DNA of 32,017 bases from the IMG/VR virus record IMGVR_UViG_3300033571_000946, positions 1-32,017 of that record; one strand, written 5' to 3'. Shown here piece by piece: positions 1 through 32,017 of the stretch; position 1 is the stretch's first letter; each line of letters starts with the position of its first letter. A program made the position numbers and the translations under genes. This stretch comes from a virus. Under the pieces are notes generated by a model, which made no database searches, was not told the DNA's origin, and saw only the letters and a program-made list of their open reading frames with translations.

Positions 1-87
1 AGATCGGGATCGCCAAGCTCTCGTCATAAGGCTGTGGCTCAAAGAACTTTATTGGTTGTTTGGTTTCTTGCGCTAGTCGGGCGAGCT
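1..87. repeat. Terminal direct identity, left copy (circular contig overlap)
   Basis: These 87 bases are identical to the last 87 bases of the window (31931-32017). The repeat lies inside an open reading frame that reads through the joint without interruption. The simplest reading is a circular assembly whose overlap was not trimmed, giving a 31,930-bp unit. A true short terminal repeat is possible but less likely, because it sits in the middle of a gene. Confidence 0.93.
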
Positions 88-805
88 GGCGCTGGATGTG
101 TATACCCCAGTCATCCGATGGGTTGCCGAGCTTATCTTTACCCCTGCGCCATTGGCAATGGTTAGATCCTACGGCTGCTGCTGTGACTGAGCCTGTGTGC
201 TTTGCTAGTAGCTTTAGGGTTTCCCATTGAAAGGTTGCCTCTAGATCTACCTGTTCCATCAGGCTTAGATCGTTAGTAAACATTTGACCTGCGACATTGT
301 CAAAGCCTTCGATCGAATCACCGACATTGAGGAAGACTGCGTGTTCAGGCTTATGCTTCTTTAGAAAGGCATCTAGCTCTATCTGCTTCTGTGCTACGCG
401 CTCTATTAGATCCGTTGTATTACCGCGTGAACCGACCTTGCCTGTCTGAGTGTCTGACCATAAGACAACGATGGTTGATTGTTTGGTTTCTTTTTTAGCT
501 GGCTGAAACTTAGACGCGCGAGACCAGAGTAAACCTAGATTCTCTCCGCCTTGCTTTAGCCGAAAGTGGAAGCGGTAAGAGGTAAGCCATTCGCCATCGT
601 ATCTTTGCCAGCGTGAAGTGCGCGGGTTGCCGATAACTTCGTATTGCTCAGGATCGTAGCCAGCCTCTAATAAGAACTCAGTAAAGTCAGCGCCTTGCGG
701 TAGTCCGCGAGTTGTCGCAGTTCCCTCAGATCCGTCAAACTCAACCGCTGGTCTTCCGAATGGTGTTGGTTCTGGCTTCGGTGCTGGCTGTAAGTTGTCT
801 AGCAT
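1..805 (-). CDS. Metallophosphoesterase (MRE11/calcineurin-like), N-terminal 268 codons
   Basis: This gene is split by the contig ends: it starts at the ATG at 805, runs to base 1 and continues from 31930 to a stop at 31614, for 373 residues in total. The metallophosphoesterase motifs appear in order: SDTQTG (about 117-122), GDSIEG (162-167), GSNHC (213-217), HGH (277-279) and GHYHH (310-314). These are the metal ligands of calcineurin/MRE11-type phosphodiesterases. Actinophages often carry such a gene, annotated as an MRE11-like nuclease, but nuclease activity here is inferred. The first metal motif is D-x-Q rather than the usual D-x-H. The start overlaps the upstream stop as TAATG, which shows translational coupling. 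Confidence 0.88.
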   Translation of the reverse strand, partial: MLDNLQPAPKPEPTPFGRPAVEFDGSEGTATTRGLPQGADFTEFLLEAGYDPEQYEVIGNPRTSRWQRYDGEWLTSYRFHFRLKQGGENLGLLWSRASKFQPAKKETKQSTIVVLWSDTQTGKVGSRGNTTDLIERVAQKQIELDAFLKKHKPEHAVFLNVGDSIEGFDNVAGQMFTNDLSLMEQVDLEATFQWETLKLLAKHTGSVTAAAVGSNHCQWRRGKDKLGNPSDDWGIHIQRQLARLAQETKQPIKFFEPQPYDESLAIPI

Positions 806-1035
806 TACTTACCTAACTGTGCGCATGAGCATCGTTGAAGTTGGTGTTTGCGAATGATCTTGTCTGCGAGCGCTATTCCGCGTTGTTCTAATGCTACTGA
901 TAATGAGTGGGGAGTCCATTTGTTATCTGTCAAAGCAGTTTCTAGTATCTTACGATCCTTAGCTTCTAAGCTTTGAGTAATGGTTCGCACTTTACAGCTT
1001 GGTAGCTTTGCTATCGGTTGAAGGTTTTCTAGCAT
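805..1035 (-). CDS. Small conserved actinophage protein, possibly DNA-binding (76 aa)
   Basis: This is a small basic protein. Its middle (about 25-65) reads like a helical DNA-binding segment and it ends in a short Cys-rich tail (CSC). Proteins of this build often precede the metallophosphoesterase gene in actinophages, as here. The stop overlaps the next start (TAATG), and GGGACAGGACAG before the ATG serves as ribosome binding site. The function is not known; a helix-turn-helix role is only a guess. Confidence 0.7.
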   Translation of the reverse strand: MLENLQPIAKLPSCKVRTITQSLEAKDRKILETALTDNKWTPHSLSVALEQRGIALADKIIRKHQLQRCSCAQLGK

Positions 1036-1168
1036 CTGTCCTGTCCCTATCCTGAATGCGCTGGATCTGCTTGACTATCCACATAAAGGCAATGCCTATC
1101 GCACTAAAGTAAAGAATTACTAAAGCAAGCGCAACTAGTATTACTCCTGCGATTGTCTCTATTGTCAT
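992..1168 (-). CDS. Small single-span membrane protein (58 aa)
   Basis: The frame starts with ATG at 1168, two bases after the stop of the upstream gene. It encodes an N-terminal hydrophobic segment (about residues 5-33) followed by a charged tail rich in K, R, D and Q. It overlaps the next gene by 44 bases, which is long but not unusual in this compact block. One membrane span with a cytoplasmic tail is the likely topology. The function is unknown. Confidence 0.6.
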   Translation of the reverse strand: MTIETIAGVILVALALVILYFSAIGIAFMWIVKQIQRIQDRDRTDARKPSTDSKATKL

Positions 1169-1170
1169 TC

Positions 1171-1440
1171 TTATTCCTCTTTCATTCCGAACTCATAGCC
1201 AGCGACATTCGCGCTTAGATTGAACCTTACAGTAGTTATCTTGACACCACAAGATTCTGTCAGCGTGTTTAGTGCGTCTACCCATAGCTTTGTGCCTGAG
1301 AATGGGTTAGTGCCTATGGGGACATTTACAGTTATTGCCCAATGCCCCTCTAGTTTCCCGCCATTCTCTGCGATTTCCCGTATCTCAGGGATCGTAAACT
1401 GCGCTTCCCAACGCTTCGATGTGCCTCGTTCTTCGGTCAT
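1171..1440 (-). CDS. Hypothetical protein (89 aa)
   Basis: No family is recognised. The sequence is mixed alpha/beta with an amphipathic N-terminus and looks like a small soluble domain. Its start overlaps the preceding stop in an ATGA tetranucleotide (1437-1440), so it is translated as part of the tightly packed small-gene operon. An opposite-strand frame over the same bases lacks such context and is a shadow. Confidence 0.65.
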   Translation of the reverse strand: MTEERGTSKRWEAQFTIPEIREIAENGGKLEGHWAITVNVPIGTNPFSGTKLWVDALNTLTESCGVKITTVRFNLSANVAGYEFGMKEE

Positions 1441-1571
1441 TTCACACCAACTCTCTTAGTTATTGTTGCTCTTTCATTATCTATCACTTCAAAGCAATTA
1501 CCGCAGATTGCGACACGAGTTTCTTTAGAACTAGAGTCGCGCCATTTCTCGCATATCGGGCAGAGCTTCAT
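1437..1571 (-). CDS. Small zinc-ribbon protein (44 aa)
   Basis: The frame from ATG 1571 to TGA 1437 encodes 44 residues with two Cys pairs, CPIC at 4-7 and CGNC at 23-26, a typical four-cysteine zinc ribbon. It overlaps its neighbours on both sides by ATGA junctions, which strongly supports it as a real gene. Such ribbons bind nucleic acid or protein partners; its target is unknown. Confidence 0.72.
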   Translation of the reverse strand: MKLCPICEKWRDSSSKETRVAICGNCFEVIDNERATITKRVGVK

Positions 1572-1780
1572 GATTCCTCTACTATCTCAACCACGCGCTC
1601 TAGGATCTTTAGATCTGCGTTAGTGATAATTACCGCGTCAGCTAGTAGGTTTTTGATAATCATTTCCCTAACAAACTGGCTCATCTCACTACTACCCTTG
1701 GCATACCCTCTGCCATAGCCATCCGCCCAAACTCCTGCCATGCGCTTGTGAGCCTCACTTAGTTTCTTCTTACCGAACAT
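1568..1780 (-). CDS. Hypothetical small helical protein (70 aa)
   Basis: The protein has a basic N-terminus, a glycine/tyrosine stretch (GYGRGYAKG at about 21-29) and a helical C-terminal half. No family is recognised. It is joined to the next gene by an ATGA overlap and overlaps the previous gene by 11 bases, so it belongs to the small-gene operon. Confidence 0.65.
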   Translation of the reverse strand: MFGKKKLSEAHKRMAGVWADGYGRGYAKGSSEMSQFVREMIIKNLLADAVIITNADLKILERVVEIVEES

Positions 1781-2036
1781 TTACTTGTCCTATCTTTAGT
1801 TCTTTCTTGACAAATTCCCAGAAGTCGTCATAGTCAATAACATTCTTCTCGCTTGTTGCGATTAGCCACGCCGAATAATGACCATGACACATCTGCCTAG
1901 ATCGCGCTGGTTTAGAGCAACCCTCGGTTATACAATCTGGTGCTTGTGTTAGGCGATACTGCTGGTAATGAAGTTCGCAGAAGCCTTTGCCATGATGCGG
2001 TCTATCGCAATCTGTTATCTGACAAGTCCTTAGCAT
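1770..2036 (-). CDS. Double zinc-knuckle protein (88 aa)
   Basis: Two tandem repeats of the pattern C-x4-C, then C-x2-H, then Y are visible: CQITDC with CELHY, and CITEGC with CHGHY. This pattern recurs in small phage proteins and in HNH-related zinc domains, but no catalytic HNH core is visible. The start was set at ATG 2036 because it overlaps the upstream stop as TAATG; the longer reading back to 2108 would run deep into the preceding gene. The function is unknown; nucleic-acid binding is plausible. Confidence 0.72.
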   Translation of the reverse strand: MLRTCQITDCDRPHHGKGFCELHYQQYRLTQAPDCITEGCSKPARSRQMCHGHYSAWLIATSEKNVIDYDDFWEFVKKELKIGQVNVR

Positions 2037-2257
2037 TATCCCTTCACCACTTCTGCCATTAGATAATCGAAAGCATTCACCCATGATTCGCAACCTGCGC
2101 AATCGCAAGCGGTGTGTTCTTTTAGATCCCTAAGCAATCGCACAACTCGTTCGCGTTCAGTTCGCAGCCCTTGGTTGAACGCTTTGATAGTCGCGCTCGC
2201 GATAATACTTTGTAGATCTCCCGAAGCAGCTTCGGAAATGAGTGGTCGTTCGCTCAT
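2036..2257 (-). CDS. Hypothetical protein (73 aa)
   Basis: The start at 2257 is preferred to the one at 2272 because it forms an ATGA overlap with the upstream stop and is preceded by GGGAG at a proper distance. The protein is helical, with a charged central helix and a CDCAGC cluster near residue 50. No family is recognised. Confidence 0.65.
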   Translation of the reverse strand: MSERPLISEAASGDLQSIIASATIKAFNQGLRTERERVVRLLRDLKEHTACDCAGCESWVNAFDYLMAEVVKG

Positions 2258-2538
2258 AGTGTTGTCTCCCAAACTATTGCGTTGCGCCCAGTTTTTAGTT
2301 TCTGGCGAGCGCCTGTGTCTCTAACTAACCCAGCTTGAACTAGCTCTGAGCGTCTAGATCTGACACCTGATTCCGTCACGATGAGGCGTGAACCAGTTCT
2401 AAGCGTTTCGTATAGATCGGTATCGGTCATTGGGGTCATTAGCCTTTGAAGTATTTCCTGCTTCAGCGGGGTAATGTTTGTCACAGACATCGCAGCCTCA
2501 TGGCTGGTTTCGGGATCTGTTGTTCTTGCGTTAGGCAT
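2254..2538 (-). CDS. Winged-helix DNA-binding protein (94 aa)
   Basis: The sequence fits a small phage winged-helix domain: an N-terminal ETSHEAA helix, a segment reading KQEILQRL, then SGVRSRRSELVQAGLV as the recognition helix, and a wing with GRNAIVW. This layout is common in small actinophage proteins whose targets are unknown. The ribosome binding site is GAAAGGACAAG, shared with several gene starts here. It may regulate the early operon, but that is inference. Confidence 0.7.
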   Translation of the reverse strand: MPNARTTDPETSHEAAMSVTNITPLKQEILQRLMTPMTDTDLYETLRTGSRLIVTESGVRSRRSELVQAGLVRDTGARQKLKTGRNAIVWETTL

Positions 2539-2777
2539 TACTCTTGTCCTTTCTTGTTTTTGTAACTGTAAATTGCGTCTGAGATTAGATCGGGGACACC
2601 TTCCCAGACATCCCAGTTGCCGAGGGAATCTGCGACTTCACCGAACTCATCATTTGTCACTTGAGCGTCTTCGTCTTGTTCAAAATCTTCGCGTGTGTAG
2701 TACTGCCAGATAACAAACTCATCTGGGTCCACATACTTTTGTAGGATCTCAATTAGTTCTTTAGCTGTCGTTGCCAT
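2538..2777 (-). CDS. Hypothetical acidic protein (79 aa)
   Basis: The protein is strongly acidic and aromatic, with no family recognised. It begins with an amphipathic helix (about 5-15). Both junctions are 1-base TAATG-type overlaps. Small acidic early proteins of lytic phages sometimes bind and inhibit host enzymes, but nothing in the sequence identifies a target. Confidence 0.65.
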   Translation of the reverse strand: MATTAKELIEILQKYVDPDEFVIWQYYTREDFEQDEDAQVTNDEFGEVADSLGNWDVWEGVPDLISDAIYSYKNKKGQE

Positions 2778-3088
2778 CAGTTATCTTCCTTGTCTTTTAG
2801 TATTTCCTGATAGATCTCGTTAGTGGTGGCGTGATAGTACTCGTAGAGATCTGTGGTCATGAGCGCGGTGATCCCAACTTCTTCTGGGATAACCCCGCCG
2901 TATTGTTCTTTCCAGTTATCTGTGTATTCGCTAGGCATTTTTTGCCAGTCTTCGATAATCTCCCCGTAATAAATCGGGACAAAGCCATCAGCCATTTCAG
3001 CTAATCGGTCTTCGGGATAAGTGTCTTCGGCTAGTTCTTCCCATTCTTCTTCAATGGCTTTCTTGATCTCGTCATAGTTGAATCTCAT
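2777..3088 (-). CDS. Hypothetical acidic protein (103 aa)
   Basis: This is another acidic, Tyr/Glu/Asp-rich protein of no recognised family, similar in character to its downstream neighbour. The ribosome binding site GAAAGGACAAG lies within the end of the upstream helix-turn-helix gene, and the start overlaps that gene's stop as ATGA. Confidence 0.67.
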   Translation of the reverse strand: MRFNYDEIKKAIEEEWEELAEDTYPEDRLAEMADGFVPIYYGEIIEDWQKMPSEYTDNWKEQYGGVIPEEVGITALMTTDLYEYYHATTNEIYQEILKDKEDN

Positions 3089-3252
3089 GAGACTTGTCCT
3101 TTCAAATAATTGTTTAGTTCGGTTTTATTTACGCGCAACAGCTTCGGTCCAACCCTTACTGCGGTTAGATCGCCATTGGCGATTAGTCGGTATACGGTGT
3201 TTAGGTGAACCCCAAGCGCATCCGCAACTTGTTTAGGTGTTAGTAGTTCCAT
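3085..3252 (-). CDS. Excisionase/MerR-type helix-turn-helix protein (55 aa)
   Basis: The short frame from ATG 3252 encodes the typical excisionase-like HTH: LTPKQVADALGVHLNTV followed by YRLIANGDLTAVRVG and a K/R-rich wing. This is the fold used by phage excisionases, AlpA-type regulators and terminase small subunits. No integrase is encoded in the genome, so a regulatory role is more likely than excision. It overlaps the upstream gene by 20 bases and the downstream one by ATGA. Confidence 0.8.
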   Translation of the reverse strand: MELLTPKQVADALGVHLNTVYRLIANGDLTAVRVGPKLLRVNKTELNNYLKGQVS

Positions 3253-3457
3253 GTATCTCTCCTTTTTTGATTAGCTGGCTAATCTCATGACTAACCATTT
3301 TTGCTTCTTCGACTTTTAGTTCTAGCTCGCGGATCAGGTTTAGATCTTCCTCGCCTCTATCCGCTTCGCCCAAGCCGTAAAGTATTTCTGCTATGAGATT
3401 GTCTCGCAATCTTTGTAGGCGCATGAGCCTAAGCGTTTCGCCATCTTCCTCAAACAT
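3233..3457 (-). CDS. Hypothetical coiled-coil protein (74 aa)
   Basis: The protein is almost wholly helical, with heptad-like spacing of leucines over residues 8-60 and many Glu and Arg. No family is recognised. It starts in a TGATG overlap with the upstream stop and ends inside the helix-turn-helix gene. Confidence 0.62.
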   Translation of the reverse strand: MFEEDGETLRLMRLQRLRDNLIAEILYGLGEADRGEEDLNLIRELELKVEEAKMVSHEISQLIKKGEIHGTTNT

Positions 3458-3621
3458 CAGAGCTTTGGATTCTCTAAGCGGTCATTGGCAATCTTCTCAA
3501 TCTGTCGTTGCCACAGTTCATCCTTAGCATCCTGAACTAGATCTTCAATCAGCGGTGTGCCGTCATTCTTTTCAATGAATTTGACTAACGCGTCTTCGGT
3601 TAGTTTCTCGAAGCCTGTCAT
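3457..3621 (-). CDS. Hypothetical small protein (54 aa)
   Basis: The frame from ATG 3621 to TGA 3457 encodes 54 charged, helical residues. It is linked to the upstream gene by ATGA and to the downstream one by TGATG, which is the main evidence that it is translated. The function is unknown. Confidence 0.66.
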   Translation of the reverse strand: MTGFEKLTEDALVKFIEKNDGTPLIEDLVQDAKDELWQRQIEKIANDRLENPKL

Positions 3622-3845
3622 TCTGCCACCGCGAATTTCTCAAGCTCATACTTTAGATTGGTGCGGAAGGTCGCAAGCACTTCGTATCTTGCCCACGCTA
3701 GATCGCACTCGCGCTTTAGTTCTGCGACCTCAGACTTCTTGCCAAACTTGATAGCTAGAAGTTTCTCGGTGAGTAGTTCTTCGTAAAGGTACTCTAGGGT
3801 TTCTAGTTCTGCTTCGATCATCTGGATCGGTTTTGCTATTGTCAT
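3618..3845 (-). CDS. Hypothetical coiled-coil protein, first gene of the leftward small-gene operon (75 aa)
   Basis: This helical protein has long charged segments, with heptad-like leucines at about 10-30 and a basic middle. It is the first gene after the promoter at 3892-3915. The leader GATAAGGACAA sits just before its ATG at 3845. The function is unknown; its position suggests expression as soon as this promoter fires. Confidence 0.68.
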   Translation of the reverse strand: MTIAKPIQMIEAELETLEYLYEELLTEKLLAIKFGKKSEVAELKRECDLAWARYEVLATFRTNLKYELEKFAVAE

Positions 3846-3869
3846 TTTTTTGTCCTTATCTTTAGTGCC

Positions 3870-3915
3870 TTAGCGCTTTGCTAATACAATTACTATACCC
3901 CGTTTGACCCCTATT
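3870..3915 (-). promoter_or_regulatory. Leftward promoter P1 with 5'-end hairpin
   Basis: Reading leftward, bases 3915 to 3892 carry AATAG, GGTCAAA and GGGGTATA blocks ending in a TATAGT -10 hexamer. The same core occurs at 22615-22638 with 21 of 24 bases identical. There is no good -35 hexamer, so an activator or extended -10 recognition is likely. About seven bases downstream, at the expected transcript start, lies a hairpin with stem TTAGC/GCTAA and a 5-nt loop (3884-3870). The first gene starts at 3845. Confidence 0.72.
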
Positions 3916-4160
3916 CGCCCCTGTTAGCACCTAATCTGTATAACTTTTTCATAACGGGCTGGGATAGTAGTCAGCGCTCGGTTTTTTATTTTCTATCGGC
4001 GTTTCGCGCGTTGAGTAGAGCTGGCGAGGGTTTTAGGCTAAACAGCCCTGTGAGGCTCGCTGACGGGTCGGATCCCCGCGCTGGGGTAATCGGGTCGCTA
4101 TTAGTCTTCTCGGCGCTTGATGGGTCTTCAGGGGTCTTAGTAGCCCTGACTCGGTTTGGG
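3916..4160. other. Non-coding regulatory stretch upstream of P1
   Basis: No supported gene lies in this 245-base stretch. It holds a weak hairpin followed by six T on the plus strand (about 3958-3987), a CCCC/GGGG mini-hairpin at 4074-4086, and a 15-base sequence at 4038-4052 whose reverse complement recurs exactly at 22747-22761 in the other large non-coding region. It separates the end of the rusA transcript from the P1 promoter. A rightward open frame across it has no ribosome binding site. Confidence 0.5.
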
Positions 4161-4541
4161 TTAGATCCTAGAAATCTGGATAACCACGCCTGCTGGCGTT
4201 CCGTAAACCTTCTCTGCGTGCCATTCGATTATTTGGGCATCGTCAATTAGGTATTTACAGTCGATACTCAACGCGTCTCCGATGGCGCGCTGAAGTTTGT
4301 CGAGATCTGGTGGGACAGTTGGTAGTTCGCGAGTGACAGTTTTGGGTTTGTTGAAAGTAAAGATTACTGTCACGGCAACTGGATCGGGGTGAGCGGGTTC
4401 GCCAGCTTGTTCCCTAACTACTTGCGCAATCTTCTCGCGCCACTCTTTTAGTTTGGGAGACTTACTAACGATCCGCCCACCGCCAACATGCTTCATAGAA
4501 CCTTGTGGGACTGGTTGCCCAAGAACCACAAAGGTATCCAT
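4161..4541 (-). CDS. rusA: RusA-family Holliday junction resolvase (126 aa)
   Basis: The RusA signature is clear: a GQPVPQGSMK start, then PPDLDKLQRAIGDAL (about 77-91) and YLIDDAQI (97-104), supplying the conserved acidic residues (D79, D81, D89, D100/D101) that bind metal. RusA dimers cut Holliday junctions and in phages resolve recombination intermediates before packaging. The length matches the family. The gene closes the recombination/replication operon and overlaps the SSB-like gene as TAATG. Confidence 0.92.
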   Translation of the reverse strand: MDTFVVLGQPVPQGSMKHVGGGRIVSKSPKLKEWREKIAQVVREQAGEPAHPDPVAVTVIFTFNKPKTVTRELPTVPPDLDKLQRAIGDALSIDCKYLIDDAQIIEWHAEKVYGTPAGVVIQISRI

Positions 4542-4822
4542 TAGAACGGGGTGTCTGCTGAATCGAAGACTGGGTTGTTCACATGGATCGCTGCGACCTG
4601 CTTCGGCTGACCATTCTTGTCAGTATATTCTTCTAGTCGCACGCTGAGATCCCCAGTAATCTTTTCTAGCTTCGCGCCTTGTAGCTGTGGTGTGTTCGAC
4701 CAGATCTTGTAGTAGAGCTTCTTTTCAGATCCGCTTGCGTCTTTAGAGCTAACGCTTACTGTGTATCCCTTTTGCCCCAATAGGTTTTCTACTGTTGCGT
4801 TTTCGATTATTACTTTAGCCAA
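4541..4822 (-). CDS. SSB-like single-strand DNA-binding protein (93 aa)
   Basis: The protein is beta-rich (AKVIIENATVENLL onward), in keeping with a compact OB fold. It ends in an acidic tail with terminal Asp-Thr-Pro-Phe, like the DxPF tail by which bacterial SSB recruits repair proteins. A TTG start at 4822 is preferred: AGAAAGG lies just upstream and the gap to the preceding gene is then 17 bases, whereas the start at 4882 would run into that gene. It sits between the initiator and rusA, as expected for a replication protein. The family call rests on fold character and tail. Confidence 0.65.
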   Translation of the reverse strand: MAKVIIENATVENLLGQKGYTVSVSSKDASGSEKKLYYKIWSNTPQLQGAKLEKITGDLSVRLEEYTDKNGQPKQVAAIHVNNPVFDSADTPF

Positions 4823-4839
4823 GGTGTCTTGCCTTTCTC

Positions 4840-5094
4840 TTATTTGATGTGTTCTGGGTTGATACAGTCCCGATGACCGCATTCCCTTTCGCCAGCCATA
4901 AAGATCTTCCCATTATGAACTGGATTGTCATCGCGGTCAAAATCTCCACGCCACGCCAAACAAGTCTCGCCATTCGCATAGCGTATAACATGCTCGACTT
5001 TGACACGACAACCGCGACAAGTCTCATTCTTAGTCCTCTTAGTCGGTAGCTCGCGGTCAATACCGCACCGCGCACATACCCGCTTAGGTTCCAT
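4840..5094 (-). CDS. Zinc-binding protein with HNH-like C-terminus (84 aa)
   Basis: There are two Cys pairs near the N-terminus (CARC at 7-10 and CRGC at 26-29) and a C-terminal CGHRDCINPEHI motif, which resembles the zinc/HNH half-motif of endonuclease VII-type proteins. The central segment GDFDRDDNPV is seen in related small phage proteins. It may be a small nuclease or only a structural zinc protein. A second minus-strand frame over the same bases is a shadow. Confidence 0.65.
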   Translation of the reverse strand: MEPKRVCARCGIDRELPTKRTKNETCRGCRVKVEHVIRYANGETCLAWRGDFDRDDNPVHNGKIFMAGERECGHRDCINPEHIK

Positions 5095-5103
5095 GTTTTC
5101 ATT

Positions 5104-5937
5104 CTAGTCATTTTTAGCACCATTTGGCTGCGAGCGCAAGCACTTCCGACATAGAACTAACTTCGCGCCATGCTCACAGATCGGCATAGGCGAAGCCTCA
5201 GCGGTGACCGCTAGTAGCTTCTGAGTGTTGGCAAGATCCTTTTGGCGCTTTAGTTCCCGCTGAACCTTAGCCCGTTCAGCTAGTTCTTCAGGGGTCAGCT
5301 TGCGCTCAGGGTAAGGGTCATCGTTCCAGCCCTCGCGGTTTAGCCAAGTCGTTGGGTAAGGGACATACTGAAGATCGGGTAAGTTGGGATCCTGTGAGAG
5401 CCGTAGCGCGCCTGCTATGACATCGGCTTCGTAATCGCCAGTAGCGCCAGCGTAGCGACCCCTAGCAGCCTCATACGCCTTCCTAGCGCTATTCTTGCCA
5501 ACCTTACGCGGGTAGCTTTCCCAGAACTCACCGAATCTATCTAAAGTAGGCATATCTTTCTTTAGATTGGTTTTCTTAATATTGATCTTCTTATGTATTG
5601 CCTTTTCCGATGACGGGAAACCCGATGACGGGAAACCCGATGACGGATCCACAGTAGTCCAAATGCTTTCCGCGAACTTGTTATCCTCGCCCCTAGCCTG
5701 TTCACGCTTTAGGTAGCCAGCCTGTTCTAGCTCGTTGATCGCGTTGCGAATAAGATCTATACCGCATTGGTTTGCTTCGGCTAATGACCTAATGGATAAT
5801 CGCCAGCCAACACTATGGCTATGAAGTTGCGCTAGTAAGCCAATCGCCTTTAGGCTTAGGCGCTCATCGCGTAGCCAGCGGTTAGGCATACGGGTAAAGC
5901 TCTCATCGAAATCGTGCGCGCCTCTAATAATCGGCAT
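5104..5937 (-). CDS. Replication initiator / replisome organizer (277 aa)
   Basis: The N-terminal 95 residues form a winged-helix domain of the phage initiator type (LSLKAIGLLAQLHSHS, then SIRSLAEANQCG and AINELEQAGYLKREQ). A repetitive basic linker (about 97-130, SSGFPSSGFP then lysine-rich) leads to a C-terminal domain with FWESYPRKVGK and PTTWLNREGWNDD, motifs shared by phage replication proteins that load the host helicase. The last residues carry a CEHG...CRKC zinc motif. No DNA polymerase or helicase is encoded, so it must recruit the host replisome. The linker DNA carries tandem repeats. The start is preceded by GAAAGGACAAG. Confidence 0.82.
   Translation of the reverse strand: MPIIRGAHDFDESFTRMPNRWLRDERLSLKAIGLLAQLHSHSVGWRLSIRSLAEANQCGIDLIRNAINELEQAGYLKREQARGEDNKFAESIWTTVDPSSGFPSSGFPSSEKAIHKKINIKKTNLKKDMPTLDRFGEFWESYPRKVGKNSARKAYEAARGRYAGATGDYEADVIAGALRLSQDPNLPDLQYVPYPTTWLNREGWNDDPYPERKLTPEELAERAKVQRELKRQKDLANTQKLLAVTAEASPMPICEHGAKLVLCRKCLRSQPNGAKND
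5551..5646. other. Candidate replication origin: AT-rich block plus 15-bp iterons
   Basis: Two perfect tandem copies of a 15-bp unit (CCGATGACGGGAAAC, 5607-5621 and 5622-5636) and a partial third (5637-5646) lie inside the initiator gene, next to an AT-rich stretch (about 5551-5606). Phage lambda has the same design: its origin lies in gene O, with iterons and an AT-rich region in the segment between the two protein domains. Origin function is inferred from this layout alone. The repeats also encode the in-frame SSGFP repeat. Confidence 0.5.
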
Positions 5938-5949
5938 TACTTGTCCTTT

Positions 5950-6273
5950 CTAGATTGGTTCTTTGGTGTAATCGTCTTTCAATCGGTAGGTGAATCCAGT
6001 CATCGCGTCATAGACAGGCACGACTAGGGGATCTTCCCAGTTCTTTAGTTTCCATCCGTATAACCTAGCGTCTTCTGCCACCTGTGAAGCGTGTTCCATG
6101 TCCCCATTCAGCTGAGCGCAGACCAGAAGAATGTTTGCTGGGTTGTCTAGGCGCTTAGATCCGCCCATTCCCCTATTCTTGCGGTGGTGCGGAACTAAGT
6201 AAGGAACACCAATGCCACAATGAGGACAGTAAGGATCGCGAGCTTGAAACTTCTTGAATTCATTTGGGGTCAT
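5950..6273 (-). CDS. HNH-type zinc-binding nuclease-like protein (107 aa)
   Basis: CPHCG near residue 17 is followed by VPHHRKNRGMGGSKRLDNPANILLVC split over about 28-52, then N and H residues, matching the C-x2-C plus HHR...N...H order of HNH endonucleases. Similar small proteins sit beside phage initiators. It could be a homing-type or processing nuclease. The start is 12 bases after the preceding stop and its stop overlaps nothing downstream except the initiator leader. Confidence 0.75.
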   Translation of the reverse strand: MTPNEFKKFQARDPYCPHCGIGVPYLVPHHRKNRGMGGSKRLDNPANILLVCAQLNGDMEHASQVAEDARLYGWKLKNWEDPLVVPVYDAMTGFTYRLKDDYTKEPI

Positions 6274-6623
6274 CTTCCTAAGCCAGCCTGTGAATAAGTA
6301 ATCTCAACCATACGCGCTTGGGTCTGAATAGCGCTCTGCGCCTGACTGAGCTGTTGAAGCTTTGTTTTTACGCGGTTATACTTTGCCTTCGCGATGTCGG
6401 CTTGCTCACGCGCCTGAGAGCTTTCTAGCTTGGCGAGCGCTTGCCGATCCGCGACTAACCCGTTGAGCCTAAGGAAGCAAGCTGCCTCGATACGCTCCGC
6501 TTCTAATTGCTTCTGAGCTAACTCAACTTCGGCTTGATACTGCGCGTCTATTCCCTTATCCGCTTCGGATCTGAGTTCAACTAGCGCTTTGATTATTTGA
6601 TCTGGGGTGACGATCTCGGTCAT
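6270..6623 (-). CDS. Hypothetical coiled-coil protein (117 aa)
   Basis: Nearly the entire length is predicted helix with Glu, Gln, Ala and Leu in heptad-like spacing, as in small phage proteins placed near recombination genes. No catalytic motif is visible. Its stop overlaps the HNH gene start by four bases, and it follows the annealing protein after a 60-base gap holding a hairpin. Confidence 0.66.
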   Translation of the reverse strand: MTEIVTPDQIIKALVELRSEADKGIDAQYQAEVELAQKQLEAERIEAACFLRLNGLVADRQALAKLESSQAREQADIAKAKYNRVKTKLQQLSQAQSAIQTQARMVEITYSQAGLGR

Positions 6624-6643
6624 AGTTTCTCTCTTTTTGTGTT

Positions 6644-6671
6644 GGCGGGGTCAGCTTGGTCTAACCCCGCC
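6644..6671 (-). terminator. GC-rich hairpin between annealing protein and coiled-coil gene
   Basis: An 8-bp perfect stem (GGCGGGGT with ACCCCGCC, loop 12 nt) fills the only sizeable gap in this operon. There is no T-run after it on either strand, so it may be a weak terminator, an RNA processing site or a stabiliser of the upstream message rather than a full stop. Confidence 0.45.
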
Positions 6672-6683
6672 TCACCAACTTTA

Positions 6684-7196
6684 CTATTCTTTGGTGCTAG
6701 ATTCTAGTGCTTTAGCGTAATCTGCTATTTGCTCTAGTATGTGCTGACCTGCTCCTGACTGACGCGCTTGGTTGTATAGATCCCTCAGCTCTTCGGTGTT
6801 CATAATCGTTTGAGCTTCGCTTATCCAATCGCGACTGGGTGTAACACCTCGTTGAACCTTAGCCATTTCCTCTCGGCTGGCACGCTGGTCTCCCGACAGT
6901 CCCATGTTGGCTAACGCTCTACCGATGGCGCTTGTTTCGCAGTTCTCTAGTGCGCTGGTTTTGTTAGCCATACCCGCGCCGTCAATCTCAAACGCCAAGC
7001 CATTCGACTTAGGTAGTTCGCGTTCTTGTTCATCCGCGCTTAGATAGATAACCGCTCGAACAACCCAAGTCCCGCGCTCGCGATCGTAAGGTGTCGTTAG
7101 ATTATCTGTTTGGATACGAGCGTCAGGAAACGCGTCATACAGCTTGGTTATTCTGCTGGCTACTGTCTCGTAGTCTTCTAGATTGAATTGTGCCAT
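6684..7196 (-). CDS. ERF-family single-strand annealing protein (170 aa)
   Basis: The segment ALENCETSAIGRALANMGL (about 83-101) followed by GDQRASREEM is the hallmark of ERF/Rad52-like phage annealing proteins, as is the preceding beta-rich part with RERGTWVVRAVI. These proteins form rings that anneal complementary single strands. It lies two genes downstream of a YqaJ exonuclease, making a standard two-part recombination system. The C-terminal 50 residues are helical and may bind partners. Its start overlaps the upstream stop as TAATG. Confidence 0.85.
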   Translation of the reverse strand: MAQFNLEDYETVASRITKLYDAFPDARIQTDNLTTPYDRERGTWVVRAVIYLSADEQERELPKSNGLAFEIDGAGMANKTSALENCETSAIGRALANMGLSGDQRASREEMAKVQRGVTPSRDWISEAQTIMNTEELRDLYNQARQSGAGQHILEQIADYAKALESSTKE

Positions 7197-7507
7197 TACT
7201 TATCTCTCTCTTTCTTTGTTAGTTTTTTGCTTTCAAAGTCGGTCATAACATTGAGTACATCCCAATCGTTAGCTTTGAGCCAACCTCGGACACCCGCCAA
7301 CTGGAACTTGAAATTGGTCCAGACTACAAACTCAAAATCAGCTTCTTCTTTCCAGCCTCGTTGTGGTTGTGTGTGCTTTAGCGCGATAACCTCACCTGTG
7401 ATTATGGTGTCGTTATAGGTGTGCTTGATAATTACCCAAGCGCCAATAGGTGGTTCATCTGCGTATAGATCTTGGTAAAGCTCGCGAATGTCTTTGTCGT
7501 AATCCAT
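7196..7507 (-). CDS. Hypothetical protein between exonuclease and annealing protein (103 aa)
   Basis: The protein has an acidic N-terminus, a beta-rich middle (GAWVIIKHTYN, then GEVIALKH) suggesting a small barrel, and a basic C-terminal tail. No family is recognised. TAATG overlaps at both ends tie it to the recombination pair, so a role in recombination is a fair guess. Confidence 0.65.
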   Translation of the reverse strand: MDYDKDIRELYQDLYADEPPIGAWVIIKHTYNDTIITGEVIALKHTQPQRGWKEEADFEFVVWTNFKFQLAGVRGWLKANDWDVLNVMTDFESKKLTKKERDK

Positions 7508-8400
7508 TACGCGCCTCTCTTTCTAGTTAGGTATGGTGTGCCACCTTTGCGTGAGGATCTTTGGAACGCTGGTGTCTCATAGATAACTGCTAACTTGGCG
7601 TTTCCCATAGCGTCAAGTACACGCGACTGAAGCTCGTTAGCTTTAGTCTTAGCCTCTTCTAACTCATCGAGCGCCGAACTGTAATGAAGACCCAGCTCGC
7701 CTAACTCAACAGCGTCATCGGCATCTATGAGCGGGTGTTGCTGACGGACTGCCATAACAGTTGCTTCGGATCCGTCCCAATCAGGTTTTACTTCTTTCGC
7801 TAGACATTCGCGAAACTCCTGAACCTTGATTAGATCGGATTCCTGCCACATCGGTTCAGCCTGAACGGCGAACTCGCGGTAATCGGATCCTGAGAACAGA
7901 ACACCGACATACGCTTCCGAGAAACCAAAGCACGCTAGATACCATTGAACCTGCGTCATATAGTATTGCGGAACGCCGTCAGCCCAATCATCTGCGTATC
8001 GTGCGGTTTTGATTTCTAGGATCCCGTATGACCCATCCTCGCGCTGGTAAATAGCATCTGGATTGGCTAGGTGGTATTCCCGATCTTTGTGAACCCAACT
8101 GCCGACATCGCGGTAAACAGTTAGTTCGGGGTGATCTTGCTCGAACCTGTCTATAACAACAGGCTCTAGCGCCTTACCCCAATACATGAACTCATTCTCA
8201 GTCTTATCTGATTCAATGAGTCCTAGTTTCTTAGCCCAAAGGGAATAGGCGCTTTCGTAGCGACTCGCCCCAACGATTGCCCCAACCTCGGATCCGCCGA
8301 TTCTGGACTTGCGTGCTTCGTGCCAAGCTGGATCTGTGGATTCCCAAGATCCGATGTTCCTTGCGTTGCCAAGTGAATCTGCTAATGTTTTATTAGTCAA
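7507..8400 (-). CDS. YqaJ/RecE-type exonuclease (297 aa)
   Basis: This is a PD-(D/E)xK nuclease of the YqaJ viral recombinase family. RIGGSEVGAIVGASRY (about 33-48) is the family's N-terminal motif, LEP at 78-80 supplies an acidic residue, and NPDAIY with GILEIKTA gives D115, E129 and K131. It resects double-strand ends so that the ERF protein can anneal strands. A TTG start at 8400 is chosen, with AAAGGACAAGG upstream. The longer reading to 8472 would translate the intergenic hairpin. Confidence 0.88.
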   Translation of the reverse strand: MTNKTLADSLGNARNIGSWESTDPAWHEARKSRIGGSEVGAIVGASRYESAYSLWAKKLGLIESDKTENEFMYWGKALEPVVIDRFEQDHPELTVYRDVGSWVHKDREYHLANPDAIYQREDGSYGILEIKTARYADDWADGVPQYYMTQVQWYLACFGFSEAYVGVLFSGSDYREFAVQAEPMWQESDLIKVQEFRECLAKEVKPDWDGSEATVMAVRQQHPLIDADDAVELGELGLHYSSALDELEEAKTKANELQSRVLDAMGNAKLAVIYETPAFQRSSRKGGTPYLTRKRGA

Positions 8401-8425
8401 GAGTTCCTTGTCCTTTCTTTTGACT

Positions 8426-8458
8426 GCGGGTGGACCTTGAAAATCCACCCGCTTTTTT
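8426..8458 (+). terminator. Hairpin with T-run on the plus strand, in the exonuclease leader
   Basis: A perfect 9-bp stem (GCGGGTGGA with TCCACCCGC, 9-nt loop) is followed on the plus strand by six T, the form of a rightward intrinsic terminator. No rightward gene lies to its left. On the minus strand the same hairpin falls in the exonuclease leader just before AAAGGACAAGG, so it may instead be a 5' mRNA hairpin like those at the two long operons. Confidence 0.6.
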
Positions 8459-8492
8459 ATTTGACAAGGCAACCCTAGCGTGACCCACCGAC

Positions 8493-8515
8493 ATTTGGCT
8501 ACTATTAGGTAATTT
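8493..8515. promoter_or_regulatory. Putative regulatory site upstream of whiB
   Basis: This 23-base stretch matches 22625-22647, within promoter P2, at 17 of 23 positions, including ACTATTA and TAATT. On the plus strand it contains a TACTAT -10-like hexamer (8500-8505) about 34 bases before the whiB ATG. It may be a shared operator, or the whiB promoter, or both. No convincing -35 is seen. Confidence 0.4.
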
Positions 8516-8538
8516 GGGTCGAACCCCGTAAGATTCCT

Positions 8539-8835
8539 ATGGTGAACAGAACTAGGGCTTTCACCGAATTTGCGAGCGCACAGGTGGAAATAGAAGACGC
8601 TGGCGGAAGCCTGCCTTGCCGAGACAACCCCGACTTCTTCTTCCCAGAAGAATACTTCGATCCGCGCGCCAAAGTTCTTTCAGAACGGATTGCTAAAATG
8701 CTTTGCGAAGATTGCCCCGTAAAAGACTTATGCCGAGACTATGCGATCTCGGCACAAGAAGATTATGGAATTTGGGGTGGCACTAACGCTCGCGAAAGAC
8801 GCGAAGTGCGATTAGGTCTTACTCGGAAGAAATAG
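8539..8835 (+). CDS. whiB: WhiB-family iron-sulfur transcription factor (98 aa)
   Basis: The four cluster cysteines are present: C27, then C56 and C59, and C65 (CEDCPVKDLC). They are followed by the WhiB turn motif GIWGGT (77-82) and a basic C-terminal tail (RERREVR...RKK) that contacts DNA. WhiB proteins hold a 4Fe-4S cluster and act with the primary sigma factor; they occur only in actinobacteria and their phages. This is the sole plus-strand gene and it overlaps the holin-like gene tail to tail by 17 bases. A role in switching host or phage promoters is likely. No strong ribosome binding site precedes the ATG. Confidence 0.96.
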   Translation: MVNRTRAFTEFASAQVEIEDAGGSLPCRDNPDFFFPEEYFDPRAKVLSERIAKMLCEDCPVKDLCRDYAISAQEDYGIWGGTNARERREVRLGLTRKK

Positions 8836-9085
8836 ATTCTTCTTTGATGGCAGCTTCTACTCGCGCACCGATCCCGTATTCATCTTGGTTAGGATCTAGA
8901 GCCTTGATAAGTGGACCGAGGATACCGCCTAGAAGCGCGGAGAGTGTGATCTGGGCAGGATCTTCAATACCTGCTAGAAGCATCGCGCCAACCGCAGCTA
9001 CGGAAGCTCGTAAGTAAGACCAGAGCGCAGCTTTGAGTTGTCTAATGGTTTCTTCTTGCTTTAGCCTGTCAATGATTTTCTTCAT
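8819..9085 (-). CDS. Putative holin (88 aa)
   Basis: The protein has a charged amphipathic N-terminus and a hydrophobic stretch at about 25-40 (SVAAVGAMLLAG). A second, glycine-rich hydrophobic stretch (about 45-62) follows, then a charged tail. It directly follows the M23 peptidase gene with a 4-base overlap, so it is the best candidate to make the membrane lesion that releases the lysin. It is the last gene of the long leftward operon. Confidence 0.72.
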   Translation of the reverse strand: MKKIIDRLKQEETIRQLKAALWSYLRASVAAVGAMLLAGIEDPAQITLSALLGGILGPLIKALDPNQDEYGIGARVEAAIKEESISSE

Positions 9086-9564
9086 TTGATTTTCTCCAAT
9101 GCGATCTGTGTTTTGATAAAGCTGACTGGTTCGGTATATCTGGTTCCGTTGTTAGTCCAGATGTAGTTCTTGCCACGCTGGATCTCGAAGTGAAGATGCG
9201 GTCCAGTTGATTCCCCTGTGTTGCCAGATAGACCTATGGTGCGACCCTCTAGAACTTGGTCTCCCTTTTTGACTGTGATAGATCCTTTGCGAAGGTGCAT
9301 ATACGCAGAAGTTATCCATTCGCGATTTACCTTGTGTCGGATCTTGACGATGTAGCCACCGCCAGCAGGTTCTCCGTTAGGAAACTTTAGTGTGCTTGGA
9401 CCAGCGAAGATAACAGTCCCAGCTTCAATAGCTTTGACTGGTGTGCCAATAGCGCTCGCGTAATCCACTCCGTTGTGGTGTTTACGCGTCTTCTCGATTG
9501 GATGGATTCGCCAGCCGTAAGGTGAGCTGATTCTTGGCATAGGTTTGTCAAAAGGGAATCTCAT
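9082..9564 (-). CDS. Endolysin: M23 (lysostaphin-type) metallopeptidase (160 aa)
   Basis: The zinc ligands and catalytic residues of M23 peptidases are visible: H30-x3-D34 in HHNGVDY, H90 in YMHL, and H123-L-H125 in GPHLHFEI. These enzymes cut peptide bridges in peptidoglycan. The protein is a lone catalytic domain with no signal peptide and no evident cell-wall binding repeat, so it needs a holin for export. Its neighbours are two small membrane proteins, forming a lysis cassette after the tail genes. Confidence 0.93.
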   Translation of the reverse strand: MRFPFDKPMPRISSPYGWRIHPIEKTRKHHNGVDYASAIGTPVKAIEAGTVIFAGPSTLKFPNGEPAGGGYIVKIRHKVNREWITSAYMHLRKGSITVKKGDQVLEGRTIGLSGNTGESTGPHLHFEIQRGKNYIWTNNGTRYTEPVSFIKTQIALEKIK

Positions 9565-9568
9565 ATGA

Positions 9569-9814
9569 CTAGCCTAACAGAAGCGCCAAAAGCGCCGATA
9601 CTAAACCAACGATCCCAGCGGTCAAACCTGTGTAAGCGATCTTCTCGATCCAAGCCAACCGCGCCAAGGTAATTTCTACCTCGCGCATACGCGCAGGAAC
9701 ATCGTCTAGGTGATCGAGCTTCTCTAGCAAGCGCACCAAGATCTCGCCATGCTCAAGTTGTTTAGCATAGATAGCCTGCTGGGTGATGCGTACCCCAGTT
9801 GTTTCCTCAGCCAT
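9569..9814 (-). CDS. Small coiled-coil protein with C-terminal membrane span, lysis cassette (81 aa)
   Basis: Residues 20-55 form a charged helix with regular leucines, followed by a hydrophobic segment (about 58-80, YTGLTAGIVGLVSALLALLL) at the extreme C-terminus. A tail-anchored coiled coil beside the lysin suggests a second holin, antiholin or envelope-fusion (spanin-like) role; which one cannot be told. It sits four bases upstream of the lysin gene. Confidence 0.68.
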   Translation of the reverse strand: MAEETTGVRITQQAIYAKQLEHGEILVRLLEKLDHLDDVPARMREVEITLARLAWIEKIAYTGLTAGIVGLVSALLALLLG

Positions 9815-10176
9815 TATGCTTCGGGTTCCAAAAGCTCAATGAGCTGCCAATTTATTTCTGCTTCGTCCCACTCATAATTTAAGTCATCATTTGGGTACTC
9901 TACTGGTGCTTGCCATTCATAAGTTGCTTTATCAAGAAGCCAGCTAGGGTATGGCTTAGGTGGAATAAAAGCGTCAAGCTCATAGTCATAAGTAAAGCCT
10001 ACACCTGCGTAGTTTTTTCTTATGTTTCCGTTATAGCTTGTTCTTTTACAAACTTGTCCTCGAAAGTTTCCGTACCAAGTTTCAGGGTCTTTGCCCTCAA
10101 TCAGTTCGGTTTCGTCAATGCCAACAATGACTTCGGTAACAATGTTGTTCTCATCTAAAAATGCGTAGTGTGCCAT
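9814..10176 (-). CDS. Conserved phage protein of unknown function next to tail tip (120 aa)
   Basis: The pattern of an AHYAFLDENNIV start, then TSYNGNIRKNYAGVGFTYD and IPPKPYPSW, with a Trp-rich C-terminus, matches a small protein family found in many marine and freshwater phages (cyanophages and pelagiphages among them) near tail-fibre genes. Its function is unknown. The ATG at 10176, overlapping the tail-tip stop as TAATG, is preferred to the start at 10188. A virion or receptor-binding accessory role is plausible from position. Confidence 0.72.
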   Translation of the reverse strand: MAHYAFLDENNIVTEVIVGIDETELIEGKDPETWYGNFRGQVCKRTSYNGNIRKNYAGVGFTYDYELDAFIPPKPYPSWLLDKATYEWQAPVEYPNDDLNYEWDEAEINWQLIELLEPEA

Positions 10177-11063
10177 TATGCTGCCCAACTTACATTTCCG
10201 CTACCAGCGGTAATTGTTGTTATTTTATGTGAACCGCTTGTTGCCGTAGAGCCAGTAAGACCAGCACCGATTGTAATAGAAAGACTCGCTGGGTATTTAA
10301 GGATTACAACGCCCGAACCACCAGCAGCACCAGATTGTCCTGATTGGTTGGCAGCACCGCCACCACCGCCAGTATTAACAGCACCAGCAGTAGCAGTAGT
10401 CTGACTGCCGTTTCCACCGCCACCAGTTCCACCCGTACTGGAAGCCGCACCACCACCACCACCACCAGCACGAAAAGTTGCTGTGCCAGTTATAGAGCTT
10501 GAAACACCAGCACCACCATTAGGAACAGAGGTTGGACCAGCTACGCCAGAAGCGGCAGCACCACCGCCACCACCGCCATAAAAATTGCCGCTGTTAGCAG
10601 TATTTCCACCAGCAAAACCTTGTCCACTTGTACCAGCACCACCACTAACAGAAGCACCACCAGAAGTTGATGTAATTCCTGCGCCACCACCCGAACCGCC
10701 AGAAGCACCACCGCCAGAGGTACGAGCACCGCCACCACCGCCAGCGGTGCTTGTTATTGTTGAAAATACGCTGTTATTGCCGTTGCTTCCTCTAGTAGAA
10801 CCAGCTCCACCAGCTCCACCAGCTCCAATTGTGACTGTGTATTCTGTACCAGAAAATAAAGTAAGGGCAGATTCCGCAGAGGCTCCACCGCCAGATGTTC
10901 CGGCTGATGTTCTATAGCCACCAGCTCCACCACCACCGCCACCTTGACCAGCAGTACCACCGCCACCACCGCCACCGCCAGCAATTGTCAGGTAGTCAAG
11001 ACTAAATTCAACAATGCCTGCTGCTCCCGCTGCTGAAAGAATACCTAAAGGAAACCCCAGCAT
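10176..11063 (-). CDS. Glycine-rich tail tip / adhesin protein (295 aa)
   Basis: More than a third of the residues are glycine, in blocks of six to eight separated by variable serine/threonine/asparagine loops. The motif SGVVILKYP near residue 252 closes the glycine-rich domain, as in other phage and bacterial proteins of this type. In T-even phages related polyglycine sandwiches form the variable fibre tip that contacts the receptor. Here it probably makes the receptor-binding tip. The GGT/GGC runs show as CCACCACC repeats on the plus strand and could recombine or slip. Confidence 0.78.
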   Translation of the reverse strand: MLGFPLGILSAAGAAGIVEFSLDYLTIAGGGGGGGGTAGQGGGGGGAGGYRTSAGTSGGGASAESALTLFSGTEYTVTIGAGGAGGAGSTRGSNGNNSVFSTITSTAGGGGGARTSGGGASGGSGGGAGITSTSGGASVSGGAGTSGQGFAGGNTANSGNFYGGGGGGAAASGVAGPTSVPNGGAGVSSSITGTATFRAGGGGGGAASSTGGTGGGGNGSQTTATAGAVNTGGGGGAANQSGQSGAAGGSGVVILKYPASLSITIGAGLTGSTATSGSHKITTITAGSGNVSWAA

Positions 11064-11452
11064 CAGACAGCCTCGGCGTTCCCTATAATTCTGTAAGAGT
11101 TAGTACCCACACAGATCACAGAAACTGCGTCATAGCGCTGACCAATGCGGTAAGCGGTTCCTGCGGTTCCTCGACCTGCAAGTGAGGTAGCTGTGCCATC
11201 GCGCTGGATCGTGACTGTACCAGCACCATCCTGAAGAATGTCTACACGCTCGCCCGCTTCGAATGCTGTGGCTGTACCGATAGTAATTGTCACCGCTGAG
11301 GACGCTGTATACACCAAGGTCTTGTAGCGGTCAGAGGCTGCTACTGTTCCAGCTAGTGCGGTCGAGCTGGTAAGGGTGACCTCGTTAGAGAGGTATGTGT
11401 TTACATCCGCAGCTGCTAGAACTTCGCCAGCGGTAAATACTTTTCTTGGCAT
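11063..11452 (-). CDS. Small tail-associated structural protein (129 aa)
   Basis: The N-terminus (KVFTAGEVLAAADVNTYL) is a motif seen in many actinophage tail proteins, and the rest is beta-rich with Thr/Ala/Gly repeats, as in trimeric virion proteins. It overlaps the tail-tip gene as TAATG and follows the minor tail protein. It is probably a fibre base or collar piece. Confidence 0.66.
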   Translation of the reverse strand: MPRKVFTAGEVLAAADVNTYLSNEVTLTSSTALAGTVAASDRYKTLVYTASSAVTITIGTATAFEAGERVDILQDGAGTVTIQRDGTATSLAGRGTAGTAYRIGQRYDAVSVICVGTNSYRIIGNAEAV

Positions 11453-11489
11453 TGGGTTTCCTTAGTCTTTCGTGTTTTAGTGTAGCAGA

Positions 11490-12734
11490 TTAGTAGCCGA
11501 GCCTGTCGTTGTCCAGCTGACCAAATAGATCGCTGTTCAAAACAAACACGCCGTAGTTCAGGGTTTCTAGGCTGAATAGGATCTGTTTACGCTCAACACC
11601 CCACTCTTGCGAGATACCCAAAATACGACAAGGCAACGAGATCGCTGGCGGTATGTTATTCGGTGTGAACTCCACCTGAATAATGTCACCAATCTCTAGG
11701 TCGAGAATACTATCCTGTTGTAAAGTACTAAGTCTGTCTAGCTCGACCACAATAGACTCAAAGCGGTAAAGTGGATCTTTGTAAGTTATTAGAAGTCGGT
11801 TGGCTAGATCTTCCAGTTCGGCTGGATCCTCGATAAGAACACCAGTTAGAGAATAAGCTCTAGCGCCATAAGCACCGATAGAAGGCAGATCCTCAGCGAT
11901 AACCTGCTCAGGTATAGTGTCAGCATTCTCAACAGTAATCACATTGTAAAGATTCTCGGATCCGTAAACATTGCTTACTTGCGTGAACGGGATCTTTACT
12001 GAAGCACTAGGCGCGAGATTATCTGTAAAGATAAGATCAACGGAAGTTTGGGCAGCGTTTCTTTCTTGAAAGATAATCTTTCCGTCTTTACCGATAAACA
12101 AGTTTCCCTGCTCGCTGGCGCTGACTAGCTTTAGGTATTCCAAAACACTTGTGCCTTCGGCAACTGGCGCGTCTAGCATTACAGAATTACCATCGTCTAT
12201 TTGGCGGTTCGTAGAATCCCAGCTAACTTCAGGTAGATCTAGAACTGCGTTTACGCGAGCGCCTGACAACTGACTTACTGGGGTATATTCTTCAATAGCT
12301 GCGTTGGTCAAAAGGCTGAGACCATCAGCTACTTCAAACAAAACTGTGGATCTATTTTCAGGCAAGTAGTTTAGGTCTAAGTCCTCAATAAAGCCAAAGA
12401 ATACTGGCTTATCATTAGCGGTTATTCTCACGCGCTTTCTAGGAACTAGAACACCGAAATACAAACTGCCTTCGTAAAGCGGATCGAATAGTCGGTCATT
12501 GTTATTGACTGTAATTGAGGCGATACCAGCGTCAATGCGATCTAGCGCTTGTGATTTACCACGCCGAACGCTGACAGCACTTAGGCGATCACTAATGTCG
12601 TAAAACAATTCACCAGCCAGAACAAAGCTTGTTCCGTCAAGAACACCTTTAGTTGCGTCATCAAGCTTGAACCCTTGTGGGGATCTATCGCCAAGGTCTA
12701 GACCAAGCTCGACTTTGACTGATGAGGCTGGCAT
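11490..12734 (-). CDS. Minor tail protein / baseplate hub component (414 aa)
   Basis: The protein is all-beta in character, with FYDISDRLSAVSVRRGKS and ASITVNNNDRLFDPLYEGS near the N-terminus, as in actinophage minor tail proteins that follow the tape measure. The remaining domains are mixed beta sheet, resembling baseplate hub proteins. The length is normal for this class. It starts in a 1-base overlap with the tape measure stop. Confidence 0.75.
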   Translation of the reverse strand: MPASSVKVELGLDLGDRSPQGFKLDDATKGVLDGTSFVLAGELFYDISDRLSAVSVRRGKSQALDRIDAGIASITVNNNDRLFDPLYEGSLYFGVLVPRKRVRITANDKPVFFGFIEDLDLNYLPENRSTVLFEVADGLSLLTNAAIEEYTPVSQLSGARVNAVLDLPEVSWDSTNRQIDDGNSVMLDAPVAEGTSVLEYLKLVSASEQGNLFIGKDGKIIFQERNAAQTSVDLIFTDNLAPSASVKIPFTQVSNVYGSENLYNVITVENADTIPEQVIAEDLPSIGAYGARAYSLTGVLIEDPAELEDLANRLLITYKDPLYRFESIVVELDRLSTLQQDSILDLEIGDIIQVEFTPNNIPPAISLPCRILGISQEWGVERKQILFSLETLNYGVFVLNSDLFGQLDNDRLGY

Positions 12735-14815
12735 TATGCGCCCACCCAGACCGCGCCAGAAGTGCGCTCATAAGCCTTGATTGCGTCTACGATTGCTTGA
12801 CCAATAGTTGCGCCTGAGCCAACTCCGCCGTTTACTGCGATGTTGAAAGTTGTCTGTTGAGTGGAACGATTGTAAAGTGATTCGGTGCCAGTTGTGGCGA
12901 TCTGACTTGAAAGCTGACCGAACTCAGCGAAGCCTGCGTTGATGTTTGATAGAGCGCCAGCACCACCAGCAACAAGCGCCGAAGCCAAGCTTGCGCCAGC
13001 CATCGGTCCCGCGTTGATTACCTGCTGAAGCAGGGCAGGATCTAGTCCCATACCAGCTAGCTGTCGAACATTGGCAGTAAAGCTACGAAGTTTGACCAGC
13101 AACTTATCCATGTTGCGCGCGATTGAGTTAGTAGATCCACCCAGCTGAGTCAGATCAAACGCGCCAAGAATAGTGCTTTTGATTCCAGCAAAAGTAGATT
13201 TGACTGAATCAAGGAACGAGTTGTAAACTCTTTCTCTTTCAGCAAGCGCATCAGCTTCAGCTTGGGCAGCTGCTAGTTGTGCTTGTCTAAGGTCTTCAGA
13301 AGCTTGGGCAGCGTCAGCGCTGGCTTGCGCAGCAGCTTCGGCAGCAGCTTTTTGTCCTACCGCAGATTTGTTGTATGCGTTAGTAATGTTAGTAATTGCC
13401 TTAGCGCCATTTTTAGAAATACGGGCTAGAGCTTGATTAGCTGCTTTGGCTGGCTTAGAACTTGTAGCGATCCAAGCAGAGACTTCCTTGCTCAGACCAG
13501 CGTTGCCTAGTTTGGTCGCTCTAATACCAGCGTTTGTGACTGCCTTACCATTTTTATTTGCTGCTGCTATAAGTGCTGGTAAACCAGTCTGCGCAGTTCT
13601 AGCGGTAGCACCTTGTTTGTTGCCAGTAGGAGTGATACCAGTTCCGTCATCAACACCATTGAGATTGCCACCACCGATTTTTTGGAATCTCTGTTGAGCG
13701 TTAGCAGCTAGCTTCGCAGCGTTGGCATCTATCTTGTTGTAAAGCTCTGTAACAAAGCCGTTATACCTAGTAAAGAACGATCCGACCTGAGCGCCAGCAC
13801 CAGCGAAGTCTCCGCTAAAGATCATGCCTAGAGTTTTACCCGCGTCACCAGCCACCCAAATAAGTTGAGATAGACCGATCATTACTGTCTCGATCAGTTT
13901 TAGTAAGCCAGTAAAAATACCAGAACTGTCAATCTGACCCCACACGCTTGCGATAGTGTCACCGAAAGCCATAACCGAACCAGACATCTCTAGCCAAGCT
14001 TCACCAACCTCAGTTGTCGGATCAGTAAGATCCTCAAAGAAACCTTGAATCTGTGGTGTAATCTCTACGATGTAATTAGAGAACTCTGTGAACATAGGCA
14101 GGACAGCAGTACCGATGGATTCACCGATCTCACCAAAGGCAATAGACATCTTTGTTGAGGCAGTAGCAGTAGCCTCGGCAGTTCCACCAACCTGAGCTTC
14201 GATGGCAGAAAGGATGAACTCCTGAGCCTTTAGGGTATTCCCAGACTCCACCATTGTTTTGATAAGTTCTTTTTCAGAAGCAGTAAAAGTCACACCCGAA
14301 CGGGTTAGTGCGCTGATTCCCTTGATAGGATCCTGAAGCGCCTTACCGAGCTGGACAGCCTTGCTTGCGCCGTCCCCACCAAATACCGCAGCTAGGTCGA
14401 ACGAGGCTTGTGTGGCGCGGTCAAAGGCTCCACCAGCCACATCAGCGGTAGCAGCTAGATCCTTGAAGCTGAGTAGCTTCGCCTGCGTTGCCTTGATGAC
14501 TTCATCGTCAGCGCCTAATACAAATTTGTTAGTGTCGGCATAAGCTTTGAGTCTGTCTGTGACTACCGAAGTTTGATCGCCAAAGATCCCCATAGAATGA
14601 GCAACTTGGTCAAGTCTGTTATTGGCTACCTGAGCTTCTTCAGCCATCTTCGCGAATCTGACAGCTACCACACCGACAGCCAGAGCAGCAGCAGCAGCAA
14701 TAGTGGCAACTCTTAGACCACGCTTGATCGAGCTACCGAACTTTTGGAATTGAGATTGAGCCTGTGTTAGACCTCTGTTATTGAACGAGCTAACAATAGG
14801 GATGTTGATTGCCAT
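12734..14815 (-). CDS. Tail tape measure protein (693 aa)
   Basis: This is the longest gene, in the expected place between the tail chaperones and minor tail proteins. Hydrophobic helix at about 37-55 (IAAAAALAVGVVAV), long helical stretches, and an Ala/Gln-rich coiled coil at about 485-530 are all typical. At roughly 0.15 nm per residue it would set a tail near 100 nm, so a siphovirus morphology is inferred. No peptidase or lytic domain is visible. Confidence 0.9.
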   Translation of the reverse strand: MAINIPIVSSFNNRGLTQAQSQFQKFGSSIKRGLRVATIAAAAALAVGVVAVRFAKMAEEAQVANNRLDQVAHSMGIFGDQTSVVTDRLKAYADTNKFVLGADDEVIKATQAKLLSFKDLAATADVAGGAFDRATQASFDLAAVFGGDGASKAVQLGKALQDPIKGISALTRSGVTFTASEKELIKTMVESGNTLKAQEFILSAIEAQVGGTAEATATASTKMSIAFGEIGESIGTAVLPMFTEFSNYIVEITPQIQGFFEDLTDPTTEVGEAWLEMSGSVMAFGDTIASVWGQIDSSGIFTGLLKLIETVMIGLSQLIWVAGDAGKTLGMIFSGDFAGAGAQVGSFFTRYNGFVTELYNKIDANAAKLAANAQQRFQKIGGGNLNGVDDGTGITPTGNKQGATARTAQTGLPALIAAANKNGKAVTNAGIRATKLGNAGLSKEVSAWIATSSKPAKAANQALARISKNGAKAITNITNAYNKSAVGQKAAAEAAAQASADAAQASEDLRQAQLAAAQAEADALAERERVYNSFLDSVKSTFAGIKSTILGAFDLTQLGGSTNSIARNMDKLLVKLRSFTANVRQLAGMGLDPALLQQVINAGPMAGASLASALVAGGAGALSNINAGFAEFGQLSSQIATTGTESLYNRSTQQTTFNIAVNGGVGSGATIGQAIVDAIKAYERTSGAVWVGA

Positions 14816-15403
14816 TTACTCTAGCTTCCTATTCACAGTTTGAGCATACTTATCTAATACCAGTTGAGATCCGCTCTCAATGCTTTTACGCTTAGAGAAC
14901 ACCGCTTTGAACGCGAATCTTCCTGGACTTTTACCAACGCGTTCTTCTAGAACTTTGATAAAGTTATCTCCTTGCCCATTGAGAGCAATAGATCCGTCTC
15001 CGCGCTGAGTTCCTCTTATACCCGTATTTCTAATCTTAGACCTAGAGCGCGCAAGCCTTCTTCTAATACCAGCTAGTTCGGCATACTCGAATCCAAGTTG
15101 ATCTTTGTTAGAGGCTACGATCTTGATAATGGGATAACTACGCTGTCCGCGCTTACGCTCGACAGTTCTTAGGCTCACAGAAGTCGTAACGCTTTTTACG
15201 CCACCCCATCGTGTCGGACCATTATGGTTCATCCCACTCATGGGCGCGATAGACGGCGTATTCATACGCACATTAGAGATAGCACCTGAAGCTGTCACCA
15301 CGCTGCGTATCTCTTTACGCATCGCCTTGATAGAGTCAGGCTCAACTTGTTTGAGTATCTTGATGGTTTCTTCTAAACCTTCAACTCTTACTTTTGGATC
15401 CAC
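14816..15403 (-). CDS. Probable HK97 gp10-like head-tail / tail completion protein (195 aa)
   Basis: The start (KVRVEGLEETIKILKQVEPD) and the helix that follows recall HK97 gp10-type proteins. A basic stretch with RRRLARSRSK lies at about 113-122. Its place, between the tail chaperones and the tape measure, is unusual because gp10-like genes normally precede the tail tube gene. The assignment is moderate; a tape-measure-associated tail protein is the alternative. Confidence 0.5.
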   Translation of the reverse strand: MDPKVRVEGLEETIKILKQVEPDSIKAMRKEIRSVVTASGAISNVRMNTPSIAPMSGMNHNGPTRWGGVKSVTTSVSLRTVERKRGQRSYPIIKIVASNKDQLGFEYAELAGIRRRLARSRSKIRNTGIRGTQRGDGSIALNGQGDNFIKVLEERVGKSPGRFAFKAVFSKRKSIESGSQLVLDKYAQTVNRKLE

Positions 15404-15434
15404 ACGACACCGCCTTGTCTTATTGTAGCGCAGA

Positions 15435-15468
15435 CAAAAATAGACCCTCTGCCTAAACAGAGAGTCTA
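15435..15468 (-). terminator. Leftward intrinsic terminator after the tail chaperones
   Basis: Bases 15441-15451 and 15458-15468 form an 11-bp stem with one mismatch and a 6-nt loop. Leftward, it is followed by A and five T (15440-15436 region). The stop codon of the frameshifted chaperone (15468-15466) lies within the stem. It would lower transcription of the tape measure relative to the abundant tube protein. Confidence 0.75.
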
Positions 15469-15866
15469 CCTTTGTATGTTTTTAGCGACGAGCCAGCGGT
15501 GCATTGTCCAAAGCATACGATCTGATTGTTCAAGTAGAACGCTTGGTGCGATACCAGATTCTACTGCGATCGCAGCCACAAACCAATGTGCCGAACGATC
15601 GCCCAGAGCTTTGATGCCTACGCTTTTGGGTCTTCCGTAGCACCCACAGTTTCAACTGAGTCAAGCCAAGCTTCGTAATCAGCTGTCGTTTGCTTCCTTC
15701 GCATTTCAGAATGCCAAGCTAGGAACAACAACCAACTCATTCTTGGTTCTTCTAGTTTCGCGATCGAGATGTTGAACTTATCCTCGAAAGCAACCATGTC
15801 ACCAGCCGAAACTGGTATGTCGCGGGATGTGCCGTCAGTAAATTCGATTCGTAGGGTGATCTTCAT
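15466..15866 (-). CDS. Tail assembly chaperone long form by -1 frameshift (133 aa)
   Basis: After 81 codons of the short chaperone, ribosomes can slip -1 on CCCAAAA (15630-15624, zero-frame codons CCA AAA) and read 52 further codons to TAG at 15468-15466. The extension is a sensible protein: it reads SVGIKALGDRSAHWFVAAIA at first, then VLLEQSDRMLWTMHRWLVA, the type of segment found in the second frame of siphovirus chaperones (lambda gpGT logic). The long form binds tape measure and tube protein during tail assembly. Confidence 0.85.
15618..15866 (-). CDS. Tail assembly chaperone short form, gpG-like (82 aa)
   Basis: The frame ends at TAG 15620-15618, only two codons after the slip site. It starts with a beta hairpin (KITLRIEFTDGTS) and then has a helical part with the conserved tryptophans (SWLLFLAWHSEMRR). 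It lies directly between the tail tube and tape measure genes, the fixed position of this family. It coats the tape measure before the tube assembles. Confidence 0.88.
   Translation of the reverse strand: MKITLRIEFTDGTSRDIPVSAGDMVAFEDKFNISIAKLEEPRMSWLLFLAWHSEMRRKQTTADYEAWLDSVETVGATEDPKA
15624..15630 (-). promoter_or_regulatory. Programmed -1 frameshift slippery heptamer CCCAAAA
   Basis: The heptamer is of canonical X XXY YYZ form in the correct phase (C CCA AAA). It lies two codons before the zero-frame stop, and the -1 frame stays open for 52 codons. Confidence 0.88.
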
Positions 15867-15875
15867 TTTCTATCC

Positions 15876-16286
15876 TTATGCTGTTGCGCTGGTTACGGAA
15901 CCAGAGGTTGGGTATGAAACGGAGAATGTTGCCAAGTCTCCGACTGCGCCAGTAATTGGGGAAATACTGTTTACAAGAACATTAGCGGTCCATACTGGGT
16001 TAGTCGCTGAAGTAGCTGTTCCGTTCGGCTTTAGGGTAACAGTTGCGATAGATCCCAGTAGCGGGTTCAATAGACTCGCGATTGCGCCAGCTGCGTAGTC
16101 TTGGTGAAAGTCCAAAGAAACTGTTCCAGACTTTAGTCCGCCAACTACTTCTGTGAATCCACCTGATCCGAAGTCGGTTACATCTACATCAGCAGCGGTC
16201 AATTCAAGTGTTGCCTGAGCAACGCTGTCTGAGATGTTGGTGCCGTTGAGTGTGACATTGGTTGCTGTCACTACATATTTTGCCAT
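15876..16286 (-). CDS. Major tail (tube) protein (136 aa)
   Basis: This is a compact beta-rich protein starting KYVVTATNVTLNGTNISDSV, with repeated Val/Thr strands and the phrase FTEVVGGLKSGTVSLDFHQD typical of small siphovirus tube proteins. It lies just upstream of the chaperones, separated by nine bases. It forms stacked hexameric rings around the tape measure. Confidence 0.88.
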   Translation of the reverse strand: MAKYVVTATNVTLNGTNISDSVAQATLELTAADVDVTDFGSGGFTEVVGGLKSGTVSLDFHQDYAAGAIASLLNPLLGSIATVTLKPNGTATSATNPVWTANVLVNSISPITGAVGDLATFSVSYPTSGSVTSATA

Positions 16287-16309
16287 TTGTTTTCCTTACT
16301 AATTAGTTT

Positions 16310-16717
16310 TTATGTTGTGTACACGACTACATCGAACTCGGCTGCTAAATAAGTTTGTTCAGCTATCGAGGTTTGTCCGTAGTTTCTCATTGAGACCACC
16401 CGCAGATCTTGGATTAGACCCGTAAGTGTTCTGTTCGATTCTATCGCAAGTTTGACGGATGATGAACCTGTGCCTGCGCAGTAAAGATCTAGAAGTCTTT
16501 GAGCTTGTCTTTCCGAAGCACGACCGACAATAACTGTGATGACAAAGTTATACTGGTCCAACCCGCGCTGAAAAGCTAAGTCAAAGTCTATTGAGCTGGG
16601 CTGGATAATTGCGACTGGTGGCTGAGGGTTATCAGGAACAGTCTCAGTGGTTCTTAGTCCAGTAATAGTGCTTAGGTTAGCTGCTATACCATCGCGGATC
16701 TCAGCGATGGCTGCCAT
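16310..16717 (-). CDS. Tail terminator protein (135 aa)
   Basis: The size and pattern (an N-terminal helix with IRDGIAANLSTITGL, a PPVAIIQP strand, then a helix-rich core) fit gpU-like tail terminator proteins, which cap the tube and bind the head connector. The position between head-tail connector and tube protein agrees. Its start overlaps the connector stop by one base. Confidence 0.78.
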   Translation of the reverse strand: MAAIAEIRDGIAANLSTITGLRTTETVPDNPQPPVAIIQPSSIDFDLAFQRGLDQYNFVITVIVGRASERQAQRLLDLYCAGTGSSSVKLAIESNRTLTGLIQDLRVVSMRNYGQTSIAEQTYLAAEFDVVVYTT

Positions 16718-17322
16718 TACGCGAACCTAACTCTACGGAATGGCGATACTAGCGCCTGAACATCTGGGTCAATTCGACTAATTCTCATTACGCCTAGATC
16801 GCCAACACCAGCGACACCTAGCGGTGAATCGTAGCGCTTGAACTGGCGCTGGGCAAGCATAAGGGTTGCCTGCTTGATTGCGATAGGAACTGCTGACCAA
16901 CCAAATGTTCCGACAATCTCGACAGTCGCTTCGCCACCGAAGACAGGGAATAGGAAATCGTCAATGGCGCGAATCTGTGTGTAAGGTGTGACGATACCGC
17001 CAGCTCGCCCGTTCAATGGCTCTAGTTGATAGTCGGTACTTGCCCAAGTCGTATCAAAGCCTTCGCCGTCTGAAGAAGTTTTGATGGTGGTAATAGAAAT
17101 GATGTCATCTGTCTCACAAACATAACTATCGTTCGGCACAAACACGCGTGTCACAGCGGTCCCACCCGTGCTGTAAAACACACGCTCGCAGAAACCATCG
17201 AGCTGGCGTGAGGCAGCTTCGATAGAAGTTTCTAGTAAAGCGTCATCGACAGTATCCTGCGCTGGTATGCGCATTACTGCTTTGAGTTCGCTTAGGCTGG
17301 CGTAACCATTAGTTATTGCCAT
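16717..17322 (-). CDS. Head-tail connector / adaptor protein, HK97 gp6-like (201 aa)
   Basis: The N-terminus reads YASLSELKAVMRIP, with helices containing LLETSIEAASRQLDGFCERVF. The C-terminal part ends with a helix and basic residues. This is the DNA-packaging adaptor family (gp6/gp15-like) that forms a ring under the portal. It resumes the normal head-to-tail order after the inserted sugar cassette, whose last gene overlaps its start by 14 bases. Confidence 0.82.
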   Translation of the reverse strand: MAITNGYASLSELKAVMRIPAQDTVDDALLETSIEAASRQLDGFCERVFYSTGGTAVTRVFVPNDSYVCETDDIISITTIKTSSDGEGFDTTWASTDYQLEPLNGRAGGIVTPYTQIRAIDDFLFPVFGGEATVEIVGTFGWSAVPIAIKQATLMLAQRQFKRYDSPLGVAGVGDLGVMRISRIDPDVQALVSPFRRVRFA

Positions 17323-18076
17323 TTTTCCTCACAAGTTCTTCGTTGTATTTTAGTAAAGCGTTAGTTGCGGTTGGCGTATTGCTACCTGTGTCAGCCCACT
17401 TAGCCCAAGCGTAAATGTCTTTCGGGATACATTTGCTGGTCGCGCCTCTACTGTCTTCGTAGATGAAACTCCAACCTAGTTCCATTCTAGGGTCATCGCC
17501 GTAGACGATCTCTCTAATGGTGTAGTAATCCACGCCGTTAGCCTCACACGCGTCAAATAGTTCCTGAGCCTGAAGCAGCTTGAAGAAGATCGCTCTATTC
17601 TCTGAGAGCTTTACTACCTCAGCTTCTTTGATTGTTAGCTGTCGGATGTTGATGTTGGAGTTGTAGATTGTGGCATAAAGGTTGATAACCTTCCTGCGGT
17701 CTTCAGGATCTCCGCCTAGAACTATGAAAGGTGGCTGGCTAACTTTAGATACTGAGTGGTTGATCGTCTCGCCGATGTATTCAGGCTGGAATACGATTCT
17801 TTTTTTGTATTTCTCTTTTAGGTAGTCAATGAATCCGACATTACAGGTACTCCTGATAACAAACAGCTTCGCATCCGTGTCTCGAATAACTGCCTCTACT
17901 TCTGAGCAATCCAGCTCTGTCCCGTTCCAAGGTGTTGGCACAGCAACAAAAACAAAGTCGCAACCAGTTAGATTTTCTGAGGGTCCAGCGTATTTGTCAA
18001 AGATCTTCGCTTCTGGAAACTGGCTAGACATATGCTTGCCCAGCACTCCGAAACCCGCTATACCGACACTAAACAT
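17309..18076 (-). CDS. Short UDP-sugar / nucleotide-sugar dehydrogenase-like protein (255 aa)
   Basis: An N-terminal NAD-binding site (VGIAGFGVLGKH, 4-15) is followed by VAVPTPW, FQPEYIGE (96-103) and EVVKLSENR (153-161). SKCIPKD (214-220) carries the catalytic cysteine C216 of the UDP-glucose/GDP-mannose dehydrogenase family. The protein stops soon after that motif, so the usual C-terminal substrate domain is missing (about 400 residues is normal). It may oxidise a sugar nucleotide, or act in a reduced form known from other phages. It is the last gene of the sugar cassette; GAGAAAGGAACGG precedes its ATG. Confidence 0.78.
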   Translation of the reverse strand: MFSVGIAGFGVLGKHMSSQFPEAKIFDKYAGPSENLTGCDFVFVAVPTPWNGTELDCSEVEAVIRDTDAKLFVIRSTCNVGFIDYLKEKYKKRIVFQPEYIGETINHSVSKVSQPPFIVLGGDPEDRRKVINLYATIYNSNINIRQLTIKEAEVVKLSENRAIFFKLLQAQELFDACEANGVDYYTIREIVYGDDPRMELGWSFIYEDSRGATSKCIPKDIYAWAKWADTGSNTPTATNALLKYNEELVRKNGNN

Positions 18077-18115
18077 AATTCCGTTCCTTTCTCTTTTGGT
18101 TTGAGCATACCCAGT

Positions 18116-18538
18116 CTATCGTCTGAAGGTCATACGCTCTTTGATTATTGTAGAACTAATTCCCTCTGTGTAAGGGATGTAAGCCAGCCCGATCCCGCGC
18201 TGGTCTAGCCAGTCTTGGGTAAAGCCCATTTGTTTGTAGTAATCCTTACGCGCCCAATCGGATCCGATAATAACCATGTCAGGATCTACGGCGAGTATGG
18301 CTGGCTTGCTATCAGCCCCACCGATGTTTGGTATAACTCTTTCAACAAAGCGACAGGACAATAGAACCTCGCGCCGATCTGCGAAAGAGATAACTGGTGG
18401 CTTGCCCTTATACGCCTCAATAAACTCATCTGTGTTTAGTGATACCACAACGCTTCCGAACTCAGCGCACCTAGCTAGAAACCGCGTATGACCTGCGTGA
18501 AATAGGTCAAAGGTTCCGCCTGTATAAACTAGTCCCAA
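18116..18538 (-). CDS. Cytidylyltransferase-like nucleotidyltransferase, TagD/HldE type (140 aa)
   Basis: The signature TGGTFDLFHAGH (H14-x-G-H17) at the N-terminus and ISSTIIKER at the C-terminus define the small cytidylyltransferase family (glycerol-3-phosphate cytidylyltransferase, ADP-heptose synthase half). It joins CTP or another nucleotide to a phosphorylated sugar or polyol. The size is right for a full domain. Its start overlaps the glycosyltransferase stop by 10 bases. It probably makes an activated donor for the neighbouring transferases. Confidence 0.87.
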   Translation of the reverse strand: MGLVYTGGTFDLFHAGHTRFLARCAEFGSVVVSLNTDEFIEAYKGKPPVISFADRREVLLSCRFVERVIPNIGGADSKPAILAVDPDMVIIGSDWARKDYYKQMGFTQDWLDQRGIGLAYIPYTEGISSTIIKERMTFRR

Positions 18539-19176
18539 CTGTTATCCCTTCTAACCTTTAGAGACCAGTTGCCCTCAGAGTAATCATCATTGACAACCTT
18601 AGTATTGAACAATCGGTTATTCGCTTGAAAGGTTTTGTTGTTTTTGTCTTGGTAGCCTGATTTGAGTGTAGAACTATTTTCATGGTGGATCTTAGCTTCT
18701 ATGTGGTTTATTACGAAGCCAGCATTTTCAATACGGCGCTGATAATCATCATCGTCAAAATACAGCGGGTAAAGTCTTTCATCATAAAGCCCTACTTCGG
18801 ATACCACTTTCTCACCGAGAACTATGGCTGACCAACTTGGCACTATGTCTAAAAAATTGAGCGTGTTTCTATTCGCGTCTTCCGCGATCTTCATTAGAGA
18901 CCCAGCCTCAAACCAAGCGTCATCGTTGATAAGCAACCAATACGGCGCGTGTGGCGTGGACTTGACGATTAGATTCCAAGCGCCAACTAGCCCTAACCCG
19001 TAGGGAACTTCTATGTGCCAAAGATTCTCCACGAGATCAGGTTTCTTTGGTTGCCAAGTTTTGGTGCCTGAGTTATTGACAATGACCAAGTCTTCAACTG
19101 GATAATCTATCGAGTCTAGTAATCTGTTAGCTAGATCGAAACGATTGAGTGTGGCGAAGCCAATAACAGGAATCAA
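18529..19176 (-). CDS. GT-A fold glycosyltransferase (215 aa)
   Basis: The protein starts with IPVIGFATLNRFDLANRLL, then VIVNNSG, and carries a metal/nucleotide-binding NDDAW motif (about 84-88) and a later acidic run YFDDDDY. These are features of family 2-like GT-A glycosyltransferases. A TTG start at 19176 is chosen because it forms a TTGA overlap with the upstream stop. An upstream ATG at 19218 would overlap the neighbour by 46 bases. The acceptor is unknown; the virion surface is one candidate. Confidence 0.82.
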   Translation of the reverse strand: MIPVIGFATLNRFDLANRLLDSIDYPVEDLVIVNNSGTKTWQPKKPDLVENLWHIEVPYGLGLVGAWNLIVKSTPHAPYWLLINDDAWFEAGSLMKIAEDANRNTLNFLDIVPSWSAIVLGEKVVSEVGLYDERLYPLYFDDDDYQRRIENAGFVINHIEAKIHHENSSTLKSGYQDKNNKTFQANNRLFNTKVVNDDYSEGNWSLKVRRDNSWD

Positions 19177-20366
19177 GCCAGTAGCCTGTTTAGAGTGGGC
19201 AGCCAATACTTCTGCCAAACATTCTCGACATCGAACTCTTTAGCGAAGTCAATAGATACCTGAGACACACCGCGTTCTTCAGCGTAGGCAAGCTCTAGTG
19301 CGTTTACGATTGACGGAATGTTCGGGGTCTGCCACCAAGCGTTCTGTCCACTATCCCAAGCTGGTGTGCCATCGACTACCCAACCATCTTCGCTGATTAG
19401 ATCCGCGCTCGCAGCCCAGTTAGAACCAATTACTCTAGTTCCGCAGGCTTGCGCTTCCATAGTTGGCACACCAAAGCCCTCGCCGTAAGAAGTTGCCAAC
19501 AGGACATCGAACGCCGTATAGAACGCTGCTAGATCCTTATGAGATAACCCAAAGCGGTAGTCGTTGGGATCGGGAAAGCAAACTGCGTCTTCTGGTATAC
19601 CCAAGCTCATTAGCAAACTGGGCAAGTTCCAACCGCCAGATCTGCCCAGCGGATCCGTGTGAAGATAAAGAACTGCGTCAGGGTGTTTTTTATGAAAGAT
19701 AGAGAACGCCATAATGTTCTCGCTGAAGGCTTTCCTATGAACCATACCGCTGGCTTTATTGGCAGCCACCATGCCCACCACAAACTTGTCTTTACTAGCC
19801 ATAAGATCGCGAGCGCTCTTGCCGTTAGACAGTTCATAAGTTGGCTTCATAACTTTGGTATCTATCGCGTGAGGAACATATTCACACTCGATCCCTAGTT
19901 TCTCAATCTGGCGCACTCCGTTAGGTGCCATCGCAATAGGCGTGACATTTGGCTTACGCAGAAACGCTTCGACTTCGGGTGGCATTGTCACATGGTCGAG
20001 AGGAACCCAAGCGCCGATCTTACGCAGCTTGTCATACTGCTTGGACTTCATAACCCAGACATCGTAAAGGCTGATAAACACATCACTTAGTTCGGGAAAC
20101 TTAGAGATAAACATTTGATGATCGTTCGGCGCGACATCGTTGCTGTAAAGATCTAACCCGCGAGGGAAATGTTTTACCTTGCCATATGGTGTCCTAATCG
20201 TGTTGATTGTTCCCTCTAACCCGTAGTTAGAAAGCATGGCTACTTCAGCACCATCGCGAACTAGGCGATCTACAAGAAGTTTCACTTGTTGCCCATAACC
20301 AGTTGGCGCATCATAGGAATTAGACCAGACACTTATTGCGCCTGTTAGTTTCTCTTTTTTATTCAT
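19173..20366 (-). CDS. GT-B fold glycosyltransferase, GT4-like (397 aa)
   Basis: The C-terminal half has the nucleotide-sugar site of GT4 enzymes: SYGEGFGVPTMEAQACGTRV, with the E-x7-E pair, followed by the S/A-rich turn. The N-terminal half includes GYGQQVKLLV, the usual glycine-rich acceptor loop. Full length is present. It is the first gene after the major capsid terminator, and heads the four-gene sugar cassette. Confidence 0.88.
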   Translation of the reverse strand: MNKKEKLTGAISVWSNSYDAPTGYGQQVKLLVDRLVRDGAEVAMLSNYGLEGTINTIRTPYGKVKHFPRGLDLYSNDVAPNDHQMFISKFPELSDVFISLYDVWVMKSKQYDKLRKIGAWVPLDHVTMPPEVEAFLRKPNVTPIAMAPNGVRQIEKLGIECEYVPHAIDTKVMKPTYELSNGKSARDLMASKDKFVVGMVAANKASGMVHRKAFSENIMAFSIFHKKHPDAVLYLHTDPLGRSGGWNLPSLLMSLGIPEDAVCFPDPNDYRFGLSHKDLAAFYTAFDVLLATSYGEGFGVPTMEAQACGTRVIGSNWAASADLISEDGWVVDGTPAWDSGQNAWWQTPNIPSIVNALELAYAEERGVSQVSIDFAKEFDVENVWQKYWLPTLNRLLA

Positions 20367-20380
20367 GGCTCAACAATAGC

Positions 20381-20414
20381 AAAATCCCTGCCAATCGCAA
20401 GGACTGACAGGGAT
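20381..20414 (-). terminator. Leftward terminator after the major capsid gene
   Basis: ATCCCTG (20384-20390) pairs with CAGGGAT (20408-20414), and leftward the stem runs into four T (20384-20381). It lies 18 bases after the capsid stop codon. It probably lets capsid message exceed that of the sugar cassette. Confidence 0.68.
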
Positions 20415-20431
20415 CCGCTTACTACTAGGGT

Positions 20432-21589
20432 TTAGCTTGCGCCACCCTTGAAGTACTTGACATGACCAGCGTGGGTCAGTCCACCATCAACGCGCATGGT
20501 TACGCGGAAGGTAGTGACATCTTGGTTGAACGCGTAGTCCGCAGACTGAGCAACCTGAATACCGCCAGCGGTGCGAACCTTGTAGCTTGGTAGGTGTCCG
20601 AATAGGACCGAACCAACAACAGCAGTTCCAGCAGCAGGTAGAGCAGGGTTTTCAACGATTGGGAAACCAGCGAATGTATCTGGCTGACCAATGCCAACCT
20701 GATACAAGTAGTTTCCTGCGGTGTCCTTGAGTTTACGGATCGCACCAACAGAAGCAGAGTTAGCCATGTAAGCAACTCCTGGCAGTCTGCGAGCAGCACC
20801 ATCAAGTGAGTAAGCAAGGTCGATCAGGTTGTCAGCGGTGAATCCACCAGTAACACCAGTTCCACCAGTAACACCAGATCCCGCAGCTAGACGGAGACCA
20901 TTTGGCTGGACAGTTCCAGTTCCGTTGGTCAGACCATCGTTTACTGCGTAACCGATTGCGTTTCCAGCCTGCTCAGCAATTAGTGAGCTGATGTCGAATC
21001 CAGCGTCAGTAATTAGCTCGTTAGCAACTGGTACAAGGAAGGAGTACTTCCATGCGCCAAGTGTGATTGAGCTGAAGGTTGGCTCGCTGTCTGAGATAGC
21101 TGAACCAGCAGACTTGATAGTTGCGGTTGAGTAAGCGGTCAGCGTTGGGATGGTTAGGTTCTCACCAGAAGTTGTGTTGATAATCTGTGAGACATCTAGC
21201 ATTGGACCAACTAGACGAGCTACCTGAAATACCTCATCGTAGAACGACTTCGGTACTGTGTTGTCTGATGGAACTAGAGCTCTCTTTGAGAAATCAAATG
21301 AGCGTAGTTCACCAGCAGCGATCTGGCGCAGGATGTCTGCGTCTGATCTTGACTCGGAAGCAGGAGTGAACTCGCGACCAGCTGAAGCAGCTGCGTTCAT
21401 TCTTTCCTCGTTGCGCTTGGCAACACTAATTGCTTCCTCGGCTGAACGGATGTCAGCCTCAATTTTTTCAATCTTCGCTACATCTTCAGCGAGCAGTCCA
21501 CGCTTTTCAGCTTCTGCGAAGTCGGTGACCTCGCGGATCTGCTCAACCAAGTTTGCGCGAAGTTCTTCCTGTGCCTTGATAAAGGACAT
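20432..21589 (-). CDS. HK97-fold major capsid protein (385 aa)
   Basis: The first 105 residues are a charged coiled coil (delta/scaffold domain, EKRGLLAEDVAKIEKIEADI). The mature HK97 core follows: ALVPSDNTVPKSFYDEVF, the E-loop region with TIPTLTAYSTA, and the P-domain helix with ELITDAGFDISSLIAEQAG. The length is typical. The N-terminal domain is presumably cut off by the prohead protease encoded in the neighbouring operon. AGGAG in a TTAGGAG leader precedes the ATG. Confidence 0.95.
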   Translation of the reverse strand: MSFIKAQEELRANLVEQIREVTDFAEAEKRGLLAEDVAKIEKIEADIRSAEEAISVAKRNEERMNAAASAGREFTPASESRSDADILRQIAAGELRSFDFSKRALVPSDNTVPKSFYDEVFQVARLVGPMLDVSQIINTTSGENLTIPTLTAYSTATIKSAGSAISDSEPTFSSITLGAWKYSFLVPVANELITDAGFDISSLIAEQAGNAIGYAVNDGLTNGTGTVQPNGLRLAAGSGVTGGTGVTGGFTADNLIDLAYSLDGAARRLPGVAYMANSASVGAIRKLKDTAGNYLYQVGIGQPDTFAGFPIVENPALPAAGTAVVGSVLFGHLPSYKVRTAGGIQVAQSADYAFNQDVTTFRVTMRVDGGLTHAGHVKYFKGGAS

Positions 21590-21695
21590 TCTGATACTCC
21601 TAATAATTAGTTGATTGTTTTGGATACCGCGCTAACGCAGGCTACTTCGGCAGAGCTTACTCACATCCGATTCTTTTACTTTACCAGATAACTGG

Positions 21696-21923
21696 CTACT
21701 CGTCTTCCCAAGGATCGTATTTCTTCGCGGGTAGATCTAAACCAGTTCCAGAATAATCTGCGGAGAAACCGATCGTGCTAGCAGTTTCTATGTCGCGCAG
21801 TTCGACTTGTTCATTTGGTTCGGCGCACTTATGACGCTTGACCCATTTTGCGTATAGGGCTGTTGCCTCATTACCCTCGGCTGAGAAAGAAGATCCGCAA
21901 GCGCAGATCTCCTTTAGCTTCAT
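21696..21923 (-). CDS. Hypothetical zinc-finger-like protein (75 aa)
   Basis: CACGSSF at 7-13 and HKC at about 31-33 make a C-x-C...H-x-C zinc site, followed by an acidic C-terminal half ending DPWEDE. No family is recognised. It is linked to the small membrane gene by ATGA and is the last small gene before the major capsid. Confidence 0.64.
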   Translation of the reverse strand: MKLKEICACGSSFSAEGNEATALYAKWVKRHKCAEPNEQVELRDIETASTIGFSADYSGTGLDLPAKKYDPWEDE

Positions 21924-22084
21924 CTTCTTGGATTCACCCTCTCAACAATCGTAAAGAACATCAGCCCAACGAGGGCAACGCCAAGCGTATACCCAACTAG
22001 CTGATCGCGCTCTACGACCCACAATACCATCGCGGTAAGCAATAGCCCGATAATGCTTAGAAGCCAGTTATGTAGAGTTCTCAT
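21920..22084 (-). CDS. Small two-span membrane protein (54 aa)
   Basis: The frame from ATG 22084 to TGA 21920 encodes two hydrophobic helices (about 8-24 and 29-48) separated by ERDQ, ending in a basic tail. ATGA overlaps on both sides confirm it as a gene. A holin-like hairpin topology is possible, but its place before the capsid gene gives no clue to function. Confidence 0.68.
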   Translation of the reverse strand: MRTLHNWLLSIIGLLLTAMVLWVVERDQLVGYTLGVALVGLMFFTIVERVNPRR

Positions 22085-22335
22085 CCGTACGCCACCTCAT
22101 CGCACCAATCGCATTGGCGAAGCAGGTGTTCATCGCAATCGGTAAACCCAAACTTGAGATCTTCCCAAACATCCGCCCACACACCCTTACGGCTGTCTGT
22201 GACATCGTATCGGTATTCGTGTTGCCCAATGTTTACGATCTTGAACCTTGGCGCTTCTAGCCCAATACTGGTATCGTCATCGTGAATAGTCGCGCCCAAC
22301 TTAGCCGCTAGTTCATAGCATTTCTTCTTGGTCAT
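22081..22335 (-). CDS. Hypothetical protein, paralogue of the next upstream gene (84 aa)
   Basis: Its layout parallels that of 22332-22571: a K/R-rich start, then AAKLGATI, an L-x-AP motif, an aromatic segment with WADVWEDL and a Cys-rich end (CDWC). No known family is recognised. It overlaps both neighbours by four bases. The pair looks like a tandem duplication that has diverged. Confidence 0.66.
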   Translation of the reverse strand: MTKKKCYELAAKLGATIHDDDTSIGLEAPRFKIVNIGQHEYRYDVTDSRKGVWADVWEDLKFGFTDCDEHLLRQCDWCDEVAYG

Positions 22336-22571
22336 TTGTCATCCCCGCATCCGCAACCGCATGGCTCAAGTCTGGTCATCTGATCTGCGAAGTCATCCCA
22401 GATCTCAGCCTTTGAGTATTGCTTTAGTTCCCAACCTGAGTAATGGGTCCCGTCTCGTAGCAGGTATCCCGCTGGCGCGGTGAGGATAATGTCCCCACCT
22501 ATTTCTTCGATCGAACAACCAAGCTTCTTGGCTACTCGCTCGACATATCTTTTACCGATCTTCTTTGGCAT
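22332..22571 (-). CDS. Hypothetical protein, first gene of the capsid/tail operon (79 aa)
   Basis: The protein has a basic N-terminal helix (VERVAKKLGCSI), an LTAP motif, a WELKQYSKAEIWDDF segment and a CGCGCGDD tail, similar in order to the following gene. It is the first gene after promoter P2, with GATAAGGACAAG just upstream. The function is unknown; the Cys-rich end may bind metal. Confidence 0.68.
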   Translation of the reverse strand: MPKKIGKRYVERVAKKLGCSIEEIGGDIILTAPAGYLLRDGTHYSGWELKQYSKAEIWDDFADQMTRLEPCGCGCGDDK

Positions 22572-22593
22572 TTCTTGTCCTTATCTCTTTTTT

Positions 22594-22638
22594 ATAGGTT
22601 TTTCCTATGTAGTGATTATACCCCTTTTGACCACTATT
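22594..22638 (-). promoter_or_regulatory. Leftward promoter P2 with 5'-end hairpin (capsid/tail operon)
   Basis: Reading leftward, 22638 to 22615 holds AATAG, GGTCAAA and GGGGTATA blocks with a perfect TATAAT -10 (22620-22615). It matches P1 (3892-3915) at 21 of 24 positions. Six bases downstream, at the expected start point, lies a 5-bp stem (ATAGG/CCTAT) with a 5-nt loop. No -35 hexamer is conserved between the two promoters, so another protein probably helps recognition. Confidence 0.76.
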
Positions 22639-22773
22639 ACCTAATTCTAGCCATTATCTTCTGAGCGCGTCAGCGCCTTCTAGGGGTCGTAAGGTGGCTA
22701 AGTAGGTAATCCCCTCGTTTTAGGGGTATAACCCCGCTACGGGGCGCACAGGGCTGTTTAGGGTAAAGGGAAA
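22639..22773. other. Non-coding stretch upstream of P2 with small GC hairpins
   Basis: No gene is supported here. Two adjacent hairpins occur: CCCCT/AGGGG (22711-22726) and CCCCG/CGGGG (22732-22744). The 15-base sequence at 22747-22761 repeats in inverted orientation at 4038-4052. The region separates the terminator of one long operon from the promoter of the next. Confidence 0.5.
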
Positions 22774-22808
22774 CCCCAGCTAGGAAAGAGAGTGAAACCT
22801 AGCTGGGG
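22774..22808 (-). terminator. Strong hairpin ending the packaging/portal/protease operon
   Basis: A perfect 11-bp stem, CCCCAGCTAGG (22774-22784) with CCTAGCTGGGG (22798-22808) and a 13-nt loop, lies 11 bases past the last gene. Leftward it is followed by TTTCCCTTT, a broken T-tract. It most likely stops or slows transcription before promoter P2. Confidence 0.75.
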
Positions 22809-22819
22809 CGAACGCGTGA

Positions 22820-23023
22820 TTAGCGCTTTTCAGCGACCCCTACGACACGCGTCTCTTTTGCCTCGCCTGATTGTGAGTTACTATTGGCGCTACCTTGCGC
22901 CTCTCCACTAACCAGCTTGGCAATCGCTTCCGCTAATTCATCAGCGAATTCTTTGATTACGCCAGTCTCAGGATTACCAGCAGTCTTTAGGATCGTTTCC
23001 TTGATCTGTTGTTTGCTTGTCAT
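22820..23023 (-). CDS. Hypothetical small protein downstream of protease (67 aa)
   Basis: The protein has a helical N-terminal half (KQQIKETILKTAG, then EFADELAEAIAKLV) and a Ser/Gly/Gln-rich C-terminal half that is probably disordered. Small genes of this kind often follow the protease gene in actinophages. The start overlaps the protease stop as TAATG. The function is unknown; a virion or scaffold helper is possible. Confidence 0.66.
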   Translation of the reverse strand: MTSKQQIKETILKTAGNPETGVIKEFADELAEAIAKLVSGEAQGSANSNSQSGEAKETRVVGVAEKR

Positions 23024-24858
23024 TACATCTCCAATAGTTTGAGTTTGGTCTTCTTAAGTTCTAGCATTTCCATATCGCCCATGTCTTCTTCAATTTCAGG
23101 CATAACTATTGCTAGTGGTGATAACTCTTGAATAACTGTGCGTAATAGATCCGCTGCTTCAGGTGTTAGATCTTTGCCTTCTTCGAGAAGCAACATCGCG
23201 TCAGCCAATTCATCTGCGTCTACGGATGCGCGTTTCGCCAGCTTGTCTAAACCGCGAACAGAAGTTGTGCCAGCGGTTGAGGTATATGCGGGGAAAGCCA
23301 CAATCGAAACTTCGTGAAGTCGGACAGACTTTAGAACGCGTTCTGAACCATCCTCGTTCCAAGAATCTCCGCCAGAAGGAACAGAGAAACCAAAGCTCAT
23401 AGAATCAACATCGCCACGCTTTAGCAATACTGCTGCGTCTCGACCCATAGTGGTATTTGGCAGAGTTCCTGTGACCTTTAGACCACGATTATCTTCTACC
23501 AGTTTGAGCGTTCCTGCGCGGGTAGATCCTAGAACTGCGCTGGTGTCATGGTTCCAAAGAAGCTTGATGTCATTACGAGCTTGTTTTAGACTTCGGTTGA
23601 ACGCGCCACGCTTGATACGCTCGATGAACGGAAGTGGTTCGCTTGGGGAATCGAAGATTGCCGCGTATCCCTCAAAGGTCATACCCGCTTCATCTTCTCT
23701 AATCTCAAACTGTGCGGTGTTTATTCTTTGTTCTACTTTTGCCATGTTTTCACTTTCTACGCTAACTGTCGCGCGATTTTCTTCTTCTAGTCTAGTTACG
23801 ATCCGATCCGCGTAAGCTAGTGTGCGTTGTGCTGCGCGCTTACTAGGACCCGATCCCCAAAGTAAATGTGCGACCACCCCTGCGCTTGGATAATTCTCGT
23901 TGTTCGGATTCGCTGCTGGTGAGTCCAGATCTACTAAGTGTCTAGAGATCCACGCGCGAAGCCTAACCCACTTATCAGCGGTGACACTTCCCGATACCAT
24001 AGCTCGCGCTTCGCGGACAGTTCTATCAACCAAACCATCGCCAGCTAAACCTTCTTCGTAATACTTCAATCCTTGTCGGGCTGCTGCTCGCATGAACGCT
24101 GGCGCGGTTAGATTTACTTGTCTAATTTCCGAGCGAGTTCCTAGCGGTTCAATCTTTGTTAGAGTCGAGAACTTATGACCAACTAGGACTTCGGTTTCTT
24201 CCCAGCCTTCATCACCCTCTCGATAGATTCTTATGAGAGCTGCTGGATCTTCTGGCGTAGCTGCGATAGAGAAGCTACTATCAGGAACACCCAAAGTTCC
24301 CTCTCTCATAATGTGTTCGATACGACCACGAGCGCGCCCACCTGACGAGTTCCAAGAAACAAAGTCTCCTTCGGACAGCGCGTTCGGTTCAGCCCTGTCT
24401 TCTTCTAGATCTTCGATCACATCTTCTTCAGGATCCATCGGCTCATTAGTATCGTCTTCGCTGTCTTCTTCTTCCATCTCAGCTTCGTAAGCGATCATCT
24501 CAGGCTTAGGGATCCGCTTCAGCTTTAGGATGTTGAGAATCATGAGCTTGTCTTCTGGTGAGTAGACCATGTTTTCTTCTAGCTCAAAAATACGCAATAC
24601 GGCATACTCGCCGTTTACTTCTACAACCTGAGCTAATACCTTTGGGTCATCGACATTCCAGCTAACATAGTCCCCGATCTTCAGCTGACCTATGGCAGCG
24701 CGCTCGCCAACAAACTCAGTATCTTCTGACAGGCTTATTGCGACAGCCTGACTTATGGCAGATTCTTTACTATCGTGACAGGCAATTAGTTCCCCGTCTT
24801 CTTTTTCAACTGCCCAATCTGGACACTCGGAATTAGTTTGAGAAATGTAGTAAGGCAT
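23023..24858 (-). CDS. Fused prohead protease with N-terminal barrel domains (611 aa)
   Basis: Residues 1-53 resemble a small domain common at the start of actinophage capsid proteins (CHDSKESAISQAVAISLSE). Two barrel segments follow, IGDYVSWN (61-68) and EGDFVSWNSSGGRARG (163-178), the second resembling the HVA1/DUF2945 TUDOR-like family, separated by an acidic linker (125-157). Residues 250-360 form a helical domain. Residues 385-535 are the HK97 prohead protease, with H437 (WNHDTS), S486 or S488 (SMSFGF) and a late E516. A typical prohead protease is about 200-240 residues, so this is an unusual fusion. An internal ATG at codon 372 could make a free 240-residue protease. Confidence 0.86.
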   Translation of the reverse strand: MPYYISQTNSECPDWAVEKEDGELIACHDSKESAISQAVAISLSEDTEFVGERAAIGQLKIGDYVSWNVDDPKVLAQVVEVNGEYAVLRIFELEENMVYSPEDKLMILNILKLKRIPKPEMIAYEAEMEEEDSEDDTNEPMDPEEDVIEDLEEDRAEPNALSEGDFVSWNSSGGRARGRIEHIMREGTLGVPDSSFSIAATPEDPAALIRIYREGDEGWEETEVLVGHKFSTLTKIEPLGTRSEIRQVNLTAPAFMRAAARQGLKYYEEGLAGDGLVDRTVREARAMVSGSVTADKWVRLRAWISRHLVDLDSPAANPNNENYPSAGVVAHLLWGSGPSKRAAQRTLAYADRIVTRLEEENRATVSVESENMAKVEQRINTAQFEIREDEAGMTFEGYAAIFDSPSEPLPFIERIKRGAFNRSLKQARNDIKLLWNHDTSAVLGSTRAGTLKLVEDNRGLKVTGTLPNTTMGRDAAVLLKRGDVDSMSFGFSVPSGGDSWNEDGSERVLKSVRLHEVSIVAFPAYTSTAGTTSVRGLDKLAKRASVDADELADAMLLLEEGKDLTPEAADLLRTVIQELSPLAIVMPEIEEDMGDMEMLELKKTKLKLLEM

Positions 24859-25118
24859 TAGTGAACCTGTTTCATAAAGGAAATTACATGACCTGTTTTG
24901 TTGCTAATGGCGTAAATCTGTTCTAGTGGTTTTAGATTGAACTGATAGCTCTCTTCTTTCAAAAGTAGCAATCCATTGTTAGCTGTGACATTTTGATCCC
25001 CTAGCCAAATACCAGTCGCGTTGTCGTTGTTATGAATCGTAATAATTGACTCAGTATTCGACACGCCATCCACAGCAGCAGCCGTAAGTCCCACAGTAAT
25101 TTGTCCCGCGCTAATCAT
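24858..25118 (-). CDS. Small beta protein, probable head decoration or fibre (86 aa)
   Basis: The sequence ITIHNNDNATGIWLGDQNVTANNGLLLL (in two halves) with a following strand-rich tail matches small phage proteins of beta-sandwich type placed beside portal genes. It lies between portal and protease with 1-base overlaps at both ends. A decoration or head-fibre role is inferred from position and fold character. Confidence 0.6.
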   Translation of the reverse strand: MISAGQITVGLTAAAVDGVSNTESIITIHNNDNATGIWLGDQNVTANNGLLLLKEESYQFNLKPLEQIYAISNKTGHVISFMKQVH

Positions 25119-26467
25119 TAGACCTCGTAAACCGAAAGCGGATCAGCGGGGTCTAGTTGCGCCAGCGCTTGAAGTTGTGTGCTAGGAACGCCAGTATGAG
25201 TTATAGCTGGCAGACCTAATGCGACTAGAACTTCACTCGGCTCGTATCCAGAAACGACTAGCTTCTGTGCCATACCAACCTTCTTGTCCATGCCAGTTAG
25301 GTTTGCGTCTTCAACATTCACATTCGCCAACGGAACGCGAACTGTGTTAGCGCTTACATTGTCAATCGCCTGAAGATCCTCTAGCCTGCGAACATCGTTG
25401 ATGGTTAGGAATCCAGACTGAAGTCCTGTGCTATACGCGGTCATTCTAGAGTTGATGTCAGCGCGCAATAACCCGTCAATGTTGAAACGCAAGAAAGCGT
25501 TCTGCCCATTAGGACTTAGCGCTAGTAGCGGTGATAGTGCGCCTTCTATTTTCTGGATAATTGGTCGGAGTCCGTGTGTGACCCAAGCCAAGTTGTTTTG
25601 CTCGACCGAAGCGTAAGAGTTAGTTCCCGATAGACCTAGTAGGTGTGGCGGAATGTTGAACGCGCGAGCCACATCTTCAACAGCCATACGGCGCGAATCT
25701 AGGAACTGTGCTTGATCGTTCGGAACATTTGTTGGTCGGTAAGTTGCGCCACCAGATAGAACACCAGTCTTGTGAGACTTACGCAAGCCCTTGTGCTTAG
25801 AATCGAACGCTGCTGCGAGCGCCTGAGACTGTTCGTAAGTTAGATCGTGTGGGTATTCGATAATACCGCTAGTGGTTGCCCCATGACCAAAGAATCTAGC
25901 TGCGTAAGTTTCAAGCGCCTTAGCCAAACCGAAGTTATCTTTGAGTGCGTCTACGCGACTTACACCTCGTATAGTTCCTGGGCGAACAACATCTGGAATA
26001 AAGATAACTTCTTCAGCGGTGAGTGGTTGCTTCTCACCCTGAACATTGAACATCAAGCGACCGATACCATTACGCTTTACTTCAACATGGTGAGGGTTTA
26101 GAACAACAAGGTTTACTATCTGATTGTTTTGTGTGTACACGCGAATAAACGCATTTCCGTCAAGCAATAGCGAAACGATGATAGAGCCATAGAACGCTTC
26201 TTTGGTTGTGTCCACATCTGGCTTCTGAACCCAAGCTGGTCTAGGTCTCAGCGCTCGGCGCTCACCATTCTCTCTAACAAAAGCATCTAGGGGCAGGGTT
26301 GAGATTGTGTCGCTGATAAGGCTTATGGCTGAGAAGATCGGGTTGATGTGGAACGCGGTCTCGCTGTTGATAAGTGGACCAGCCTGCGATCCTAGATCGA
26401 AGTCATCTCCCGAACCCCAGATCGTCTGGTAAGAAATTGCTCTCTTTTCAAACAGGTTAGCTAACAT
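25118..26467 (-). CDS. Portal protein, HK97 gp3-like (449 aa)
   Basis: The family landmarks are present: FSAISLISDTISTLPL (about 44-59), a DGNAFIRV strand, the wing domain, then FNIPPHLLGLSGTNSYASVEQ (in two parts, about 260-290), the clip/stem region of HK97-type portals. The length fits. It forms the dodecameric DNA channel at one capsid vertex. It follows the terminase genes in the standard order, with a small membrane protein gene between. Confidence 0.93.
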   Translation of the reverse strand: MLANLFEKRAISYQTIWGSGDDFDLGSQAGPLINSETAFHINPIFSAISLISDTISTLPLDAFVRENGERRALRPRPAWVQKPDVDTTKEAFYGSIIVSLLLDGNAFIRVYTQNNQIVNLVVLNPHHVEVKRNGIGRLMFNVQGEKQPLTAEEVIFIPDVVRPGTIRGVSRVDALKDNFGLAKALETYAARFFGHGATTSGIIEYPHDLTYEQSQALAAAFDSKHKGLRKSHKTGVLSGGATYRPTNVPNDQAQFLDSRRMAVEDVARAFNIPPHLLGLSGTNSYASVEQNNLAWVTHGLRPIIQKIEGALSPLLALSPNGQNAFLRFNIDGLLRADINSRMTAYSTGLQSGFLTINDVRRLEDLQAIDNVSANTVRVPLANVNVEDANLTGMDKKVGMAQKLVVSGYEPSEVLVALGLPAITHTGVPSTQLQALAQLDPADPLSVYEV

Positions 26468-26604
26468 TACTTCTTCTCCAAACTAATACCGAATACTATC
26501 GCGAGCGCGCCAGCCATAATCATTCCTGCTGGCAAGAAGATAATTCCCAAGCCAATCGAAACTAGAATTGCCCCTGCTATTTGAATCAAACTTGCCATCA
26601 TCAT
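26467..26604 (-). CDS. Small two-span membrane protein before portal (43-45 aa)
   Basis: Three tandem ATG codons (26604, 26601, 26598) begin a frame encoding IQIAGAILVSIGLGIIFLPA and a second hydrophobic part, ending GISLEKK. AGGA sits about seven bases before the third ATG, so 43 residues is the likely form. The stop overlaps the portal start as TAATG. Short glycine-rich membrane proteins of this type occur at this spot in related phages; the function is unknown. Confidence 0.72.
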   Translation of the reverse strand: MMMASLIQIAGAILVSIGLGIIFLPAGMIMAGALAIVFGISLEKK

Positions 26605-26606
26605 TC

Positions 26607-28130
26607 CTAAATAAAGAACTGCGGGATTGGTGGCAGTTCTTCCTTTTCGTGTGTTGTAAGCGCTCTGTCTAGAGCTATAATACCAGCTACGGCTGCGTCA
26701 ATCCTGCGCAAGCTGTGTCTGTGTTCTTTTACTATTCGTGGACCATAGTTGTCTATCTTTACTGCTGCGTTGCTAAGGTGTCGCGTAAGTAGCGGATCCC
26801 CATCGTGTTCTAGTTTTTGTTCCATAACATTTTCATAGAACTTCTGACACGCAGGAACCATACGCCTAACAGAAGTCGATGGCCACTCAACAATCGGCAC
26901 ACCTTTCTCCTGAAGAACTGCCATAGATCGTTGCCAACGGAACGGGTCGCACGCCACTTCGCGGGTCTTAGGATACTTCTGAACAAAGCTCAAAATCTCA
27001 TTCTCAACATCCAGCGTATCCACGCGCCAGTCCTCATTATCTGTCGGCTGCTTTTCCCATGCCTTCACCAAAAACAGATACGGCTTTTCAGTTTCATCTT
27101 TCGGAACCTGACAGCCTACGATCACAGTACAGTCTTGATTGAAAGAGCCATCGAATCCAAGGATGTATTCAGCATCGGGGTCAAGCTCTCGGCTGACAGC
27201 TAACGGCAACCAGCTGTCGGTTGGAAGCCATGAGTTTTGAGAGCTTACCCATTGGTTACAGCGTTTGGTTCTAAATTCAGCTTCGGGCGTCCGCCGAGCC
27301 ATAGCTACAAAATCTTCCTCGGCGTTCAGATCCCCAAATGCGGGATTAGCTTTCGCCCATGTTTTAGGATCTTGGTATGGCGCTTCCTGTGGCGCTTCCC
27401 ACCAAGCCATAAAGAAAGACGGATCCTCAACTTCTTTCCGCGCTACGCGCTGCCCATACTGATACAAGCTATACGCAGTTGAGTCTTGCCCCGTGCTATC
27501 TGTCTTTACGCCAGCGGTGGTAATCGAAAGCAACATCGGCTCACGCCTAGCACCCATACCCAGAGCCATAACATCAAACAACTCACGATTAGGGGTGGCA
27601 TGAAGTTCATCAAACACTACGAAAGTTGGAGACAGTCCTTCCTTGGAGAAAGCCTCAGCTGATAGAACGCGATAGATCGAACCTGTGCTTACTACCTCTA
27701 TGGCATCTCGGTAAAGCTTGGTCATTTCCATTAGGTCTGGATTGTTTTCAACCATGCGCTTTGCGTCAGAGAACACGATACGAGCCTGTTCTTTTTCAGC
27801 AGCGCAAGAATAAACTTCGCCACCATTATCCCCAAGGTATAGCGACCATAGCGCCAGCGAGGATCCCAGCGCGCTCTTGCCATTTTTACGAGGCATTCCG
27901 ACCAAGGCTGTACGATGAAGAAGTTTGCCATCCTCATCCTCAGCGAATAGATCCCTAATGAGTTCCCGTTGCCAGTCTCTAAGGATAAGCGAATTACCTG
28001 CCTTACCTGCGATGGTGTCTTTTGTTTGAAGTCCGTATTCTTCTATGAAAGCCATAATCTGTTCCGACCTGCTGGCTTCGTGCTCATGTCTGGTTACAGG
28101 GGTAATCCAGCGCGGTGGATAACTACTCAT
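26607..28130 (-). CDS. terL: Terminase large subunit (507 aa)
   Basis: The ATPase domain has Walker A GMPRKNGKSA (78-87), Walker B FVVFDELH (170-177), and coupling motif SITTAG (202-207). The nuclease domain starts with the conserved aspartate in GFDGSF (D327) and has CDPFRW further on and RIDAAVAG near the end. It cuts and pumps DNA into the prohead. It overlaps the small subunit gene by 8 bases. The full length is kept. Confidence 0.96.
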   Translation of the reverse strand: MSSYPPRWITPVTRHEHEASRSEQIMAFIEEYGLQTKDTIAGKAGNSLILRDWQRELIRDLFAEDEDGKLLHRTALVGMPRKNGKSALGSSLALWSLYLGDNGGEVYSCAAEKEQARIVFSDAKRMVENNPDLMEMTKLYRDAIEVVSTGSIYRVLSAEAFSKEGLSPTFVVFDELHATPNRELFDVMALGMGARREPMLLSITTAGVKTDSTGQDSTAYSLYQYGQRVARKEVEDPSFFMAWWEAPQEAPYQDPKTWAKANPAFGDLNAEEDFVAMARRTPEAEFRTKRCNQWVSSQNSWLPTDSWLPLAVSRELDPDAEYILGFDGSFNQDCTVIVGCQVPKDETEKPYLFLVKAWEKQPTDNEDWRVDTLDVENEILSFVQKYPKTREVACDPFRWQRSMAVLQEKGVPIVEWPSTSVRRMVPACQKFYENVMEQKLEHDGDPLLTRHLSNAAVKIDNYGPRIVKEHRHSLRRIDAAVAGIIALDRALTTHEKEELPPIPQFFI

Positions 28131-28569
28131 TTCTCATAGACCTTAGCTCGGCAAGCTTGCTCAACTTCTTTACCTCAGCCACACCGAGGCGTGAACGATC
28201 CGCAGGAGTTAGTCCTAGCGAAGCCAGTTGGCTTTGGATTGCGCGGTCAAGATCTCTAAGCGCTCGGCGATCCCGCGCCTGCCCCTCGGTCATAACTCTT
28301 ACGCGCAAGTTCCAGCGCTCGTCAATCATTTCCGCCGTCATTAGCATTGTCTCGTAGTCGGTGTTAGAACTTATCCAAGAAGATCCCATCGCCCAAACTC
28401 GATCCCAGAATTGTTTACCATGTGAGCCAAGCGGTCTAGTAGTCTCTGGTATTTCAGTAATCATCGGCAACGCGACAATAGTTTTTTCATTAGGTAGCGC
28501 GCGCTTTCCTGGGTTTCCGAGAGCGCGTTTGACCTCTGTTGGTTTAGGTGGTCTGCCAGCTCTAGACAT
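28123..28569 (-). CDS. terS: Terminase small subunit, P27-like (148 aa)
   Basis: The start GRPPKPTEVKRALGNPGKRA and the following helix-rich core with FWDRVW and a basic C-terminal helix fit the P27/phage HK97-type small terminase family that recognises the packaging site. It directly precedes terL with an 8-base overlap. Its start overlaps the glycosyltransferase stop by 8 bases, so it is cotranscribed with the DNA-modification module. Confidence 0.87.
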   Translation of the reverse strand: MSRAGRPPKPTEVKRALGNPGKRALPNEKTIVALPMITEIPETTRPLGSHGKQFWDRVWAMGSSWISSNTDYETMLMTAEMIDERWNLRVRVMTEGQARDRRALRDLDRAIQSQLASLGLTPADRSRLGVAEVKKLSKLAELRSMRNE

Positions 28570-29317
28570 CTCTTAGTTTGATTTCTCGGTATCCGCTGTC
28601 ACGCTTCTTTTTTTCAACTACGAACTCAGGGTATGTTGCCAACAAGTATTCTGTTCCCTGTTCGTTCATAGCCAATCGGTCTAATGATTGAAGTCCGCCT
28701 CGGTTGCCTGACTTACCATCGCCGACTTTACCAGCCAGCGTAGTTAGATCCTCAAACCGCAAGACGATACCATCGCTGAGAAAGCGCAAGATTGCGCGCT
28801 CGTAATCGGACTTAGTTTCTGCGTTCAATAATTCTTCTTTGCGGTTATACAGCCCGTAGAACTGACCGCTGATAAAGGACAAGCCGTATCGCTCTCTTGG
28901 CTTCATAAAGAAAGGATTACTAACAGGATAGAAACCCCAAAGAGTCGCGCCTACTTCATCAGCTTTCCAGAAGCAGTCTCGTATCAGCTCATCTAAGTCA
29001 TCTACGCGCGTAAGTGTTTTAGGATCGGTGGCTTTGGCTATTTGGCGCACATCATCGTCAGCGTGAACCAGCGGTGTTCCCTCTGGATAGAACTGGCTGA
29101 TCGCGTTTCGGTTAGCTCTGAGACCAACAGTTGTCGAAACTAATTCCTCGTATAAGCCAGCGTCAGTATTCTGCTCATAAGCAGCGACCTGATCTGGGGC
29201 AACAAAGACGCGGATCTTTTCTTTTGGGATCCCTGTGTCAGCCAGATACCGAAGTGTGTGTTGGTTTATTTCATTACTGCGGTCATGCGATGGTATGGCA
29301 ATTTCGTAATCTAACAT
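28562..29317 (-). CDS. TET/JBP-associated glycosyltransferase (TAGT-like, 251 aa)
   Basis: A GT-A-like order is visible: YEIAIPSHDRS at the start, then KIRVFVAPDQ, GLRANRNAIS, and the metal site HADDD (85-89), followed by a large catalytic half. Known phage operons pair such enzymes with TET/JBP dioxygenases, where they attach sugars to hydroxymethylated bases in DNA. Here it directly follows the dioxygenase gene with a 24-base gap and overlaps terS, supporting a role in modifying packaged DNA. The sugar donor is unknown. The alternative, a virion glycosyltransferase, is less likely from context. Confidence 0.8.
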   Translation of the reverse strand: MLDYEIAIPSHDRSNEINQHTLRYLADTGIPKEKIRVFVAPDQVAAYEQNTDAGLYEELVSTTVGLRANRNAISQFYPEGTPLVHADDDVRQIAKATDPKTLTRVDDLDELIRDCFWKADEVGATLWGFYPVSNPFFMKPRERYGLSFISGQFYGLYNRKEELLNAETKSDYERAILRFLSDGIVLRFEDLTTLAGKVGDGKSGNRGGLQSLDRLAMNEQGTEYLLATYPEFVVEKKKRDSGYREIKLRDV

Positions 29318-29341
29318 AATTCACTCTCTTTTACTTTACTG

Positions 29342-30229
29342 CTAGTCGATAATTCTAGTATCCCCATTAGATCTGCCATTAGGGATCTTAGCCATAGCTG
29401 CTTCGATCGAAAGATCAGTCATGCCTTCTTCGCGACCCTGTCGGCGCTTACGAGCTTCGCCAACTTCAACTGCGTAGGTGTGGCAGTCTTTCATTCCGCG
29501 CTTGGCATAGAAGACGATCGAGTAGCGGTAGCCATCTTTGGCGCGCGCTTTCATTGGCGTTACACCATGAACATAGGCATAGCCATTGAACCAAAGCGCC
29601 CAGCCATCGCGACAGTTGATTGTAATTCCATACTCAGGCATATGTAGGTGTCCACCATCCATACCCCTACGGACAACAGGCATAGCTGACCAAGTATCAA
29701 AATTAGATCCGTCTCGGTGATAAGGCAACGCGGAAGCTTGGTTGATAACACCAGAAGTCCAAAGTGCGTCTTCGGTCATGCGCCACTCTGGCAACACTTG
29801 TTCTACTTCTGCCTTATCGTGAAGAAAGACTTCAGGTAGTTCTTGTTTTAGGTAATCGCCCAACACTTCTGCGGTTGTGTTTAGTGTCATTTGAGCGTCT
29901 GGTGATTCCCAAGCCAACGATGTCGGCGTACACGCTTCGCGCTGAAGAACTGCGGATCGGTTAGTGAACCCGAATGTTCTTGACGCGTTTCTAGTTCCGC
30001 TCGCGCGCAAGGTGGTCGAATAGTTTGTTCCTAGAACTGCTTGGCGTAATGGCGTAATCTGCGCTGGGTATGGCGCGTAGATCAAAATAGCTTCGCCTGT
30101 TGCCCTGTCGCGGTAAAGACCTGCCTCGTTCACATTTGGTTCGCTCTCAGCAACAGTTACACCAACAACTTTGTCAGCTTCATCTTTTGTTAGAACGCGG
30201 TCAATTAGAAACTCTGGCAGATTACCCAT
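29342..30229 (-). CDS. TET/JBP-family 2-oxoglutarate/Fe(II) DNA dioxygenase (295 aa)
   Basis: The core has the expected metal and cosubstrate residues in the order of the phage TET/JBP family: H171-R-D173 (YHRDGSN), H221 in YVHGVTP, and R235 in YRYSIVFY. GYAYVHG and the preceding GITINCRDGW give the double-stranded beta helix. Members oxidise the methyl group of 5-methylcytosine or thymine in DNA. The neighbours are a ParB-like gene (8-base overlap) and a TAGT-like glycosyltransferase. No cytosine methyltransferase is encoded, so the base it acts on is uncertain. Confidence 0.86.
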   Translation of the reverse strand: MGNLPEFLIDRVLTKDEADKVVGVTVAESEPNVNEAGLYRDRATGEAILIYAPYPAQITPLRQAVLGTNYSTTLRASGTRNASRTFGFTNRSAVLQREACTPTSLAWESPDAQMTLNTTAEVLGDYLKQELPEVFLHDKAEVEQVLPEWRMTEDALWTSGVINQASALPYHRDGSNFDTWSAMPVVRRGMDGGHLHMPEYGITINCRDGWALWFNGYAYVHGVTPMKARAKDGYRYSIVFYAKRGMKDCHTYAVEVGEARKRRQGREEGMTDLSIEAAMAKIPNGRSNGDTRIID

Positions 30230-30920
30230 TATTCAATTCCTTATCTATCAACGCTTGGACAGTTTCCGCGTTGTCTTTCGTGCCGAACTTTTCAGCAACG
30301 ATCTTTAGGTTCTCTACCATTTTACCATAGTCTTCATTTGGATAATAAAGAATGATGGCGCGCACAGCGCGGTTCGCATAACGCTCTAGAAACTCAGCGT
30401 AAGTAGAATCTTTTTTTACTTTGGTCTCAGCATCAACTTGTGATGTTCCGCCATCTGCGTCTCTTAGTCCACCATCCATTTGTGCGATTGCTGGTGAGGT
30501 CATTTGGTGTTCGTCTAGTAGTGCGCGAAAGTCTTCAACATCAGCCTCGGTAAAGCCAACTGTGTCGATCGAATCTAGTCCGATCTCATCAAGCGCAAGC
30601 ACAAGTTCTTCAACATTCCACTCACCAAGCTGACCGATACGATTGTCTGCCACGCCGTAGGCAATCGCGGTTTCCTTATCGTCATCCACAAAGACAACTG
30701 CCATCTCAGTCCAGCCAAGATCCTTAGCTGCTAGATACTGGTGGTTGCCAGCGATAATTTCGCCAGTAGATCTCAGCGCAACGATTGGCTTACGCTGACC
30801 AAAGCGCTCGTAAGATTTTTTGATCGACTCAACATCACCCTTACGCGGGTTATGCGTAGCTGGTTTGAGCTTGCTTATCGGTTGAATCAGGGGTTCTAGG
30901 TCTTTGGCGATTTGTGCCAT
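30222..30920 (-). CDS. ParB/Srx-fold nuclease-like protein (232 aa)
   Basis: The ParB-like domain spans about 12-80: NPRKGD, then FGQRKPIV and EIIAGNHQYLAAKDLGW. This is followed by ADNRIGQLGEW (about 96-106), a segment usually seen where a ParB domain is joined to a DNA methylase. The methylase itself is absent; the last 70 residues form a small helical domain with ILYYPNEDYGKM. It may direct the modifying enzymes to DNA or nick it; its CTP/nuclease activity is untested. It is the first gene of the modification module, with AGAGAGG before its ATG. Confidence 0.85.
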   Translation of the reverse strand: MAQIAKDLEPLIQPISKLKPATHNPRKGDVESIKKSYERFGQRKPIVALRSTGEIIAGNHQYLAAKDLGWTEMAVVFVDDDKETAIAYGVADNRIGQLGEWNVEELVLALDEIGLDSIDTVGFTEADVEDFRALLDEHQMTSPAIAQMDGGLRDADGGTSQVDAETKVKKDSTYAEFLERYANRAVRAIILYYPNEDYGKMVENLKIVAEKFGTKDNAETVQALIDKELNNG

Positions 30921-31085
30921 TTTGTTTTCCTCTCTTGGGTCTTCTTCTTAGACTACACCGACCAGCTCAAAAAAAGGATAATTTCGCGGGAATGCGCGTT
31001 CTGCTAAAGCATTGGGGGGTTTACGGGGAGAGTAGTTCTAGGATTCTACCCACCCCGCTACTACTACGGGAGGGGTATCGAGCCA
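30921..31085 (-). other. Gap upstream of ParB gene with stem-loop
   Basis: This 165-base gap holds a hairpin at 31048-31076 (ten paired positions with a mismatch and a wobble, 9-nt loop CTACTACTA on the plus strand). It has no T-run. Shared GC-rich runs (ACCCCGCTAC) also occur near 22731. No promoter is clear. It may be an RNA processing or regulatory element between the HNH gene and the modification module. Confidence 0.4.
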
Positions 31086-31433
31086 CTAGGGCTTCAGGTC
31101 TAAGGGTTTATTCCCTCTACGACTGTTACAGGATCTATGTGCTGGCATGAGAGCGCTTGTCGGATCACCAGCGATAACATGGTCAGCTGTCCAAGGGTCA
31201 TTGTGTCTCGGTCCATCACCACAGAGATAACAGTACTGGGCGTTCTGTCTAACCTGTCTTGCTCGCTTGGTATAGTCACCCTCATAGTGGGGTCTACGGG
31301 GCTTGTTAGGTCTTTGTCTGTTTGCTCGTAAAGCCTCACGGATTCTGATTCTCTCTAGCCTATGTTCCTCACACCTACTATCACCGAGGGATAGTCTTCC
31401 GCACTCTATACATGGTTTCGGAAACCCAGCCAT
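31086..31433 (-). CDS. HNH endonuclease (115 aa)
   Basis: CYLCGDG (about 70-76) is followed by DPWTADHVIAGDPTSALMPA and HRSCNSRRGN, the Cys-pair plus D-H...N...H layout of HNH nucleases. The N-terminus carries a second Cys/His cluster (CIECGRLSLGDSRCEEHR). HNH proteins encoded near terminase genes often help DNA cleavage at packaging; here the modification genes lie between. The start follows AGGGG. Confidence 0.87.
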   Translation of the reverse strand: MAGFPKPCIECGRLSLGDSRCEEHRLERIRIREALRANRQRPNKPRRPHYEGDYTKRARQVRQNAQYCYLCGDGPRHNDPWTADHVIAGDPTSALMPAHRSCNSRRGNKPLDLKP

Positions 31434-31437
31434 ACCC

Positions 31438-31614
31438 CTAGTCTCCCGTAGCGTAGAAGCCTTTGCCCTTGAACTGGACAGGTGGCGATGAGTATGTTCT
31501 TACTAGCTCTATTGCGTCATTGACACAAATGGGTTTTCTTTCTTTCTCTTGGAGTGTGCGGATCACTACCATAGTCATCTCGCACTTAGGACACTTGTAA
31601 TCGTAGGTCGGCAT
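31438..31614 (-). CDS. FmdB-like zinc ribbon protein (58 aa)
   Basis: MPTYDYKCPKCEM is the typical FmdB/regulatory zinc ribbon start, and VQFKGKGFYATGD matches its usual end. The second cysteine pair is reduced to a single Cys (PICVND). The start overlaps the metallophosphoesterase stop as TAATG. Small FmdB-type proteins occur in many phages; their role is unknown. Confidence 0.82.
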   Translation of the reverse strand: MPTYDYKCPKCEMTMVVIRTLQEKERKPICVNDAIELVRTYSSPPVQFKGKGFYATGD

Positions 31615-32017
31615 TAGAGCTTATACACAGTTCCGCTGAAGGGTTTGTCTGGATAGAGCAGGTATACCGCGAGTCCTGCGTCTGAGTCATCGCCAGCCTT
31701 GTTGCGATACCAGTCCGAACCATTGTCTAGCGTTGGTGCTTGAACCCACCATCGCGAGCGCCCATTCTTTCTGCCAGTCTCCATTATCCGTAGGTGGTGA
31801 TAGTGTCCTGTGTTTAGGATCGTGGCTTCGGCTACTGCTTGCTCACCATGCGATTGACCGCGCCACCAGTTGGGGATCTGTTCTGGTCTGTTAGCTTGGT
31901 GTCCATGCGCTAGTCCTAGTATCTCGTCATAGATCGGGATCGCCAAGCTCTCGTCATAAGGCTGTGGCTCAAAGAACTTTATTGGTTGTTTGGTTTCTTG
32001 CGCTAGTCGGGCGAGCT
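31614..32017 (-). CDS. Metallophosphoesterase, C-terminal part (continues into base 1 side)
   Basis: This is the 3' end of the gene whose start is at 805. The frame runs from the circular joint to TAA at 31616-31614 and carries LGLAHGH and GHYHH, the last metal-binding motifs, then a Trp-rich C-terminus. Bases 31931-32017 repeat the start of the window. Any start placed at TTG 31946 is an artefact of the cut. Confidence 0.88.
   Translation of the reverse strand, partial: LARLAQETKQPIKFFEPQPYDESLAIPIYDEILGLAHGHQANRPEQIPNWWRGQSHGEQAVAEATILNTGHYHHLRIMETGRKNGRSRWWVQAPTLDNGSDWYRNKAGDDSDAGLAVYLLYPDKPFSGTVYKL
31931..32017. repeat. Terminal direct identity, right copy
   Basis: These bases equal 1-87 exactly, so the unit genome ends at 31930. 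See the left copy for interpretation. Confidence 0.93.

Follow-up and report, generated by a model that had tools for sequence, protein, structure and literature searches.

Our results favor the hypothesis that a small siphovirus-type phage, probably of aquatic actinobacteria, would hypermodify its DNA after replication along a base-J-like route, in which thymine is oxidised to 5-hydroxymethyluracil (5-hmU) and this base is then glycosylated to glycosyl-hmU. Judging from gene families, gene order and predicted folds, we give this reading as a whole about two chances in three. The window, i.e. the whole stretch of DNA that was analysed, is a virus record of 32,017 nucleotides (IMG/VR IMGVR_UViG_3300033571_000946) and carries on its minus strand, gene after gene, a ParB-like protein, a TET/JBP dioxygenase, a GT-A glycosyltransferase and the terminase subunits terS and terL (Table 1). 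As the first-pass annotation had described, three overlapping or closely spaced genes lead straight into the terminase genes, both of which are recognised by Pfam. According to the ORF coordinates, overlaps of 8 bp join ParB to TET, the glycosyltransferase to terS and terS to terL, and a gap of 24 bp separates TET from the glycosyltransferase.

Table 1. Features of the module and its surroundings in the window.
Feature	Position	Strand	Remarks
ParB_N-like protein, 232 aa	30222..30920	-	first gene of the module; phrog_620, 3.4e-32
TET/JBP Fe(II)/2-oxoglutarate dioxygenase, 295 aa	29342..30229	-	PF12851 above cut-off; phrog_6059, 3.9e-72
TAGT-like GT-A glycosyltransferase, 251 aa	28562..29317	-	phrog_842, 3.1e-7; predicted GT-A fold; position of the exchange slot
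terS, terminase small subunit	28123..28569	-	passes the Pfam cut-offs for Terminase_7 and Terminase_6; borders the slot on the right
terL, terminase large subunit	26607..28130	-	Pfam TerL_ATPase 1.3e-21, TerL_nuclease 1.8e-17
HNH-like nuclease gene	31086..31433	-	PHROG HNH matches; 47% identity to phiPsal1 30533-30838; borders the module on the left
87-bp direct repeat of positions 1-87	31931..32017		exact match; record closes into a circle

The genome in the window appears to be complete. Joining its ends gives a circle of 31,930 bp, and an exonuclease gene split by the ends of the record reads through the join as a protein of 374 aa. Gene absences are informative here because the terminal repeat and the restored exonuclease make a closed circle, and a chance gene order is ruled out because the order is conserved in dozens of relatives. 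The base composition of the window gave no interpretable signature, and a scan for promoters and terminators yielded fewer sites than shuffled sequence did. A second group of sugar genes adjoins the capsid gene (17309-20366); these genes were not counted as part of the DNA pathway, since the related phage phiPsal1 has two such transferases without a TET.

The 295-aa protein is a member of the TET/JBP family, and is as such predicted to oxidise a 5-methylpyrimidine in DNA. A profile search that could have placed it outside the family put it inside, at 39.0 bits against Pfam Tet_JBP (PF12851; curated cut-off 34.9, E 6.2e-10), and the four catalytic residues proposed in the first-pass annotation, i.e. 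the HxD...H iron ligands H171, D173 and H221 and the 2-oxoglutarate-binding arginine R235, are invariant across 30 homologues. With a mean pLDDT of 63, the AlphaFold2 model is of modest confidence; it displays the TET-type double-stranded beta-helix, and NgTET1 (Z 13.3), TET2 (Z 12.3) and CMD1 (Z 12.2) lead the solved structures, with CcTET also among the best. These best TET matches span Z 13.3 to 10.6; the first non-TET chain stands at 10.6, with other 2-oxoglutarate oxygenases from there downward. The label “queuine tRNA-ribosyltransferase”, attached to phrog_6059 and to many GenBank records, was rejected as a function, since the match spans the TET protein and the fold neighbours are TETs. 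Residue N176, three positions after the HxD aspartate, is invariant in the TET clade of the window phage and is D in phages P12024L, HTVC112P, DLP_6 and Cr30. The equivalent residue is D in NgTET1 and N in TET2; both enzymes act on 5-methylcytosine (5mC), and the residue was therefore dropped as a test of substrate. With the P12024L TET as query, phmmer gave no match in the PDB, and a scan of a genome collection for hosts returned one Brevibacterium locus only.

The glycosyltransferase is best described as TAGT-like, since by profile it falls outside Pfam TAGT proper (PF20691; 19.5 bits against a curated cut-off of 27.5). The transferase in the same position of a relative (L022) reaches 29.4 bits with this profile. 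The matching PHROG family, phrog_842, is that of the beta-glucosyl-HMC-alpha-glucosyltransferase. Moreover, the predicted structure (mean pLDDT 88.5) has a GT-A fold (Z 15.5), and its nearest viral models, at TM about 0.7-0.9, include many TAGT-domain proteins as well as DNA-sugar transferases. Residues D88, D89, D171 and R214 are invariant in 23 relatives. The original TAGT-like assignment is thus upheld by the PHROG match and the fold, but not by the Pfam profile. A recent study of T4 reported that TAGT is a GT-A enzyme, that 288 of 753 phage genomes have a TAGT but no alpha- or beta-GT, and that these TAGTs are possibly novel transferases (PMC13216743); the window transferase appears to belong among them. 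Where a reaction has been assigned to a TAGT, its substrate is glucosylated hydroxymethylcytosine (PMC13216743).

For the first gene of the module, the initial designation as ParB-like is borne out by phrog_620, which groups phage ParB-like families, and needs to be narrowed to ParB_N-like rather than partition ParB. Of ParB_N and the helix-turn-helix domain expected behind it in a partition ParB, Pfam matches only the first, and weakly (20.6 bits, cut-off 26.3). The protein and its relatives have GNHQ where the Noc/ParB match carries the nucleotide-binding motif GERR. By this motif test it is not a canonical CTP-clamp ParB, and a role in partition should not be read into its name. In every IMG/VR relative with a locus that reaches far enough, and in most annotated relatives, TET is preceded by a ParB-like gene, which stands directly before it even where the remaining module differs. 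In the distant TET phages MED4-184 and HTVC112P a ParB_N protein lies near the TET, and an FkbM methyltransferase adjoins the TET in each. Because the pair is so constant, it suggests that ParB assists TET, although this is guesswork.

From the literature on phage TET systems, the first-pass annotation had linked this gene set to glycosylated hydroxymethyl bases and concluded that the phage DNA is probably hypermodified. At the level of sequence, both the identities of the genes and the proposed hypermodification hold, but the published pathway is matched only in part here. According to PMC12730594 (citing Burke et al. 2021), phage TET pathways comprise a C5-methyltransferase, TET and glycosyltransferases, and lead to glycosylated cytosine. 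The complete window genome has no match to the C5-cytosine methyltransferase profile PF00145, which was found in only 2 of 43 IMG/VR relatives (L017 and L038; many of the records are fragments) and in none of 18 annotated TET phages. This absence should be interpreted with caution, and was rejected as a stand-alone discriminator between thymine and 5mC, since annotated non-actinobacterial TET phages, taken as a positive control, are also without PF00145. The window genome likewise has no match to a thymidylate-synthase-type dUMP hydroxymethylase (PF00303), and no Ploopntkinase3 gene, which is present behind orthologous TETs of relatives. In four of these (L017, L018, L020 and L021) a TET 72-74% identical to that of the window occupies the same ParB-TET-x-terS place and is followed by the kinase gene, and the actinobacteriophage TETs, 41-47% identical, can be followed by Ploopntkinase3 together with a gene for an amino-acid:DNA transferase (ADDT). 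For phage Tonitrus, a genome report described the kinase and ADDT set as a system of thymidine hypermodification that includes a 5-hmU DNA kinase (PMC11955845); the 5-hmU substrate of Ploopntkinase3 is assigned here from annotation and literature. The TET of phage Prince is annotated as a thymidine hydroxylase. Thymine is favored over cytosine because orthologous TETs neighbor kinase and ADDT genes, and by this guilt by association we consider it quite probably the substrate.

TET and terS enclose an exchange slot, whose content related phages swap at gene boundaries while the flanking DNA, 85-92% identical, stays. In some relatives the slot is empty; in others it holds a kinase, a window-type transferase, a transferase of another type, a transferase with an NAD-dependent epimerase, or an array of three or four mostly transferase genes. 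The clearest case is a pair of near-identical relatives (L034 and L003), in which ParB (98%), TET (97%), terS (98%) and terL (97%) agree at the protein level and the slot transferases are only 32% identical, against a shuffled baseline of 22%. Their DNA is 90.3% identical up to a point 17 bases inside the transferase gene; from the start of terS onward the identity is 92.5%, so that homology breaks at about the end of TET and the start of terS. A second pair (L009 and L011) shows the same pattern with flanks of 85.2% and 85.2%, and between phages Nigel and Prince (flanks 87.5% and 89.2%) the difference is an insertion, just behind TET, of an ADDT-family gene. On the TET tree the 10 slot states require 18 changes, where the minimum is 9, and the window-type transferase by itself requires four; these counts are soft, given some weak inner branches and some long rows, and the pairwise breakpoints are unaffected. 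It is as if related phages altered the decoration of their DNA through the slot and retained the oxidation step. The ParB-TET-decoration arrangement is already known from annotated actinobacteriophages, as are TET-transferase modules, but we found no description in the literature searched of boundary-precise slot swapping among near-identical phages with a matching empty site. The wider proposal would be that small aquatic phages of actinobacteria, forming one lineage, use TET to produce base-J-like glycosyl-hydroxymethyluracil with no methyltransferase, kinase or hydroxymethylase involved, and swap unrelated decorations at gene boundaries in a dedicated TET-terS slot under pressure from decoration-specific host nucleases; we hold it to be evenly balanced between right and wrong.

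The matching empty site is that of Pontimonas phage phiPsal1 (MG835450; circular, 31,069 bp), the nearest isolated genome by terminase and capsid, with terL 58.5% and major capsid protein 60-61% identical to those of the window. When Pontimonas salivibrio, a marine strain of the Microbacteriaceae, was sequenced, this phage turned up as a low-level contig (PMC6106888), and the likeness suggests that the host of the window phage is an aquatic actinobacterium. In the window the HNH-like gene and terS flank ParB, TET and the glycosyltransferase. In phiPsal1 these two genes are neighbors, with two annotated genes of less than 60 aa and the record start between them, and there is no match to any of the three. 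From this site, which lacks exactly ParB, TET and the glycosyltransferase, it follows that the module behaves as a unit gained or lost. phiPsal1 thus resembles the window phage in genome size and plan but differs in lacking these three genes, and has an N6 DNA methylase elsewhere.

According to our hypothesis, the ParB-like protein would bring TET to phage DNA or aid its action along it. TET, whose family and residues are evident, would then hydroxylate the 5-methyl group of thymine to yield 5-hydroxymethyluracil, and the transferase, by its fold, may glycosylate the hydroxymethyl group with the sugar of a host nucleotide-sugar, so that glycosyl-hmU results. The modification would be late, before or during packaging, because the module genes overlap in one run with terS and terL, and it would shield the DNA from host nucleases. 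Such protection could also be the selective reason for the decoration swaps.

Cytosine pathways require 5mC, and the host may provide it, leaving room for a route in which TET would oxidise 5mC made by a host methyltransferase and the transferase would glycosylate the resulting 5-hydroxymethylcytosine. We consider this route unlikely. It agrees with the cytosine pathways outlined above and with the C5-methyltransferase on the contigs of two relatives, and a T6-type TAGT extends glucosylated cytosine (PMC13216743), but it is difficult to reconcile with the lack of this methyltransferase in a complete genome, in all but two of the 43 relatives (fragments in many cases) and in 18 of 18 annotated TET phages, or with the hmU-linked kinase and ADDT genes adjoining orthologous TETs.

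Other explanations concern what the modification is for, or what the transferase acts on. ParB could guide modification to a few bases, e.g. at the packaging site, by which the terminase would tell phage DNA apart. Such a mark would fit the tight overlap of the module with terS-terL and the conservation of this neighborhood in relatives, but it is rather improbable, insofar as phiPsal1 lacks the module although its genome plan is the same and its terS and terL are homologous, and repeated swaps of the decorating enzyme sit better with evasion of host recognition than with a fixed signal. Still less probable is that the transferase targets not DNA but a glycan of capsid or host, with plain 5-hydroxymethylpyrimidine as the lasting product of TET. 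Six relatives with a TET and an empty slot (L026-L028 and L030-L032) would be in line with this, as would the capsid-side sugar genes of the phage itself. However, the slot always adjoins TET, the viral fold neighbors of the transferase include DNA-sugar transferases and TAGT-domain proteins, and phiPsal1, without a TET, keeps its capsid-side transferases and has no slot transferase.

If glycosylation of TET-oxidised thymine is the correct reading, aquatic phages would possess a minimal two-enzyme route to glycosylated thymine, and the slot would be a natural panel of transferases and partner enzymes for one oxidised base. It would also offer a direct way to ask if hosts recognise specific decorations and phages escape by swaps. 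Moreover, metagenome methods that rely on unmodified DNA may under-sample such phages.

With the 5mC-TET pathway of phages (Burke et al. 2021, cited in PMC12730594), the window phage shares TET and transferase, but not the C5-methyltransferase. Actinobacteriophages (Mycobacterium phages Nigel, Acadian, Indlovu and Prince, Gordonia phage CloverMinnie and Rhodococcus phage Tonitrus) likewise carry a ParB-like protein, TET/JBP and decorating enzymes near the terminase. In Acadian and Indlovu, TET is followed by a TAGT-like transferase as well, together with PIG-L, whereas Prince has the kinase and ADDT and Nigel the kinase without ADDT. Their modules include Ploopntkinase3, ADDT or PIG-L deacetylase, whereas the window phage has the transferase alone, and those with ParB-TET have genomes of 48-71 kb against 32 kb here. 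In kinetoplastids, base J is synthesised by the thymine hydroxylases JBP1 and JBP2 and a glucosyltransferase. The common principle would be TET/JBP oxidation of a DNA base, presumably thymine here, followed by O-glycosylation of the hydroxymethyl group; the window TET differs in having no visible JBP-specific DNA-binding or SNF2 domain, and the transferase is of the TAGT-like GT-A type. T-even phages make hydroxymethylcytosine at the nucleotide level, ahead of replication, whereas the base of the window phage would be oxidised within DNA by TET. Their glucosyltransferase locus (alpha-GT, beta-GT and TAGT) is nevertheless alike in placing a sugar on a hydroxymethylated DNA base, and the syntenic positions of T4 beta-GT and T6 TAGT (PMC13390438) parallel the exchange slot of the window lineage.

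The position between the TET/JBP dioxygenase gene (TET) and terS, where the window carries a single TAGT-like transferase, is occupied in nine relatives by arrays of three to four genes, the majority of them tandem TAGT-like transferase paralogues (three arrays in the table; the others in L029, L033, L035, L036, L039 and L043). In several arrays a 242-243-aa protein with no Pfam match precedes the paralogues. Such arrays could assemble an oligosaccharide on DNA in a stepwise manner.

Gene neighbourhoods point to other candidate decorations beside TET. The FkbM-type methyltransferase accompanying TET in MED4-184 and HTVC112P suggests O-methylation; the "DNA methylase" annotated in MED4-184 matches ParB_N only. 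The deacetylase genes of Acadian, Altadena and Indlovu would fit GlcNAc transfer followed by deacetylation, leaving positively charged glucosamine on the DNA. C5-cytosine methyltransferase matches in two relatives lie close to a contig end and distant from TET. The label "terminase small subunit" is probably wrong for the listed Acadian, KayaCho and Nigel genes, since they match the kinase family Ploopntkinase3 over near full length, and so, probably, is "queuine tRNA-ribosyltransferase" on their TET genes.

Coordinates of features in the window and in other TET phages
Feature	Genome or locus	Position
Slot array, TET to terS	L022	1643-4963
	L024	1615-4859
	L025	10844-13288
ParB_N protein, TET and FkbM-type methyltransferase	cyanophage MED4-184, L056	3260-5384
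	pelagiphage HTVC112P, L057	3895-6117
PIG-L or glucosaminyl deacetylase, after transferase	Acadian, L047	2438-3025
	Altadena, L048	5472-6065
	Indlovu, L049	2470-3048
"Terminase small subunit"	Acadian, L047	3022-3588
	KayaCho, L060	1802-2377
	Nigel, L061	1786-2382
C5-cytosine methyltransferase match	L017	72-620 (contig)
	L038	386-751 (contig)
Second sugar gene group, flanked by major capsid and head-tail connector genes	window	17309-20366
Small protein, PHROG "ocr-like anti-restriction" match (2.4e-8)	window	2777-3088
TET	window	29342-30229

The second sugar gene group encodes a group 1 glycosyltransferase, galactosyltransferase-like and cytidylyltransferase-like proteins, and a UDP-glucose-dehydrogenase-like protein whose N-terminal Pfam match begins only at profile position 72. 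Because two of its transferases are shared with the Pontimonas phage phiPsal1, which lacks TET, capsid glycosylation is the more likely role, rather than DNA modification. The small ocr-like protein is possibly a second counter-defence gene.

Three residues past the HxD aspartate, the window TET carries N176, which is invariant in its clade and also found in MED4-184, whereas the TETs of P12024L, HTVC112P, DLP_6 and Cr30 (L055, L057, L058 and L059) have D, possibly reflecting a difference in base reading.
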